Shown here: in pieces, positions 1-64,000 of the stretch
Numbering within the stretch: position 1 is the first letter of the stretch
Layout of the letters: each line of letters starts with the position of its first letter
Assembly (NCBI GenBank): GCA_003225295.1
Contig: QHYZ01000050.1
Location: 62,001 to 126,000, forward strand
Length of the DNA stretch: 64,000 nt
Reading direction: 5' to 3'
DNA from: Acidobacteriota bacterium
GTDB taxonomy: Bacteria > Acidobacteriota > Terriglobia > Acidiferrales > UBA7541
The notes under the pieces: model-generated
Told to the model about the DNA's origin: nothing
Database searches by the model: none
Seen by the model: only the letters and a program-made list of their open reading frames with translations
Program-made: the position numbers and the translations under genes

Positions 1-1
1 C

Positions 2-604
2 CAGAACTGGTGGAATTCTTTGACGCGCCCAGTTATTTACCAGCCGTTCGGACAGTCGCCGCAACGCTCCATAACCGTTCTCGTGCGCACGACTGCAAAT
101 CCGACTAACTCCGTCTCCGCCGTGCGGGATGTGGTCCGCCAAATGGATCCGGGAATCGCTCTGCGAGGAATCAACACCTTGGAAGAAGAGATCGCGGATT
201 CCATCGCCATCATCCGCATTATGGGCATTTTGATGGGGATTTTCGGACTGCTCGCGCTGGCGCTTTCTTCGATCGGAGTTTACGGCGTGCTGTCGGAAAG
301 CGTCGCGCAACGAAGGCATGAAATCGGCATCCGCCTGGCGTTGGGCGCCGACCCGCGCGACTTGATGAAACTGATCCTTGGGCAAGCGTTGAAGCTCACC
401 GGTATCGGCCTGGTGATTGCACTGCCTTGTGCCGTGGCCATCAGCCGGGCCATGGCACACTTGATTTTCGGCGTGGTCAGCGTGGATTTCACGATTCTGG
501 GTGGCTTCACAGCCCTTCTGGTGCTCGTGGCGCTCGGTGCGGGCTATTTCCCCGCGCGGCGAGCGATGAGCGTCGATCCGATGGTTTCTCTGCGCTACGA
601 ATAG
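2..604 (+). CDS. ABC transporter permease, MacB/FtsX type, C-terminal part (partial)
   Basis: The reading frame is open from the left edge, so the gene starts outside the window; about 200 C-terminal residues are present. The piece carries the end of a periplasmic domain (PVIYQPFGQSPQR) and then a three-helix FtsX permease core: a first helix around IIRIMGILMGIFGLLALALSS, the cytoplasmic coupling segment ESVAQRRHEIGIRLALGA, and two more helices, ending in the typical RRAMSVDPMVSLRYE tail. The same tail (ARRATCVDPIQTLRYE) ends the full-length orphan permease at 6167-8626, so the two are paralogues. Family knowledge: such proteins move substrates or act mechanically at the envelope with an ATPase partner; none is visible here. 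The next gene (CutA) is convergent only 6 bases away. Confidence 0.9.
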   Translation, partial: QNWWNSLTRPVIYQPFGQSPQRSITVLVRTTANPTNSVSAVRDVVRQMDPGIALRGINTLEEEIADSIAIIRIMGILMGIFGLLALALSSIGVYGVLSESVAQRRHEIGIRLALGADPRDLMKLILGQALKLTGIGLVIALPCAVAISRAMAHLIFGVVSVDFTILGGFTALLVLVALGAGYFPARRAMSVDPMVSLRYE

Positions 605-610
605 CCGAAC

Positions 611-961
611 CTATTTGCGCCTTTGGCGCGCTTTGGTGACGCTTTCCTCCAGCCATGAAAGATATTTTTTCGAACCCTCGGTGATCGGAAGGGCGATAAA
701 CTCTGGCACCTCATAACTGTGGAGACGCTGCACTTCGTTCTCCAATTCGGCGAGATGCTTCGCCGCCGTCTTCATCACCAGCAGATACTCCCTGGCTTTC
801 TCAAGCTTGCCCTTCCACGTGTAAAATGACTCGGCCGGGCTCAAAACAACATTGACGCACGCCGCGAGCCTGTTCGAAACCACTCGACGCGCGATCCACC
901 GGCCTTCCGTCAGCGTTCGGCACATCACCAGCACGACTCGATTTCGTCCACTGGCCCTCAT
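611..961 (-). CDS. cutA: CutA-like divalent-cation tolerance protein
   Basis: A protein of about 116 residues with the CutA1 fold signature: NRLAACVNVV followed by SFYTWKGKLEKAREYLLVMKT, an acidic helix, then HSYEVPEFIALPI and a final SKKYLSWL. This matches the conserved order ACVN, YxWxG, HPYxxPE of the family (here HSYEVPE). CutA1 forms very stable trimers; its physiological role is debated (metal tolerance, signalling). I chose the ATG at 961, which gives the usual family length; a longer frame to 1006 adds a 15-residue tail with no family counterpart. Convergent with the permease on its left. Confidence 0.87.
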   Translation of the reverse strand: MRASGRNRVVLVMCRTLTEGRWIARRVVSNRLAACVNVVLSPAESFYTWKGKLEKAREYLLVMKTAAKHLAELENEVQRLHSYEVPEFIALPITEGSKKYLSWLEESVTKARQRRK

Positions 962-1050
962 GGGTGTCCTCCTACTTGCATCAGCAATAGAATTTATCGT
1001 TAACAAAACTTTAATGCGCCGAGGAGCGGGGAAAAGTTATCATAATTGCT

Positions 1051-2940
1051 GTGATCAACGTTTCCGAAGTTGGAGCGTTTCCCACCGCGATCCCCGGTGG
1101 ATTCCAGATCACTTTCGGGGTCTACCTTCCCGGAATTCGCGCCACGGACGGTTTCGATGTCGTGGTGCGCGTCATTCACCGTGAGGACCGCTTCGATCCC
1201 GCCATTCAACCGCAAGATTCGCACCTTGTTTGGAAAAACGACCACCCGCTGGACCTTTGGGGCGCCACGGTGCCGGTGCAGCCGGTTTCAGCGACACATT
1301 TCGGTACCGAAGGACTTTATCTGTACCGCTTTCAGCTCTGGTGGACGCCGTCGGGGGGCCAGCGGCAGCTCGTTACGCGCTGGTTCACGGACCCATTTGC
1401 GCGGCAAACCGATATTGGACTTCTCTCGGCGGTCATGCTTTCGCGAAACCCCACGCCCATTGCCTGGACCGATGACGCGTATAAAACGCCGGAGCTTGAT
1501 GACCTGATCGTTTATGAAGTGCAGGTCGAGGAATTCAACGACAACTTTGACGGCGTCATTGATCGGCTCTCCTATCTCCAAAGTCTCGGCGTCAACTGCC
1601 TGGAATTGATGCCCGTCGCCAGTGCGAAGTTGGACTTCGATTGGGGGTATGGGCCGCTCCACTACTTTTCGCCCAGCGCTCATCTTGGTGGGCCGGACGG
1701 CCTGCGGGGCCTCGTCGATGCTTGCCATGGCGTGAACATGGCGGTCATTTTGGACGTCGTCTATCAGCATGTCGATCCGGGATTTGCCTACAAACTGGTC
1801 TACGATGACGTGAACGGCACTCCGGGGGCGCCCAGAGTGAGCAGTCCGATGATCGGCGCCGGCGGATTATTCGGGCCGCAAGCCGATTTCAGTCAGGTGT
1901 TCACGCAGGAATATTTTGCCGCAGCGAACCGCCACTGGCTCGAGCAATATCACGTCGATGGCTTTCGCTATGACCAAGTGACCGATCTCTACGCCAGCCC
2001 CACGGACACGGCCTACGCGAAACTAGCCTATGACACTTATCGCTTTTCGCTCGGCATTCCCCGCTTCTTCCCAGACGCCAACGGATACAGCAGGATAATC
2101 CAGTGCGCCGAAGCGCTATGGAGAGCACCGGACGTTTTGAGCAACACATACACCAACTGCGCGTGGCAGAATGACCTCCTCGATCAAGCCGAAGCAATTG
2201 CCGCAGGGGCTCCACCCACGGCAGCCTTTGGGCACGCGCTCGATCCATTTTTCGCCGGCCGCTATCCGGCGACGAGGACGGTAGTCAACGCCGCTGGTAA
2301 TCCTATGGAGATGCCTGTCGCTCCCTTCCAATTCTTGAATTCACACGACCACAGCCACCTGATCGTTTTCGCGGGCACAAGCGGCAGCGGCCCTTTTCCA
2401 CCGGGGGACCGCAGTCATTTCTGGCGTCTCCAGGCCCTGACGATAGCGCTTTACACCTCGCAAGGCGTTCCCATGCTTTGGGAAGGCGAGGAGTTTGCCG
2501 ACGATTACAATCTGCCGGATGACGGTTTTGCCCGCGTGGACCTGCGGCGCGACACGCACTGGGAATATTTCTATGATGAATTTGGCTCGGCGCTCGTTAG
2601 TGTCTACCGGCGCCTCGGTCAACTGCGTCGCGTGAGCCGGGCTCTGCGCGGCCGCGAGTCGTTCTACTACTGGCAGCAGTCGTTGCAGGGCAGCCAGTTG
2701 ATCGCCTTTCACCGCCATGCGCCTGCTGGTCCAGCCGGCCCCGAAGAGTACGCCATGGTGATCCTGAATTTCAGCGGCTCCGCCGATACGATCGAGGTGC
2801 CCTTTCCAAAGGCTGGAGTGTGGACCGAAAAATTGGATGAGTCCTTTCGCGGTGCGCCGTTGACGGTTAGCGTGGCCTCCCCGGGAGACACCCAACGCAT
2901 AACCGTGCCGTCCAACTACGGTTACATTTTCATCCTCTGA
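1051..2940 (+). CDS. GH13 family alpha-glucan-active enzyme
   Basis: 629 residues with GTG start. Residues 1-120 look like an N-terminal beta-sandwich of the type that precedes branching enzymes and maltooligosyltrehalose trehalohydrolase; 150-520 is the GH13 TIM barrel; the end is a C-terminal beta domain. Catalytic signatures are readable: region I DVVYQH (235-240), region II GFRYD with the nucleophile Asp308, region III CAEAL with the acid Glu354, region IV SHD with Asp433. The family normally has Asn-His in region I; here it is Gln-His, which is odd. No signal peptide, so cytoplasmic use on glycogen or trehalose precursors is inferred. No glg or tre genes are adjacent, so the precise reaction is not assigned. 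Followed 87 bases later by a phosphohexomutase, a sensible metabolic neighbour. Confidence 0.88.
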   Translation: MINVSEVGAFPTAIPGGFQITFGVYLPGIRATDGFDVVVRVIHREDRFDPAIQPQDSHLVWKNDHPLDLWGATVPVQPVSATHFGTEGLYLYRFQLWWTPSGGQRQLVTRWFTDPFARQTDIGLLSAVMLSRNPTPIAWTDDAYKTPELDDLIVYEVQVEEFNDNFDGVIDRLSYLQSLGVNCLELMPVASAKLDFDWGYGPLHYFSPSAHLGGPDGLRGLVDACHGVNMAVILDVVYQHVDPGFAYKLVYDDVNGTPGAPRVSSPMIGAGGLFGPQADFSQVFTQEYFAAANRHWLEQYHVDGFRYDQVTDLYASPTDTAYAKLAYDTYRFSLGIPRFFPDANGYSRIIQCAEALWRAPDVLSNTYTNCAWQNDLLDQAEAIAAGAPPTAAFGHALDPFFAGRYPATRTVVNAAGNPMEMPVAPFQFLNSHDHSHLIVFAGTSGSGPFPPGDRSHFWRLQALTIALYTSQGVPMLWEGEEFADDYNLPDDGFARVDLRRDTHWEYFYDEFGSALVSVYRRLGQLRRVSRALRGRESFYYWQQSLQGSQLIAFHRHAPAGPAGPEEYAMVILNFSGSADTIEVPFPKAGVWTEKLDESFRGAPLTVSVASPGDTQRITVPSNYGYIFIL

Positions 2941-3013
2941 TCGGGATCGGTCCCAGAATCGATCTGTTGCTGTAAAGCGCTTCGCAGCCCTTTTCGCGGC
3001 CGGCACTCCGGGC

Positions 3014-3019
3014 TAGAAT
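3014..3019 (+). promoter_or_regulatory. -10 box of the phosphohexomutase gene
   Basis: TAGAAT ends 8 bases before the ATG at 3028, so the predicted transcript starts within about 2 bases of the start codon (near-leaderless). There is no good -35 match. Assigned by pattern only. Confidence 0.45.
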
Positions 3020-3027
3020 AGCGCCCC

Positions 3028-4461
3028 ATGAGCAACTCTCCGATTAAGTTTGGGACTTCGGGATGGCGTGGCCTGATCGCCGACGATTTCACCTTCGCCA
3101 ATGTGCGTCTGGCGGTCACCGCCATCGCCGAACACGTGAAATCCAAGGCCAAGGAGCCCACCATCCTGGTGGCCTACGACACGCGCTTCTACTCCGAAGA
3201 ATTCTCCCAGCTCGCGGTGGACACCCTTCAGCATCACGGTATTCGAACGCTGTTATGCGAGACATTTACTCCCACACCCGCGGTCGCTTTCGAAATCATG
3301 CGCCGCAAACTAGACGGCGCCATCAACTTCACGGCCAGCCACAATCCCGCGCAATATCACGGCCTGAAATTTTCCTCGGCCGACGCGGGCCCCGCGCTGC
3401 CTGAGGTCACCAAAGACATCGAAGCGCGCGTCGAGAAAATGATCGCGAAGGAGGGCCGGTTTCCGATATCTCCCGCAGCAACAAGTCACGGCAAAAAGTC
3501 AGCCAGTGAAAAAGTCAATCTGCGCGAAAGCTACTTGAAGCGGCTCGAAGAACTCGTCCATTTCGAGACGCTGCGCAGGGCCAAGCCTTCTCTGGTCGTC
3601 GACGCGCTCCACGGCTGCGGGGCCGGTTATCTCGACCGCACACTTACCGATCACGGTGTCACGGTGCGAAGCATGCGCGCGGAACGCGATTGCCTGTTCG
3701 ATGGGACCGGCCCGGACGTCTCCGAAGAGAATCTCGCGCCGCTGTCGAAGGCCGTTGTTGATTCGAAAGCGACGGCCGGCCTGGCTACTGACGGCGACGC
3801 CGACCGTTTCGGCCTCGTCGATCTTGACGGCACATGGATCCAGCCCAACCTGATCCTCGCGCTTGTGTACGACTATCTGGTCGAAACGCGCAAATGGAAA
3901 ATGCCCGCGGCGCGCAGCGTCGCCACTACGCAAATGATCGACGCGGTGGCCAAGTTGCACGGCCAAACCGTTCATCAGACGCCCGTGGGCTTCAAGTACA
4001 TCGGCCAGCTCATCCGCGAAGACAAAATTGCGCTGGGCGGTGAAGAAAGCGCCGGGCTCACCATTCGAGGCCACATCCCGGAAAAAGACGGCATTCTGGC
4101 ATGCCTGTTGGTGGCGGAAATGATCGCCGCGCGCGGAGCCTCCATCGGCGAGCAAGTTCGCAGCATGTACAAGAAGCTCGGCAGAGAATTCTGGCCGGTG
4201 CGCGAGAATCTTCATCTTTCCGACGAACAAAAAGCAAAGGCGGTCAAGCGGGTGGCCGTGGACGCTTCGACACTCGCGGGCCGAAAAGTCATATCCATCG
4301 ACCGCACCGATGGTGCAAAATTTGTTTTTGACGACGGTTCGTGGATGCTTTTGCGGCTTTCCGGCACCGAGCCGCTGATGCGCCTGTACGTTGAAGCGGA
4401 AAGCGCCGCCGCATCCTCGAAGTTGACGCAGGAAGCATCACAATGGGTACTCGAAAACTGA
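3028..4461 (+). CDS. Phosphoglucomutase/phosphomannomutase family protein
   Basis: 477 residues of the alpha-D-phosphohexomutase superfamily, which interconvert hexose 1- and 6-phosphates through a phosphoserine. Domain 1 has the active-serine loop TASHNP (Ser104), domain 2 the Mg-binding DGDADR loop (about 254-259), domain 3 the sugar-binding GGEESAG, and domain 4 the phosphate-binding RLSGTEPLMRLY near the C-terminus. All catalytic elements are intact. The specificity (glucose, mannose or glucosamine) cannot be read from sequence. The 3' end overlaps the next gene by 19 bases in another frame, indicating translational coupling to the FtsB-like gene. Confidence 0.93.
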   Translation: MSNSPIKFGTSGWRGLIADDFTFANVRLAVTAIAEHVKSKAKEPTILVAYDTRFYSEEFSQLAVDTLQHHGIRTLLCETFTPTPAVAFEIMRRKLDGAINFTASHNPAQYHGLKFSSADAGPALPEVTKDIEARVEKMIAKEGRFPISPAATSHGKKSASEKVNLRESYLKRLEELVHFETLRRAKPSLVVDALHGCGAGYLDRTLTDHGVTVRSMRAERDCLFDGTGPDVSEENLAPLSKAVVDSKATAGLATDGDADRFGLVDLDGTWIQPNLILALVYDYLVETRKWKMPAARSVATTQMIDAVAKLHGQTVHQTPVGFKYIGQLIREDKIALGGEESAGLTIRGHIPEKDGILACLLVAEMIAARGASIGEQVRSMYKKLGREFWPVRENLHLSDEQKAKAVKRVAVDASTLAGRKVISIDRTDGAKFVFDDGSWMLLRLSGTEPLMRLYVEAESAAASSKLTQEASQWVLEN

Positions 4462-4805
4462 ACAAGAAGGCTGCCAGTGAGAGAATCCCGTCGCTCCTGC
4501 GCCAGTATGGGCCCGCGCTCCTCGGTCTGCTGGTGCTTGTCCTCGTAGTGCACGACATTTTCGGCACGCACGGCTACCTGGCCATGCGCCGCACGCAGCA
4601 GGAAATCAAGAAGGTAAATGCCGATCTGGATCAGTTGAACAAGGAGAATTTGCAGCTCGAACAGGAAGTGAGAGAGCTGAAAACCGACCCGCACAAAATC
4701 GAAAAGATCGCGCGTGATGAGCTTGGCCTGGCCCGGCCTGGCGAGGTCATCATCAAAATCCCGCGGTCCCAGCAGTTGCCGCAGGACTCTACTGCGAAGC
4801 CGTAA
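4443..4805 (+). CDS. FtsB/DivIC-like septum formation initiator
   Basis: 120 residues: a basic cytoplasmic N-terminus, one transmembrane helix (about 24-44, PALLGLLVLVLVVHDIF), then a periplasmic leucine-zipper coiled coil (about 52-80, QQEIKKVNADLDQLNKEN) and the family-typical tail KIEKIARDELGLARPGEV. FtsB/DivIC proteins bridge FtsL and FtsQ in the divisome. Its start lies inside the phosphohexomutase gene, so it is probably translated by coupling. The stop overlaps the stop region of the convergent acyltransferase by 17 bases, leaving no room for a terminator between them. Confidence 0.88.
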   Translation: MGTRKLNKKAASERIPSLLRQYGPALLGLLVLVLVVHDIFGTHGYLAMRRTQQEIKKVNADLDQLNKENLQLEQEVRELKTDPHKIEKIARDELGLARPGEVIIKIPRSQQLPQDSTAKP

Positions 4806-5877
4806 CCCTCCACTTTTTCCACGTCGTGCGCGTAAGCGAAAGTCCCAGCATCGCCAGGAAAATCGTAATCAGACCCGCCGTGGCCCTCAGCGCGCCGCAC
4901 TGCCCCTTTGGCAGGATAGAGAACCTTCCATAAACAAATTCGATGTGCACCCAATACACCAGCAGCGAAGTATTCCCGAGCTGGATAATGGGGCCAAAAC
5001 CCTTTTGCGCAAGTCCCCACCGGCACCACGCGTAAACCAGAAAAAGAATGGTCAGCAAGATGCCGCAGCGCATCAGGAGAAAATTCGGACTGCTGTGCCA
5101 GTAGTCGTAGACGGCATACAGACGCATGCGTGAGGAATCAAACAGCACCGAAAGCAAGATTGCCAGGATTCCCGCGCCGCCGAGCGTCGCGAAAGCAAGG
5201 GCCTCCTGGCGTCTGGCAAAGTCCGAAAAAAGGAAAAAACCCACCGCGAGTCCGGCGAAAGCGAACGCCAACCAGGGAAACAGCGGAAAGAGCCACGGCT
5301 GCGGCTGATCGAAAATGTGCACGCCGTTGATGTAGGACTCGATGGGCCACGGCAGGAACTTCGGCCGATGCGTCGTCCAAAGCGGTGGCGTGGCCATGGC
5401 CACGATTGCCGCCGCAACCATCGCTCCGACCAGCGTGCGCGTCCTTGCCGCGGCGGCATCGCCAGCCCCGGCGCTCCAACACAACAGACCCATGAGCATC
5501 ATCGAAAGGCCCAGGATGTTTAGAACGTCGACGCGCAGCAAATCCGTCCACGGCGACCACGGGTAACCCAGCGCAAATTCCTGCATGCGAAACAACAGGC
5601 CCATGCCAAAGACTTCCGCCCCGCGCAAAATCGTTTGCTTCGCGATGGTGTTGCGCTCGATTCCCTTTTCGCGCAACTTTTCCGTCACCAACGCGAAAGA
5701 CACGCCCGCCAAGAAAATGAAGAGCGGCGCCGGCAACGTTCCACCCAGTTTGGACCACCCACTCAATGACGACGATTTCTTGGCCTCCGGGCTCATCCAG
5801 GAGTCGTAGCAATGGGTCTGAAACATCAGTACGCACGCAAGGCCGCGCATCCAGTCGATGTAAGCAAGTCGCTTCAT
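4789..5877 (-). CDS. DUF1624/HGSNAT-like membrane acyltransferase
   Basis: 362 residues with about ten hydrophobic helices. The N-terminus RLAYIDWMRGLACVLMFQTH contains the Asp and His positions that mark the heparan-alpha-glucosaminide N-acetyltransferase catalytic-like domain (DUF1624), and PLFIFLAGVSFAL is the typical second helix. Family knowledge: these integral membrane proteins transfer acyl groups to sugars or polyols, with the acyl donor on the cytoplasmic side. Substrate is unknown. Tail-to-tail overlap of 17 bases with the FtsB-like gene. Alternative naming: OpgC/acyltransferase-3 like; the DWMRG start favours DUF1624. Confidence 0.85.
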   Translation of the reverse strand: MKRLAYIDWMRGLACVLMFQTHCYDSWMSPEAKKSSSLSGWSKLGGTLPAPLFIFLAGVSFALVTEKLREKGIERNTIAKQTILRGAEVFGMGLLFRMQEFALGYPWSPWTDLLRVDVLNILGLSMMLMGLLCWSAGAGDAAAARTRTLVGAMVAAAIVAMATPPLWTTHRPKFLPWPIESYINGVHIFDQPQPWLFPLFPWLAFAFAGLAVGFFLFSDFARRQEALAFATLGGAGILAILLSVLFDSSRMRLYAVYDYWHSSPNFLLMRCGILLTILFLVYAWCRWGLAQKGFGPIIQLGNTSLLVYWVHIEFVYGRFSILPKGQCGALRATAGLITIFLAMLGLSLTRTTWKKWRVTASQ

Positions 5878-6166
5878 TTTTGCAGTGACGTCTCGCGATT
5901 GCGAATGATAGACGGTGTGAAGATTTCCGCAAAGTAGAAAGGTGAGATCGGAATCTCACGCATGGTGATGGACAATTTCAAACACCATGCCCTCGCCGTT
6001 GACGCGCGAGCCCGTGGCAGCGTCCAGCGATTATGCCACCGCGGTTTTTTGCCGGCAGAGTGGGGCCTCAAGGGGATACTAAAGAACGTTTGGGACGTCT
6101 ACTATCTTCAGTGGCCCGGAACATGAAACAGGTTTCGAACCTACCATTGCCGAGTGGAGGTATCCA

Positions 6167-8626
6167 ATGGAAACGCTGTTGCAAGACTTCCAGTTTGCAG
6201 TCCGGATGATGCGCAAGAATTTAGGTTTCACCACTGCGGCAGTGCTGTGCCTGATGCTCGGGATCGGAGCCACGACCGGGATATTCACGGTGGTAAACGC
6301 TGTACTCCTTCAGCCGTTGCCGTACTCGCATCCCGAGCAGCTTATCCGTGTTTACACCGAGTTTCCGACGTTTCCGAACGGCGGTCTGCACCGATTCTGG
6401 ACTTCCGGACCGGAATTCCAGGATCTGCGCCGGGATACGCATTCCTGGGCGTCATTGGACGCGTGGATCACTGGGGGTGCGAATCTCGCCGGGAAGACTC
6501 AGCCGGTGCGCGTTACTGCGGCATACCTGAGCGGCGGATTACTGGAAACACTTGCCGTGGCCCCGGTTGCCGGGCGGCTGATATCGCAAACCGACGATGT
6601 CCCCGGAGCGCAGGTGGTGGCTGATATTTCCTATGGCACCTGGCAAAGCGTTTTTGCAGGTGATCCGAGCGTGGTCGGCCGTGAGACGTACCTCGATGGC
6701 CTGAAATGCACCATCATCGGCGTCATGCCCAAGGGCTTCCAGTTTCCGCCAGGCGAGCAAGAGCCGGCGCAGATCTGGACCGCTTTACGATTGGATCCAG
6801 CGAATCCGGGTAACCGCGGTGGCCACAACTATTATTTGCTTGGCCGGATGAAGCCGAGAGTCACGGCGGTCGAAGCTCAGGGAGAGCTGGCCTCGCTGGT
6901 TCAGAGTTATGGCGAGAAACGAGCGCCCAAGACGCATAGCTTCCACCCAAAAACTCACACTATCGTCAGCTTTCCTCTGCAGGCAGAAGTGGTTTCGAGT
7001 GTTCGGCCCGCACTCTTGATGCTGCTTGGCGCCGTGATCTTTGTGCTCTTGATCGCGAGCGTAAATGTAGCCAACCTTCTGCTGGCGCGAGCCGAGGCCC
7101 GTCGGCGGGAAATTGCGATCCGCGGCGCGCTGGGTGCCGGCCTGGTGCGGCTGGCGCGGCAATTTGTGACCGAAGGGATTCTGCTCGCGTTGTGCGGGGC
7201 CGTTCTGGGTGTGGCGCTTTCCTTTGTCGGAGTACGCCTGGTTCAGCTCACCAACGCGGGCGGCATTCCCCGCGCCGATGAAATCTCGATGGACTGGCGA
7301 GTGCTGCTCTTCACGCTGGGGACGAGCTTGATCACCGGAGTGCTTTTTGGGCTCGCGCCCCTCGCACCCTTGCTGGTGAGCGGAATTTCCGAATCATTAA
7401 AAGACACCGCAGGCAGTACGACGGCGGCCGCTGGAGCGCAGATTTTCCGGCGCATCCTGGTGGCCGGCGAACTGGCGATGGCTCTCGTGCTGCTGATTGG
7501 CTGCGGATTGATGCTGCGGGTTTTCTGGAAACTACAGGAGGTCCATACCGGCCTCCATGCTGAGAACGTCGTCACCATGCGCGTCTCGCTGCCTAGCGGA
7601 GCGTACACGGACAACGCAAAGATTACGGACTTCTGGACACGGCTCGATGCACGCCTGACGAATCTCCCCGGCGTACCATCTGCGGCGCTGGTTTCCGGGT
7701 TGGCTCCCATGCGCCCGCCCAACATGAACGACACGGATATCGAGGGATTCGTGCAGACCGAGGGCGGTCCCATTCCCAACGTGGATTTCTATCAAGCGGT
7801 GAGCAAAGACTATTTCGCGACCATGGGTATTCGGCTGATGGATGGTCGGTTGTTTGACGGACGGGACGTACAAGGCGCGCCCGATGCCGTCATTATCAAC
7901 AAGACCATGGCGATGACATTCTGGCCGCACCAAAGTCCTATCGGCAGGCGTATTCGCCCAGGCGGGAGTAAAGACTGGTGCACCATCATTGGGATAGTGG
8001 ACGACGTGAAGAATGCCGGGCTCGATCGGCCGGCGGGAACCGAATTGTATCTGCCCTACCGGCAGCCGGCGGGCGCAGGCAATACGGACATGTATATAGT
8101 CATGCGGACGTCGGCGGGCGACCCGCGCTCGCTGGCGGGCGTTGTGCGCGAGCAGTTGAACGAGATCGATCCCTCACCGCCACTGGCGGATATACGGATG
8201 ATGGAGGATGTGCTTACTCGCGCGCAGGCGCGGCCTCGCTTCCTGACCCTGCTGTTGTCTCTCTTCTCCGGTGTCGCGCTGGCGATAGCAACCGTAGGAA
8301 TTTATGGCGTGGTGTCGTATTCGGTGGCCAGGCGAACGAAGGAATTTGGTCTGCGGATGGTGCTTGGCGCGCAAGGCGGGGATGTCCTTGGACTGGTGAT
8401 GAAACAAGGGGCTGGCATGGTGGCGATTGGAATTGTTGCGGGGCTGGCGACGGCGTTCGCTCTGACGCGACTGATGGCCAGCCTGCTTTTTGGCGTGACG
8501 CCCACAGACCTCCCGACGTTTGCAGCTGTCACGGCGGTGTTGTTTGCAGTGGCGCTGGCGGCCTGCTACGTACCGGCACGGCGGGCGACCTGTGTGGATC
8601 CGATACAGACCCTGCGCTACGAATGA
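6167..8626 (+). CDS. Orphan ABC permease (acidobacterial duplicated orphan permease type)
   Basis: 819 residues, start preceded by GGAGG at 6155-6159. Layout: N-terminal helix (GFTTAAVLCLMLGIGATTGI), MacB-like periplasmic domain (about 45-270), first FtsX permease core (about 285-420, with the coupling segment AEARRREIAIRGALGAG), a linking helix and second periplasmic domain (about 430-690), second FtsX core (about 700-810) with ARRTKEFGLRMVLGAQ. This duplicated arrangement with no ATPase next to it is the hallmark of the ADOP family, which is strongly expanded in Acidobacteria. Transport substrate unknown. A paralogue fragment lies at the left edge of the window. Confidence 0.92.
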   Translation: METLLQDFQFAVRMMRKNLGFTTAAVLCLMLGIGATTGIFTVVNAVLLQPLPYSHPEQLIRVYTEFPTFPNGGLHRFWTSGPEFQDLRRDTHSWASLDAWITGGANLAGKTQPVRVTAAYLSGGLLETLAVAPVAGRLISQTDDVPGAQVVADISYGTWQSVFAGDPSVVGRETYLDGLKCTIIGVMPKGFQFPPGEQEPAQIWTALRLDPANPGNRGGHNYYLLGRMKPRVTAVEAQGELASLVQSYGEKRAPKTHSFHPKTHTIVSFPLQAEVVSSVRPALLMLLGAVIFVLLIASVNVANLLLARAEARRREIAIRGALGAGLVRLARQFVTEGILLALCGAVLGVALSFVGVRLVQLTNAGGIPRADEISMDWRVLLFTLGTSLITGVLFGLAPLAPLLVSGISESLKDTAGSTTAAAGAQIFRRILVAGELAMALVLLIGCGLMLRVFWKLQEVHTGLHAENVVTMRVSLPSGAYTDNAKITDFWTRLDARLTNLPGVPSAALVSGLAPMRPPNMNDTDIEGFVQTEGGPIPNVDFYQAVSKDYFATMGIRLMDGRLFDGRDVQGAPDAVIINKTMAMTFWPHQSPIGRRIRPGGSKDWCTIIGIVDDVKNAGLDRPAGTELYLPYRQPAGAGNTDMYIVMRTSAGDPRSLAGVVREQLNEIDPSPPLADIRMMEDVLTRAQARPRFLTLLLSLFSGVALAIATVGIYGVVSYSVARRTKEFGLRMVLGAQGGDVLGLVMKQGAGMVAIGIVAGLATAFALTRLMASLLFGVTPTDLPTFAAVTAVLFAVALAACYVPARRATCVDPIQTLRYE

Positions 8627-8809
8627 TGGTAATGGCTTTGTCGACCACCAAGCAAATCATGAAAATTGGCGCAACATACTCATTGAACATAAAGGGGTTA
8701 CGGCTATTTCTAAGGAATTGTTGCTCATTCGAACGGCAGAAAATTTCGCAAGAACGCCGGCGCCGGTGGTCGAATTTGGCCTGCCATCTCCCTGCGTTAC
8801 AATTCTCGC

Positions 8810-9793
8810 TTGCCCGCCACGCGCCAACTCGGCCCGTTCCCGATGCTCGCTCTCTGGGCCGTGCTGACTCTGACAGCAGCGTTGTACTCCGCCTGGCTGG
8901 GTTACGGAGGCCGCGCCTTGGCTGCCACGCTCACCGCTTTCGCGTTGTTGTTTCTGGTGATGCTGCTCTTTGCGGCGCGCGGCGTGGACAGTCGCCTCGC
9001 CGCACGCTTCGGCGCCGGGAGCGGCTACTTGCTCGGCGTGGCAGTCTTCCTGGTCTGCCTGATTTACCTGTTCGGAACGAATACTTTCGCGTGGACACGT
9101 GCCGCCGCAGTCGCCGGTCTCGTGTTCGTTCCGTTGGCACTGGCAGCATTGGCGAAGCAAAAACCACCGGGAGCGTGGGAAGATTTTCTCATCATTGTCA
9201 GCATATGGCTGACAGTCAAATTCTCGCCTTCCCATTGGTTTTGGCCCTACCCCGGCGGCCGGCTCGCCTACGTTTTCACGGTGCTCCTATGCGTTAATGT
9301 AGCGCTGGCGTCTTTCGTGCTTCTCCGCTGCGTGAACGGAGTCGGCTATTCCATCGGCTGGAGCGGGCATTGGAGCTTCTCGATCGTGGCGAGTTTCCTG
9401 GTTTTCGGCTGCATCGCCATTCCGCTGGGCCAGGCCATGCACTTCATCGAATTTGCTCCGCAATGGTCACAGTGGAAGTCGCTCCCGTTCCTTTCGCTCG
9501 GCATTCTGTTTTTCACCGCGTGGCCCGAAGAGTTCCTATTCCGCGGCCTGCTTCAAAACATGCTCTCGCGCGCTTCGCATAGTGAACTCGCAGGCTGGTG
9601 GACCGCTTCGGTTCTCTTTGGCTTCGCCCACATCACCAACATGGGCTTTCCCAACTGGCGCTATGTGGTCCTGGCCTCCATCGCCGGTTTTTTCTACGGC
9701 TGGACGTGGCGCAAGACCGGCTCGATTTTCGCCTCGGCCCTAGTCCACGCAGCCGTGGATATCACCTGGCATTTCTTGTTCCGCACGGTCTAG
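8810..9793 (+). CDS. CPBP family intramembrane metalloprotease (CAAX protease/bacteriocin-processing)
   Basis: 327 residues, about eight transmembrane helices. The catalytic motifs of the family are complete: EEFLFRG with Glu240, Glu241 and Arg245, FGFAH with His274, and HAAVD with His313 and Asp317. These proteins cleave inside membranes or act as membrane chaperones; roles include prenyl-protein processing and bacteriocin self-immunity, not distinguishable here. Start is a TTG that lies 7 bases after a TACAAT box (8798-8803), consistent with a leaderless message; an ATG at 8843 is the alternative. No ribosome binding site is seen for either. Confidence 0.88.
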   Translation: MPATRQLGPFPMLALWAVLTLTAALYSAWLGYGGRALAATLTAFALLFLVMLLFAARGVDSRLAARFGAGSGYLLGVAVFLVCLIYLFGTNTFAWTRAAAVAGLVFVPLALAALAKQKPPGAWEDFLIIVSIWLTVKFSPSHWFWPYPGGRLAYVFTVLLCVNVALASFVLLRCVNGVGYSIGWSGHWSFSIVASFLVFGCIAIPLGQAMHFIEFAPQWSQWKSLPFLSLGILFFTAWPEEFLFRGLLQNMLSRASHSELAGWWTASVLFGFAHITNMGFPNWRYVVLASIAGFFYGWTWRKTGSIFASALVHAAVDITWHFLFRTV

Positions 9794-9924
9794 GTGGGCC
9801 GACATTCCCGGTGCAACAAAGAACGGATTCAGGCATCCAACCTGGCAATGGAGCCTGGGGTGGACTCAGTGTCCGCCCCGCACCCACAGCGAACGCAAGA
9901 AAAAACGCATTCAGGAGGAGAGCG

Positions 9925-10458
9925 ATGGCGGAAACGATGACGGCGGATCAAGCAGTGTTCCTGCTGCAGAATGTGTACCTGGGACCGTTGAAGATCGAGA
10001 GCCGGACGACGAAGAAGATTCTCGAAGCGGTTCCCGCGGATAAGGCGGAATACCGTCCTGATCCGATTTCGAAAAGTGCGATTGAGCTGGTGCGCCACAT
10101 TGCGGCAGCGGACAATCGATTTGTCGAAAGTGTGATCAACGGCGTGTTCGACACCAACCCGGCGATGATTTCCGAAAGCGTGAAAACGCCCAGGGAAATC
10201 GCGGCGTGGTACGAAGAACGGTTCGCCAAGAACTTTGAAGAGCTGTCAAAATTGCGGGGCGAGCATTTGGTGAAGATCGTGGATTTTCGCGGGATGTTCC
10301 AGCGGCCCGCGGTTACGTTCGTGATGATGGGGCTGCACCACACCATTCATCACCGAGGTCAACTTTCCTCCTACCTGCGATCGATGGGCGCGAAGGTGCC
10401 ATCGATTTATGGTGAGAGCTACGACGACGCACAAGCAAGGAAATCGGCGCAGGCATAG
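9925..10458 (+). CDS. DinB family protein
   Basis: 177 residues with a strong ribosome binding site AGGAGGAG at 9913-9920, which fixes the ATG at 9925. The four-helix DinB/YfiT-like bundle is recognisable by the helix-start histidine LVRHIAAADNRF, the central helix KNFEELSKLRG and the C-terminal motif GLHHTIHHRGQLSSYLR. The three histidines (in RHI, HHTIH and HHRG) form the usual metal site. Family members are metal-dependent thiol transferases or damage-induced proteins of unknown substrate. It stands alone between CPBP and convergent ThiG. Confidence 0.9.
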   Translation: MAETMTADQAVFLLQNVYLGPLKIESRTTKKILEAVPADKAEYRPDPISKSAIELVRHIAAADNRFVESVINGVFDTNPAMISESVKTPREIAAWYEERFAKNFEELSKLRGEHLVKIVDFRGMFQRPAVTFVMMGLHHTIHHRGQLSSYLRSMGAKVPSIYGESYDDAQARKSAQA

Positions 10459-10477
10459 ATCCATTGGCTAGGAACGA

Positions 10478-11254
10478 TCAACGGACGACACCGGAAAGTG
10501 GTGAAGAGGCGGAGGCGTAGAGGCGCTTGGGCATGCGGCCGGCGAGGTAGGACTTGCGGCCGGCGATGACAGCGTCGCGCATGGCTTCGGCCATCAGGAC
10601 GGCGTCCTGGGCTTCGGCGATGGCCGTGTTCATGAGCACACCATCGGCGCCGAGTTCCATGGCGACGGCGGCGTCGGAGGCCGTGCCAACGCCAGCGTCG
10701 ACGATCATAGGCACCTCGGTGATGCGCTCACGAAGAATACGGAGGTTGGCGGGATTCTGTACACCGAGGCCGGAGCCGATGGGGGCGGCGAGAGGCATGA
10801 CGGCAGCGGCGCCGGCATCGATGAGTTTGCGGGCAGCGATGAGGTCATCGTTGGTGTATGGCAGGACCACAAAGCCTTCTTTGACAAGGACGCGGGTGGC
10901 CTCGATGAGCTGTTCGGTATCCGGGAAAAGCGTTTGCTGGTCGCCGATGACTTCAAGCTTGACCCAGTTCGAGAGACCGACTTCGCGGCCTAGGCGCGCT
11001 GTGCGAATGGCTTCGTCGGCGGTGTAGCAGGCGGCAGTATTTGGCAAGATGAAGATTTTTTCGCGGTCAACGTAATCCAGCAATGATTCCTTCGATTTGT
11101 CGGTGAGGTTCACACGGCGGACGGCGACGGTGACCATGTCCGCGCCGGAAGCGGCGTGGGCGAGCGACATTTCCTGAAAGCTGCGGTATTTGCCCGTTCC
11201 GACGATAAGGCGCGAATTAAAGGCGCGGCCGGCGATGACCAGTTGATCAGACAT
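10478..11254 (-). CDS. thiG: Thiazole synthase ThiG
   Basis: 258 residues, start ATG at 11254. ThiG builds the thiazole phosphate of thiamine from 1-deoxy-xylulose 5-phosphate, dehydroglycine and ThiS thiocarboxylate. The TIM barrel shows RLIVGTGKY at the N-terminus, the Schiff-base lysine in WVKLEVIGD (Lys99), the Asn/Asp loop YTNDD and the phosphate-binding ends PIGSGLGV and [11 protein letters not shown]. No thiS, thiF, thiH or thiO is next to it, so the rest of the pathway must be elsewhere. I searched the 208 bases upstream for a TPP riboswitch core and saw none. Same strand as the upstream acyl-CoA ligase but separated by 208 bases. Confidence 0.95.
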
Positions 11255-11462
11255 GGGTGAACCCGCATCAATTGTAAAACGTCGAAGGTCGCGGCACAAA
11301 TCAGCCGAGAGCCGCGGGAGTAGCGTGTAGGCTCGCTCAAAGTAGAGAGGATGCCGGATGGGCGCCCGCAATGGAAGTCATAAAAGGTCGCTATGCTCCT
11401 CAAGATGACGCGAGAATTGGTTCGTCGAAGCAACTCGAAGAATGGTTCCGGCGGAATCCACC

Positions 11463-13274
11463 CTATTCCTGAAGAAGCGGGCGGGGCTCGGCGACGTCGG
11501 CGTAAAGGGATTCGATGACGTCGGCGTATTGTTGTTCGACAACGCGGCGCTTGATCTTAAGGGTGAAGGTGAGGCTGCCGTTGTCGAAGGTGAAATCCTC
11601 GGGGAGAACAGCAAAGCGCTTGATGGTTTCGTACTGCGCGAGATGGATGGTGAGACGCTTGACCTCGGCGGAGATTAACGCCTGCACCCAGGGATGGGCT
11701 GCCAGTTCGGAGTTGGACGCGAACTTGATTTCATGGTCGGCAGCTTTGGCGGCAACCGTTGCGGGATTGGGGACGATGAGCGCGACGATGAATTTGCGTT
11801 TATCGCCCACGACCATGGCGTTGAGGATGTAGGGGCTGGTCTTGAGAGCGTTTTCGATGGGTTGCGGGGCTACAAATTTTCCCGCCGCGGTCTTGATCAA
11901 GTCCTTCTTGCGATCGGTGATGAAGAGATAGTTGTCCTTGTCGAGATAGCCGATGTCGCCGGTGCGGAACCAGCCATCTTCGCTGAGCACTTCGCGCGTG
12001 GCTTCGGGATTTTTATAGTAGCCCTGCATGACGCAGGGACCTTTCACGAGGATTTCTCCATCCTCGGCGGCGCGGACTAGGACGTTGGCAATCGGTTTGC
12101 CGGAGCTGCCCATGCGATTCACGGGGTAGTTGCTGGAGACGATGGGGGAGGTTTCCGTCAGACCGTAACCCTGATAGATCGGGATACCCACAGTCCAGAA
12201 GAATTCCGCCAGGGATTTGGACAGCGGCGCGCCGCCCGAGGAGACGATGCGCAGCTGGCCTCCAGTTCCGAGACGGATCTTCTTGTAAACCAGTTTATCG
12301 GCGAGCTTCCACTGCGCTTGCAAGGCCAGACCCGCAGGTAATCCGGTTGCGCGCCAGGGAGTCGCTCGTTGGGCCACGCTCATGGCCCAATCAAAAAGTA
12401 TTTTCTTCATGCCGGTAGTTTTCGAGCCTTGCTCGACGAGGCGCGCATAGATTTTCTCGAAAAATCGGGGCACCGCTGCTGTAATCGTAGGGCGGACTTC
12501 GACGAGAGCCTGGGCCACGGCATCGACGGACTCAACGTAGGCTAGCGCGGCACCTTGAAAGATATAGATGTAATCCATGGTACGACCGTAGACATGAGCG
12601 AGAGGAAGGAAAGACAGCGCGACGTCTTCTGCGGGATGGAGCTGGAAGTCGTGGCCCACATCTGTGACATTGGAGCAGAAATTGGCGTGCGTGAGCATCA
12701 CCCCCTTGGGCTCGCCAGTGGTCCCGGAGGTGTAGATGATGGAGGCGAGCTGGCCGGGCAAAACCTGCGACGAGCGCAAGCGATAAGAAGAGATGTCCGG
12801 CGCGCTCGCGCCAGCAATGAGTGTCTCGTAACGGAGACACTCGCCGGGAACTTCAGCGTCGCCGTCGGCAAGGATGATTTGTTCCAGTTCGGGAAGCTCC
12901 TGGCGAACGTTGAGCAGCTTCCGCAATTGCGCCGCGCCGACAACGAAGACGACCTTAGCAGCGCAATGCTTTAAGATGTAGGTCATGCGGTCGGACGATT
13001 CGTTGAAGTACACTGGCACGGTGACGGCGCCGGCACCGTGGATGGCGAAATCGGCGGTATGCCACTCGGGGCGATTGGCGGAAAAGAGGCCCACGCGGTC
13101 GCCGGGCTTCACGCCAAGTTCCACGAAAGCGGTGGAGAGGCCAGCGACACGCCGGAGAAATTCCTGAGACGAGATGGTTTCCCAGCGGCCGTCCCGGCGA
13201 ACCATCTGGGCGCGCGCGTTTGGAAGAGCATCGACGGCGTTCAGGAAGCGTGCGGGAAGCGTTCCGTAGTTCAT
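11463..13274 (-). CDS. Long-chain acyl-CoA synthetase (AMP-forming)
   Basis: 603 residues of the ANL superfamily, activating fatty acids to acyl-AMP and then acyl-CoA. Motifs: the P-loop YTSGTTGEPKG (181-191) and the following THANF, the adenine-binding YQGYGLTETSP, the hinge WFRTGDIGYLD and the C-terminal KDLIKTAAGKFVAP with the adenylation lysine region. Length and the FTLKIKRRVV tail fit FadD15-type ligases. Cytoplasmic or membrane-associated. Divergent from nothing nearby; thiG follows downstream after a long gap, so an operon is uncertain. Confidence 0.93.
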   Translation of the reverse strand: MNYGTLPARFLNAVDALPNARAQMVRRDGRWETISSQEFLRRVAGLSTAFVELGVKPGDRVGLFSANRPEWHTADFAIHGAGAVTVPVYFNESSDRMTYILKHCAAKVVFVVGAAQLRKLLNVRQELPELEQIILADGDAEVPGECLRYETLIAGASAPDISSYRLRSSQVLPGQLASIIYTSGTTGEPKGVMLTHANFCSNVTDVGHDFQLHPAEDVALSFLPLAHVYGRTMDYIYIFQGAALAYVESVDAVAQALVEVRPTITAAVPRFFEKIYARLVEQGSKTTGMKKILFDWAMSVAQRATPWRATGLPAGLALQAQWKLADKLVYKKIRLGTGGQLRIVSSGGAPLSKSLAEFFWTVGIPIYQGYGLTETSPIVSSNYPVNRMGSSGKPIANVLVRAAEDGEILVKGPCVMQGYYKNPEATREVLSEDGWFRTGDIGYLDKDNYLFITDRKKDLIKTAAGKFVAPQPIENALKTSPYILNAMVVGDKRKFIVALIVPNPATVAAKAADHEIKFASNSELAAHPWVQALISAEVKRLTIHLAQYETIKRFAVLPEDFTFDNGSLTFTLKIKRRVVEQQYADVIESLYADVAEPRPLLQE

Positions 13275-13524
13275 GGCCTGAGGGTCACTCTACTCTACCC
13301 GTTTTGATCGCGCAATCGAGCGCTTGGCAGCTGTTCTACGCTGGACGCCGGGGATCACCATTACCGTGCGCCGCCGTGCTGTTGGCTGCTTGTTGCTGGC
13401 GAAGCGCGGCAGGGATGGGGGCTAGAGAAAGGCGCCAAAAGGCTTGTCGATGGCGCTCTACTTTAGCCCCTCGAGAGGGGGGAGGGGCGGACGGCAAGGT
13501 CGGAGAACTAGCCAGCGCTGTGCC

Positions 13525-13920
13525 TCACGAGAGGCGGGTAATTCCAGGGAACCCGTCGAAACCAGAATCAAAGCTCAGGATTCGCTTGATTCCATGCTGC
13601 TCCATCGCAGCCAGATGCACTGCATCACGCGCGGACATCTGCCGGCGCCCCATCACAATCTCTTTCGCGCGCTCGGCGGTGGCCCGGTCCACGGCCAGCA
13701 CCTCATCGGCGATGCCAAGCAAAGCGTCGAATGCCGGTTGGATGGCATCGCGCCGGTTTATTGCCACATAGCGATGCAGAATCTCCTGCAGTACCTCGGC
13801 ATCTGTGACCAGGCGTTGCCGGTCGCTGATCAGGTTTTCGAGCAATCGCTGTGCGTCGGCCTTGTGCGGATGGGCAGCCCCAACGAGGTACATGGGGATA
13901 TTCGAGTCGACCAGAATCAA
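13525..13920 (-). CDS. PIN-domain ribonuclease toxin (VapC-like)
   Basis: 131 residues. PIN domain acidic residues are in place: Asp5 (VDSN), Glu42/Glu46 (AEVLQE), Asp99 (SARDA) and the Asp118/Asp122 region (SFDSGFD), predicted to hold Mg for RNA cleavage. Start is TTG, sharing the bases TTGA with the stop codon of the upstream antitoxin, so translation is coupled. VapC-type toxins usually cut tRNA or rRNA; the target cannot be predicted. The TTG start and coupling would keep toxin below antitoxin. Confidence 0.9.
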
Positions 13921-14174
13921 GGATGAGTACCAGAGCCGTATCCGCTCTCGATCTCCGCAAGCATACGGTCGATATCGGCCGAGGGAAAGTCGTGTCGGAC
14001 CGCGGCACGAATCACTTCGAGCTTCTTCCCCACTCCAGCGCCAGGTTCACGGCGGCGAGCCAGGTCGAGAGCTTGCCGGACCCACTCGGCGATGGACATG
14101 CGGCGGGAGCGCGCTACCCGCTGAATTTCGCGGTATTCGGGATCCTTTAGAATCACTTGCAGCCGCTTGGACAT
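13917..14174 (-). CDS. Ribbon-helix-helix antitoxin partner of the PIN toxin
   Basis: 85 residues. N-terminal ribbon [16 protein letters not shown] followed by helices [23 protein letters not shown] gives a MetJ/Arc (CopG-like) DNA-binding domain in residues 1-42; the acidic C-terminal tail ([14 protein letters not shown]) is the usual toxin-binding segment. The ATG at 14174 lies directly after a palindromic operator (14179-14210), supporting autoregulation. Overlaps the toxin start by 4 bases. I picked this start because a longer frame to 14528 would run through the operator and promoter. Confidence 0.9.
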
Positions 14175-14178
14175 AGAT

Positions 14179-14210
14179 ATGAGTCTATTTGACTCATGCC
14201 TATGAGTCAA
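14179..14210 (-). promoter_or_regulatory. Toxin-antitoxin promoter overlaid by palindromic operator
   Basis: On the plus strand TTGACTCAT (14189-14197), 4 bases, ATGAGTCAA (14202-14210) is a perfect 9-base inverted repeat, and a third half-site ATGAGTC lies at 14179-14185. Read on the minus strand the same bases contain TTGACT, a 17-base spacer and TAGACT, an acceptable sigma-70 promoter, whose start site would fall at or next to the antitoxin ATG. Repressor binding by the ribbon-helix-helix protein would block this promoter (inference). Confidence 0.75.
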
Positions 14211-14443
14211 GACACCCAGCGTTGAAACATGCCGCAGAAGGGCGCTTAGCGGCAATGTGTACGCTGACCGGCATGGAAGCAGCGAAGGTTGGAATAGATG
14301 TAGCCCAGGCCGGAGACAGGGTTTGGCGGAAGCCGCAAAAGCGCTCCAATCAATAGACACCCGACGGCAGAAGAGAGTTTCGGTGGGAGGGCGGTGCAAA
14401 AGGGAGTAGCCTGCGTTAGTATGAGCGGCGGAGATTGAAATTG

Positions 14444-16132
14444 ATGACTGTGACGGTACCGGGGACAGCCGCGAACGCGGGATTGACAAGGGGGCCGTTT
14501 CGCGCGCCGCGGGGGACGGCGATTTCATGCCAGGGATGGCAGCAGGAGGCGGCGCTGCGGATGCTCTTGAACAACGTCGATCCGGAGGTGGCGGAAAAGC
14601 CGGAAGATTTGGTGGTGTACGGCGGGACGGGGAAGGCGGCTCGAAATTGGCAATGTTTCCATGCCATGGTGCGGTCGCTGAAGGCGCTGGAAGCGGATGA
14701 AACGCTGCTGGTGCAATCGGGGAAGCCAGTGGGGGTTTTCCGGACGCATGAATACGCGCCGCGAGTGCTGCTGTGCAATTCGAATCTGGTGGGGCACTGG
14801 AATAACTGGGACCGCTTTCATGAGCTGGACCGTGCGGGATTGATGATGTACGGGCAGATGACGGCGGGAAGCTGGATCTACATTGGCACGCAGGGGATTT
14901 TGCAGGGGACGTTCGAAACGTTTGCGGCGGCGGCGAAGAAACATTTTGCTGGAAATCTGAAGGGCAAGCTCGTGGTGACGGGCGGAATGGGCGGAATGGG
15001 TGGAGCCCAGCCGCTGGCGGCGACCATGAATGGCGCAGCGTTTCTGGGCATTGACGTGGACCCGGAACGCATCAAGCGGCGCGTGAAGACGGGCTATTGC
15101 GACGTGATGGTGACTTCGCTGGATGAGGCGCTGCGGATTTTGAAGAATGCAGTGCGTAAAGGCGAAGCGGCTTCGGTTGGATTGGTGGGGAATTGCGCGG
15201 ACCTGATTCCGGAGCTGGCCAAGCGCGGCGTGGTGCCGGATTTGCTGACGGACCAGACCAGCGCGCACGACCCGATCGGCGGGTACGTGCCGAACGGAAT
15301 GACGCTGGAAGCGGCGCTGGAGCTGCGGAAGAAGAGTCCTGAGGAATACAAGAAGAATTCGATGGCGGCAATGGCTGCGCACGTCCTGGGAATGCTGGAT
15401 TTGCAGAAGCTGGGAGCGGTGACGTTTGACTACGGGAACAACATTCGAACGTTCGCGTACGAGCAAGGCGTAAAGAACGCTTACGACTTTCCGGGCTTCG
15501 TTCCTGCCTACATCCGGCCTTTGTTTTGCGAAGGCCAAGGACCGTTCCGGTGGGTGGCGCTTTCGGGAGAAGCTTCCGATATTGCGCGGACGGATCAACT
15601 GGTGCTGGAAATGTTTCCTCAGGACGAGCATCTGAATCGCTGGATCAAGCTGGCGCAGAAGCGCGTGAAGTTTCAGGGGCTGCCGTCGCGGATCTGCTGG
15701 CTGGGTTACGGCGAGCGGGACAAGTTTGGGCTAGCGTTGAATGCGCTAGTGGCTAAGGGCGAAGTGAAAGCGCCCGTCGTGATGGGGCGTGATCACTTGG
15801 ATTGCGGGTCGGTGGCGTCGCCGTTCCGCGAGACGGAATCGATGCTGGATGGATCGGACGCCATCGCGGACTGGCCGCTGCTGAACGCGCTGATCAATAC
15901 GGCGAGCGGGGCTTCCTGGGTGTCCATCCACAACGGCGGCGGCGTGGGGATCGGCTATTCGCAACACTCGGGACAAGTGACCGTGGCGGATGGAACGAAA
16001 GAAATGGCGAAACGCATCGAGCGGGTGCTGACGAATGATCCGGGGATGGGCGTGGTTCGGCACGCGGACGCGGGATACCCCGAAGCGATTGCGTTCGCCA
16101 AGAAAACGGGCGTTAAAGTGCCGATGCAGTAG
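14444..16132 (+). CDS. hutU: Urocanate hydratase HutU
   Basis: 562 residues. It converts urocanate to imidazolonepropionate, second step of histidine degradation, using tightly bound NAD. Recognisable segments: [21 protein letters not shown] at the N-terminus, [11 protein letters not shown], the NAD-binding [11 protein letters not shown] followed by [23 protein letters not shown] and the glycine-rich [22 protein letters not shown] at 14444 chosen; in-frame TTG codons lie 3 and 9 bases upstream. HutH (histidine ammonia-lyase), the first step, is not in the window. Followed by an NmrA-like gene and then hutI. Confidence 0.96.
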
Positions 16133-16224
16133 AGCTGGACGGCTTGCTGATGTGACCACCATCCCAAGCGGCGCCTTTCCTGCTCCGAGTTGCATCCTAT
16201 TCGTGCAGTATTAAGGAGGAAACC

Positions 16225-17127
16225 ATGTATGTCATTCTGGGAGCGACGGGAAACACAGGATCGGTGGTTGCCAGGAAGTTACTCGACAAGGGCAAGAGAG
16301 TCCGCGTGGTCGGCCGGGACAACCAAAAACTGGCGCCGTTTGTGAACCGCGGTGCGGACGCGTTTGCAGCAGACGTTCACGATACGGATGCCTTGAGCCG
16401 GGCGTTTGCGGGGGCGCAAGGCGTGTACGCGCTGATTCCGCCGGACATGAGCAGTCCCGATTTCCGCGCGCATCAGGCCCGCGTGACGGAATCCATCGCG
16501 AAGGCGCTGGAAAAGGGCGGCGTCGCACATGCGGTGGCGCTCAGCAGCGTCGGTGCGGACCAGCCGGACAAGACTGGGCCGGTTGCGGGATTGCACAAGA
16601 TGGAATTGCGACTGGCGCAAGTCCGCGGGCTGAATGCACTGCATCTGCGCGCGGGATACTTCATGGAAAACACGCTGGCGCAGATCGGCGTCATTCGGAA
16701 TTTCGGCATGATGGCGGGGCCGGTTCGCGCGGACGTTCCCCTGCCGATGATTGCGACACGGGACATTGGCGCGGCGGCCGCGGAGGCGCTGCTGCGGCTA
16801 GACTTCAAGGGCCAGCAGACGCAGGAACTGCTGGGGCCGCGGGAGGTGACGTACGCCGAAGCGGCGAAAATGATCGGCACCGCGACTGGAAAACCAGACC
16901 TCGCATATATGCAATTGCCGGATGAGCAGGTGATCGAGGCGATGAAGGGAATGGGGATCTCCAGAAATATGGCGCAACTCCTCTGCGAAATGTCCGCGGC
17001 GATCAACAGCGGGTACATGAAGCCACGGGAGCCGCGGTCGGAAAAGAACACGACGGCGACTACGTTCGAGACGTTTGTGCGGGAACTGTTTTTGCCGGCT
17101 TATCGGGGGCAGGCGACGAGCGCGTAG
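16225..17127 (+). CDS. NmrA-like NAD(P)-binding protein
   Basis: 300 residues, with strong ribosome binding site AAGGAGGAAA just before the ATG. Rossmann start YVILGATGNTGSVVA (2-16), the basic patch VVGRDNQK typical of NADP preference, then ALSSVGAD and a substrate-side GYFMENTLAQ. The atypical SDR active-site Tyr-x-x-x-Lys is not evident, as in NmrA/HSCARG sensors and quinone oxidoreductase-like members. Function is unknown: redox sensor or reductase are both possible. It sits between hutU and hutI without an obvious role in histidine catabolism; a hairpin with T-rich end follows it, so it may close its own transcript. Confidence 0.85.
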   Translation: MYVILGATGNTGSVVARKLLDKGKRVRVVGRDNQKLAPFVNRGADAFAADVHDTDALSRAFAGAQGVYALIPPDMSSPDFRAHQARVTESIAKALEKGGVAHAVALSSVGADQPDKTGPVAGLHKMELRLAQVRGLNALHLRAGYFMENTLAQIGVIRNFGMMAGPVRADVPLPMIATRDIGAAAAEALLRLDFKGQQTQELLGPREVTYAEAAKMIGTATGKPDLAYMQLPDEQVIEAMKGMGISRNMAQLLCEMSAAINSGYMKPREPRSEKNTTATTFETFVRELFLPAYRGQATSA

Positions 17128-17167
17128 CGTCGCAGCCCAAACTCCACGAGTGCCTGACATGCACCGA

Positions 17168-17205
17168 CAGGAAGGGCTAAAGCCTGTCCTGCGGGTTTTG
17201 TTTTG
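17168..17205 (+). terminator. Hairpin with T-rich tail after the NmrA-like gene
   Basis: CAGGA and TCCTG enclose AGGGCT-AA-AGCC, making an imperfect stem-loop at 17168-17191, followed by GCGGG and TTTTGTTTT. It can serve as a terminator between the NmrA-like gene and hutI. The AGGGCTAAAGCC core may also belong to a dispersed REP-like family, which only a genome-wide count could show. Confidence 0.5.
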
Positions 17206-17207
17206 GG

Positions 17208-17213
17208 CATAAT
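17208..17213 (+). promoter_or_regulatory. -10 box of hutI
   Basis: CATAAT ends 9 bases before the TTG start at 17223; the predicted transcript has a leader of only a few bases. It lies immediately behind the T-rich tail of the preceding hairpin, so hutI likely starts its own transcript. Confidence 0.4.
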
Positions 17214-17222
17214 ACGGAAGCC

Positions 17223-18494
17223 TTGGCGGATTCCCTTCTCATCTGCGGCGCCTCGCAACTGCTGACTCTGCGCGGGCACGGTCCGCGGCGGCGCGATTCC
17301 CTTTCCAACCTGGGATTGATCGAAGGTGGCGGGCTGCTGGTGCGCGATGGACTGATCGCGGCCGTGGGAACGCGGGCGGAGGTGGAAAAGCTGCCGGAGG
17401 CGCGGACGGCGGAGAAGATCGATCTGGGCGGACGCGTGGCGCTGCCGGGATTTGTAGATGCTCATACCCACCTGATCCATGCGGCGAGCCGGGCGGAAGA
17501 ATATGAATTGAAGATCGCCGGAGCGAGCTACGACGAGATTGCTCGCAAGGGCGGCGGAATTCTCAATTCGGTGAAAAGGCTGCGGGCGACTACGAGCGAG
17601 GCTTTGAAGAAACGCGCGCATGCGGCGCTGAAACAGTTCGCAGCGTACGGCACAACCACGCTTGAAGCAAAGAGCGGGTATGGGCTGGACGTTACGAGCG
17701 AATTGAAGATTTTGCGGTTGCATCAAGAGCTGGCGGCGGAGCAGCCGCTGGAAATCGTGTCCACATTTCTTGGCGCCCACGTGGTTCCCACCGAGTATCG
17801 GGGAAAAACGGGCGGAACAGAGCGGTATATTCAGTTGATCGAACAAAATCTGCTGCCGGAAATCGGCGAGAGCCGACTGGCCGAGTTTTGCGATGTGTTT
17901 TGCGATCGCGGCGCTTTTACCGTCGAACAATCAAAACAAGTACTCCAAGCGGGCCGGCAATGGGGACTGGCTCCCCGGCTGCATGCGGAGCAGCTCTCGC
18001 GGACGGGCGCGACGCGGCTGGCGATCCTGCTGCGGGCGGCGAGCTGCGATCACTTGGAGCACGTGAATAAGAACGATATCCAGGCGCTGGGAAAATCGGA
18101 AACCGTGGCAACGCTGTTGCCGGGATGCGACTTTCACCTGGGGCTGAAGCAATTTGCGCCCGCGCGGCCGCTGATTGAGGCGGCCGCGATTGTGTCGTTG
18201 GCGACGGACTACAACCCGGGTACGTCTCCGACCCTGAGCATGCCGATGATTCTCTCACTGGCTTGCACACAACTACGCATGACTCCCGCGGAGGCCATTA
18301 CGGCGGCGACGATCAACGCGGCTTATGCGCTGCGGCGGGAAAAAAGCATCGGATCGCTGGAGGTTGGCAAACTGGCGGACCTCGCCGTATTCGAAGTGGC
18401 CGACTACCGGGAAATTCCCTATTATTTTGGAGTGAACCATTGCTGGATGACCGTGAAACGTGGTCGCGTAATCCATGCCGCCAAACAAGTCTAA
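17223..18494 (+). CDS. hutI: Imidazolonepropionase HutI
   Basis: 423 residues; opens imidazolonepropionate to N-formimino-L-glutamate. Amidohydrolase fold with metal ligands in FVDAHTHLIHA, substrate loop SRAEEYELKIAGASYDEIARKGGGI, the LEAKSGYGLD strand, HAEQLS and the late Asp in LATDYNPGTSP, ending in the usual composite-sandwich SIGSLEVGKLADLAVFE. TTG start at 17223 gives the usual N-terminus; no ATG or GTG exists upstream of the conserved region in a fitting place. The 3' end overlaps the next gene by 20 bases. Confidence 0.95.
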   Translation: MADSLLICGASQLLTLRGHGPRRRDSLSNLGLIEGGGLLVRDGLIAAVGTRAEVEKLPEARTAEKIDLGGRVALPGFVDAHTHLIHAASRAEEYELKIAGASYDEIARKGGGILNSVKRLRATTSEALKKRAHAALKQFAAYGTTTLEAKSGYGLDVTSELKILRLHQELAAEQPLEIVSTFLGAHVVPTEYRGKTGGTERYIQLIEQNLLPEIGESRLAEFCDVFCDRGAFTVEQSKQVLQAGRQWGLAPRLHAEQLSRTGATRLAILLRAASCDHLEHVNKNDIQALGKSETVATLLPGCDFHLGLKQFAPARPLIEAAAIVSLATDYNPGTSPTLSMPMILSLACTQLRMTPAEAITAATINAAYALRREKSIGSLEVGKLADLAVFEVADYREIPYYFGVNHCWMTVKRGRVIHAAKQV

Positions 18495-19059
18495 TTACTC
18501 AAAGAGGCCGGTACGGAGGGTGCGCCTTCCCAAGATCGGGCTGCAGAAGACCAAGAGCCTGTTCGAAGAGTATTTCTACGCCTTTTTGGTAACCATCAGT
18601 GTGGTTGTTACCATTCTAGGAAAAGCGGGGGGCTTGAGCGGTTACGATGCGATCGTTACGGGCCTGTGGGTGGGGGGCTTCACGTGGTTCGCCTGGCAGG
18701 TGAGTCGCTACCGCAAAGAGCAAACAGGTACGGGCTCGACCGCGAAGTCCGGGCAAGCGGTCCAAGCAGCCCCGCACATGACCAAGAAGCCGCCGCCTCC
18801 GAACATGAAGCCCATGATCGGGCCGCAATGGCCACTGAGAACCCTGCCAAGACCAGCGACGTCCGTACAAAGGCCCCTCAGGCCAGCACCGGAGTCAATG
18901 AAGCCCGCCGAAACGCCGGCTCCGGCCGGCCAGGCCCCGGGGACACCAAGCAATCCGCATAAGCCAGCGTTTGTGTACGAACGGCCCACGCTGCCGGACA
19001 GAAAACCGAAGCTGCCGAATAATTGGCCGGGGCGACCGGACAAAAAGCCAAAACGATGA
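18475..19059 (+). CDS. Unrecognised two-helix membrane protein with Pro-rich tail, coupled to hutI and FTCD
   Basis: 194 residues, no family recognised. Basic N-terminus (1-25), two hydrophobic helices at about 33-50 (EYFYAFLVTISVVVTILG) and 57-75 (DAIVTGLWVGGFTWFAWQV), then about 110 residues rich in Pro, Lys and Ala with little predicted fold and repeated short motifs such as KPPPPN, RPLRP and KPKLP. The start overlaps hutI by 20 bases and the stop shares ATGA with the FTCD start, so translation is coupled on both sides; that is why I regard it as a real gene despite low-complexity composition. Possible role: membrane anchor or small permease accessory of histidine use, which is inference only. 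Confidence 0.7.
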   Translation: MPPNKSNYSKRPVRRVRLPKIGLQKTKSLFEEYFYAFLVTISVVVTILGKAGGLSGYDAIVTGLWVGGFTWFAWQVSRYRKEQTGTGSTAKSGQAVQAAPHMTKKPPPPNMKPMIGPQWPLRTLPRPATSVQRPLRPAPESMKPAETPAPAGQAPGTPSNPHKPAFVYERPTLPDRKPKLPNNWPGRPDKKPKR

Positions 19060-20594
19060 AAAGACTGATCGAGTGTGTGCCCAATTTTTCCGAAGGACGC
19101 GATCCCGCGAAGGTCGATGCCATTGTGGCGGTGATGAGCAGCGTCCCGGGCGTGTACGTGCTGGATCGCGAGATGGACGCCGACCATAACCGCTCGGTGA
19201 TCACCTTGGCGGGCGAGCCGGATGCGGTGGCGGAAGCGGCGATTCTGGGGGCCGGCAAGGCCATGGAACTAATCGACCTGACAAAACACAGCGGGGCGCA
19301 TCCACGCGTGGGGGCGACGGATGTGCTGCCGTTCATACCCATCGATGGCGTGACCATCGAAGATTGCGTGGCGCTGGCGCGGAGGGTGGGCAACGAACTC
19401 TGGAAGCGCTACCGGATACCGGTTTTTTTTTATGAAGCGGCGGCGATGAGGCCGGAGCGCGTAAATCTTGAAAATGTGCGGCGCGGGCAGTTCGAAGGGC
19501 TGCGCGAAGAGTTGAAGAAGAACCATGACCGCCAGCCCGACGTTGGCGAACCGAAGCTGCACCCCACGGCTGGGGTGACCGTGGTTGGCGCGCGAAAGTT
19601 TCTCATCGCTTACAACGTGAATCTCAATACCTCCGATATCAGCATCGCAAACAAAATCGCGAAAACAATTCGGTTTTCATCTGGCGGACTGCGGTATGTG
19701 AAGGCCATGGGCGTGGAGCTGAAAGCGCGCAACCTGGCGCAGGTGTCCATCAACCTGACCGACTTCGAACAGACCGCGATGCACTGCGTGTATGAAATGG
19801 TGAAGCGCGAAGCGGAGCGCTACGGCGTGAGGCCGGTGGGCAGCGAAATCGTCGGACTGGTCCCTAAAAAGGCGATAGAGATGGCGGCGGACTATTTCCT
19901 GCAACTGGAGAACTTCTCTCCCGCGCAGGTATTTGAGAACAAGTTGGCGGCCGCGCTGAGCGGCGCGCCGCTGGGAGTGGCCAAGGACGGAAAGCTGGCA
20001 GGCTTAGCGCGGCCGTTTCTGGACGCGGTGGCAACTCCTTCAGCGACGCCGGGAGGAGGAAGCGTATCGGCGCTAGTGGGAGCGCTGGCGGCAGCCCTGG
20101 GGCAGATGGTGGCGGGGCTTTCGCGGAAAAAGAAATCGCAGGCCGCATTTGTGGATCAGCTCTCGCCAGCACTGGACGAAATGCGAAGCGATGCAGATGA
20201 ACTTGCCGAGGCCATCGACCGTGACGCGGCTTCCTACGACGCCGTGATAGCCGCATTCAAATTACCGCAAGGGGAAGCTGAGGAAGTGCGCCAGCGCGAG
20301 GAAGCCATACAGAGGGCGACAAAAGGCGCGTCAGAGGTGCCGTTACAGGTGGCCGAGCGTACCGTTGCACTTTTCGAACGTTTCGGACAACTGGATGCTA
20401 TCGTTGCCGCATCCATGCGATCAGACTTGCAAGTAGCGCGTTTCATGGCCGAAGCAGGCGCTCGTGGAGCACTGGCCAACGTGGAGATCAACCTCGAGGG
20501 ACTGACGGACGCGGCGTATGTCGCGTCCATGCGCGTGAGGATCGCAGCACTGCGGGAGCGTCTGGGCAATGCGACGCGGGAAACAAAACTGTAG
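19056..20594 (+). CDS. ftcD: Bifunctional glutamate formimidoyltransferase / formimido-THF cyclodeaminase
   Basis: 512 residues. The first about 300 residues are the formiminotransferase (IECVPNFSEGRD at the start, DHNRSVITLAGEP, HSGAHPRVGATDVLPFIPI, and a YNVNLNT strand); the last about 180 are the all-helical cyclodeaminase (FLDAVATPSATPGGGSVSAL). The enzyme moves the formimino group of formiminoglutamate to tetrahydrofolate and then makes 5,10-methenyl-THF and ammonia. The domain fusion is as in animals, and found in various bacteria. It replaces HutF/HutG type endings of the pathway. ATGA overlap with the preceding membrane gene shows coupling. Confidence 0.95.
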   Translation: MKRLIECVPNFSEGRDPAKVDAIVAVMSSVPGVYVLDREMDADHNRSVITLAGEPDAVAEAAILGAGKAMELIDLTKHSGAHPRVGATDVLPFIPIDGVTIEDCVALARRVGNELWKRYRIPVFFYEAAAMRPERVNLENVRRGQFEGLREELKKNHDRQPDVGEPKLHPTAGVTVVGARKFLIAYNVNLNTSDISIANKIAKTIRFSSGGLRYVKAMGVELKARNLAQVSINLTDFEQTAMHCVYEMVKREAERYGVRPVGSEIVGLVPKKAIEMAADYFLQLENFSPAQVFENKLAAALSGAPLGVAKDGKLAGLARPFLDAVATPSATPGGGSVSALVGALAAALGQMVAGLSRKKKSQAAFVDQLSPALDEMRSDADELAEAIDRDAASYDAVIAAFKLPQGEAEEVRQREEAIQRATKGASEVPLQVAERTVALFERFGQLDAIVAASMRSDLQVARFMAEAGARGALANVEINLEGLTDAAYVASMRVRIAALRERLGNATRETKL

Positions 20595-20633
20595 ACTAAG
20601 AGTTCCAGCTGCCCCATTCGAAAGGAGCACGAC

Positions 20634-21692
20634 GTGAAACTGAGATCGAATACAGGTCCGATGCAGACGCGGCCAAGGTCAACGATCCGCAGACAGGTGG
20701 CCGCCGGCATTTTGGTGGCGCTGTCCCTGGCAATGCCGAAGCCTGCGCGGGCAGGGCGCCTTGGCGCGGACATCATCGCGCTCTTCCCCAAGGAGATCGG
20801 TGAATTTGCCTACGCCGACCTGAAAAAGGCGCGCTCGCTCAAATGGTTTTCGCAATTGCAAGAGCAGATGCTCCCTGACCGCTTCCGGCAATTCGAGAAA
20901 TTCCTGGCCTCGGCAGGAGTTGATCCGAATTCGCAAGTCGATGAACTTGCATGGGGGCTGGTCGCGGAGGGGTTGAGCGCGAAAACCGAAGGTGCGGGCT
21001 CGCCCGACGTTCCCACCGGAGAAGAGATCGTCGGCATAGCACTCGGGACTTACAATCCGAATTCGACGGAGGCGTTCTTCAAACAGCAAAAGCTTCCGAC
21101 CTTCAAAGCGCGCGGTTATACGCTCTATGCGTTCGGTACCGGTTCGGGATCGAACGATTTGTTCTTCTTTTTTATCGATTCGAACACCGCGGCGTTTGGC
21201 CATCGCGCCATCCTCGAAAAGATGATCGAGGTGCGTTTTGGCAGTGAGGAAGGCCTGCTGCGCAACGACAAACTCTTCCCGCTGATCAATGAAGCGAACG
21301 GCAGCGGCGTGGTCTGGGCGGTGCTGAATCCCGCTTACACGCGGTTGGCGATGCAGCAGCTGGCACCGGAAGTGGGACAGTTCCCTGAAGCGGCGAAGCT
21401 CGTGGCACGGATGCAGAACATGATTATCAACGTGGACGCGAGCAGCGGCATCGAAGGAAAGTTCCAGGCCGTGTGCGGATCGACCGAAGATGCGAACGCG
21501 CTTGGCCAGTTGCTGCAGGCGGGGTTTCTCTACAAACGATATCAGGCGCAGAAGGATAATCCGGATCTGGCGCAACTGCTCGATCAGGCGCGTGTGACGC
21601 CCGCCGGTGATCGTGTGACGCTGCGGATGTCACTCAGCGACGACCAGATGGCCTCGCTCATCCGAAAAAACACGTTCGCGCTGAAGATGTAG
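20634..21692 (+). CDS. Secreted protein of unknown function
   Basis: 352 residues, GTG start with AAAGGAG 8 bases before it. Signal peptide: basic region with RRQ, hydrophobic AAGILVALSLAM, likely cleavage after ARA near residue 40. The mature part has the pattern AYADLKKARSLKWFSQLQEQMLP, later TVNPNS-like NPNSTEAFFKQQK and FGHRAILEKMIEVRFG, with alternating strands and helices; this resembles the DUF3352-like or lipoprotein-type repeats found in Acidobacteria, but I do not recognise a named family. It follows FTCD by 39 bases and could be co-transcribed; a strong terminator follows. Confidence 0.8.
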   Translation: MKLRSNTGPMQTRPRSTIRRQVAAGILVALSLAMPKPARAGRLGADIIALFPKEIGEFAYADLKKARSLKWFSQLQEQMLPDRFRQFEKFLASAGVDPNSQVDELAWGLVAEGLSAKTEGAGSPDVPTGEEIVGIALGTYNPNSTEAFFKQQKLPTFKARGYTLYAFGTGSGSNDLFFFFIDSNTAAFGHRAILEKMIEVRFGSEEGLLRNDKLFPLINEANGSGVVWAVLNPAYTRLAMQQLAPEVGQFPEAAKLVARMQNMIINVDASSGIEGKFQAVCGSTEDANALGQLLQAGFLYKRYQAQKDNPDLAQLLDQARVTPAGDRVTLRMSLSDDQMASLIRKNTFALKM

Positions 21693-21718
21693 GGCCCTGA
21701 AAACAAAACGGCGTAAAG

Positions 21719-21757
21719 GAAAAGCCAGACGGCGGTGGCGGTTGGCTTTTTTCTTTC
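21719..21757. terminator. Bidirectional rho-independent terminator
   Basis: AAAAGCCA (21721-21728) pairs with TGGCTTTT (21744-21751) around a 15-base loop; the plus strand continues with TTCTTT and the minus strand leaves with TTTTCCTTT. It lies between the secreted protein gene and the convergent RsbW-like gene, so it can stop transcription from both sides. Confidence 0.8.
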
Positions 21758-21767
21758 TGAACAACGC

Positions 21768-22190
21768 TTATATTTTGCGCGCGGCCTGGCCGATATACTT
21801 TGTCAAACGAGTGACCCCTGCCCCACGGTGCGTTTCGTACTGCACGCGGTCGAAACCGGCGAAAACGACCTGGATGGATCCCGTGCCGTGCGCGGCAAAC
21901 CCCGCGGTGGCATCGAGGCCCACCGCGGGAGGGTCATCGCCTAGATGAGGTAGAGCGACCTCAATGCGATCGGAAAAGCGCGTGAATGCGATTTCCAGCT
22001 GAGGATGATCTGCCGTCAGATGTTCGAAAGCTTCCGAGCAGACAGCGATGACGGCGGATTGCAATCGAGCGATGGCCTCGTTCTCAAGTCCCGCCTCGTC
22101 GGCGAGATAGCGGACCACGCCTCCGGCCGCGGCCGCCAGGCGGGCGTCCGCATCGATTTGCAGGTGCAGGCTTCTCGCTTCAGTGACCAC
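21768..22190 (-). CDS. Anti-sigma factor/RsbW-like ATPase-fold protein
   Basis: 140 residues, GTG start. The chain has the order of a short GHKL (HATPase_c_2) domain: N-terminal strand SLHLQIDADARLAAAAGGVV, helix with ARLQSAVIAVCSEAFEHL where the N-box Glu/Asn would sit, strands QLEIAFTRFSDRIEVALPHLGD, and the C-terminal RGAGVTRLTKYIGQ, similar to the last helix of RsbW-like kinases. The N-box is degenerate (CSEAFEHL; no clear Asn) so ATP binding is doubtful. Starts inside the 3' end of an upstream zinc-ribbon gene (11-base overlap). Prediction of an anti-sigma or switch role is inference from fold resemblance. Confidence 0.6.
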   Translation of the reverse strand: MVTEARSLHLQIDADARLAAAAGGVVRYLADEAGLENEAIARLQSAVIAVCSEAFEHLTADHPQLEIAFTRFSDRIEVALPHLGDDPPAVGLDATAGFAAHGTGSIQVVFAGFDRVQYETHRGAGVTRLTKYIGQAARKI

Positions 22191-22359
22191 GGCTGGTGGC
22201 CAGAGAGACGTCGCAGGCTTCCCGGCAATCCGGGCAATAGTAGAGACCGTCTGTGCAAAGACGCACGTTTAACTGGCCCTTGCAAATGGTGCAGTACCGT
22301 TCGCAGGTGCACCGATCTTCCGGCATATCGCATTGCGCACAATGGGTCGGACCTTGCAT
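22180..22359 (-). CDS. Small ten-cysteine zinc-ribbon protein
   Basis: 59 residues: ATG at 22359, TGA at 22182-22180, and a good ribosome binding site GGAGAGG at 22366-22372. Ten cysteines at 7, 10, 17, 19, 23, 26, 35, 42, 45 and 49 form CxxC knuckles (CAQC, CTC, CTIC, CPDC), enough for two zinc sites. Its stop overlaps the start of the RsbW-like gene by 11 bases, so the two are translationally coupled. The size makes it easy to miss in automated annotation. Likely a redox- or metal-sensing or protein-binding partner of the downstream protein (inference, as in zinc-containing anti-sigma factors). Confidence 0.75.
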   Translation of the reverse strand: MQGPTHCAQCDMPEDRCTCERYCTICKGQLNVRLCTDGLYYCPDCREACDVSLATSRGH

Positions 22360-22470
22360 AAGGGCCTCTCCGCAAAACTCTACCTGACGATGGGAGGCCG
22401 CGGCAAGGTGAAGCTGCGAACGGTGCGCGAGTCACGCACCTCGGCAGGAAAACGGTTCGCTCCGGGCAGC

Positions 22471-22781
22471 TAGTGTCTCAGAAAGGTTTCACGCGGCTAA
22501 CCAACGCTTTCGCAAGAAAGTTGCGAATCATGCTTTCATGGTTGCGCTCCACTTTATGCATTATCATTTCGGCCGGATACGCAGGACGCCGAGGGTTACA
22601 CCAAGGCCAATCGTCTGGAAAGACCCGTTAGTATTTGGTGTTCTGTGGCTCACAAGAAGTTTTCTGTGGTTCGTTCTCGACTCCTTCTGGCTGCCGTAAG
22701 GCATTTTTACCATCCCACCGTTGAACCGCCGCAGAGTATTTACGGATGTCTGAATGGATTCATTTTCACACTGAGACACTA
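22471..22781. mobile_element. Small inverted-repeat element (MITE-like)
   Basis: TAGTGTCTCAG at 22471-22481 and its exact reverse complement CTGAGACACTA at 22771-22781 bound 311 bases that hold no convincing gene. Both ends begin/finish with TA, the duplication expected for IS630/Tc1-type insertion. It sits between the zinc-ribbon gene and the gcvT promoter. It could be a MITE or a decayed insertion sequence; an 11-base match is short, so a chance pair is possible. Confidence 0.45.
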
Positions 22782-22798
22782 CCTTGGGGCGGGCTTCT

Positions 22799-22827
22799 TT
22801 GACCCGTTGGAGAGCGCGTGCTAGTAT
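22799..22827 (+). promoter_or_regulatory. Promoter of the gcv operon
   Basis: TTGACC (22799-22804), 17-base spacer, TAGTAT (22822-22827), with TGC just before the -10 (extended -10). The start site would be near 22834, giving a leader of about 11 bases to the ATG at 22845. There is no room for, and no sign of, a glycine riboswitch between this promoter and gcvT. Confidence 0.7.
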
Positions 22828-22844
22828 CGATTTCTGCTTGAGCC

Positions 22845-24029
22845 ATGGGAATGGAATCCGCCGCAACTCCTCACAAGAGCGAGCTTCGTAAGACGCCGCT
22901 GAACGGATTGCACCGCCGCCTTGGCGCAAAGATGGTCAATTTCGGCGGCTGGGATATGCCGGTCGAATATCCATCAAGCGGCGGACTGATTGCGGAACAC
23001 CGGGCGGTACGCGGGAGCGTGGGCGTTTTCGACGTCAGCCACATGGGAGACATTCGCATCCGCAGCGGCGGGAAGCCCGGCGGGGCGCTCGCCGCGGTGC
23101 AGCACATCAGCATGAACGATGCGTCGAAGCTGGCCATCGGCCAGGCGCACTATTCGGCGATGCTCTATCCCCAAGGAACGTTTGTGGATGACGTGATCGT
23201 GCACCGCCTGAGCGAAGATGGTTTTCTGCTGGTGATCAATGCCGGCACGCGTGAGAAAGACATCAACTGGGTGCGCGAGAACACCAAGAGTTTCGACTGC
23301 GTGGTCGAGGAGTTGAGCGACGCCTACACGCAATTGGCGATCCAAGGACCGCAGGCTGTCAATCTCTTGCAGCAGCTGACCGACGCGGAATTGAGCACTA
23401 TCAAGAATTACTGGTTCATGCCTGCAACGGTCTGCGGGCTGAAGAACACCCTGATCGCGCGCACCGGATACACCGGCGAGGATGGCTTTGAGATTTACGT
23501 GCCTTCCGATGTGGCCACCAGCGAGAAGGTCTGGAACCAGGTGATGGAAGCAGGGCGCGAATTCGCAGTCGTTCCCTGCGGCCTGGGATGTCGGAATACG
23601 CTGCGGCTGGAATCGAAGATGGCGTTGTACGGGCACGAGATCAGCGAAAAGATCAATGTGTGGGAAGCCGCGCTGGATCGCTACTGCAAGATGGAAAAGG
23701 GCGATTTCTTGGGACGCGCGGCGCTGGAGCAGGCGAGAGCGGCGGGATTACGGCGCACCCTGGTGGGGATCGAAATGATCGACCGCGGAATTGCGCGCGA
23801 CGAATATTGCTGCTGCAATGAAGCGGGCGATGCCATCGGCGTGGTGACCAGCGGCTCGCCTTCGCCTACGCTAGGAAAAAACATTGCGCTTGCTTATGTG
23901 CCGCCGGCGTATTCGACCGTTGGCACCGTTTTGTACGTGGAAATTCGCGGGCGAAAGTGTAAGGCGCTGGTGGTCCCGACGCCGTTTTACAAGCGGCCGA
24001 AGAAAACCGCGCTTCAACAAGTGTCCTGA
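22845..24029 (+). CDS. gcvT: Glycine cleavage system T protein (aminomethyltransferase)
   Basis: 394 residues. It takes the methylamine group from lipoyl-GcvH and makes 5,10-methylene-THF plus ammonia. Markers: LNGLHRRLGAKMVNFGGWDMPVEY at the start (key Gly-Gly-Trp-Asp-Met), GVFDVSHMG, the folate-binding Asp in TGYTGEDGFEIYVP, GLGCRNTLRLESKMALYGHE and the C-terminal barrel VTSGSPSPTLGKNIALAYV. Normal length. First gene of gcvT-gcvH-gcvPA-gcvPB; an ATG 6 bases further in is an alternative start. Confidence 0.96.
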   Translation: MGMESAATPHKSELRKTPLNGLHRRLGAKMVNFGGWDMPVEYPSSGGLIAEHRAVRGSVGVFDVSHMGDIRIRSGGKPGGALAAVQHISMNDASKLAIGQAHYSAMLYPQGTFVDDVIVHRLSEDGFLLVINAGTREKDINWVRENTKSFDCVVEELSDAYTQLAIQGPQAVNLLQQLTDAELSTIKNYWFMPATVCGLKNTLIARTGYTGEDGFEIYVPSDVATSEKVWNQVMEAGREFAVVPCGLGCRNTLRLESKMALYGHEISEKINVWEAALDRYCKMEKGDFLGRAALEQARAAGLRRTLVGIEMIDRGIARDEYCCCNEAGDAIGVVTSGSPSPTLGKNIALAYVPPAYSTVGTVLYVEIRGRKCKALVVPTPFYKRPKKTALQQVS

Positions 24030-24061
24030 GGGTCTCTCGAGCGATTCCAAGGAGTGGGCTG

Positions 24062-24463
24062 ATGGCATATCCGAAGAACTACCGCTACACGAAAGAACAT
24101 GAATGGATCAACGTGGAGGGCGGACTGGCGACCATCGGGATCACCGACTACGCGCAACACGAACTGGGGGACGTAGTCTTCGTCGAACTGCCCAAGCCCG
24201 GAGCGAAAATCGAACTCGGAAAGTCCTTTGGTACGGTCGAGTCCGTCAAGGCCGTCAGCGAGATTTACGCGCCGGCGGCAGGCGAGGTGATCGAAGCCAA
24301 TGGCGAACTTCAGAATACCCCCGAGAAAATCAATACCGATCCGCACGGCGCCGCGTGGTTGATCAAGGTGCGCCTCACGAACGCCGCCGAGCTCAGTGGG
24401 CTGATGGACGCGTCTGCCTACGAAGCCTACATCGCGGCCAGCGGTAAGGAAGCCTCGGCCTGA
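24062..24463 (+). CDS. gcvH: Glycine cleavage system H protein
   Basis: 133 residues, the lipoyl carrier of the glycine cleavage complex. The lipoylation lysine is Lys63 in ESVKAVSE, preceded by GDVVFVELPKPG and followed by APAAGEVIEANGEL, the usual barrel-sandwich order; HEWI near the start is also diagnostic. The stop (TGA) overlaps the start of gcvPA by one base (TGATG). Lipoylation genes and dihydrolipoamide dehydrogenase are not in the window. Confidence 0.97.
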   Translation: MAYPKNYRYTKEHEWINVEGGLATIGITDYAQHELGDVVFVELPKPGAKIELGKSFGTVESVKAVSEIYAPAAGEVIEANGELQNTPEKINTDPHGAAWLIKVRLTNAAELSGLMDASAYEAYIAASGKEASA

Positions 24464-25809
24464 TGCGCTACCTCCCGAAGAGCCCAGCCGAGCGGCAAGA
24501 GATGCTCGCCGCCATCGGCGCAAAATCCATCGAAGAACTGTTTTCCAGTATTCCCGATCGTTTTCGCTTGCGCGCAACACTGGACATTCCCGGACCGTAT
24601 TCGGAAGCCGAAGTCATCCAGTATTTCAAGGACCGCGCCGCGGAAAATTCGAAGGGGTACACGAGCTTTCTCGGCGCGGGCGTGTACAACCATCTCCGCT
24701 CGGTGGTGACGGACGCGATCATTCAGCGCGGAGAATTCCTCACCTCCTACACACCCTATCAGGCGGAAATCACGCAGGGCACGCTGCAGGCGATCTTCGA
24801 GTTTCAAACGTTGATGTGCCAGCTCACCGGGCAGGAAGTGGCAAACGCGTCGATGTACGATGGTTCGACGGCAACGACGGAAGCCGTGCTGATGGCGGAG
24901 CGCCTGACGGGCCGACAACGCGTCCTGGTGGCTCGATCGGTGCACCCGGAGTACCGCGAGGTGCTGAAGACCTACGCGAAAAATTCAGGTTTGCGCGTGG
25001 AGGAGATTCCGTTTACCGCCAGCGGGACGGTCGATGCGAACGCGTTGCAGGCAGCGGTGAAAGATGACGTTGCCGCTGTCGTCGTGCAATCACCGAACTT
25101 TTTTGGAGTGATCGAATCGTACGCGCCGCTTGTGGATGTCACGCACACGGCTGGTGCGATGTTTGTAGTTGCGATTGCGGAAGGTGTTTCCCTCGGACTC
25201 GTTCGACCACCCGCAGAAGCCGACATCGTAGCGATGGAAGGCCAGAGTTTCGGACTGCCACCGAGTTACGGCGGACCCTTCGCCGGCGTGATTGCTTCGC
25301 GGGATAGGTTCGTGCGGCAAATGCCCGGACGGCTCGCGGGACAAACCACCGATTCCGAGGGTCAGCGCGGCTTTGTGCTGACGCTCGCGACGCGCGAGCA
25401 GCATATCCGACGCGAGAAAGCCACCTCCAACATTTGCACCAACCAGGCGCTCTGCGCGCTCGCGGCTACGGTGCACCTGGCGCTCCTCGGCAAGGAAGGC
25501 TTGCGCGAGATGGCGGAGCAGAACCTGTCCAAGGCGCAGTTCGCGCTTTCCGAGCTGCTGAAGATTCCCGGCGTCCGGCGCACATTCGATGCGCCGTTTT
25601 TCAACGAGTTCACGGTCGAGCTGCCGCGCTCGGTAAAGATAGTCAATGGCCACCTTTTGCGCGACAAAATCATCGGGCCGCTCGCCCTGGGCACGCCGTA
25701 TCCGCAACTGACCAAGCATGCGCTGGTGTGCGTCACGGAAACCACCACGCGCGCGGAAATTGAGCGATTCGCGAACGCCCTGAAACTCGCGCTCGAGCGG
25801 CCGATTTGA
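24463..25809 (+). CDS. gcvPA: Glycine dehydrogenase (decarboxylating) subunit 1
   Basis: 448 residues, the N-terminal half of the P protein in the split (two-subunit) form. MRYLPKSPAERQEMLAAIG is the classical start; NASMYDGSTATTEA and the GQSFGLPPSYGGPFAG segment are family signatures. It lacks the PLP lysine, which is on subunit 2, and forms an alpha2beta2 tetramer with it. Translation is coupled to gcvH by a one-base stop/start overlap. Confidence 0.96.
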   Translation: MRYLPKSPAERQEMLAAIGAKSIEELFSSIPDRFRLRATLDIPGPYSEAEVIQYFKDRAAENSKGYTSFLGAGVYNHLRSVVTDAIIQRGEFLTSYTPYQAEITQGTLQAIFEFQTLMCQLTGQEVANASMYDGSTATTEAVLMAERLTGRQRVLVARSVHPEYREVLKTYAKNSGLRVEEIPFTASGTVDANALQAAVKDDVAAVVVQSPNFFGVIESYAPLVDVTHTAGAMFVVAIAEGVSLGLVRPPAEADIVAMEGQSFGLPPSYGGPFAGVIASRDRFVRQMPGRLAGQTTDSEGQRGFVLTLATREQHIRREKATSNICTNQALCALAATVHLALLGKEGLREMAEQNLSKAQFALSELLKIPGVRRTFDAPFFNEFTVELPRSVKIVNGHLLRDKIIGPLALGTPYPQLTKHALVCVTETTTRAEIERFANALKLALERPI

Positions 25810-25843
25810 GAGAACGTATTCTTCCACAATGTAGAACAGGGAA

Positions 25844-27355
25844 ATGAACAAGAACATCAAAAAAGCATCGCGCCATACCAACCAGAGCGAAGGGCTGATC
25901 TTTGAGAAATCTTCACCGGGAAAGCGGGCGTTCGAATTGCCACCGCTCGATGTGCCCGCCGCCGATCCCGCCAAAGCGCTCGGCGCCAATCACCGCCGGG
26001 CGGGCATCGAAGGTTTCCCCGAGGTGAGCGAGATCGAAGTTCTTCGCCACTTCACGCGCCTTTCCACGTGGAACTACGCCATCGACCTGGGCATGTATCC
26101 GCTGGGCTCCTGCACGATGAAGTACAACCCACGCGTCAATGAGTTCATTGCCCGGCTCGATGGGATTGCCACCGAACATCCCTACCAGCCGCAAGAGCTT
26201 TCGCAGGGCTGCCTCAAGATTCTGCGGCTGCTCGAAAAGTGCCTGTTAGAAATCACCGGTATGGACGCCATCACGCTGCAGCCGGCAGCCGGGGCGCATG
26301 GCGAAATGACCGGCCTGCTGCTGATACGCGCTTATCTGCAGAAGCAGGGGAATCCACGCAAGAAAGTACTGATTCCGGATTCCGCGCACGGGACCAATCC
26401 GGCGACGGCGGTCATCGCCGGATACGAAGTCGAAAACATCAAGTCGGAGTCGCACGGACAAATCGACGTCGAAAAGCTCCGCGACCAAGTGACTGGAGAC
26501 GTCGCGGCTTTGATGATCACCAATCCCTCGACACTGGGAATTTTTGAGCAGCGCATTCCGGAAATCGCGGAGATCCTGCACGGCAAGGGCGCCCTGCTGT
26601 ATATGGACGGCGCGAACATGAACGCGCTGACCGGCGTGACGCGGCCGGGCGATCTGGGCGTTGACGTGATGCACTTGAACCTGCACAAAACCTTTTCGAC
26701 CCCGCACGGCGGCGGAGGTCCGGGCGCAGGTCCGGTGGCGATGAAGAAAATTCTCGAGCCGTTCCGTCCGGTGCCCATCCTGGTGGAAAAGGAGGGCGGG
26801 CGTCTGGCGCTGGAACCGGTGCGTCCGGATTCCATCGGCAGAGTGAAAGCGTTCGCCGGCAATTTCGGCGTTTTGGTTCGCGCGCTGGCGTACATTCTGG
26901 CATACGGCCCGGGAGTGCGGCAGGCCACGGAAGACGCCGTGCTGAACGCGAATTACATTCGAAAGCAGCTTGAGGGCGCCTACGAACTGCCTTATTCTCT
27001 GCCCTCGATGCACGAAGTGGTGTTTAGCGACGCCATTCAAAAGAAAAACGGCGTGAGCACCATGGACATCGCAAAACGCTTGATCGACTATGGCTTTCAT
27101 CCGTATACCACGGCGTTTCCGCTGATTGTGCCGGGAGCCCTGATGATCGAGCCGACGGAATCTGAGTCCATGGAAGAATGCGACCTGTTCATCGATGCCA
27201 TGAAAGCCATCGCGGAGGAAGCCGCGACGAAGCCGGAGATTGTGAAGACCGCGCCGCACACCACGCGCGTCCGCCGTCTGGACGAAGTCGGCGCTGCTCG
27301 CAAACCGATCTTGCGTTGGAAGCCGTCCGCCCCACGCAGCGAAGCCGCTGACTAA
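25844..27355 (+). CDS. gcvPB: Glycine dehydrogenase (decarboxylating) subunit 2
   Basis: 503 residues, PLP-bearing half of the P protein. The Schiff-base lysine is Lys282 in HLNLHKTFSTPHGGGGPG; other marks are PLGSCTMKYNP, GAHGEMTGLL and PDSAHGTNPATA. An AGGG just before the ATG at 25844 serves as ribosome binding site. Last gene of the operon, 34 bases after gcvPA. No strong terminator seen after it. Confidence 0.96.
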   Translation: MNKNIKKASRHTNQSEGLIFEKSSPGKRAFELPPLDVPAADPAKALGANHRRAGIEGFPEVSEIEVLRHFTRLSTWNYAIDLGMYPLGSCTMKYNPRVNEFIARLDGIATEHPYQPQELSQGCLKILRLLEKCLLEITGMDAITLQPAAGAHGEMTGLLLIRAYLQKQGNPRKKVLIPDSAHGTNPATAVIAGYEVENIKSESHGQIDVEKLRDQVTGDVAALMITNPSTLGIFEQRIPEIAEILHGKGALLYMDGANMNALTGVTRPGDLGVDVMHLNLHKTFSTPHGGGGPGAGPVAMKKILEPFRPVPILVEKEGGRLALEPVRPDSIGRVKAFAGNFGVLVRALAYILAYGPGVRQATEDAVLNANYIRKQLEGAYELPYSLPSMHEVVFSDAIQKKNGVSTMDIAKRLIDYGFHPYTTAFPLIVPGALMIEPTESESMEECDLFIDAMKAIAEEAATKPEIVKTAPHTTRVRRLDEVGAARKPILRWKPSAPRSEAAD

Positions 27356-27452
27356 ACGAAGCGGGCCACCGTCCCCACAGGCGCGGGTCAGCCGAAGATT
27401 TCCTTCGAAGGCACACCTGTACTTCGCCGCTCATCCATCTTGGGTTGCTCCT

Positions 27453-27461
27453 TGCTAGAAT
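27453..27461 (+). promoter_or_regulatory. Extended -10 promoter of the SulP gene
   Basis: TTGCTAGAAT contains TG-C-TAGAAT (27453-27461), the extended -10 form that recurs in this window; no -35 match. Transcript start near 27468, so both the ATG at 27499 and the in-frame TAG at 27520 lie in the message. Confidence 0.55.
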
Positions 27462-27591
27462 CTGCCTAGACATTATTCTTCCTGGGACCGAAGGCCTCAT
27501 GACCCCCGCTCTCGAAGCCTAGCTTCCGAAATCGATACTCCTGCTGCGTGACTACGATCGCCACAAATTTCTCTCCGATCTGATCGCTGGT

Positions 27592-29196
27592 GTGACCGTT
27601 GGCCTGGTAGCGCTGGCGATGGCGTTTGCGATTGCTTCCGGAGTCTCGCCGCAAGCAGGACTATATTGTGCGATCGTCACCGGATTCTTGATCTCTGCTC
27701 TGGGCGGCTCGAAAACACAGGTCGGTGGCCCAACGGGCGCGTTCGTCGTCGTGGTTGCGGGAATCATCGCCAAGCACGGGATCGACGGCCTGTTCATGTG
27801 CACCATGATGGCCGGCGTTCTGCTAGTGCTTCTCGGCGTGACCGGCATGGGCACCATGGTGAAATACTTTCCCCGGCCGGTCGTGGTCGGATTCACCAAC
27901 GGCATAGCGATCCTCATTGCCAGCACGCAAATCCGGGATTTCTTCGGTCTGAAGATGGATCACGTCCCCGGTGATTTCTTTCACCGCATGATGGCCTTTG
28001 GCCAGGCATGGAATACTTTTTCAGTGCCGGCGACCGCCGTGTCCATCTTCTCGATCGCTGTGATGGTTTTTTGCCTGAAATACGCCCGGAAAATACCGGG
28101 CGCCATCCTGGTCACCTTCGGCGCAACCGCAGCAGTTTTCTTTCTGCATCTTTCCGTTGAAACCATCGGCACGCGCTTTGGGGGAATCCCCAGCGGCCTG
28201 CCGAAATTGGCTGTCCCGCATTTCCACTACGATGTCGTTCGGCAGCTCCTGTCATCAGCGTTCACCGTGGCGATGCTGGGGGCCATCGAGTCGCTCATGT
28301 CGGCAGTCGTTTCCGACCGTATGAGCAATGACAAGCACAATCCGAACGTGGAATTGATCGGCCAGGGCATTGCAAATATCGTTTCACCGCTGTTTGGTGG
28401 GCTCCCCGCCACGGGAGCCATCGCCCGCACCGCCACCAACGTGCGCTCGGGGGCGAAGACGCCCGTTGCCGGAATCATTCATGCGCTGACGCTGTTGGCC
28501 ATCGTTCTGTTTGCCGCGCCCCTGGTGAAGAACGTTCCCCTGTCTGCTTTGGCTGCCATTTTGATGATCGTGGCCTACAACATGGGCGACTGGGAGGAGA
28601 TCCCCGAGATATTGAAACTTAGCAAGGCGGACATCGCCGTCTGGCTGCTGACCTTGACACTGACCGTGGTGACGGATCTAACTTTTGCCGTGGAAATCGG
28701 GATGCTTCTCGCCGCGCTCATGTTCATTCGCAAGGTTTCGAGAACGACGACCGTGAGCCCAGTGACCAAAGATTATGTGGAAGACAGCCGCGTGCACGTT
28801 TTGCAAGGCAAGGATATCCCGGAATACGCGATTGTTTACCGCATTCACGGCCCGTTCCTCTTTGGTGCGACCGACAAGTTCGCGGATATTCTCCACTCCC
28901 TCGACAAATTGCCGCCCATCGTCATCCTTCGTCTGCGGAATATGACCGCGATTGACGCCACCGGGCTCGGCGCCATCCGCGATTTGGCAGACACACTTCA
29001 CGCGTCGGGCCGCTCCCTGTTGCTTTGCGGAGCGCGCGAACAACCTTCGCAACTAATGAAACAGTCAGATTTCGAACGCCACGTGGGTGCGGAGAATATC
29101 TGTGGCAGCATTACGGAAGCGCTGCAACGCGCCGCCGAAGTCTATCGCCGGCACCATGCCGACCAGGCGGCGAGCGAACTGACCACGGGCAGATGA
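27592..29196 (+). CDS. SulP family anion transporter with STAS domain; 5' end interrupted
   Basis: 534 residues from a GTG. SLC26/SulP transporters move sulfate, bicarbonate or other anions. The membrane part has the family motifs FAIASGVSPQAGLYCAIVTGF, GGSKTQVGGPTGAFVVVV and NGIAILIASTQ, and the C-terminal STAS domain (about 420-520) has RLRNMTAIDATGLGAIRDL. The frame is open upstream to 27520 and encodes LPKSILLLRDYDRHKF plus LSDLIAGV, which are normal SulP residues, but it is closed by TAG at 27520-27522; before that an ATG at 27499 reads MTPALEA in the same frame. So either a nonsense mutation has removed the normal start, or a non-standard start (e.g. CTG 27541) is used. The GTG at 27592 would lack the first cytoplasmic helix. 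Confidence 0.8.
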   Translation: MTVGLVALAMAFAIASGVSPQAGLYCAIVTGFLISALGGSKTQVGGPTGAFVVVVAGIIAKHGIDGLFMCTMMAGVLLVLLGVTGMGTMVKYFPRPVVVGFTNGIAILIASTQIRDFFGLKMDHVPGDFFHRMMAFGQAWNTFSVPATAVSIFSIAVMVFCLKYARKIPGAILVTFGATAAVFFLHLSVETIGTRFGGIPSGLPKLAVPHFHYDVVRQLLSSAFTVAMLGAIESLMSAVVSDRMSNDKHNPNVELIGQGIANIVSPLFGGLPATGAIARTATNVRSGAKTPVAGIIHALTLLAIVLFAAPLVKNVPLSALAAILMIVAYNMGDWEEIPEILKLSKADIAVWLLTLTLTVVTDLTFAVEIGMLLAALMFIRKVSRTTTVSPVTKDYVEDSRVHVLQGKDIPEYAIVYRIHGPFLFGATDKFADILHSLDKLPPIVILRLRNMTAIDATGLGAIRDLADTLHASGRSLLLCGAREQPSQLMKQSDFERHVGAENICGSITEALQRAAEVYRRHHADQAASELTTGR

Positions 29197-29389
29197 GAAA
29201 CGCACACGGACCTTCAGCAGCTTGCTAGGAATTCCAGTACCGTCACGCCTCATGAAATTCCCTTCAGAATCGCGCCGATTTTCCGCGATTCATCGAGCCG
29301 ACACCGCGCATTCTCCGTTCTGTAACAACTCGCCTCTAGTCTCTAGCGCGGGCAAGTGCGCTGACGCGCTGCCCAACAAGGAGATCCTC

Positions 29390-31003
29390 TTGAGACAAAC
29401 ATTGCTCGCAGTTGCCGTGTCGATGGGATTGATCGCCACTACCCTTTCTCTATCGGCCCGCGCCAACGATGTGCTTGGCCAGGGAAACAAGATGAAGCAT
29501 GTCCTTCTGGTCAGCGTGGACGGTCTGCATGCTCTGGATGTTGCCAACTACGTCGCCGCCCACCCCGATTCAGCACTCGCGGCCCTCAGCACCCACGGGA
29601 TCACCTATTCGAATGCGCGGACACCCGCGAACTCGGATTCTTTCCCTGGCCTGCTGGCGCTGGTAACCGGTGGATCTCCCATCAGCCATGGGTTGTTTTA
29701 CGACGTGAGCTACGATCGCACCATTTTCGATCCCACCAACACTACCTGCACCGGCCGGGCTGGCAACCTGATGGTTTTCGACGAGAGTGTCGATCTCTAC
29801 GATTCCTTGAGTGTCTCGCAGAACGTGATTGATCCCACGAAATTGCCGCGTCATGTCAACGAGCAGGGCGAGTGTGTACCATTGTTTCCGCGTAGTGCGA
29901 TGAGAAGCAACACGATTTTCGAGGTGGTCAAGAGCGCGGGTGGCCACACCGCATGGGCCGACAAACATCCCGCTTACGACCTCGTGAACGGCCCTTCCGG
30001 CAACGGCGTCGAAGATCTCTACACTCCAGAAATCACCAACGTCAACGGCCTCGACAACACGGTGAGTGTGGTTTGCACCGTAAACAATGACTCCCTGAAG
30101 GTTCAGGGGGTCATCAATGAGATCCACGGACTGAAACACGACGGCACCCCCGGGCCCGGTGTACCGGCGGTGTTTGGGTTGAATTTCCAGGCCGTCAGCG
30201 TGGGGCAGAAGCTGGCACGGGACAACGCCGACGGCAGTTGTGCCGCCGACACAACATTTACCGGGCAGCCGGGTGGGTACAAAGATGGCGCAGGTACTCC
30301 GACTGCCGTTCTCGCCTACGCACTCGAGAAGACCGATCAGGCTTTGGGAAGCCTGATCCAGGCGTTCAATGCACACGGCATCTATGAATCCACCCTATTC
30401 ATCGTCACCGCCAAGCACGGCCAGTCGCCGATCAACCCGGTAAAGACCAACAAGCCCGGTCACTTCGCGGACTTGGTGGCCGCCCTGCCGGACGCCAAGA
30501 CCAATCCCGCGGCGATGGCCATTGCCAATGCCGCCGCCTGCGGCACGGGCGCTTGCGGATTCGTTCAAGACGACGACATAGCGTTAATCTGGCTGCAGGA
30601 TCAGAGCCAGACCGGGGACGTTGCCGCTTACCTGAATGCCAACGCCGGAGCGCTCTTTATTGATGAAGTCCTGGCGGGGGCCGAAATTCGGCTCAAATTC
30701 CGCGACCCGCTGACAGATAGCCGCACGCCCGATCTTCTGGTGCAGCCGACCTACGGCACAATCTACACTGGATCTTCCAAGAAAAACGCCGAGCATGGAG
30801 GATTCAGCTTCGGTGACACAAACGTCGGCCTCATGGTCTCGAACCCTTCCCTGAACGCGCGCGAGGTCAAGACTCCCGTGGCCACCTCCCAGGTCGCGGC
30901 GTCCATCCTAAAGGCGCTGGGCATCGACCCCCGTGAACTGCAAGCCGTGCGGCGCGAAGGTACCGAAGTTCTGCCATTCCTGTTCAGTGATGGGGGATGG
31001 TGA
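29390..31003 (+). CDS. Secreted alkaline-phosphatase superfamily phosphodiesterase
   Basis: 537 residues from the TTG at 29390, chosen because AAGGAG lies at 29378-29383 and a clean signal peptide follows (MRQTLLAVAVSMGLIATTLS, cleavage after ARA). A longer frame from 29252 has no ribosome binding site and an N-terminus with no function. The body matches the type I phosphodiesterase/nucleotide pyrophosphatase fold: metal Asp in VLLVSVDGLHALD, candidate nucleophile Ser in TPANSDSFPG (usual Thr/Ser position), DDDIALIWL-type central strand, TAKHGQSPIN with the metal His, and EHGGFSFGD near the end. Substrate (nucleotide, phospholipid or phosphonate) unknown. Convergent with the M48 gene. Confidence 0.85.
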   Translation: MRQTLLAVAVSMGLIATTLSLSARANDVLGQGNKMKHVLLVSVDGLHALDVANYVAAHPDSALAALSTHGITYSNARTPANSDSFPGLLALVTGGSPISHGLFYDVSYDRTIFDPTNTTCTGRAGNLMVFDESVDLYDSLSVSQNVIDPTKLPRHVNEQGECVPLFPRSAMRSNTIFEVVKSAGGHTAWADKHPAYDLVNGPSGNGVEDLYTPEITNVNGLDNTVSVVCTVNNDSLKVQGVINEIHGLKHDGTPGPGVPAVFGLNFQAVSVGQKLARDNADGSCAADTTFTGQPGGYKDGAGTPTAVLAYALEKTDQALGSLIQAFNAHGIYESTLFIVTAKHGQSPINPVKTNKPGHFADLVAALPDAKTNPAAMAIANAAACGTGACGFVQDDDIALIWLQDQSQTGDVAAYLNANAGALFIDEVLAGAEIRLKFRDPLTDSRTPDLLVQPTYGTIYTGSSKKNAEHGGFSFGDTNVGLMVSNPSLNAREVKTPVATSQVAASILKALGIDPRELQAVRREGTEVLPFLFSDGGW

Positions 31004-31039
31004 CGGCGGGAACTGACCGGCGATTCAGAGACGGGCTGT

Positions 31040-32473
31040 CTATTTTGTGAACCGTACGGAGTCGAGGATCGAGGAAAACGTCTTGTCGTAACTGTCGTAG
31101 GCGGATTGCGGAGCGACGCAAACGAAATAGACCAAGCCCTCCGGACGCAGAACGGTGACAACCCAGTCCGTTTCCTGACCGCCCGCGGGAGAGGCATTGC
31201 TTAGATAGGTCGAAAGGCCAGGTAGTCCGTTCAGGCGCAAGCGCTCTCCTTGCCGCGTGATCTTCATGCTCGGGTTCGACTTTTGAAGATCATGAATCAC
31301 CTGCTGGGTGGCGCTATTCACGGCGTCTCCATCATGGGGATCGCCCTTGGCCAGCATTACGCCGATGATCAGGCCATACGCGAGGGCGCTATGGCCGCTG
31401 CCGTCATCCACGACGCCGCCTTCGGGGGCAAAGGAAACGCCGCCTCCATTGCTGTCCGGATACCTCTTCCAATTGTCCGGGTACTTGAGCGTGTACGAAC
31501 TCGCCTGATACTCCGAGAAATTGCGGGAAGGCAGCGCTGGGGCAGCGGCGGCACCAGGCGCTGCGGGGACCGGCTTTTTCACCACCGGCAGAGCCAGGAC
31601 TTCGCGCTTGACGGCTTCGAACTCGGCGGAGTCGCGCCGAGCGGCCGGCGGAGCGCCACCGAGCTTCTCGACTTCTTCATCGACGCGCCCGACGCGGTGC
31701 TCCGGATTCGGGTGGTCGGAGAAAAACTCCGGGGGATTTTTCCCCTTGGTCTCCGCTTCGAGCTTTTCGAAAAACTGCGCCATGGCACGGGGATCGTATC
31801 CCGTATCGTAGAGGACCTGTGTGCCCATGACGTCGGCCTGCGATTCGGCTGTTCGCGAATAGCGCAGGAGAACGCCTCCGGCCGTGAAACTGCCCAGTTG
31901 CGTCAGGAGCGCACCGCCAGTGGTGTCTCCGAAAACGGCGCCGAAGATTCCCAAACCCGTCTCGGCCAGCATCGCCTTGGTTGCTTGGTTGGTGCCATGG
32001 CGGAGAGCCACGTGCGACAACTCATGTGCCATCACTCCCGCGAGTTGTGCCTCATTGTCCGCGGCTTCGATCGCGCCGCGGTTCACAAACACAAATCCGC
32101 CGGGCAAGGCAAAGGCGTTGATGGCTTTGTCATTCACGCAATGAAATTCGAACGGGTACTGTACCCCACTCGTGGGCAACTTTTGCGCCAAACGCATGCC
32201 AATTTGTGTCAGGTAAGCATCGACCTTAGGTGCGTTGCAAAGCGCCAACTGCTTTTCAGCATCGGTGGCGGCTCGTTTGCCGAGGTTTATGTCCTCTTGC
32301 GGGGAGAACTTGTTCCAGCCCGGCCTGAGTTGTGTCCGCTGCGCTGATGCGCCAGCAACAAAGAAAAAGCAAAGGCCCAGGAAAAAGCCGGCCGTCCATG
32401 CGTGATGTGTTCGGGGCACGCAGAGCCATCGACGGGAGACAGGCTCCGATTTTGCCCTGCGGATACGCACCAC
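31040..32473 (-). CDS. Secreted M48 family metalloprotease with C-terminal extension
   Basis: 477 residues, GTG start with AGGAGG 3 bases upstream. Signal peptide hydrophobic core AWTAGFFLGLCFFFVAGASA (about 25-44). Peptidase core: FALPGGFVFVNRGAIEAADNE, zinc site HELSH (His150, Glu151, His154) and later DVMGTQVLYDTGYDPRAMAQF with the third ligand. From about 300 a Pro/Ala linker leads to an extra domain (NFSEYQASSYTLKYPDNWKR onward) resembling a lipoprotein-type sandwich. BepA/YfgC-like quality control of outer-membrane proteins is likely but inferred. Convergent with the phosphodiesterase. Confidence 0.9.
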   Translation of the reverse strand: MVRIRRAKSEPVSRRWLCVPRTHHAWTAGFFLGLCFFFVAGASAQRTQLRPGWNKFSPQEDINLGKRAATDAEKQLALCNAPKVDAYLTQIGMRLAQKLPTSGVQYPFEFHCVNDKAINAFALPGGFVFVNRGAIEAADNEAQLAGVMAHELSHVALRHGTNQATKAMLAETGLGIFGAVFGDTTGGALLTQLGSFTAGGVLLRYSRTAESQADVMGTQVLYDTGYDPRAMAQFFEKLEAETKGKNPPEFFSDHPNPEHRVGRVDEEVEKLGGAPPAARRDSAEFEAVKREVLALPVVKKPVPAAPGAAAAPALPSRNFSEYQASSYTLKYPDNWKRYPDSNGGGVSFAPEGGVVDDGSGHSALAYGLIIGVMLAKGDPHDGDAVNSATQQVIHDLQKSNPSMKITRQGERLRLNGLPGLSTYLSNASPAGGQETDWVVTVLRPEGLVYFVCVAPQSAYDSYDKTFSSILDSVRFTK

Positions 32474-32535
32474 GACCTCCTGTGCGGTAGGATGGCAGTC
32501 CTCTGTCGAAGGTTACTTTAGCACCCGTTCCGGGA

Positions 32536-32571
32536 AGAAAAGAAAAAGCCCGGGCGGTCATCCACCCGGGC
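32536..32571 (-). terminator. Rho-independent terminator after the first AAA+ gene
   Basis: On the minus strand GCCCGGG (32571-32565) pairs with CCCGGGC (32554-32548) around a 10-base loop, followed by TTTTTCTTTTC. Placed 27 bases after the stop of the AAA+ gene at 32598, ahead of the M48 gene. Confidence 0.85.
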
Positions 32572-32597
32572 AAAGTCAGAGAGAGGAGAAGACTGAT

Positions 32598-33761
32598 TTA
32601 ACGAGCCGTGCGCGGCGGGGGCTCCGGCGAAAGTGTCACTCCCGGCGCATCCGCGGACTTGCCGCTCCTGGCTGGAGAAGTGCGCGTGGGAACAAAGGGC
32701 TCTGTCTTGCGCGTGGGGATCGTCAGGTTTTCACCCTCGCGGACGAAGGTGAGGCGGTCCTGCTCCTTGTTCCAGTCGATGCAAACTAGGTCGCCAAGGT
32801 GAATCTGCTCGGTTGCCAGCAAGTTCGCCAGTGGATACACCACGTGGCGTTCGATGGCGCGCTTGAGGTGCCGTGCGCCGTAGCGCTGGTCCGTGCCTTC
32901 CTGCAGGAGGAACTCGCGGCCGGCGTCGGTCACGCGGAACAGGAATTGACCCTTGGCGGTTTCCAGAACGCGCTGCTGCACCTGGCCCAGCTCGATTTCG
33001 AGCACCCGCTCAAGCTGCTCACGTCTCAGCGGATGAAACACCACCACTTTATCGAGCCGGTTCATGAATTCCGGTGAAAACTTCCGACGGGCCGCTTCTA
33101 CGGCCGTACGCTCCACTTTTTCGTCCAAGCCGGCGGCCGGCTTGTCCTTCGGCTGAATGAAGCCCATGCCGCCTTCCATGAGTTCAGTAATTTCTCCCCC
33201 GCCGAGGTTCGACGTCAAGAAAATGACTGTCTGCGAGAGGTCCACGCGGCGGTTATCGCCCAGGGTGAGCGTGGCTTTGTCGAGCATGCCGAGCAGCAGT
33301 TGCCACAGCGCATCGCTGGCCTTTTCGATCTCATCGAAGAGCAGGAAGCTCAACTTCAATTTTTCCGTGTGGCTCGCCGCCAAGGCTTCTTGCGTGATTA
33401 GCGGATGGGTCTCGCGATGGCCCAAATAGCCGGGAGGCGAACCAATCAGCTTGGCAATCTCGTGCGAGTGCTGGAACTCCGCGCAATCGACCTTTATGAC
33501 CGCGCGAGCATCCCCAAAAAGGATCTCCGCGGCAGCTTCCACAATGCGCGTCTTTCCCGAGCCGGTTGGACCGAGGAACAGCAGGTTGCCTACCGGGCGG
33601 CCGGGCGAATTCAATCCGGCACAAAACACCTGAAACATGTCCACCAGGGACTGCACACCCTCTTCCTGCCCTACGATCTTTGCTCGCAAGGAAGAGTGAA
33701 AATCACACGTGTCATTGCTGCGGATGGTGGGATCCAGTTGATGGCGGACTGCGGGTTTCAT
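32598..33761 (-). CDS. Single-ring AAA+ ATPase (ClpB/ClpA D2-like), paralogue 1
   Basis: 387 residues: one AAA+ module plus the C-terminal D2-small domain. Walker A GPTGSGKT (64-71), pore-loop GSPPGYLGH with the substrate-gripping Tyr, Walker B LLFDEIEKA, sensor 1 TSNLGGGE, Arg-finger region FMNRLDKVVVFHPL and sensor 2 GARHLKRAIE are all present, so ATPase and threading activity are predicted. There is no Clp-N, no D1 ring, no M-domain and no ClpP-binding IGF/LGF loop, so it is neither a normal ClpB nor a ClpA/C. Most residues in about 330 aligned positions equal the paralogue at 34051-35280. Own upstream region of 289 bases and own terminator indicate separate transcription. C-terminal tail (PPPRTAR) differs. 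Confidence 0.85.
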   Translation of the reverse strand: MKPAVRHQLDPTIRSNDTCDFHSSLRAKIVGQEEGVQSLVDMFQVFCAGLNSPGRPVGNLLFLGPTGSGKTRIVEAAAEILFGDARAVIKVDCAEFQHSHEIAKLIGSPPGYLGHRETHPLITQEALAASHTEKLKLSFLLFDEIEKASDALWQLLLGMLDKATLTLGDNRRVDLSQTVIFLTSNLGGGEITELMEGGMGFIQPKDKPAAGLDEKVERTAVEAARRKFSPEFMNRLDKVVVFHPLRREQLERVLEIELGQVQQRVLETAKGQFLFRVTDAGREFLLQEGTDQRYGARHLKRAIERHVVYPLANLLATEQIHLGDLVCIDWNKEQDRLTFVREGENLTIPTRKTEPFVPTRTSPARSGKSADAPGVTLSPEPPPRTAR

Positions 33762-33942
33762 TTCATCAACCCTTCTTCGCGTCTAGCTCCCCAAACGCGC
33801 AGCGCGTCTCACTTTCGCGCTATCAGGAAACCCTGCATGGGGAATGCCAATCTTATCCTCAGTTTGGACATTCGGAAGATAATGCAAAGTCAACAACATA
33901 CAGGCTTTGCAGTTTTGGAAACTTTCTCAAGCCGTGAGACGG

Positions 33943-33978
33943 TGTTTCATCTGCGCAAAAAGGGAAAGACATGAAACA
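33943..33978. promoter_or_regulatory. Inverted repeat upstream of AAA+ paralogue 1
   Basis: TGTTTCAT (33943-33950) and ATGAAACA (33971-33978), 20 bases apart, are perfect inverted copies in the 289-base gap that precedes the gene starting at 33761. Possible operator; not similar to CIRCE, HAIR or the palindrome upstream of the other AAA+ unit. Confidence 0.35.
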
Positions 33979-34001
33979 GTTTGTGTCATTCGCTGGGCGA
34001 C

Positions 34002-34028
34002 AAAAAGAGGCGCATGGTTCCACGCCTC
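34002..34028 (-). terminator. Rho-independent terminator after the second AAA+ gene
   Basis: Minus strand: GAGGCG (34028-34023), 10-base loop with inner TGG/CCA pairing, CGCCTC (34012-34007), then TTTTTG. It lies 22 bases after the stop at 34051 and separates the two AAA+ transcription units. Confidence 0.8.
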
Positions 34029-34050
34029 AGGAGAAAGTTAAAGTTCTGCT

Positions 34051-35280
34051 TTAAGTATTCGAGCGCTCCTGCTTCTTGCGCCCTTGCAGAGACGGTGATG
34101 GGCCTGCGGCGGGCTGTGCCGCCCGGGACTTCCTGTCTTCAACCGTGGCTTCCTTCGGCATCTCGGCAGGCTTCCCGTCCATCGCCTGGGCTGCGGCGGC
34201 ACCGACGCCCATGGCCCGCTGCGAGGAGGATTGCACGAGCGCTCCCTCCCCTTCGCGAACGAACGTGAGCAAGTCGTGACTCTCGTCCCAATCGATACGC
34301 ACCAAGTCGCCCAGGTTGACTTGATCGGTAGCCAGCAGGTTGGCCAGCGGATAGACGACGTGTCGCTCTATGGCGCGCTTCAGATGCCGGGCACCGTAGC
34401 GCTGGTCCGTGCCTTCCCGCAGAAGAAAGTTGCGTCCGGCCTCTGTTACACGGAAGAGAAACTGCCCTTTGGCGGTATCCAGTACCCGCTGCTGCACCTG
34501 ACCCAGCTCGATATCGAGCACTTCCTGAAGCTGCTCGCGCTGCAACGGGTGGAATACCACAACCTTGTCGAGGCGGTTCATGAATTCCGGTGAAAACTTC
34601 CGCCGTGCCGCTTCCACCGCCGTACGTTCCACCTTCTCGTCCAGGCCGCTGGTAGGTATGTCGGCCGGCTGGACGAAACCCATGCCACCTTGCATGAGCT
34701 CGGCAATCTCACCGCCACCCAGGTTGGAGGTCAAAAAGATGACCGTTTGGGAGAGATCCACCTTACGGTTATCACCCAAGGTCAGCGTGGCCTTGTCCAG
34801 CATTCCCAGCAGCAACTGCCACAGCGCATCGCTGGCCTTTTCGATCTCGTCGAAGAGCAAGAAACTGAGCTTCAGCTTGTCGGTATGGCTGGCCGTCAGG
34901 GTTTCCTGCGTAATCAGCGGATGTGTCTCTCGATGCCCCAGATATCCCGGGGGCGAGCCGATCAGCTTGGCAATCTCATGAGAATGCTGAAATTCCGCGC
35001 AATCAATCTTGATCACCGCACGGGCTTCGCTAAAGAGAATCTCGGCAGCCGCTTCCACAATGCGCGTCTTTCCCGAGCCGGTTGGCCCGAGAAACAGAAG
35101 ATTCCCTACCGGGCGGCCGGGCGAGTTCAATCCGGCGCGAAAGACCTGGTAGAGGTCCACGAGTGCGTGCACACCCTCTTCCTGTCCGACAATTTTTGAT
35201 CGCAGCGCCGCCTGGAAATCGATGGTGTCCGTGCTGCGCTTGCTCGGATCGAGTGGAAGGATATAGTCGCTCATGACCAC
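34051..35280 (-). CDS. Single-ring AAA+ ATPase (ClpB/ClpA D2-like), paralogue 2
   Basis: 409 residues with the same order as paralogue 1: Walker A GPTGSGKT (near 65), pore loop GYLGH, Walker B LLFDEIEKA, Arg-finger FMNRLDKVV, sensor 2 GARHLKR. The C-terminal 60 residues (VEDRKSRAAQPAAGPSPS, KKQERSNT end) are Pro/Ser-rich and unlike paralogue 1. No N-terminal domain, D1 ring or ClpP loop. It starts 3 bases after the stop of the small gene at 35284-35724, so they form one operon: small protein, then AAA+. Role: unfolding or remodelling, target unknown; the small protein could be an adaptor (inference). Confidence 0.85.
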   Translation of the reverse strand: MVMSDYILPLDPSKRSTDTIDFQAALRSKIVGQEEGVHALVDLYQVFRAGLNSPGRPVGNLLFLGPTGSGKTRIVEAAAEILFSEARAVIKIDCAEFQHSHEIAKLIGSPPGYLGHRETHPLITQETLTASHTDKLKLSFLLFDEIEKASDALWQLLLGMLDKATLTLGDNRKVDLSQTVIFLTSNLGGGEIAELMQGGMGFVQPADIPTSGLDEKVERTAVEAARRKFSPEFMNRLDKVVVFHPLQREQLQEVLDIELGQVQQRVLDTAKGQFLFRVTEAGRNFLLREGTDQRYGARHLKRAIERHVVYPLANLLATDQVNLGDLVRIDWDESHDLLTFVREGEGALVQSSSQRAMGVGAAAAQAMDGKPAEMPKEATVEDRKSRAAQPAAGPSPSLQGRKKQERSNT

Positions 35281-35283
35281 CTC

Positions 35284-35724
35284 CTAGCGAGCCCGTGATG
35301 ACGGGTGCGCATTGCTGAATCGCCCGCGTCCACGGCCAAACTGGTCGAGCTTGACCTGAATGGTTGACTGCAAGAGCCGCAATTGCACCAGTAGCTCTCG
35401 TGCCACGACGGGTGATTCGGAAATTCGGAGGAGCGGCGGAAAAACGTCCGCCAGGTCGAGATTGAGGGCTCGAAGAGAGGAAACCAGCTTTTGGACCGCC
35501 GGCGAGTCAGGGTTCGCCAGGTCCACTTGACCGTTTAATTGTTCGCGCAGTGTTTTCCAATCCAGCTCCACGAAGGGATGCTTTTTGGAAACTTCGCGCA
35601 CGAGGTCGTCGGTAATTCGCGCCCGGGCTCCGAGACGGGCCAGATGGAGCTGGCGCACTTTTCCCCCGCGGCGCACGTTGTGCACCAGGTAGAAGGAATT
35701 TCCTTTGCGGCGGACAAAAGCCAC
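35284..35724 (-). CDS. Unrecognised small protein, operon partner of AAA+ paralogue 2
   Basis: 146 residues, no family recognised. N-terminal basic beta-like segment (FVRRKGNSFYLVHNVRRGGK) with HLARLGARARITDDLVREVSKKHPF, then two long helices (about 55-100 and 105-130, QKLVSSLRALNLDLADVFPP and LVQLRLLQSTIQVKLDQF) and a Arg/Gly-rich tail. The N-terminal stretch resembles the start of some transposase-linked proteins, but there is no catalytic core. ATG at 35724 preceded by GAGGTG. First gene of the operon, with a palindromic site 28 bases upstream. Confidence 0.75.
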   Translation of the reverse strand: MAFVRRKGNSFYLVHNVRRGGKVRQLHLARLGARARITDDLVREVSKKHPFVELDWKTLREQLNGQVDLANPDSPAVQKLVSSLRALNLDLADVFPPLLRISESPVVARELLVQLRLLQSTIQVKLDQFGRGRGRFSNAHPSSRAR

Positions 35725-36103
35725 GACATCACCTCAAACTTCCGTTATCCTGTGTAGTGTAACTCCCTTCCACTACACCCTACACTATTAAGATGCACTT
35801 TTTCGGAAAAAGTTACCTCCGAGCAGTGACGCGTCCAGCGTAGTGGGAACTCCGCGCAAAGCTTGATCACTTTTTTTGCTGGGTTTCATCGATGTTTCGC
35901 ATCCTTGTTTCACTGCGCCGTTTCCGTCTTTTCGGCCTCTGTCTGATGGGATGCTTACTGTTCCCCGCTTCCTGAATTGTCGTCGGCATCCAGCTACTGC
36001 ATTAAACCCGGTCGCGGCATTTTTTTCTTGTTCTGGTGGAGAAAAGGAGCCTACCATACACCCGCGAGTTTCTTCCTAATCTCCGCTTGGAGCTTGATTC
36101 AGA
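35725..36103. other. 379-base divergent intergenic region with operator and palindrome
   Basis: Between the minus-strand small gene and the plus-strand alkyltransferase-like gene. It holds the operator above and ACTTTTTC-G-GAAAAAGT (35797-35813), an almost continuous 17-base palindrome that could be a second operator or a terminator. The remaining 290 bases have low-quality ATG frames only (e.g. minus 35788-36057), with no codon bias or motif, which I reject as genes. Confidence 0.6.
35752..35778. promoter_or_regulatory. Palindromic operator candidate ahead of the small gene/AAA+ operon
   Basis: GTGTAGTG (35752-35759), 11 bases, CACTACAC (35771-35778): perfect 8-base inverted repeat, with a further half-site TACACT at 35781-35786. 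It covers the 28-62 bases upstream of the ATG at 35724, where the minus-strand promoter is expected. Not CIRCE (TTAGCACTC), nor HspR/CtsR type, so a different regulator is implied. Confidence 0.6.
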
Positions 36104-36448
36104 ATGTCCTGGGATCCCGTCTTTCGCTTAGTGAAACGAATTCCTCGCGGAAGGGTTCTAACTTATGGGGTACTGGCGGAAGTACTGGGCCTCCCGGGAG
36201 GCGCGCGCAGTGCTGGACGCGCCATGGCGGCGACTCCGCCCGGTAAAGGCGTTCCCTGGCATCGCGTTGTCGGTGAACACGGCAAAATCCTCATCCGCGA
36301 GCCTTACGGTTCCCTGCAAAGAAAGCTCCTCGAAAGCGAAGGCATCAGGATCGTCGAGTCTCGCGTGAATCTGAACCGCCATCTTTGGAAACCGTTAAAG
36401 AAATCCACACGGAAAGACGGAACCCGTAAGAGACGCAATCAGAACTGA
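36104..36448 (+). CDS. Alkyltransferase-like protein (ATL; MGMT family lacking the acceptor cysteine)
   Basis: 114 residues of the DNA-binding MGMT domain: FRLVKRIPRGRVLTYGVLAEVLG (helix-turn-helix with Arg finger region), RAMAATP, and the active-site loop GVPWHRVVGEHG. Methyltransferases have PCHRV; here position 52 is Trp (PWHRVV), the defining change of ATL proteins. ATLs bind O6-alkylguanine, flip the base and hand the lesion to nucleotide excision repair instead of repairing it themselves. Stand-alone, with terminator 3 bases after the stop. Confidence 0.93.
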   Translation: MSWDPVFRLVKRIPRGRVLTYGVLAEVLGLPGGARSAGRAMAATPPGKGVPWHRVVGEHGKILIREPYGSLQRKLLESEGIRIVESRVNLNRHLWKPLKKSTRKDGTRKRRNQN

Positions 36449-36450
36449 AG

Positions 36451-36474
36451 CCGGAACAGGTCTGTTCCGGTTTT
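36451..36474 (+). terminator. Rho-independent terminator after the ATL gene
   Basis: CCGGAACA (36451-36458) pairs with TGTTCCGG (36463-36470) around GGTC, followed by TTTT. Short U tract but a very stable stem; ends the ATL transcript before the ABC exporter. Confidence 0.8.
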
Positions 36475-36499
36475 GCGAGCCCACCCCTGATCTGCGGTA

Positions 36500-36508
36500 T
36501 GCTATACA
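36500..36508 (+). promoter_or_regulatory. Extended -10 promoter of the ABC exporter
   Basis: TG-C-TATACA at 36500-36508. It overlaps an ATG at 36499, so translation cannot begin there; this supports the start at 36550. Confidence 0.5.
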
Positions 36509-36549
36509 CTCTTTTTCAAGTGGCCCCTGAGTGGTGGGGGGCAACGAAT

Positions 36550-37470
36550 ATGGCCAATGCCATTCTCGAAGTGCAAAACCTCGTCAAGCGGTACGGCGAC
36601 TTGGAAGCGGTTCGTGGCGTCAGTTTTGCGGTAGAAGAAGGCGAGGTTTTCGGGCTGCTCGGGCCGAACGGGGCCGGTAAGACCAGTACCGTGGAGGTAC
36701 TCGAAGGCCTGCGCATTCCCGACGGCGGGCGCGTCTCCGTCTGCGGCCTGGACCCGCAACGCGACTCCGCGGCCTTGAAACACGAGATCGGCGCCGCGCT
36801 GCAATCCACGTCGCTTCCGGACAAACTCCGGGTGATGGAGGCACTGCGTCTCTTCGCCAGCTTTTACAAGCGGCGGCGTAATCCCGAGGAGCTGCTCAAG
36901 CGCTTCGGTCTAGAAGAAAAACGCAACACCTTTTACAATCAGCTCTCGGGCGGACAGAAGCAACGCCTGGCCCTGGCCATGGCTCTGGTCAACGATCCCA
37001 AAGTCCTGTTTTTCGATGAGCCGACCGCAGGGCTCGATCCGCAGGTGCGGCGCGAGATTTACGACATCATCGAGGAATTGAAGCGCGAGAAAAAAACGAT
37101 TGTAATGACCACGCATTATATCGAGGAAGCCGAGCGGCTCTGCGATCGCGTCGCCATTGTCGATCACGGAAAAGTGATTGCTCTCGGAACACCCCGTGAT
37201 CTGAAAGCTCATTCCGGCGGCACCACGCGCATCGAAGTTCGTCTTTCGAAGCCGGAATCCAATGGCACGTTGAAGAACCTCGAAGGAGCGACTGACGCGC
37301 GCGAGGTCGGCGGCACTTACGTAATTCACTCCAAACGTCCGCCACAAACCATCGTCTCCCTGGTCAAGCACCTCGAAGCTCAGGACAATGAACTCGTCAG
37401 CCTGGAAATTTCTTCGCCCTCCCTGGAAGACGTTTTTATCGAAATGACCGGAAGGAGGTTGCGCGATTGA
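36550..37470 (+). CDS. ABC exporter ATP-binding protein (ABC-2 type)
   Basis: 306 residues: Walker A GPNGAGKT (near 44), Q-loop, signature LSGGQKQRLALAMAL, Walker B VLFFDEPTAGLDP, H-loop THYIEEAERLC, and a C-terminal extension (about 220-306) typical of DrrA/NatA-like drug or Na exporters. Start fixed by GGTGGGGGGC before the ATG at 36550. The stop overlaps the permease start (TTGA), i.e. coupling. Substrate unknown: drug, lipid or ion efflux. Confidence 0.95.
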   Translation: MANAILEVQNLVKRYGDLEAVRGVSFAVEEGEVFGLLGPNGAGKTSTVEVLEGLRIPDGGRVSVCGLDPQRDSAALKHEIGAALQSTSLPDKLRVMEALRLFASFYKRRRNPEELLKRFGLEEKRNTFYNQLSGGQKQRLALAMALVNDPKVLFFDEPTAGLDPQVRREIYDIIEELKREKKTIVMTTHYIEEAERLCDRVAIVDHGKVIALGTPRDLKAHSGGTTRIEVRLSKPESNGTLKNLEGATDAREVGGTYVIHSKRPPQTIVSLVKHLEAQDNELVSLEISSPSLEDVFIEMTGRRLRD

Positions 37471-38372
37471 CAAACTTCGCCACCTTGACGCGCATGCGCA
37501 TCCAGCTCACGCTGCGCAATAAAATGTTTTTATTTTTCAGCGTGATCATGCCCTTCGGTTTCTTTTTTCTCTATGCTGGAGTGATCGCAAAGGGCATCCC
37601 TAGGGGGGTTCGATATTTTCTGGGGCCGGTCATGGCCTTGACTGTGATGGGCAGCTTCTGGGGTCTTAGCGCCGCTCTGGTCATGTTCCGGGAACAGGGC
37701 ATCCTGCGCCGCTTCCACGTAACTCCAGTGACCCCGAGCGATATGCTCGCTTCCAGCATTGTCGCCAACTACGTACTCACGTTACCTACGGTCCTCATGG
37801 AATTCCTGCTCGCGCGCACCGTCTTTCACGTCACCCATTTCGGCGACCTCTTCTCGGCATTCCTCCTGATTACCATCGGTACGGTGTCCTTCGCGTCCAT
37901 GGGTCTGGTCGTCGCCAGCGTCACCAACACCATGCAGGAAACTCAGGTCATCAATCAGTTGATCTGGCTTCCTTTGATCTTCCTTTCCGGGGCCACTGTG
38001 CCGCTCGTCAGCCTTCCGCAGGTCGTCAAGCACGTAGGCCTCTTCCTTCCTGCCACCTACCTTGTCACCGGTCTCCAGAGTGCTATCTTCACGGCGGCTG
38101 CTCCTTGGGGCCCGGATATTCTGCTGGCACTCTGCTCTCTTGCGGTCTGGGCCCTGCTGACCTTCTTTTTGTCGGCCCAGCTCTTCCGCTGGGAGCCGGA
38201 GTCCAAAATTCCGCGCCGAGCCAAGCTCCTCGCCGCCGCCACGGCCATTCCCTTTCTCCTTCTGGGGATTTGGGGGAACAAGACCAACCGGACTCTCTCG
38301 CAGGCGCAAGCTATGTTTGATTCGTTCAATGCGCCTTCGAAACCTGACGCCCCTTCCGGAAACGCGCACTGA
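37467..38372 (+). CDS. ABC-2 type permease
   Basis: 301 residues, TTG start with GAAGGAGG at 37451-37458; overlaps the ATPase stop by 4 bases. Six hydrophobic helices: FFSVIMPFGFFFLYAGV, VMALTVMGSFWGLSAAL, IVANYVLTLPTVLMEFLL, FLLITIGTVSFASMGLVVA, IFLSGATVPLVSLP and ALCSLAVWALLTFFLSAQL; the EQGILRRFHVTPVTP segment is the ABC-2 coupling helix. The last about 30 residues form an additional helix. Partner of the ATPase upstream. Confidence 0.93.
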   Translation: MTNFATLTRMRIQLTLRNKMFLFFSVIMPFGFFFLYAGVIAKGIPRGVRYFLGPVMALTVMGSFWGLSAALVMFREQGILRRFHVTPVTPSDMLASSIVANYVLTLPTVLMEFLLARTVFHVTHFGDLFSAFLLITIGTVSFASMGLVVASVTNTMQETQVINQLIWLPLIFLSGATVPLVSLPQVVKHVGLFLPATYLVTGLQSAIFTAAAPWGPDILLALCSLAVWALLTFFLSAQLFRWEPESKIPRRAKLLAAATAIPFLLLGIWGNKTNRTLSQAQAMFDSFNAPSKPDAPSGNAH

Positions 38373-38560
38373 CCGTCCACTTTATTTTTCTTCGCTGCGG
38401 CCGCGGCCTTCCGTGCTTCGCAACAAGACGGCACACGCCAAATTGGTTCCCCTCCAACAACAATCGCTGTACAGGGCGCATTGACGCTCATCGCCGTGTA
38501 CCGTATTCTGCGATTTCGAGCGGTAGCACTGCGAGTGGCACTACCAAATAGGGAGCATCT

Positions 38561-39508
38561 ATGCCGATTCAGGCGACCGAGAAAATCTGGCACAACGGAA
38601 AGTGGATCAATTGGGACGACGCCAAGTTGCACGTCCTTTCGCACGTGGTGAGTTACGGCTCCGCAGTCTTCGAAGGCATCCGCTGCTATGAAACGAAGCA
38701 AGGATCCGCGATCTTCCGGTTGCGCGAGCACATGCAGCGGCTGATCAACTCCGCGAAAATTTACCGCATGGAGCTTCCCTTCTCCGTCGATCAGTTCGCC
38801 AGCACGGCTTGCGAACTGGTGCGCCTAAACAAATTGAATTCCTGCTACGTGAGGCCCATTGTGCTGCGCGGCTACGGCGAAGTGGGAGTGAATCCGCTGA
38901 ACTCGCCGATCGAAATTTACATGGCCTGCTGGAGCTGGGGCGCTTATCTTGGCCCGGAAGCTTTGTCGAAAGGCGTTGAGGTGGGAGTCAGCTCCTGGAC
39001 GCGCATCGCTCCAAACACCCTGCCCGCCATGTCCAAGGCCGCGGCGAATTACATGAACTCGCAGCTCATTCGCATGGAAGCGAGCTTCAACGGCTACACC
39101 GAAGGCATCGCTCTGGATTCTCAAGGCCACGTCAGTGAAGGCTCGGGCATGAACATTTTTCTCGTGCACGATGGCGTGCTCTATACACCGCCTCTCGCCA
39201 CCAGCATTTTGCCAGGCATCACACGGGACGCGGTCGCGAAGCTGGCGGAAGACCTGCGCATTCCCGTCAAGGAACATGTAATTCCGCGTGAAATGCTTTA
39301 CATCGCCGACGAGGTTTTCTTTGTGGGCACCGCCGTCGAAATCACGCCCATCCGCTCCGTCGATCACCTCCAGGTCGGCAAGGGTGTGGCCGGACCGATT
39401 ACCCGGAAGCTCCAGGAAGAGTTCTTCGCCATAACCAACGGCAGCAAGCCCGATCGCCACAACTGGCTGACACCGGTAAACGCTCCTGTCGGCGCCGCTT
39501 CTCGCTAA
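38561..39508 (+). CDS. ilvE: Branched-chain amino acid aminotransferase IlvE
   Basis: 315 residues, class IV fold. It swaps amino groups between Leu/Ile/Val and 2-oxoglutarate. Markers: GSAVFEGIRCYET, YVRPIVLRGYG, the PLP lysine Lys159 in AMSKAAANYMNSQLIRMEA (compare SKAGGNYLNS in the family), EGIALDSQGHVSEGSGMNIF and ITPIRSVDHLQVG. Ribosome binding site TAGGGAGC before the ATG. Full length; function assured at the superfamily level, substrate class inferred from SKAAANY and EGSGMNIF. Confidence 0.96.
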   Translation: MPIQATEKIWHNGKWINWDDAKLHVLSHVVSYGSAVFEGIRCYETKQGSAIFRLREHMQRLINSAKIYRMELPFSVDQFASTACELVRLNKLNSCYVRPIVLRGYGEVGVNPLNSPIEIYMACWSWGAYLGPEALSKGVEVGVSSWTRIAPNTLPAMSKAAANYMNSQLIRMEASFNGYTEGIALDSQGHVSEGSGMNIFLVHDGVLYTPPLATSILPGITRDAVAKLAEDLRIPVKEHVIPREMLYIADEVFFVGTAVEITPIRSVDHLQVGKGVAGPITRKLQEEFFAITNGSKPDRHNWLTPVNAPVGAASR

Positions 39509-39647
39509 TCGATTCCCCTTCCGTTTTGTAGGGGCCAGGGACTTTTCTCGATCCTGTCGCTCTTTCCTGTTTGAATGGCCCGCGATTTCGCCGCGTTGAC
39601 TCACTTCGTTCGAACCCCTATCATTTCGCGCAGCGGCATTCCTTGTA

Positions 39648-42062
39648 ATGATCGGCCAAACTTTCTCGCATTACCGCATTCTGGAAAAGCTCGGGGGCGG
39701 CGGCATGGGTGTGCTCTACACCGCCGAAGATCTCAAGCTTGGCCGCCGTGTGGCGCTCAAATTTCTCCCGGAAGAACTCCACCAGAACCCGCAGGCGCTG
39801 GAGCGCTTCCGCCGCGAAGCACGTGCCGCTTCCGCGCTGAATCACCCCAACATCTGCACCATTCACGAGATTGAGGAACACCAAGGAAGATTTTTTCTGG
39901 TAATGGAATTGCTCGAGGGTGAAACCCTCAAGCAACGCGTCAAAGGGCGCGCTCTCCCAACGGATGCACTCCTGGATATCAGTGTTCAAATCGCGGAGGC
40001 GCTCGACACTGCGCACAGAAAAGGCATCATTCACCGCGACATTAAGCCCGCCAACATTTTCATCACCGCGCGCGACCAAGCGAAGCTGATGGATTTCGGT
40101 TTGGCGAAGCTGGCCCCTGACGGCAACGCTGCCGCAGCCACGGGAAACTCGCTTGAGGGAGTGACTACCGAGGAAGCGCTCACCAGCCCGGGAGTGGCAA
40201 TGGGGACCGTTGCGTACATGTCTCCCGAGCAGGCTCGCGGCGAAGAACTGGACGCTCGGACCGATCTTTTCAGCTTTGGAGCGGTGCTCTATGAAATGGC
40301 CACGGGGCGCGTGGCTTTCGGGGGACCGACATCCGCCGTCGTCTTCCACGCGATACTCGAGCGCACGCCGCCGAACCCCAGCGCCGTGAATTCGAATCTT
40401 CCCCAGCGCTTCGACGAAATCGTCGCCAAAGCACTGGAGAAAGACCGCGCCCTGCGCTACCAGAGCGCAGCCGAAATTGGCGCAGACCTGAAGCGCCTGA
40501 AGCGCGATACGGATTCCACTCGCGGAACTTCCATGGTGCAAGCCAACACCCCTGCCCCGTCCCGTTCGCGCAACATGAAACTGCGCATGGGTCTTCTCGC
40601 CGCTGGCCTTTCGATCGCCGTGGTCCTCGGGCTGGCATTGCTCTTCAGCGGGCAAAAAATCAAGGAAGCCACCATGGATTCGGTCGCCGTGCTTCCGTTT
40701 GTAAATGCCACGGGTGATCCGAACGCCGAATATCTGAGCGAAGGTATCACCGAGGATCTTGTCAGCACGCTTTCCGAACTCTCCAACCTGAAGGTCGTTT
40801 CGCTGGCGTCGGCCTATCGTTACAAAGGCAAAACCATTGATCCACCTGCGGTTGCCCGTGAACTTGGCGTCCACACCATTCTCACCGGACGCATGCTGCA
40901 ACGAGGCGACAGTCTCTCCATTAGCGCCGAATTTGTTGATGCCGAGCATGACCGCGTCCGGTGGAGCAAGCAATACCACTGGAAGCTTGTCGAGGTGCCC
41001 AACATTCAGACGGAGATCACCCAGGACATCACCGAAAACCTGAAACTGAATTTATCAGGCGTACAAAAATCGCGCCTGGCGCAGCGCCCAACCGAAAACG
41101 GAGAAGCGTATCAACTCTACCTGCGCGGACGTTTTTACTGGAACAAACGAACTGCCGATGCCGTGAACAAAGCCATGGGCTATTTTCAGCAGGCCATTGA
41201 CCGCGACCCCAATTACGCCCTGGCCTACGCGGGCCTGGCGGACTGCTACTACGTAACGTTTTTCAATAACTTCACAATCCCGCAAGCCGAAAGTGCGGCC
41301 AAGTCACGTGTGGCAGCAAGCAAGGCCCTGGAACTGGATCCTTTGCTTGCCGAAACCCATGTCTCCATGGCCCAGGTCCTCGAAATCTTTGATTGGGATT
41401 TCGCCGGCGCCGAACGTGAGTTTCGCCGGGCGCTAGCCATCAACCCGGGATACGCCATCGGATTGCAGTGGTATGCGGAACTCTTGGAGAATCTGGCGCG
41501 ATACGACGAAGCGCTGGCCATGATCCAGCGTGCGCAGGAAGCGGATCCCTTCTCTCTCATCATCAATGCGGTGCATGGCCAGATTCTTTCCCGGAGCGGC
41601 CGGACGAAGGAGGCTACCGCGCAGTTCCAGAAAACGCTCGACCTGGAGCGTAACTTCCCCCTCGGCCACTACCTTTTTGGTCTGGCGCTCGTGCACGATG
41701 GAAAAAATGAGGAGGCCGTGAAGGAGTTTGAGCAGGCCGTGCAGTCCTCGCCGGAATCGTCCATCTACCAAAGCATGCTCGCTTTTGTATACGCGCAAAA
41801 CGGCAGAATCGAAGAGGCCAGAAAAATTCTTGGTGATGTCATCGGGGAAGCCCAGGGGGACCGCGCTTCCTGGCAGGACGTTGCTGGAATCTACGCAGCT
41901 CTTGGTGAAAAGGATCATGCTCTTGTCGCGTTGGAAATGGCATTCCAAAGACGTGATAGCCGCATGACCATGCTGCTCAATCATGAAGCTCTCATGCCGT
42001 TGCGCAGCGATCCTCGGTTCTCCGCTCTGGTGCGCCGCGCGGGTCTGCCTGAGCACAATTGA
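39648..42062 (+). CDS. Ser/Thr protein kinase with membrane helix, FlgO-like and TPR domains
   Basis: 804 residues. Kinase domain 9-275 with Gly-rich loop LGGGGMG (15-21), Lys38, catalytic HRDIKPAN (Asp131) and DFG (149-151), all intact. One transmembrane helix near 315-335 ([20 protein letters not shown]). Extracytoplasmic part: [20 protein letters not shown] followed by a FlgO/adenylate-cyclase-associated beta domain, then TPR repeats (about 490-800), including [11 protein letters not shown]-type starts, for protein binding. This architecture is expanded in Acidobacteria. No PASTA repeats. Neighbour genes do not indicate the substrate. TATCAT (39621-39626) is a possible -10. Confidence 0.95.
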
Positions 42063-42103
42063 TCGATCTCGGCGGGAAGGCTGGCGCTCCGCGCCGCATT
42101 CCA

Positions 42104-42110
42104 GATAGAA
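42104..42110 (+). promoter_or_regulatory. -10 box of the aquaporin gene
   Basis: TAGAAT at 42105-42110 with an A before it; no -35 match. The leader would be about 45 bases to the ATG at 42161. Weak prediction. Confidence 0.35.
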
Positions 42111-42160
42111 TGCAGCCGGTCGAATCGGGCGCATATTCCTTTCCGTGCAGGGAGAGTCGA

Positions 42161-42847
42161 ATGTACAGCACATCGCAAAAGCTGATCGCGGAATTCCTGG
42201 GAACGTTTGCGCTGATTTTCTTCGGCGCGGGCTCGGTCTGTGCGGATCAATATTTGCATGGCGCGGGCGGCCTCGGTCTTCTCGGCATCGCGCTCGCTCA
42301 CGGCCTCGCGATCGGCATCATGGTTTCGGCGCTCGGCCACATCTCCGGCGGACATTTCAATCCCGCGGTGACCATCGGCTTCTGGGTCACCAAGCGCGTG
42401 AATACTGTGGACACCATTCTCTATTGGGCCGCGCAGTTGGCCGGCGCGACGGCCGCCGCATTTCTGCTGCGGGCCGTCATTCCAGAAGAGACCTGGCGCG
42501 CCGTCGCTCTGGGCACGCCGGAACTCGCGCGGGATTTTCCGCGCTGGGCTGGAATGGCGCTAGAGGCGGTGACGACTTTCTTCTTGGTTCTCGTTGTTTT
42601 TGCCACCGCTGTCGATGAAAAAGGCGCGTTCCGTTCGATCGCGGGTTTTGGCATCGGTCTGACAATTTCCCTCGGCATCCTCGTCGCCGGTCCGCTTACG
42701 GGTGCCGCTTTGAATCCAGCTCGGGCATTTGGCCCCGCGCTCGCGGCGTGGCGTTGGGCCAACCACGGTGTCTACTGGGTCGGTCCGCTGGCCGGAGGAT
42801 TTGTCGCCGGCCTGCTCTACGATTCGCTCTATCTAAAAAAAGCCTGA
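42161..42847 (+). CDS. MIP family channel (aquaporin), TIP-like filter
   Basis: 228 residues, six helices, both NPA boxes: HFNPAVT (67-69) and ALNPARAFGPAL (185-187). ATG chosen because GGGAGAG precedes it and it gives a normal N-terminus (a frame from 42059 would add an unrelated 34-residue tail). In the selectivity filter the position held by His in AqpZ is Ile173, as in plant tonoplast intrinsic proteins, so water plus ammonia, H2O2 or small polyols may pass (inference). No glpK/glpD is near. Confidence 0.93.
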   Translation: MYSTSQKLIAEFLGTFALIFFGAGSVCADQYLHGAGGLGLLGIALAHGLAIGIMVSALGHISGGHFNPAVTIGFWVTKRVNTVDTILYWAAQLAGATAAAFLLRAVIPEETWRAVALGTPELARDFPRWAGMALEAVTTFFLVLVVFATAVDEKGAFRSIAGFGIGLTISLGILVAGPLTGAALNPARAFGPALAAWRWANHGVYWVGPLAGGFVAGLLYDSLYLKKA

Positions 42848-43209
42848 ATCGGTTTTGAGTTATAGGTTCTTGCTACGCAACACGACGCTGCAACTTTGCA
42901 CTTTGCACCTGTAGTCGCAGCTCTCTCCCCGTCATTTTTCAGCTCGAAGTGCTTAGTCTTCCCTCCTCAAGGTTCCTTGCCCGCGGGCCGCGACTGCCGC
43001 ACCAGGCGGCCACCGGCGTACTTCCCCCCCGGCCCTCGTTTTTATCCCTATCCCCTTTCCCCTGTAGCGCAGCTGCGGGCTAACAACTTAAGACTGCCCG
43101 CCTCAGGTACCGTTAACTAGCGCGCAACTGGCCTGCGCGGCTTCCTTGCCCACCCTACCCGCGGATGCTAGTGTCGCGTATAGATGCATGCTTGCGGGGT
43201 TCACACGAC
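42848..43209. other. 362-base intergenic region
   Basis: Between aquaporin and pilT. Rich in C runs; only a 74-residue frame (42896-43120) with no motif or ribosome binding site, which I do not accept as a gene. TGCTAGTGT at 43167-43175 is a poor extended -10 candidate for pilT. No RNA gene recognised. Confidence 0.6.
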
Positions 43210-44355
43210 ATGTCCATCAACATTGACGATCTTCTCCGCCGCGCGGTCGAAAGCAAAGCGTCCGACTTACACTTGAAAGTCGGCAATCACCCTTACTTGC
43301 GCGTGGACGGCCTGCTCACCCCCCTGACCGACGTGCCTCGTGTCACGCCGGAAGAGATGCTCTCCATGGCGTTTAGCATGATGACCAACCGCCAAAAGCA
43401 AAAATTCAAGGAAACTGCGGAATTGGATATGGCCTATGGCGTGGCTGGTTTGGGCCGTTTCCGCGTCAACGTTTTCCAGCAGCGTGGCAACGTCGGCATG
43501 GTGCTGCGCGTCATTCCGACAAAGATTCGCACCACCGAAGAACTCAACCTCCCTTCGGTAATTTCCAGAATTTGCGAGGAGCAGCGCGGATTGGTGCTGG
43601 TTACAGGAACCACCGGTTCCGGTAAGTCCACCACCCTGGCCGCGATGATCGACCGCATCAATGCCAACCGCGCCGACCATCTGATCACCATCGAAGACCC
43701 CATCGAGTTCCTGCACCGCGACAAGAAGAGCTTCATTAATCAGCGCGAGGTCGAAGTGGACACCGCGAACTTTTCCACCGCGTTGCGCGCTGCTCTGCGT
43801 CAGGACCCGGACGTGATTCTGGTCGGCGAAATGCGCGACCTCGAAACCATTTCCACGGCGCTGCTCGCCGCGGAAACCGGCCACCTTGTGCTTTCCACCT
43901 TGCACACCTTGGATGCCACGGAAACCATTCAGCGTATTATCGCGGTCTTCCCGCCGCCGGAGCAGAAACAGATTCGCTTGCAGCTTGCCGCCACCTTGAA
44001 AGCGGTCGTCTCGCAGCGCCTGGTGCGACGCGCGGATGACAAAGGCCGTGTCCCCGCTTGCGAAATCATGATTGCCACAGGTTACATCCGCGATTGCATT
44101 ATCAACGCAGACAAGACGCGCTTGATCCATGACGCCATCGCCGCCGGCACCAGCCAGTACGGCATGCAAACGTTCGACCAGTCGCTCTTCGATCTTTACT
44201 CGAAGCAGCTCATCACGCTAGATGAAGCTCTGGCGCGCGCGTCGAACGCCGACGAGTTCAAGCTGCGCATTCAAGGTATTCGCTCCGCCGCCGACTCCGC
44301 TCGCGAGGAGATGGAGCGCCAAATGGCCGACTTCGAGCGCTTCGCCCGCAAGTAA
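43210..44355 (+). CDS. pilT: PilT-type pilus retraction ATPase
   Basis: 381 residues. Start ATG at 43210 gives the family N-terminus MSINIDDLLRRAVESKASDLHL; a frame from 43165 adds nothing. Walker A GTTGSGKSTT (about 133-142), Asp box (TIEDPIEF), Walker B DPDVILVGEMRD and the His-box HLVLSTLHT are complete; the C-terminal LITLDEAL/ARASNADEFK signature belongs to PilT. Powers type IV pilus retraction (twitching, DNA uptake). No other pilus genes are in the window. Confidence 0.92.
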   Translation: MSINIDDLLRRAVESKASDLHLKVGNHPYLRVDGLLTPLTDVPRVTPEEMLSMAFSMMTNRQKQKFKETAELDMAYGVAGLGRFRVNVFQQRGNVGMVLRVIPTKIRTTEELNLPSVISRICEEQRGLVLVTGTTGSGKSTTLAAMIDRINANRADHLITIEDPIEFLHRDKKSFINQREVEVDTANFSTALRAALRQDPDVILVGEMRDLETISTALLAAETGHLVLSTLHTLDATETIQRIIAVFPPPEQKQIRLQLAATLKAVVSQRLVRRADDKGRVPACEIMIATGYIRDCIINADKTRLIHDAIAAGTSQYGMQTFDQSLFDLYSKQLITLDEALARASNADEFKLRIQGIRSAADSAREEMERQMADFERFARK

Positions 44356-44485
44356 CCTGGAATGCGGAAGCCGCGGAGCGTCTGTCTGCGTCTCGGCCGC
44401 CTCGGCATTAAGCCTTTTCCTTACTAGCGCGTGTGCTGCATCTGTTTTCTTTACTTCCCTGCTTGGTTACTTCTATTCTTGTCTT

Positions 44486-45001
44486 GTGTTTGCCAAGCCG
44501 CAACAAGTTGCAACCGAAGCGGAGTTGTACGATGTCGCAGTGCGCGCGTTGATGCGGCGGGCGCTTTCCGTGCATGAGATGACGCAGAAGCTGGAGCGGC
44601 GAAGCGATAACAAGCTGCTGGTGCAAGTGGTGATGGCCCGTCTCAAGGAAAACGGTATGATCGATGACGCGCGTTACGCCAAGCAATTCGCCCGCCAGCG
44701 CACCGAATCGCGCAAGCAAGGAAAATTCCGGGTCGCCCGCGACCTCCGCGCCCGCGGAATTCCCGACCGGCACATCGAATCCGCCCTCGAAGAAGTCGCC
44801 GAGAACACCGACGAAGCTGCTATGGTCCGCCAGCGCATCGAGCGCAAACTGCGGTCATATCGGGGCGAAATCGACGAAAGGAAAATGGCCTCCATCTACA
44901 GCAGTCTCCTGCGTGGCGGCTTCTCCGCCGACATCGTTCGCCGCGAACTCCGCGCGCTCACTCGCGAGGACGTGCCCGAAACTGAGGCGGGTTCGGAGTA
45001 G
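44486..45001 (+). CDS. recX: RecX-like regulator of RecA
   Basis: 171 residues from GTG at 44486, chosen because it gives the usual length; a longer frame to 44222 would overlap pilT and has no ribosome binding site. Core of three-helix repeats: LYDVAVRALMRRALSVHEMTQKL with RLKENGMIDDARYAKQFARQR, GIPDRHIESAL, and KMASIYSSLLRGGFSADIVRREL, matching the family. RecX caps RecA filaments. recA is not in the window. 48 bases ahead of the alaS promoter region. Confidence 0.85.
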   Translation: MFAKPQQVATEAELYDVAVRALMRRALSVHEMTQKLERRSDNKLLVQVVMARLKENGMIDDARYAKQFARQRTESRKQGKFRVARDLRARGIPDRHIESALEEVAENTDEAAMVRQRIERKLRSYRGEIDERKMASIYSSLLRGGFSADIVRRELRALTREDVPETEAGSE

Positions 45002-45042
45002 ACTCGTCCACTGTGCCTCCAATGGTGCTATCTCACCCCCTC

Positions 45043-45051
45043 TGCGATAAT
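45043..45051 (+). promoter_or_regulatory. Extended -10 promoter of alaS
   Basis: TG-C-GATAAT, 45043-45051, overlapping an ATG at 45050; the first in-frame GTG (45086) is downstream. This decides the alaS start. Confidence 0.55.
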
Positions 45052-45085
45052 GAGGACACTCCAGCGTGCCGGAATTGAGGCTCAC

Positions 45086-47836
<2,751 letters not shown>

Positions 47837-47955
47837 TCTGGATACTGCCAGAAACCGTGTCTCGCGGTAGACAGCCTCCCCGGGATTCGCAGGATGAGCC
47901 ATGGTCGGGCGATCTCGGCAGACTGCTCGGCGGGGTTCCTAGTACCGAAGGGATA

Positions 47956-47985
47956 TTGACCCTGACCGGGTCGGGGCGATATTAA
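47956..47985 (+). promoter_or_regulatory. Second promoter ahead of the transglycosylase
   Basis: TTGACC (47956-47961), 18-base spacer, TATTAA (47980-47985). Start site near 47992, 50 bases before the ATG. Confidence 0.5.
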
Positions 47986-48041
47986 AGACTGTCCGCTCTG
48001 TAAGAGGTTCGAGAATTGTTGTTGGCTTTCCCCAGGGCACG

Positions 48042-48758
48042 ATGGTGAAACGCACTGCAAACGCGGCGTGGCTTGTTCTAGCGACGCTGATAGTCTGCCC
48101 GACCGTTTTCGCCCCGCGCGCCAACGGCCAGATCGCCAAGGTCGTTGACGATTCGGGCCGGCAGTTTTTTGTCAACGCCGAAGCGCCGGTGACAGCCAGA
48201 CTCACTGCCACCAAGCCGCGCGCCAACATCTACCTGCCCGCTGAATCTTCTTTTTCAGGACGCAGCCGTCCAGCCATGGACATCGGCCGCGACGGCCAGG
48301 AAAAACTCGTTCGAGAAGCGGCGGACCGGCATCGCGTGGACCCGGCACTGGTCCGCGCGGTGATTGAAACGGAATCGAACTGGAATCCCAAGGCGTATTC
48401 CCGCAAGGGAGCCGGCGGATTGATGCAGTTGATTCCCACGACGGCACAACGATATGGGGCTTATGACCTGTTCAACCCGCAACAAAACATTGATGCCGGG
48501 GTTAAGCATTTGAAGTGGTTGCTGGAACGCTATAATGGCAACCTCGATTTGGCCCTGGCGGCGTACAATGCGGGAGAGGGGGCCGTTGACCGGGCTCACG
48601 GAATACCTGCGTATCGAGAGACGCGGAATTACGTACAGCGAGTACAGGATGCCTATTTCCGGCCGGGTTCGGGACGTCTTGCGGATGCCTTCATCAACCC
48701 ACGCGCGATCCACAGAGACGTCACTCCGAGCGGCCGCATCATATTCACGAACGAATAG
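48042..48758 (+). CDS. Secreted lytic transglycosylase (SLT type)
   Basis: 238 residues. Signal peptide 1-29 (AAWLVLATLIVCPTVFAPRA). Catalytic domain about 85-205: LVRAVIETESNWNPKAYS with the acid Glu111 in TESNW, KGAGGLMQLIPTTAQRYG, and LDLALAAYNAGEGAVDR. It cleaves the glycan strand of peptidoglycan with 1,6-anhydro formation. The neighbour is an AMIN amidase, so the pair acts on the cell wall. Start ATG at 48042. Confidence 0.93.
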   Translation: MVKRTANAAWLVLATLIVCPTVFAPRANGQIAKVVDDSGRQFFVNAEAPVTARLTATKPRANIYLPAESSFSGRSRPAMDIGRDGQEKLVREAADRHRVDPALVRAVIETESNWNPKAYSRKGAGGLMQLIPTTAQRYGAYDLFNPQQNIDAGVKHLKWLLERYNGNLDLALAAYNAGEGAVDRAHGIPAYRETRNYVQRVQDAYFRPGSGRLADAFINPRAIHRDVTPSGRIIFTNE

Positions 48759-48833
48759 AAAGAGTATCCGGCGATTAGTTCTTGGTGGTTGGTTGTTCGT
48801 GCTTCTTAGTTGTATGTTCTAAATGGTTGTCGA

Positions 48834-51056
48834 ATGAGCGGCGTTTGGGGATGTAGCTTGCTATTTCCGGCCAAAAAAAATTTGCACCCGGGCTTCGCCC
48901 GTCTTTCGCCGGTTTTTGTGATGCTGGGCTTTGTGCTCACCATTGCTGCTGCACCTGTGAAAACGACTGCCGGGGCCGCGGCCACTGCAGTGAAGCGCCC
49001 ATCCGCTTCCGCGCAATTTGCGCGGGCCGAAGAGCAGCGCGCAGCGCTGAACAGCAAGCCCACCGAGAAGCGCACGCTGGCGGACTACAAACTGGTGGTC
49101 ACCGCCTACCGCCGCGTTGCTTCGGTTACGCCACGAGCCGCTGAAGCCCCCGATTCCCTTCGGGCCATTGCAGAACTTTACACCGAAATGGGCGACCGGT
49201 TTGGGCGAAACTACTACCAGTCAGCCGCCGATTCTTACCAATTTCTGGTGCACGAGTATCCGACCAGCAAGCATTGCCAGGATGCGATCCTGCGAGTGGC
49301 CAAGCTGCAGCGCGATCAGCTGGGAGATGCGACGCTGGCGAAAAAAACTTATGAGGATTTCCTGAAGCGCTATCCACGTTCGCCGAGAAAGCGCGAAGCG
49401 CAAGAAGCGCTGGCGGAATTGGCGCTGCTACAGAATGACGAGGGACAGTCCGCGAAGAACAGTGTGGCGCCAGATTCAACGGCGGCCTTGCCAACCGCGG
49501 AAGCAGCGCGCGCGAGTGCACCGGTGCACGCCGGGGGCAAGTCGGTCAGCCGGCCGGGGTCGCGGGAGATTCCGCGGGTGCGGCGAATTCGCGCGGACGC
49601 CAACGGCGACGCAACGCGGCTGACCATCGATCTAGACGACAGCGTGCAATACGCTTCCGGGCGCATCGCGAACCCCGACCGCATCTTTTTCGATTTGCAC
49701 GTGGCGCGACTGACGCCGGAAGTCGCTCGCGGCAACATCCGCGTTGACGGTCGCCTGCTGACCGCCGTGCGCGTGGCGCAGAGTCATGGGGACGTAGTGC
49801 GCGTGGTGCTGGACGTGAATGGAGTGAAGGATTACAGCGCTTCACTGACAAGCAATCCTCCGCAGCTTTTGATCGATCTCTACGGAAATCCTCCGGGGGC
49901 GCGGATTCACGCGGCCAAGGGGAAACCCGGGCAGGAAACAGCGTTGGAAGATTCCCATGAGGGCGTGGCAGCGGACGGCGAAGCGCGGGCGGTTCAGAAT
50001 GCGCCGGCAAAAGGATCGGCGGGGGACATGGTTTCGTTGGAGCAACCGGCAGAGAATACGAAGAGCACCATCAGTGGCACGATTAACGGGAGTGCGATTA
50101 GCGGCGGCGCGGCTAACGGTTCGACGGCCGGGAGCAATTCTTCCGCGGTGCCGCGCAATTCTTTGCCGAGCGCGAAGAACGCAAAATCGAAGTCCGTCAA
50201 AGCTAGGGCCACGAGCGCAAAGCCCGATTTAATTCAGCCTGCCAGCGCGCCCCAGCCGACGCGCGACGGGCAGTCCACGCTGACGCGTGCGCTGGGCTTG
50301 AAGGTTGGAAGGATCGTGATCGACGCTGGACACGGCGGCCACGATACAGGAACGATCGGCCCTACCGGCTTAATGGAGAAAGACCTGTGCCTGGATGTGG
50401 CGCTGCGGCTCGGGAAAATCATTGAGCAACGGCTGCCGGGCGCAGACGTAGTGTATACGCGTTCGGACGACAGCTTTATTCCTCTGGAAGAGCGGACGAA
50501 CATCGCCAACCAGGCCAAGGCCGATCTGTTCATTTCGATTCATGCCAATTCGAGCAGGGACCACGCGGCGCGCGGCATTGAGACATATTACCTGAATCTG
50601 AAGGGCTCGGCGGAGGCCATGGAAGTGGCGGCGAGAGAGAACGCCACGGCGCAGGGAGGCGTTCACGAACTGCAAGATCTGGTGTTGAAGATCGCAAGGA
50701 CGGAGAAAATTGATGAATCCAAAGAACTTGCCGAAGACATCCAGGATTCTCTCTCAAAGCGAATTCAAAAGACCAACAAGCCGGTGAAAAACCGCGGCGT
50801 GCGGAAAGCACCCTTTGTGGTCTTGATTGGCGCGGACATGCCATCGATCCTGACGGAGATTTCGTTCCTGAGTAATCCGGCGGACGAGCAAATGCTCAAG
50901 AAGCCCGAGCAAAGGCAGAAGGTGGCTGAAGGGTTGTATCAAGGCGTGGTTGGTTACCTGGAGAGCATGAACAGCGTGACGATGAATCGACCGGCCAAAA
51001 CCGGTGCGGGGCACGCCAGCGCGGCAGCGGTTGAACAATCTCGCAACCAAAACTAG
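48834..51056 (+). CDS. N-acetylmuramoyl-L-alanine amidase with AMIN and coiled N-terminal domains
   Basis: 740 residues from ATG 48834 (a TTG at 48810 is alternative). A signal-like hydrophobic segment FVMLGFVLTIAAAP at about 31-44, a BamD/TPR-like region (YYQSAADSYQFLVHEYPTSKHC), an AMIN domain (RIRADANGDATRLTIDLDDS through SNPPQLLIDLYG), a long low-complexity Gly/Ser/Ala linker, and the Amidase_3 catalytic part: zinc ligands in VIDAGHGGHDTG, MEKDLC, SIHANSS and the catalytic Glu in SILTEISFLSNP. Cuts the peptide from MurNAc, used in septum splitting. Adjacent to the transglycosylase. Confidence 0.93.
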   Translation: MSGVWGCSLLFPAKKNLHPGFARLSPVFVMLGFVLTIAAAPVKTTAGAAATAVKRPSASAQFARAEEQRAALNSKPTEKRTLADYKLVVTAYRRVASVTPRAAEAPDSLRAIAELYTEMGDRFGRNYYQSAADSYQFLVHEYPTSKHCQDAILRVAKLQRDQLGDATLAKKTYEDFLKRYPRSPRKREAQEALAELALLQNDEGQSAKNSVAPDSTAALPTAEAARASAPVHAGGKSVSRPGSREIPRVRRIRADANGDATRLTIDLDDSVQYASGRIANPDRIFFDLHVARLTPEVARGNIRVDGRLLTAVRVAQSHGDVVRVVLDVNGVKDYSASLTSNPPQLLIDLYGNPPGARIHAAKGKPGQETALEDSHEGVAADGEARAVQNAPAKGSAGDMVSLEQPAENTKSTISGTINGSAISGGAANGSTAGSNSSAVPRNSLPSAKNAKSKSVKARATSAKPDLIQPASAPQPTRDGQSTLTRALGLKVGRIVIDAGHGGHDTGTIGPTGLMEKDLCLDVALRLGKIIEQRLPGADVVYTRSDDSFIPLEERTNIANQAKADLFISIHANSSRDHAARGIETYYLNLKGSAEAMEVAARENATAQGGVHELQDLVLKIARTEKIDESKELAEDIQDSLSKRIQKTNKPVKNRGVRKAPFVVLIGADMPSILTEISFLSNPADEQMLKKPEQRQKVAEGLYQGVVGYLESMNSVTMNRPAKTGAGHASAAAVEQSRNQN

Positions 51057-51082
51057 GCGGTTAGTGTCTAATAGAGGTTGGG

Positions 51083-52186
51083 ATGCGAATGCCTCGCCTC
51101 ATCTTCCTGTCGCTCTTTACGGCCGCCCTGGCTGCCGCACCCCGTTTGTCTGCGCAAGGTGCACTCGAGCGAGTATTCCCCGAACGATTTGGGCGATGGA
51201 ACGCCGTCAGTTCCCCCATCAAGATCAAGACTGACGAAGGGCGGGCACAGCTATTCGCCGAGTCGGGTCTGAAGAACTGGCTCGCTGAAGAGTATTCCGA
51301 CGGGACGGAGAAGGTTGGAGTCACACTCCGGCAATTCCGGGATCCCAGCGGCGCGTACGAAGCCTACACCGCAGAGTTTGGGCCCCACATGCATCCGTCC
51401 ACGATCGGAGGGCCTTCGGCGATCGACCAGGAGCGCCTGCTGCTGCTCCTCGGTAACCTAATCCTTGAAGTCCGGCCGCCACAGAATCCAACCACCGAGG
51501 AGCTGCAACAACTTGCGGCGATGGTCCGGAAGCACTCCGAACAGACGCCACTGCCGCCGATTCGGACGTATTTGCCGAGCGGCTTCTCGGATGGGACGCA
51601 GAGGTACGCGCTGGGGCCTGCGGCGTTGCAGAGTGCGCTGAACGCGCTAAAACATGAGGAATTCACGAACCTTGTGAGTGAGGCGGGGTTTGCCTCTGGC
51701 GCGGAGGCCATGATCGCGGAGTATCGCAACGGCAAGGACTCGGCAGGATTGCTACTGATCGAATATCCCACGCCGCAACTGGCGGAGCAGCACCTGCGAC
51801 ATCTGGAGCAGGCGCTTTCTCCGGCTATCAAGCAGGCGGGAACAACCATTGAACGCAAGGCTTCCCTGCTCTCACTCGTACTGAAACCCTCCTCAGCGGC
51901 TTTTGGCCATGGGCTGCGGAGCGCGTTGAATTACGAAACTGAGGTGACCTGGCACGAGCCGAGACAAACGATTACCGATCCACCGTGGGTGACGATTCTC
52001 GCCAGGATATTCCTAGTGACAGGTCTGTTCATGGTGGTGGCAGTGGTCCTGGGCGTAGCGTTCGGAGGCGTCCGCGTGGTGGCAAAAATCTTTTTCCCGG
52101 GCAGGGTTTTTGACCGGCCGGAACAAATGGACATTCTGCAACTCGGGCTCTCCGGAAAACGAATCGATTCCCGCGATTTCTACTAA
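51083..52186 (+). CDS. DUF6599-like secreted/membrane protein
   Basis: 367 residues. Signal peptide (LIFLSLFTAALAAAPRLSAQG, cleavage near 25). Long beta-rich mature region with YPTPQLAEQHLRHLEQALSP-type helix pair, and a C-terminal transmembrane helix (about 300-322, RIFLVTGLFMVVAVVLGVAFGG) followed by a short basic cytoplasmic tail with FDRPEQMDILQLGLSGK. The layout resembles the DUF6599 family common in Acidobacteria (my recollection); function unknown. Downstream of the amidase by 26 bases, same strand, perhaps same operon. Confidence 0.75.
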   Translation: MRMPRLIFLSLFTAALAAAPRLSAQGALERVFPERFGRWNAVSSPIKIKTDEGRAQLFAESGLKNWLAEEYSDGTEKVGVTLRQFRDPSGAYEAYTAEFGPHMHPSTIGGPSAIDQERLLLLLGNLILEVRPPQNPTTEELQQLAAMVRKHSEQTPLPPIRTYLPSGFSDGTQRYALGPAALQSALNALKHEEFTNLVSEAGFASGAEAMIAEYRNGKDSAGLLLIEYPTPQLAEQHLRHLEQALSPAIKQAGTTIERKASLLSLVLKPSSAAFGHGLRSALNYETEVTWHEPRQTITDPPWVTILARIFLVTGLFMVVAVVLGVAFGGVRVVAKIFFPGRVFDRPEQMDILQLGLSGKRIDSRDFY

Positions 52187-52378
52187 CCGTGCGCATTTGA
52201 CTCCAGCGAACCAATCGCTGGATCCCGCGCCCAACGGGTGTCGGACCAACTCACTTGGCCCTTGGCCCGCCAGAGCTGCGCGCAAGAATTTCTGACGCTT
52301 CTGAATCCCGCTGAGTCTTGGATCGAGAAAGAACATGCCCGCAGAACAAAAGGGAATCAAATCTCGGTCATTTTTCGG

Positions 52379-52384
52379 TACAAT
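52379..52384 (+). promoter_or_regulatory. -10 box of the sugar-isomerase-like gene
   Basis: TACAAT ends 7 bases before the ATG at 52391, so transcription start and start codon coincide (leaderless prediction). No -35 match. Confidence 0.45.
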
Positions 52385-52390
52385 TCAGCT

Positions 52391-53239
52391 ATGCTGCCAC
52401 ACACTCTTTCGCGACGTTCGTTCCTCGCTTTTTCGGCAATGTTGCCGTGTGCACTCTCAGTTCGCGCGGCGAAATCGATTCCCGTCGGCCTGGAACTCTA
52501 TTCTGTCCGAGATGAACTGAAGAAAGATCCCGAGGGCACGGTTCGCGCCGTCGCGCATATGGGATATCAGGGTGTCGAATTCTATGCGCCCTATTTCGAG
52601 TGGTCCGAGAATCAAACAAAGCAGATGAGAAAGCTTCTGGACGACCTCGGCATCCGGTGCTTCTCGACGCACAACGGCAGCTCTTACCTGAGCGCGGAGA
52701 ACATCAGCCGGGCGCGCGACATGAACCTGATTCTGGGCAGTAAATACGTAGTCATGGCTTCGGCGGATCCGAAAGCTGGTCTGGACGGCTGGAAGACGGT
52801 CGCTGATACCCTGAATCTTGCTGCCGACCAACTTGAATCATCCGGTTTGAAGGTGGGATATCACAATCACCAGCGGGAGTTCATTCCCGTCGAAAACCAG
52901 CGGCCCATCGAAATCCTCGCAAAGAATACCAAACCATCGATCATGCTGCAGCTGGACGTGGGCACTTGTCTGGAGGCCGGTTCTGATCCGGTGGCCTGGA
53001 TTCGCACGAATCCGGGCAGAATCCGCTCTCTCCATCTCAAAGACTGGTCACCGGAACCGGCGAAGGGTTTCACGGTTCTCTTCGGAGAAGGTGCGGCAGA
53101 ATGGAAAAACATTTTCGAAGCAGCCGAAAGTGGCGGTGGAGTCGAGTACTACCTAATCGAACAGGAAGGCAGCCGGTTTACCGAGCTCGATACCGCGCGA
53201 CGCTGCTTGCAGTCCTTCCAGCTCATCCATCCAGCATGA
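52391..53239 (+). CDS. Tat-exported xylose isomerase-like TIM-barrel protein
   Basis: 282 residues. Twin-arginine leader LSRRSFLAFSAMLPCALSVRA (Tat motif SRRSFL), mature part is an AP-endonuclease 2-like barrel: VGLELYSVRDEL, GYQGVEFYAPY, VGYHNHQREF with likely metal His, MLQLDVGTCL (Glu/Asp ligand region), LHLKDWS and the terminal EYYLIEQEGS. This is the family of sugar phosphate isomerases/epimerases and IolE-like proteins; export suggests action on extracellular sugars. ATG at 52391; a frame to 52238 would add 51 residues in front of the leader. Confidence 0.9.
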   Translation: MLPHTLSRRSFLAFSAMLPCALSVRAAKSIPVGLELYSVRDELKKDPEGTVRAVAHMGYQGVEFYAPYFEWSENQTKQMRKLLDDLGIRCFSTHNGSSYLSAENISRARDMNLILGSKYVVMASADPKAGLDGWKTVADTLNLAADQLESSGLKVGYHNHQREFIPVENQRPIEILAKNTKPSIMLQLDVGTCLEAGSDPVAWIRTNPGRIRSLHLKDWSPEPAKGFTVLFGEGAAEWKNIFEAAESGGGVEYYLIEQEGSRFTELDTARRCLQSFQLIHPA

Positions 53240-53708
53240 TGCCCTTTTGCCGGGAAGCTTCGTTCTTGACTCGCACCATTTACCCGGGGGTAGGAGCAGG
53301 GCGGGCCAAAAGCTCCCTTTGGAGGCGGCGCCGGGCTCACGGTTTCTTAGCCTGCTCTATCGCTGCCGATTCGAAAAGCGGACAGTTTAAGGTCCGCACC
53401 ACTTTTGATAACCCCAATTCTGGCCGCTTTTCAGAACTATGTCAGGTTACCGTTGGCGGTTTGATTCGATTCAGATCCCGGCTGGTTCCACCTGGGAACA
53501 GGTGTACGGTGCCTGTGCGGGGAGAGGAAAGCTTGCTTTGGATAGGGAATAGTGTTTCAATTCGGAGCACCTCTTTCAGAGGCATCCTCTCGCATCTCTT
53601 GTTTTTTCAATGTTATAGAAGCGATCCGCGGTGGCTCTCGAATTGCCAATTCTCTTGGCGTCGCCTTGTGGTTCTTCTTAGCCCACAACTATGGCCGCTC
53701 GGGTTTAG
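53240..53708. other. 469-base gene-poor region with nested inverted repeats
   Basis: GAAAAGCGG (53373-53381) and CCGCTTTTC (53424-53432) are exact inverted copies, with a nested GCGGAC/GTCCGC hairpin (53379-53397), and CACCTG-GGAA-CAGGTG further on. The segment resembles the repeats at ends of IS21-like elements (tentative), but no transposase frame remains. A plus frame from 53101 through 53739 overlaps the isomerase gene and is rejected. Confidence 0.4.
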
Positions 53709-54746
53709 ATGGATGGTGGCAATATCCCGATCACAATGAAATCGAAAGTGAAAATCGGTCCCGCCGTCGAGGATGGGCTGGACGTCTCTGCACGGCCATT
53801 CAAGATCCTGGTAGTCGACGATTCACCGATCGACCGCAAACTTCTCGAGCAGGCTCTTAGCCAGGAACAATACACCGTCTTGTCCGCTAAGAGCGGACAA
53901 GAAGCCATCCAACTGTTCGCGGAGCACCGGCCGCCTTTAGTCATTACTGACTGGCTGATGCCCGACCTTACGGGAATTGAGTTGTGCCGGCGTATACGGC
54001 TTGAATTTCAAGAGTCCTACACCTACATCATCATCCTGACGGCCATGACCGAGAAAGACAAACTCGTAAAAGGGCTGGGGGCGGGGGCCGATGACTACCT
54101 TACAAAGCCATTCCATGCCAACGAGCTGCTGGCCCGTGTGGGAGTAGGTCGAAGAATCGCAGATCTCCACCGACAGATTGAGGCCAAGAGCCGGGTATTG
54201 GAAGAGTTAGCCCTTACCGATGCTATGACTGGTTTGCTCAACCGCCGCGGCATTGAACTTTGGGCCGGCCGAGAACTCAGTGCGGCAGCCAGACATGACT
54301 TCCCCTTGTGGGCCGTGATGGCTGATATGGTTAATTTCAAATCCGTAAACGACACGTATGGACACGATGCAGGCGACGCCGTTCTCAAGGGGTTTGCGGA
54401 GATTCTCAAAACCAATACCAGATCCGCCGACATTTGCGGCCGCATCGGGGGAGAAGAATTTCTGATCGTTCTTACCCACACCAATAGAGACGGCGCCACG
54501 CTTGCAATCGAGCGTATTCGCGAAAAGTTCTTGGCACAACGATTCCGTTTTCGCGGCCAGGATGTCGTAGTTACTGCAAGCTTCGGCATTGCAGGCCATA
54601 GCCGCCACCAATCTCAGAACTTCAATCGGCTACTGACGCAAGCCGATGCGGCGTTGTATTCCGCAAAACAGCTTGGGCGCAATCGAGTCGAACTTGCGGC
54701 TACCGAAATCAACCCAGTGGAAAGCAATCAAGGGCCATCACAATGA
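53709..54746 (+). CDS. Response regulator with GGDEF domain (diguanylate cyclase type)
   Basis: 345 residues. Receiver 30-150: KILVVDDSP with acid pair, phospho-acceptor Asp81 in ITDWLMPD, conserved Lys in LTKPFHA. Linker coiled coil (ADLHRQIEAKSRVLEELAL). GGDEF domain about 185-335: DAMTGLLNRRGIE, MADMVNFKSVNDTYGHDAGD and the active loop GGEEF (about 253). The usual DxD is DMV (second Asp replaced by Val); the GG(D/E)EF site is intact, so synthesis of c-di-GMP remains plausible. No cognate kinase is adjacent. An ATG at 53736 is an alternative start. Confidence 0.92.
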   Translation: MDGGNIPITMKSKVKIGPAVEDGLDVSARPFKILVVDDSPIDRKLLEQALSQEQYTVLSAKSGQEAIQLFAEHRPPLVITDWLMPDLTGIELCRRIRLEFQESYTYIIILTAMTEKDKLVKGLGAGADDYLTKPFHANELLARVGVGRRIADLHRQIEAKSRVLEELALTDAMTGLLNRRGIELWAGRELSAAARHDFPLWAVMADMVNFKSVNDTYGHDAGDAVLKGFAEILKTNTRSADICGRIGGEEFLIVLTHTNRDGATLAIERIREKFLAQRFRFRGQDVVVTASFGIAGHSRHQSQNFNRLLTQADAALYSAKQLGRNRVELAATEINPVESNQGPSQ

Positions 54747-55895
54747 CAAGGACATGGCCCTGCGAAGAACATCGGAAGCATTGGCGGTACCCTTGCGCCG
54801 GTGAGGCTTGGGTATGGACCCTGGGGCCTGAGGTTTCATTGCCGGGGCAGTTGAGCACTTAAGTCTTGGCAGCTGCTGTCATCAGAAACAGAAATCGAGT
54901 TGACGCTCTCCCTGTGGGACCGGCAAATTCAGGTAAAGGCAAAGTACGTGCGTCGCGTCAAGGTTTTGGGATGAGCGTGGCTTTCACAGAAGTGGTTGGT
55001 GCGGACCTTGCCAGACTAGCTGGGCTTGGCAAAAACCCGTGGGGCAGTCCCCCTTCCGCCCTTGACTGCCCCCGGGCCTAGTCAGAATTAACTTCTAGGC
55101 AAATTTTCAACATATCAGTAATCTGCGTCTGTTCGATATTGAACACCTAGTACTATCGAGTACTATAGATAGTGGCATGCAATATGTTTGGTTACACATA
55201 TGACGCGGGCAGTTGGAAAAAAAGTCTGACGGCAGAACGACCCAAACCAGAGCTTGACGCCGAGTCGATCCGCTAGATTGGTGCTGAGTGATAAGAGCGG
55301 ACCCCAACAATCGACCATTCGAACGCGGCTGGTTGTCGCGGAGATGGAGGCGAGTGGACGCCAGATTAGTTTTCCCTAATAATTATCTTACTCGAACACC
55401 TAAACTATCCTTGCTAGCGACGCACCGCTAGTTTAGGGTTAATAACCCCTCTGTATTTTCTTCAAGTCTACGCCCCTCCCTCTAGTCGCCAGGAGCATGG
55501 CATGACATCGGGCTAGCAGATAACCGAACATTTGTTCCCTTACCACGTGCGAGGACCGTGCCCGGATAACGGCGCGTTCATAAGGGGCACTCCTACCGGG
55601 CCACACCGGCATCAGCTATTGGACCGCGGTGCTGAGTTATCAGGGATTGGAAGTTCCTGCGTCTGTTACCTACACCCTCGACGTATTCCAATTTGGTACA
55701 ACCACTAGGGACTAGGTGGGTGGTTGGAAAAGCAAACCCACAAACTGGAGGGCGACCCGGAGTCAATCCGCCAGAAAGGCATGGGGAGCCCTGACATCAG
55801 CGAATCCGGAGACCAAATGTCTTTAAACAGCAATCCGGTCGCCGCAGGTCAAGTGCTTTTGTTCGCGCACCACTACCGAGACCACCAAGCTCTTA
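54747..55895. other. 1.15-kb gene-poor region between convergent regulators
   Basis: No credible gene. It contains hairpins (GGGGCAGTC/GACTGCCCC; CTAAACTA 55400-55407 with TAGTTTAG 55429-55436; GGGTTA-A-TAACCC 55436-55448), a tandem AGTACTAT (55149-55156, 55159-55166), a diverged direct repeat (about 55203-55285 and 55721-55780) sharing GAGTC-ATCCGC, and an open frame 55584-55715 between two stops (43 codons, protein-like: ISYWTAVLSYQGLEVPASV) that lacks a start codon at its head. Confidence 0.5.
55031..55072 (-). terminator. Hairpin with T run on the minus strand
   Basis: GGGGCAGTC (55072-55064 read on minus) pairs with GACTGCCCC (55049-55041); 5 bases after the stem follows TTTTT. It could end a long minus-strand transcript reading out of the sigma-54 activator gene 824 bases upstream. 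The spacing makes it a weak terminator. Confidence 0.35.
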
Positions 55896-57299
55896 CTACG
55901 CACCTTTGTGCTTGCTTTCATTTCCTGCAAGGGCTTCATCTTCGGCGAGTATGCGGTATAGAGTAGTGCGGCCTATCCCCAGGATTTCCGCAGCTTGAGC
56001 CTTGTTGTCCTTGACGACTTTGAGAACGTGTTGGACATGCTGACGCTGAACTTCCTCGAGTGAACGGAGATCGGGATCCAAGTCGCCGATGTTTGATTGC
56101 TCGACCCGCATCATTTCCGGAAGGTCTCGAACATCGATTACATCTCCTTGCGCCATCATGCTGGCATGAGCGAGGACGTTTTCCAGTTCACGTACATTCC
56201 CCGGCCAGGAATGTCGAGCCAAAAGTATCTGAGTCTTTCGCGTAATTCCGCGAATTGGCTTATTGTATTGTGCTGCGAAACGCTCCAGAAAATGACGTTC
56301 GAGCAAGGGCAAATCCTCTCGGCGCCGGGACAATCGCGGCAACTTGATTTCGACGGGGGAAATTCGATAGTAGAGATCCTCTCTAAACTTCTTTTCTGTC
56401 ACCATCGCGCGCAGATCGCGATTGGTCGCGGTTACCACGTGCACATCAACCTCATGAAGCGCTGGGGATCCAACGCGTTGTACGACATGGTCCTGCAACA
56501 CTCGAAGGAGCTTGGCCTGAGTCGAGAGACTGGCATCCCCTATTTCATCCAAGAAAAGAGTGCCCCTATGTGCAAGCTCAAAATATCCCTTCTTGTCTTG
56601 GACCGCCCCCGTGAATGCTCCTTGCACGTGACCAAACACCTCGCTCTCGAACAAGGTTTCGACCATTGCTCCACAATTGCAAACCACAAAGGGTCCGGAA
56701 GGCACAGGACCAAGGCGATGGAGCGAGCGCGCCACCAACTCCTTCCCCGTTCCCGTATCTCCGCTAATCAAAATATTCCGAAAATGTGGAGCAACGCGTC
56801 GAATCCGATCAAATACTTCCAACATTAGAGGGCTCCAGCCTACGATTCCCTCAAACTGAAAAGCCTCCACGAGGTCACGACTAATTTGCGTAGCTTCACG
56901 CCGCTGACGAGCAATGTCCACGAACTTCCCCACCCGGCGTCGCAGCACTTCGACTGAAATTGGTTTATTCAAATAGTCGGCTGCACCCTTTTGGATGGCC
57001 TCAACTGCGGACTCCGTCGAGTATTCCCCGGTCAGGAGAATTACATTAATAGTGGGGTTCACCCTGACGATTTTGTCCAGGACTTCCAAGCCCCTGCAAG
57101 TGGGCATCATTAGTTCCAGCAGAACAATATCCGTGCGCACTCCCAAGGCCAAGTCCAATCCCTCCTCAGGATTGGCAGAAGTGACGATTTCCAGCCTGCT
57201 TTCGCTTAGCGCCTGGGTGAGGAAGTCAAGAAATTCCAAGTCGTCGTCAATTGCTACAATCCGGACTGGCGGATCGGCCTTCCCACTTTGAGAAACCAT
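55896..57299 (-). CDS. Sigma-54-dependent response regulator with Asp-to-Glu receiver
   Basis: 467 residues from ATG 57299, which has AGGAG 6 bases before it; a GTG or ATG at 57320 gives a 7-residue tail with no match. Receiver: RIVAIDDDLEF acidic pocket, Thr and Lys conserved (LLTGE, LNKPIS), but the phospho-acceptor is Glu62 (LLELMMP instead of LLDLMMP). AAA+ domain: GDTGTGKE, the sigma-54 contact GAFTGA, Walker B LFLDEIGD, ATNRDL, and NVRELENV; C-terminal Fis-type HTH (LEEVQRQHVQHVLKVVKDNK AQAAEILGIGRTTLY). With GAFTGA intact and Glu in place of Asp it may be permanently active (inference). Confidence 0.93.
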   Translation of the reverse strand: MVSQSGKADPPVRIVAIDDDLEFLDFLTQALSESRLEIVTSANPEEGLDLALGVRTDIVLLELMMPTCRGLEVLDKIVRVNPTINVILLTGEYSTESAVEAIQKGAADYLNKPISVEVLRRRVGKFVDIARQRREATQISRDLVEAFQFEGIVGWSPLMLEVFDRIRRVAPHFRNILISGDTGTGKELVARSLHRLGPVPSGPFVVCNCGAMVETLFESEVFGHVQGAFTGAVQDKKGYFELAHRGTLFLDEIGDASLSTQAKLLRVLQDHVVQRVGSPALHEVDVHVVTATNRDLRAMVTEKKFREDLYYRISPVEIKLPRLSRRREDLPLLERHFLERFAAQYNKPIRGITRKTQILLARHSWPGNVRELENVLAHASMMAQGDVIDVRDLPEMMRVEQSNIGDLDPDLRSLEEVQRQHVQHVLKVVKDNKAQAAEILGIGRTTLYRILAEDEALAGNESKHKGA

Positions 57300-58227
57300 T
57301 CTCGCTCCTAGTATCCCCAAGAGCCAGAGACGAGGTCATGCACTCATCAAGAACAATTCCCGCAACCCTCGTTGAAGTTCAGCGGGATCTGAATGTGCTT
57401 GGGACGCGAAGATTTCAGAAGTCCCAATCTCCACATGCGGTAGTATAAGCCGACACGGGTTCCATAGACAGTGTATATTCTAATTGGATACTCCTAGCCT
57501 GTGAATTCGATGGCGGCGATTCCCTTCTCGGGGAAAGGAAAATTCTAGCTTCCAAGAAAAACCGACCGTTGGTCGGCTGATTCAATCTCATCGGCATCGG
57601 AGAATTGCAGGGGAGTACTAACCAAAACCACTACGTATATTCTGGGATTGACACGATAACAAAAAGTAATAAAAAGGAATAAGGCAAACCTCTCTTGTGA
57701 GGGCCCAAGTCGGAACTGCCAGGAAGGGGCGCAGCTCCGTCAACCGGTTTCCCCCTCTTGAGAGGGAGGGGTCAGGGTGATCGGTCACCAGCCGGCCTGG
57801 CCATCAGAGAGGCACCGCGGGGTCCTTGGCATCCCTAGCAAGGACCCCGTCGCTGTCTGAGCAGAGGGAAGTAACTCTGTGGAAGCGCCTGAGTGCCAAC
57901 GTTCGGAACGCTAGGCAGTGCAGGCTGGACAGATGCTTAACCGTTGATTATGCAGTTGGGTCAGACATCTCAACGACAGTTAAGAAAGCAAGATACCGGA
58001 TTTACGCACGTAATTTGCAAAATGGTTGCAGATACTAGTCTCTTACATTTTGATTCCTATCCTCGAACTCTTAGAATGCACTGGTTATATTACATCTGCA
58101 GCTGGCTATGTACGTACTGTACGGTATTGCCGGGATATAATCGGCTGCCTATCATTTTAAGATAAGCAAGCTCTAAATGCTCCAATCCAGTGCGGCCGCT
58201 ATCGAACCATCGGGAGGCAAAACCAGG
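57300..58227. other. 928-base gene-poor region with strong inverted repeats
   Basis: Upstream of the sigma-54 activator and downstream end of the PatZ-like gene. The perfect inverted repeat GGGGTCCTTG (57819-57828) / CAAGGACCCC (57839-57848) with a 10-base loop, and CCCTCT-TG-AGAGGG (57753-57766) followed by AGGGG, are the main signals. Frames such as 57826-58038 have no ribosome binding site or motif and are rejected. No RNA gene recognised. Confidence 0.5.
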
Positions 58228-60954
58228 TTACAAGTCTAATTGGATCCGGAAACAAGTCGGGTCAGAAGTGCGCTTCACCAAGGCTCCGCCGTGCTGAGCG
58301 AGATGCCGGATGGCGCTGTGTTCCGAGTGAAAGTCCGCCATAATCCGCTTTATCTTTTCGGTTCGAGCGATGTCGACGAGCTTTTTGATCAGCTCGGTGC
58401 CCAAGCCTTGGTGTTGAAACCTGTCAGCAACGATGACGCCTATTTCCGCTTCTTCCGCTGATGGCGCGCGCGATAGCCGGGCCACAGCGGTGATGCAGCT
58501 ATTCCGCGTGTGCGCGTCCGTCAGCTCGGCAACGAGCGCCACTTCCCGGTCATAGTCAATGAAACACTTGCGGATGAGCCGTTCATGAGCAACCCGCGTG
58601 CTCAGCTGTGCCATATGAAAATAGCGCAAGTACACCGACTCTTCCGAGAGCGACTCGTGAAACCTCACCATCAAAGGCTCATCCTCGGGCCGGATCGGGC
58701 GAATGACGACTGCTGTTCCGTCCCTCATCTTCCAATGGGAAACATACTGGGACGGATACGGCCGAATCGCGGAACGCGGCAGGTCTTCATCCTTGATTTT
58801 CGGGTCAGCGAGAACCACGCGCGCATCCAGGGCCAGCAACTTATCGGAAGATATGACCAGGGGGTTGATATCAATTTCTGCAATCCGCGGCAGTTCGACC
58901 ACAAGCTCGCTGAAGGCAACTAGTCCTGCTTTGAGGGCTTCCAGGTTTACGGCTTTGCGGCCGCGAACTCCCTGAAGCGCAGCGTAGATTCTGGTGAGTT
59001 CCATGAGGCGCAGGGCCAACGTCATGTTCAGCGGCGGCAAAGCCAAGGCGCGATCGCGATATACCTCGACAAGTTGGCCGCCCGAACCGAACAAAATTAC
59101 CGGACCAAATACAGGGTCCACGTTGCTGCCGAGAATCAGTTCATAACTCTCCAGCCGCACCATCGGCTGAACCGTCACTCCCTGAAATGCTCCCTCGCCG
59201 GCCTTCGAGACCACTGACGACTGAATGGATCGAAATGCTTTTCGAACGGCAACCGCATTCGAAAGATCGAGCTCCACGCCGCCAACGTCCGTTTTATGCG
59301 TGATGGTCTCGGAATAGACTTTGAGTACGGCCGGGTAGCCAAACTCGGCCGCGTAGGCCACGGCCTGGTCTGCCGTTCGCGCCACGCGTGTTGGCACGCA
59401 GGGAATTCCGTACAGCGACAGCAGCTCTTTGGACTCGACTTCCGTCAGGAGCGTACGTCCGGTGGCTAACGTCCGGTCAACAAGCTTCTTCGCTTTCCGG
59501 ACCCGTGATCGCGAATCGGTCCCCGAGGCTGTCAGCGCGGGAGTCTCATATAAGGCGCGAAGATGACTCGAGTAGCTCCACATGTAATCGAAGGCGCGCG
59601 CCGCCGTATCGGGATATGCGAATGTCGGAATCCCCGCGGCGTTCAGGATCGCCTCGCCCTCGGCGACCGCTGGCCCACCCATCCAGCTTGCCAGCACTGG
59701 CTTGCCGCGCCCTTGTGCATAAGGGGCCAGGCGCCGGGCGACCTCCGCGGGATCCGTCATTCCTTGGGGAGCGAGGATCACCAAGAGCCCATCGCTGCCA
59801 GGATCGGCAATGGCGATCTCGACGGCTTTTCCATAGTGCTCCGCGCCTGCATCTCCAAGGATGTCGATGGGATTCGCGTGGCTCCAGTGAGAAGGGAGGA
59901 AGGCATTCAAGGCCCGTAGAGAGTCTTCGGACAGGGATGCCAGTTCCCCGCCATTGGGGATCAAGGCGTCCGTAGCCAGCACGCCCGGACCGCCAGCATT
60001 GGTCACAATTGTAAGCCGAGGTCCTCGCGGCCGGGGTTGCTTGCTTAAAACTTCCGCCATATAGAACAAGTCAGCGATGCTTTGCACGCGAAGCACACCG
60101 CACCGGCGAAGTGCGGCATCAAAGACATCATCACTGCCGGTCATGGCGCCGGTGTGCGATGAGGCAGCCTTCGAAGCGGCTTCAGTCCGACCAGCCTTGA
60201 TGACGATGATGGGTTTGCTCAATGTGACTTCTCGCGCAGCGGAGAGAAAGGAGCGTGCGTCGGCTACCGATTCGACGTATAGAAGAATACTTTTCGTTTG
60301 CGGGTCTTCACCATAGAAGGAAATCAGATCGCCCCAATCGACATCGAGCATGGAACCCGTGGACACGATCGCGCTGAAACCTACCTGTTCGCGCAAGCTC
60401 CAGTCCAGAACGGCGGTCAATAGCGCACCACTCTGGCTCAGAAAAGCGACGTTGCCAGTCCGTGCAAGATCGTGAGCAAATGTTGCGTTGAGCCCGATGG
60501 AAGGATTCATCATTCCAAGGCAATTGGGGCCAACCAACCGCATCGAACCACGGCGCAACTCCGCCTGAATCAGGCGCTCAAGCTCCACGCCTTCCGCGCC
60601 ACGCTCCTTGAAACCAGCGGAAATCACGATGGCCGAGCGTGCGCCCGCAGCCACACATTCGCGAACCACGCCGGGCACCGTGACCGCCGGCGTTGCAATA
60701 ACAGCGAGGTCGACCGGCTCCGGCAGCGTCGCCACGGTCGGATAGCACTTAACTCCCAGCAATTCGGAATGCTTGGGATTCACGGCAAATACCTGCCCGC
60801 GATAGGAGCTGTGAACAAGATTCTCGAGAATCGTCCGGCCCACACTCCCTTCGCGTTCCGTGGCGCCGACTACGGCAACGGTCGCCGGTGCGAAGAGACT
60901 TTCAAGAGCGGAGCGTGTACGACTCAAAGAACTGGCCACCATGGACGACGCCAT
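58228..60954 (-). CDS. PatZ-like acyl-CoA synthetase (ADP-forming)/GNAT acetyltransferase fusion
   Basis: 908 residues from ATG 60954, with GGGG 7 bases before it. Order: CoA-binding domain (about 18-120, [19 protein letters not shown]), succinyl-CoA ligase-like flavodoxin domains with the phospho-His in [12 protein letters not shown] (near 266), ATP-grasp (about 490-700, [17 protein letters not shown]-type start), and a GNAT domain (about 740-908, [11 protein letters not shown] as acetyl-CoA loop). The architecture is that of the protein lysine acetyltransferase PatZ/YfiQ, which acetylates and silences acetyl-CoA synthetase; related enzymes are real ADP-forming synthetases. Lies 124 bases after the double USP gene on the same strand. 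Confidence 0.92.
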
Positions 60955-61078
60955 AATTATCCCCACCCCACGAGGTTCTTTCTCTACGCCTATAGTGCAT
61001 CAGACTACACGAATTGATTGACAGCGGTGCAAAACGAATCGCAACTTCCGCAGCTCGGACCTGCCAATCTAACTCTAT

Positions 61079-61978
61079 TCAGCCCCGGACGGTCAGCACC
61101 GGACAGGTGGCGCGTGCCACGACCTTGTGGGCTATGGTGCGCTCGAGATGCGTGGCTGCCCCCAGGTGCCCGGCAGCGTCGCGCACTCCCAACACGATCA
61201 GATCGGCTTCGAGTTCCATGGTAGCTTCGAGAATTCGCTCCGCGGGGTTTCCGAAACGCACGGTAGCCTCGGGACGACACCACAGCTCCGCCTCCGGGGC
61301 AATCAACTCGTAGAGCTGATGCATCACATTGGCCACTGAGTCTTGCGGGGTCCTCTTCCTCATCTTGGAATCTGGGTCAGGCATCACGTGCAGAAGCACG
61401 AGTCGCGCTTGATTCTCCTGGGCCATGGAAATGGCGTACGGCGCTGCCGCCTGCGCTTCCTTCGTGAAATCGGTTGCAAACAGCACGCGACGAAATTGGC
61501 CCCGGCTATGAAAGCCTTTTCTTACGGACGGACCAATCGTGAGAACCGGAACACCGGCTCGCCTGAAGATTTCTTCCGCTACGGAACCGAGCAACAGCTT
61601 CATAGCGCCGGTGCGTCCATGCGTACCCAAAATCACCAAGTCAACCTCACACTCGCTCAATGCCTGCTCCACTGGCGACCAAACCGACTCGGCCCGGACA
61701 AGCATGGTCTCGTGAGGCACTCCAACGAGCTGTGCGTCAACTCGTTGCATTCCCGCTTGCGCGCCTTCCTCCAATCCCTCGATAGCGGCCGCAGCTAACT
61801 CCGGGGTAGCGTAAGCCAATGAGACTGGAGTCAGCACATGCATGGCGTACACCTTGGACTCATACTCGCGGGCAATGGCTATCGCAAAGGGAACTGCGAG
61901 TTCAGATGGCTCAGAAAAATCCGTCAAAAGCAGGATGTTTTTCAGGGCCAGTCGTACTCCCGTCTCGATGGCGCTCAT
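61079..61978 (-). CDS. Tandem universal stress protein
   Basis: 299 residues from ATG 61978, with AGGTGG just before; a longer frame to 62092 has no ribosome binding site. Two UspA folds: first NILLLTDFSEPSELAVPFA with ATP loop GTHGRTGAMKLLLGSVAEEIF, second FRRVLFATDFTKEAQAAAPYA with GVRDAAGHLGAATHLERTIAHKV. The GxxGxG-(9)-G(S/T) nucleotide site is clear in the first copy; in the second it is altered (ATHLERT). Upstream neighbour of the PatZ-like gene; a link to acetylation control is inference. Confidence 0.92.
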   Translation of the reverse strand: MSAIETGVRLALKNILLLTDFSEPSELAVPFAIAIAREYESKVYAMHVLTPVSLAYATPELAAAAIEGLEEGAQAGMQRVDAQLVGVPHETMLVRAESVWSPVEQALSECEVDLVILGTHGRTGAMKLLLGSVAEEIFRRAGVPVLTIGPSVRKGFHSRGQFRRVLFATDFTKEAQAAAPYAISMAQENQARLVLLHVMPDPDSKMRKRTPQDSVANVMHQLYELIAPEAELWCRPEATVRFGNPAERILEATMELEADLIVLGVRDAAGHLGAATHLERTIAHKVVARATCPVLTVRG

Positions 61979-62256
61979 GATCCACCTCGTGGTTCGCAGA
62001 GTACGGCAAAGCAAGAACGACATTCCGTGATTTCGGTTACCTGAACCTGTGACCGTGGTCACAGAATGGTGTGGCCTCTGACTTCGAATCATCTGTCAAA
62101 CACGCAAGGCCAACCGAAGACTGGTCCAGGCGGGTTATGCGCTTATCATTGCTACCGAATGCGGACCCCGACAACTCCGTGCACCAGCAGGCTTTGCCAG
62201 GAGTGTTCAATCTTGGAAAGGCGTGCTCACATCCGGGAGGTCGCAATGAAATACCT

Positions 62257-63624
62257 CTATTCCACGAGTTGGAGGTTTAAGGCGATGCGCACGCCGTTCA
62301 CCAAGATGAAACTCTGATCGAGTAATTGCTGGTTCGTAATCTCGGCGTTGACGAATTGCTTGAGAGCAGTTCGCGGACAGATAAATTCAATCGCTTCGGA
62401 AGTGCCTTTCGCGCCAGGGGAAAGTTTGTTCAGAACGGAAAAGTCAAAGAGCTGGAATTCCAAATCAGGCGAGATTTTATCTGCTAGATCCTTGAGTTGA
62501 GGGGCCAGAAATAGGTCAAAGCTCTGTGCGGCCCGCTTGTAGATGGAGCCTTTCATGGGCCCGAACTGGATGGAATTTCGCAAGGTCATCTGGAGTGCGA
62601 TCTGCTCGCGGAAAATCACGAAAGTAGGCAGGGCGTAATCGACAAAATGAAATTTCGTTTTACCCTCCTTAGCGAGAATGGCAAGTTGCGATTGATACTT
62701 TTCGCCTAGGCGGTTTGCGTCAGCCTGCGTGGGCGGAGCGCTCGCCGGTTGTGGATCTGCAGCCTTGGATGAAGGGGGACCTGGACTGGCGGTTGCGGAA
62801 AAGGCATCCGCTGGGGCCGGTTCAACCGGAGACACGGATGGCCGCGAGAGCTTTGATTGGAGTAAGGAAGAGCGACCCGCTTCAGTCGAAGAACGCGCCG
62901 TAGAAGTTGCATCCGGTTTAGCAGGGAGGGACCGCGCCAACGCCTGAACGTTGAGAGGATCTCGTTCCGATAGCGAAAGGCCAAACTCGGTTCCACTGAC
63001 ATAAACTTTCGAACGATTCACAATTTCCTGGCGCTCGGGATCCGTTGAGGCGCCCGACAGCGTCCAGGCGTCGTCGCGATCGAGCACGACTACGAGGATT
63101 TCTTTTCCTTCATAGTCGTAGCCGCGATCCCGTGTGCGGACGTGCTGAGAAATTTCAAAACCGAAGCCACTGCACGCCAAGTCTTGGGGCAGAGATGCAG
63201 TCATCAAATCCAGGATAGGAAGGAGTACGGCGCGAAACGTACTGGCAGCGCGTTCGTTTTGCGTGAAACGAGCGGCGTCATAGGCAGCATTGTAATTTCC
63301 AGTCAATTTCAGAATCACGTGATCTTGAAAACGGACGAACTCCAGGCCGCGTGAGTCGGCCTCCGCTTGCTGCGCCGGATCGAGGCCAACAAACCGGCTG
63401 AGATAGAAAGGGAAGGGGAATTTCGTCTTGGCGATCGATTGATTGAGAGTCTTCAACTGCTGGAAATACGATTCTTCGAGTGCCTTGAGATCGGGATTCA
63501 GGATTTCAGACGGGCTCACTTGTGCTGACACAGGTGGCATGGAAAAACTCAGCGCCAGTCCGGTTGCCAAGAAAAATGTTCTGCGACTGAAGCGGAAAGA
63601 TAGCCTGAGTTTCAGTTGTCGCAC
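62257..63624 (-). CDS. Exported protein with two copies of an unnamed domain; cytochrome c partner
   Basis: 455 residues from GTG 63624, with AGAGG 9 bases before. Tat-like leader (SRRTFFLATGLALSFSMPPVSA, cleavage after about residue 34). Two similar modules: A at about 52-220 and B at about 306-455, joined by a Pro/Ser/Ala linker (221-305). Shared features: KTKF at 66-69 and 322-325, GLEFVRFQDHVIL versus ALPTFVIFREQIAL, DLACSGFGFEIS versus DLEFQLFDFSVL, and VYVSGTEFGLSLSE versus ILVNGVRIALNLQL. No family recognised. Starts 11 bases after the stop of the cytochrome c gene, so an operon. The linker and leader imply a periplasmic or surface role; electron-transfer association is inference. Confidence 0.75.
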   Translation of the reverse strand: MRQLKLRLSFRFSRRTFFLATGLALSFSMPPVSAQVSPSEILNPDLKALEESYFQQLKTLNQSIAKTKFPFPFYLSRFVGLDPAQQAEADSRGLEFVRFQDHVILKLTGNYNAAYDAARFTQNERAASTFRAVLLPILDLMTASLPQDLACSGFGFEISQHVRTRDRGYDYEGKEILVVVLDRDDAWTLSGASTDPERQEIVNRSKVYVSGTEFGLSLSERDPLNVQALARSLPAKPDATSTARSSTEAGRSSLLQSKLSRPSVSPVEPAPADAFSATASPGPPSSKAADPQPASAPPTQADANRLGEKYQSQLAILAKEGKTKFHFVDYALPTFVIFREQIALQMTLRNSIQFGPMKGSIYKRAAQSFDLFLAPQLKDLADKISPDLEFQLFDFSVLNKLSPGAKGTSEAIEFICPRTALKQFVNAEITNQQLLDQSFILVNGVRIALNLQLVE

Positions 63625-63635
63625 GAGGGCACCTC

Positions 63636-64000
63636 TTATTTGGCCGAATATTGTGACCCGGCTCGCGCCGGGGGTTGATAGGACGGCTGGGCGATGGCCC
63701 GAGCGAAGGCAATCACCGAGCGGATTTCCCCTGTCGAGAGCATACGTCCGTATGGCGGCATCATCGCCGACTTGCCCATCGCCGTGCCACCGAGTGTAAC
63801 GATATTGAGCATGTACTCGTCGCTTTCCGCGTTCAGCGTTGCACCGTCGTTCAGCAAGGGTGGAACAGGCGTCAGGTTTGAACGATTCGATGGACCGGCA
63901 GGCGTGGCGTCTGCGTGGCACCAGACACACTGTTGGTAAAAAATGCGTTTCCCTTGCGCTTGTTCATAACTCAGGGGAATGACGTGCTGTGCATCGGTCC
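63636..64000 (-). CDS. c-type cytochrome, C-terminal part (partial at right edge)
   Basis: At least 121 residues; the frame is open to the right edge. Heme-binding CVWCH (about residue 26 from the edge) and the distal Met in KSAMMPPYGRML, with MLSTGEIRSVIAFARAIA as the closing helix, define a mono-heme class I-like cytochrome c. The TAA stop is 11 bases before the next gene. The missing N-terminus should carry a signal peptide. It and the two-domain protein may be parts of a periplasmic electron-transfer system. Confidence 0.88.
   Translation of the reverse strand, partial: TDAQHVIPLSYEQAQGKRIFYQQCVWCHADATPAGPSNRSNLTPVPPLLNDGATLNAESDEYMLNIVTLGGTAMGKSAMMPPYGRMLSTGEIRSVIAFARAIAQPSYQPPARAGSQYSAK

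Follow-up and report, generated by a model that had tools for sequence, protein, structure and literature searches.

In the CtsR literature, this DNA-binding repressor controls its own operon and Clp proteins act back on it (PMC5506225, PMC12634643), its operator being described as a direct heptanucleotide repeat (PMC5506225). With regard to the Clp ATPases themselves, PMC11005422 places single-ring Clp proteins in class 2 and assigns ClpP docking to the I/LGF loop of the ClpC D2 module, and human CLPB (Skd3) carries an ankyrin N-domain according to PMC9934407. Searches of freely accessible journal papers brought up no work on D2-only Clp ATPases in Acidobacteria. The locus considered here lies in the 8.13-Mb genome of a soil member of the Acidobacteriota, within a window of 64 kb (the whole stretch of DNA that was analysed), and encodes two copies of a reduced Clp-type ATPase side by side, the first preceded by a gene for a protein of 146 residues.

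The genes, the terminators and the palindrome of the locus (Table 1) are real and widely conserved. An earlier note, made from the sequence, had placed ATPase 1 three bases behind the small gene; a GTG does stand there (at 35280, giving a frame of 409 residues, 34051-35280 on the minus strand), but it overlaps an AGGAGG sequence that precedes the probable start, an ATG 9 bases past the stop codon of the small gene. The hairpin scan yielded 13 terminator-like sites in a 5.2-kb stretch versus 6.7 in shuffled sequence, so that the scan alone is a weak guide; nevertheless, the two hairpins that head its list each follow the stop codon of one of the ATPases, in agreement with the proposal that each unit has a terminator of its own. 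Rfam and tRNA scans of the 64-kb window gave no matches.

Table 1. Features of the locus; positions are those of the window.
Feature	Position	Strand	Remarks
Small protein gene, 146 aa	35284..35724	-	ORF; proposed DNA-binding autorepressor
ATPase 1 (AAA1), 407 aa	34051..35274	-	single-ring D2-type Clp ATPase (by sequence); GYLG pore loop, GGMGF loop
ATPase 2 (AAA2), 387 aa	32598..33761	-	AAA1 paralogue; C-terminal tail differs
Operator GTGTAGTG-N11-CACTACAC	35752..35778	.	core GTAGTG-N11-CACTAC at 35754-35776
-10-like hexamer TACACT	35756..35761	-	within right arm of operator
Sigma-54-type -24/-12 promoter TTGGCATTCCCCATGC of AAA2	33835..33850	-	GG-N10-GC
Palindromic enhancer-like block upstream of AAA2	33917..33951	-	core GTCTCACGGCTTGAGA at 33925-33940
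Terminator-like hairpin after AAA1	34007..34028	-	hairpin scan
Terminator-like hairpin after AAA2	32548..32571	-	hairpin scan

The near identity of the two adjoining ATPases is borne out by the alignment (77% over its full length, 81% over the matched part), as is their reduced build, since Pfam finds AAA_2 and ClpB_D2-small in both and neither an N-domain nor a D1 ring. The complete set of motifs noticed earlier (Walker A, Walker B, sensor 1, the pore-loop tyrosine, the arginine finger and sensor 2) is near-invariant among 141 relatives. Judged by their sequences, both are Clp proteins with one ring, similar to the D2 half of ClpB or ClpC; a specialised single-ring ATPase with one D2-type AAA module is supported. 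The suspicion that they might be pieces of a broken clpB can be set aside, as the genome encodes full-length relatives elsewhere, a ClpB-like open frame of 882 codons and a ClpC-like one of 813 codons, to which the ATPases are joined by a long branch.

One feature of the ATPases departs from the first description, which had them lacking a ClpP-docking loop. A GGMGF loop in both aligns with the MGF loop of the genome's own ClpC-like protein, at a position where the ClpB-like protein has a deletion, and the loop is strongly conserved, with glycine in 141 of 141 relatives, phenylalanine in 140 of 141, and methionine or leucine as the preceding residue in most. The ATPase is probably a hexameric unfoldase that feeds ClpP. 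It is also possible, though we regard it as doubtful, that the enzyme is a ClpP-independent disaggregase or remodeller in which the MGF loop is used otherwise. The nearest curated family is indeed ClpB (NCBIfam TIGR03346, E 5.9e-71, far under that model's 1232-bit cut-off), the nearest solved chains are ClpB as well, with human CLPB matched at E 1e-28 to 1e-29, and against the family profile the genome's ClpB-like protein scores slightly higher than its ClpC-like protein; however, the conserved insertion at the ClpC loop site, missing from the ClpB-like protein, speaks against a disaggregase, as does the absence of the M-domain. The M-domain is the usual DnaK contact of ClpB.

The association of the small gene with the ATPase, proposed from this one locus, holds across genomes: at 96 of the 98 places inspected, the ATPase gene follows the small gene immediately and in the same orientation, with a gap of 4-131 bases (median 19), and at the other two the contig ends 0 and 72 bases beyond the small gene. 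The link runs one way, as the ATPase often occurs without the small gene (32 of 75 ATPase loci show none, one of these, L082, starting at a contig edge), and some genomes carry one ATPase copy or none.

The palindrome suspected of being an operator proved genuine, occurring once in the 64-kb window against an expectation of 0.00 and, with up to two mismatches, in one other place in the genome. Of 47 distinct upstream regions, 45 contain its exact core, and in a further 68 regions arms with at most one mismatch and a spacing of N9-12 occur in 66 (exact arms in 62), the flanks holding about 0.2-0.6 bits per position. Among 36 genomes of the genus, 31 contain exactly one copy of the extended motif (at most one mismatch), which its coordinates place ahead of the small gene every time, and the five without it are the five that lack the small gene; a shorter motif gave 1-2 extra sites in three of the 36, compared with hits in six of 36 for a backwards control. 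The operator was not found in 29 lone-ATPase loci, apart from one site with one mismatch 2 kb past the gene, and it is absent from L073/L144, which lie on one contig. With regard to the promoter, TTGACR stands 16-18 bases upstream of the -10-like hexamer in 20 of the 47 distinct relatives; the window itself offers a poor -35, and a promoter scan of the locus found no promoter for the small gene-ATPase 1 operon. The -10-like sequence lies in the right arm of the operator, or inside the operator in the f6 family, so that the left arm is presumably not transcribed, and an RNA hairpin was therefore rejected.

The 146-residue protein was called unrecognised at first sight and has remained so: there was no convincing match in Pfam, NCBIfam or PHROGs (in the first two none at E up to 1), nor a useful one by sequence in the PDB. 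A Pfam scan of 39 relatives gave DUF5543 in 11 (best E 1.1e-4) and DUF7104 in seven (best E 0.0057), and the CtsR family appeared neither in that scan nor in the Pfam and NCBIfam searches of the protein itself. Structure modelling suggests an N-terminal three-stranded beta domain with two helices (residues 1-64; mean pLDDT 91.8 for the model of this domain, versus 67.5 for that of the whole protein) followed by a helical part. Foldseek found no match to the whole model at E <= 0.001, and VIA returned only common helical-hairpin rows (best Z 8.1); the N-domain had no match in BFVD at E <= 0.001, weak Foldseek similarity to arm-type integrase DNA-binding domains (E 1.2 and 1.4), and VIA scores of Z 2.6-2.9 with 3jtz, 3rmp and 3ju0 that tie with unrelated rows, none standing out. 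A possible likeness to the start of IS1634-type transposases found no support in the searches. A mobile or plasmid origin of the gene was likewise rejected, there being no plasmid match, conserved neighbours and no relative on viral contigs (47 pattern matches, 0 relatives).

The N-domain occurs in three architectures: followed by a helical tail beside the Clp ATPase, joined to TPRs, or as a protein of its own. Three other families with the TPR fusion all carry GTTGTG-N17/18-CACAAC upstream of the start (3/3), and no other such site was found in the background. A gene encoding the N-domain alone (75 residues) has two copies of GTGTAGTGCCTAACC as a direct repeat, situated 5 and 35 bases ahead of its start. 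Among the outgroup N-domain proteins, four of five have GTwGTG-like repeats upstream of their own gene: the three TPR fusions with their inverted GTTGTG, and the 75-residue case with its direct repeat of GTGTAGTG. The fifth, a protein of 196 residues whose N-domain is related, lacks an upstream repeat of this kind.

Because the N-domain travels with GTwGTG repeats in all three settings, the small protein is read as a regulator rather than an adaptor, and we are inclined to see in it the autorepressor of its operon, in an arrangement that would resemble ctsR-clpC. The alternative, in which the small protein serves the ATPase as adaptor or substrate receptor and replaces the missing N-domain in trans, with an unlinked factor reading the operator, strikes us as rather unlikely. 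The tight linkage of the two genes and the mere 20 or so residues ahead of the AAA module would suit an adaptor, and the operator outlives the small gene in two lineages that have kept it before ATPase 1 (G022, whose arms are intact at N10 spacing, and G023, where one arm has a mismatch; the upstream regions of the two agree in 147 of 212 alignment columns), a retention that the autorepressor model leaves unexplained unless the loss is recent. Conversely, the TPR-fused and lone N-domains have no detected ATPase neighbour and still keep their GTwGTG repeats, many ATPase relatives have no such partner, and it would be unusual for an unlinked factor to be dedicated to one site per genome.

The second ATPase appears to be under different control, which supports the proposal that the two versions are expressed separately. 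Across 28 distinct AAA2 upstream regions, the sigma-54-type promoter and the palindrome each occur in 23 (shuffles, 0.1 and 0.0), a count to be taken as description, as the pattern (TGGCA-N7-TGC) was derived from these same sequences; for comparison, 60 small-linked single loci gave one and none, and 29 lone loci two and one. The UAS pattern occurs in 18 of the 36 genomes, once in each; its coordinates put it just beyond ATPase 1 in every case but G009, where it lies upstream of the only ATPase. A sigma-54 family protein is encoded in the genome. Nothing on sigma-54 and Clp in Acidobacteria was found in the freely accessible journal papers searched, PMC12316311 among them. That ATPase 2 is a redundant duplicate with no separate function is improbable: the identity of the copies and the genomes with one copy or none would allow it, but the tree indicates one duplication common to the genus (support for the copy-2 clade is weak, 0.52), most tandem loci keep both copies, and copy 2 keeps a distinct promoter class.

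Taken together, we lean towards a model in which one autoregulated operon comprises the small gene and ATPase 1, ATPase 1 is probably a ClpP-linked unfoldase and ATPase 2 is expressed from a sigma-54-type promoter. The N-terminal beta domain would bind the two GTAGTG half-sites, which flank or overlap its own -10 sequence, and thereby repress the operon, and ATPase 1 would act as a hexamer that probably delivers substrates to ClpP. The unfoldase, or a lack of free unfoldase during protein stress, might then remove or degrade the repressor (the weakest step of the scheme), and by analogy with CtsR and ClpC/ClpX the operon would be induced when unfolding capacity is low. A duplication in the ancestor of the genus would have released ATPase 2 from the small protein and placed it under its sigma-54-type promoter, the upstream palindrome serving a putative activator. 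The wider proposition is evenly balanced in our judgement, namely that the small protein is the first member of a new family of transcription regulators built on a beta sheet, reading GTwGTG half-sites and controlling their own genes in three architectures, here coupled to a ClpP-docking D2-only unfoldase as a proteolysis-sensing switch that evolved separately from CtsR, with a duplicate under sigma-54. If so, a minimal machine that feeds ClpP yet lacks the N-domain and the first ring would be a probe of what those parts are for, the DNA-binding domain would be a new family whose recognition code can be predicted, and one pair of paralogous unfoldases would come under two kinds of control, sigma-70-type and sigma-54-type, in a phylum where gene regulation has been little studied.

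This returns us to the described systems. The system seems to be a new version of the bacterial rationing of protein-quality machinery and, if the model holds, would be a second, unrelated answer to the task that CtsR performs, the rationing of Clp capacity. It shares with ctsR-mcsA-mcsB-clpC of Bacillus subtilis a small repressor gene in first place, a Clp ATPase in last place and self-control (the repressor and its self-control being proposed here), but there is no CtsR-family match, no mcsA or mcsB, the ATPase is one-ringed, and where CtsR reads a direct repeat the operator is an inverted repeat, GTAGTG-N10/11-CACTAC. ClpB/Hsp104 is the best sequence match of the AAA module; however, the ATPases have one ring in place of the two (D1 and D2) of that family, the ClpB model being matched over residues 558-849 only, N-domain and M-domain are missing too, and the loop absent from ClpB is present. 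ClpX likewise combines a single AAA ring with a GF loop, but the ATPases fall outside its sequence family (26 and 24.5 bits; cut-off 359) and have no zinc-binding N-domain in Pfam. Human CLPB also has a D2-type AAA module as its sole ring, with an ankyrin N-domain where the ATPases have none. With ClpC and ClpA the likeness, as read from sequence, lies in the D2-type AAA module and the GF loop at the place of ClpP docking, here without the N-domain and the D1 ring.

The gene for the 146-residue small protein and the single-ring, D2-type Clp ATPase gene behind it form an operon that is real, conserved and unusual. The earlier note had asked whether the two always lie together, and across 98 small-gene places (31 in the genus of the window genome, 67 in others) a same-strand ATPase gene directly follows the small gene in 96, the sequence stopping 0 and 72 bases beyond the small gene in the other two (L135, L186); a full-length place in genome G137 and a truncated second copy in G172, which runs into a contig end, lie outside this count. 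The order IlvE-ABC-ABC-MGMT-like-[small-ATPase(s)]-M48 is repeated across genus and family. In the window each ATPase unit does end in a terminator-like hairpin of its own, as the earlier note had stated. The M48 peptidase, which to the eye seems to have a signal peptide, lies 3' of the ATPases in many loci, including those of lone ATPases, which have no small gene.

Features of the minus-strand array in the window
Feature	Coordinates	Strand	Placement
Small gene	35724-35284	-	first of array
ATPase 1	end 34051	-	after small gene
Hairpin terminator	34028-34007	-	between ATPase 1 and ATPase 2
ATPase 2	33761-32598	-	after first hairpin terminator
Hairpin terminator	32571-32548	-	3' of ATPase 2
M48 peptidase gene	31040-32473	-	next after second hairpin terminator

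The window genome (8.13 Mb, 385 contigs, 96% complete) holds exactly four ATPase matches at E <= 0.001, namely ATPase 1, ATPase 2 and two D2 regions in open frames 882 and 813 codons long, with 39% and 38% identity to the ATPase. The closest named relatives come from soil Acidobacteriota assemblies, the best being a 97% identical protein (MNIJ01000184). At a cut-off of E <= 1e-80, against which the genome's own ClpB-like protein scores 1.7e-56, the ATPase is present in 104 of the 151 class genomes. Of the 36 genus genomes 31 have the small protein, as do 94 of the 299 class genomes (one of which, G066, matches residues 1-39 only), with full-length matches in the class search confined to families f1, f2 and f6; in a phylum sample it is matched in 5 of 396, the window genome and four with the N-terminal domain (N-domain) only.

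Among 75 named ATPase loci the small gene is present in 43 and absent from 32. Since IlvE or M48 also flanks several lone ATPases, lone and paired genes are traced to a common ancestral locus. In a tree rooted, with poor support (0.12), on the ClpB-like protein, 20 lone ATPases form a clade placed between small-linked clades, which suggests that the small gene was lost there. The ATPase 1 clade (27 members; support 0.91) and the ATPase 2 clade (30, including three lone copies; 0.52) are joined with support of 0.99, which puts a single duplication in the ancestor of the genus. Genome G023 carries four ATPase copies at three places (L231, L238, L240, L241) and no small gene.

Pfam assigns AAA_2 and ClpB_D2-small to the ATPase, and of the ClpB, ClpA and ClpK models it matches just the final third, with scores far below cut-offs. 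Across 141 distinct relatives taken from the retrieved loci no variation is seen at Walker A (G, P, T, G, K, T), the pore Tyr, the Walker B Asp-Glu, the sensor-1 Asn, the arginine of NR or the GAR of sensor 2. In all 141 an insertion with [M/L/Y/F/I]GF also separates sensor 1 from the arginine finger (first residue M in 87, L in 40, Y in 7 and F in 4; second G in 141; third F in 140 and L in 1). The MGF of the genome's ClpC-like protein aligns to the same columns, where the ClpB-like protein is gapped, and in ClpC1 the D2 LGF loop is described as a docking contact with ClpP (PMC11005422). The earlier view that a ClpP-docking loop is missing is therefore not borne out, and the insertion is a candidate for such a loop.

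The operator ahead of the small gene, GTAGTG-N11-CACTAC, has a perfect match in 45 of 47 distinct upstream regions, and 66 of 68 further regions carry the arms with at most one mismatch and a spacer of 9-12 (exact in 62), the failures being L144 and L174, the latter offering just 73 bases. Outside the motif the regions diverge: mean flank conservation is 0.27 and 0.22 bits at spacer 11 and 0.55 and 0.42 at spacer 10, the arms standing at 2.0 by selection. TTGACR-N16-18-TACACT is found in 20 of the 47, its TACACT reaching into the right arm. Some f6-family genomes (L163, L167, L169, L170) have two operator-like inverted repeats before the small gene, not one. An extended motif, one mismatch allowed, has a single site in each of 31 of the 36 genus genomes, and the coordinates place that site ahead of the small gene every time; the five genomes without the gene lack the motif. 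Its backwards control matched once across the scan. A shorter form gave one or two extra sites in three genomes against control matches, one each, in six, so no wider regulon is visible in the genus scan.

Speaking against control by the small protein, G022 and G023 lack its gene but retain the operator (intact arms with N10, and one mismatch, respectively), with ATPase 1 immediately following the former leader. G007 and G009 keep just a single second-type ATPase and no operator, and G005 (86% complete) has none. The co-absence of small gene and operator is thus partly plain deletion of adjoining DNA.

ATPase 2 has upstream elements of its own. Across 28 distinct regions (27 second copies and L236), TGGCA-N7-TGC is found in 23 (shuffles 0.1), and a GTCTCA-N5-TGAGAC inverted repeat or close form, about 91 bases further upstream, also in 23 (shuffles 0.0); the two occur in 1 and 0 of 60 single small-linked ATPases and in 2 and 1 of 29 lone ones. 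A longer form of the repeat appears once each in 18 of 36 genus genomes, always at the ATPase 2 upstream place by coordinates, its backwards control matching in three. The window genome encodes a sigma-54 family protein. Elsewhere, one lone ATPase stands behind a gene with a sigma-54 activator-like translation (L087:3441-5046, by eye), and another directly 3' of a 121-residue protein, STAS-like by eye (L086:4502-4867).

The model of the N-domain (residues 1-64) is a confident one (mean pLDDT 91.8) and shows two helices and an antiparallel sheet of three strands; structural matches of the domain are weak. It alone is common to four proteins outside the small-protein family, with one more, TPR-fused, from a phylum search. 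For each of the three TPR-fused proteins (G311, G412, G522), GTTGTG-N17/18-CACAAC lies 41 to 73 bases ahead of the start; in the background such repeats occur in 4 of 5540 windows, all within two TPR loci included in the set. The loci of the three TPR-fused proteins (L242:1504, L243:1346, and L244 on the minus strand) belong to three other acidobacterial families, and L243 has a second GTTGTG/CACAAC pair. The 75-residue protein of G066 (L155:3125-3401, near a resolvase-like gene) has GTGTAGTGCCTAACC twice as direct repeats, 30 bases apart, immediately upstream of its start, and two GTGTAGTG are found nowhere else among 44,694 overlapping windows. The region upstream of the 196-residue protein of G553 has neither the GTTGTG inverted repeat nor a GTGTAGTG-type pair. 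We infer that the small protein binds DNA and autoregulates.

On balance the locus probably represents a novel version of an autoregulated Clp operon, in which the small protein is the autoregulator and the ATPase acts as a Clp unfoldase of that kind. The small protein would repress the operon and the unfoldase might relieve that repression, a step drawn by analogy with CtsR. CtsR is a repressor of its own operon, of which clpC is the last gene (PMC5506225), and ClpX is needed for its release from DNA (PMC12634643).
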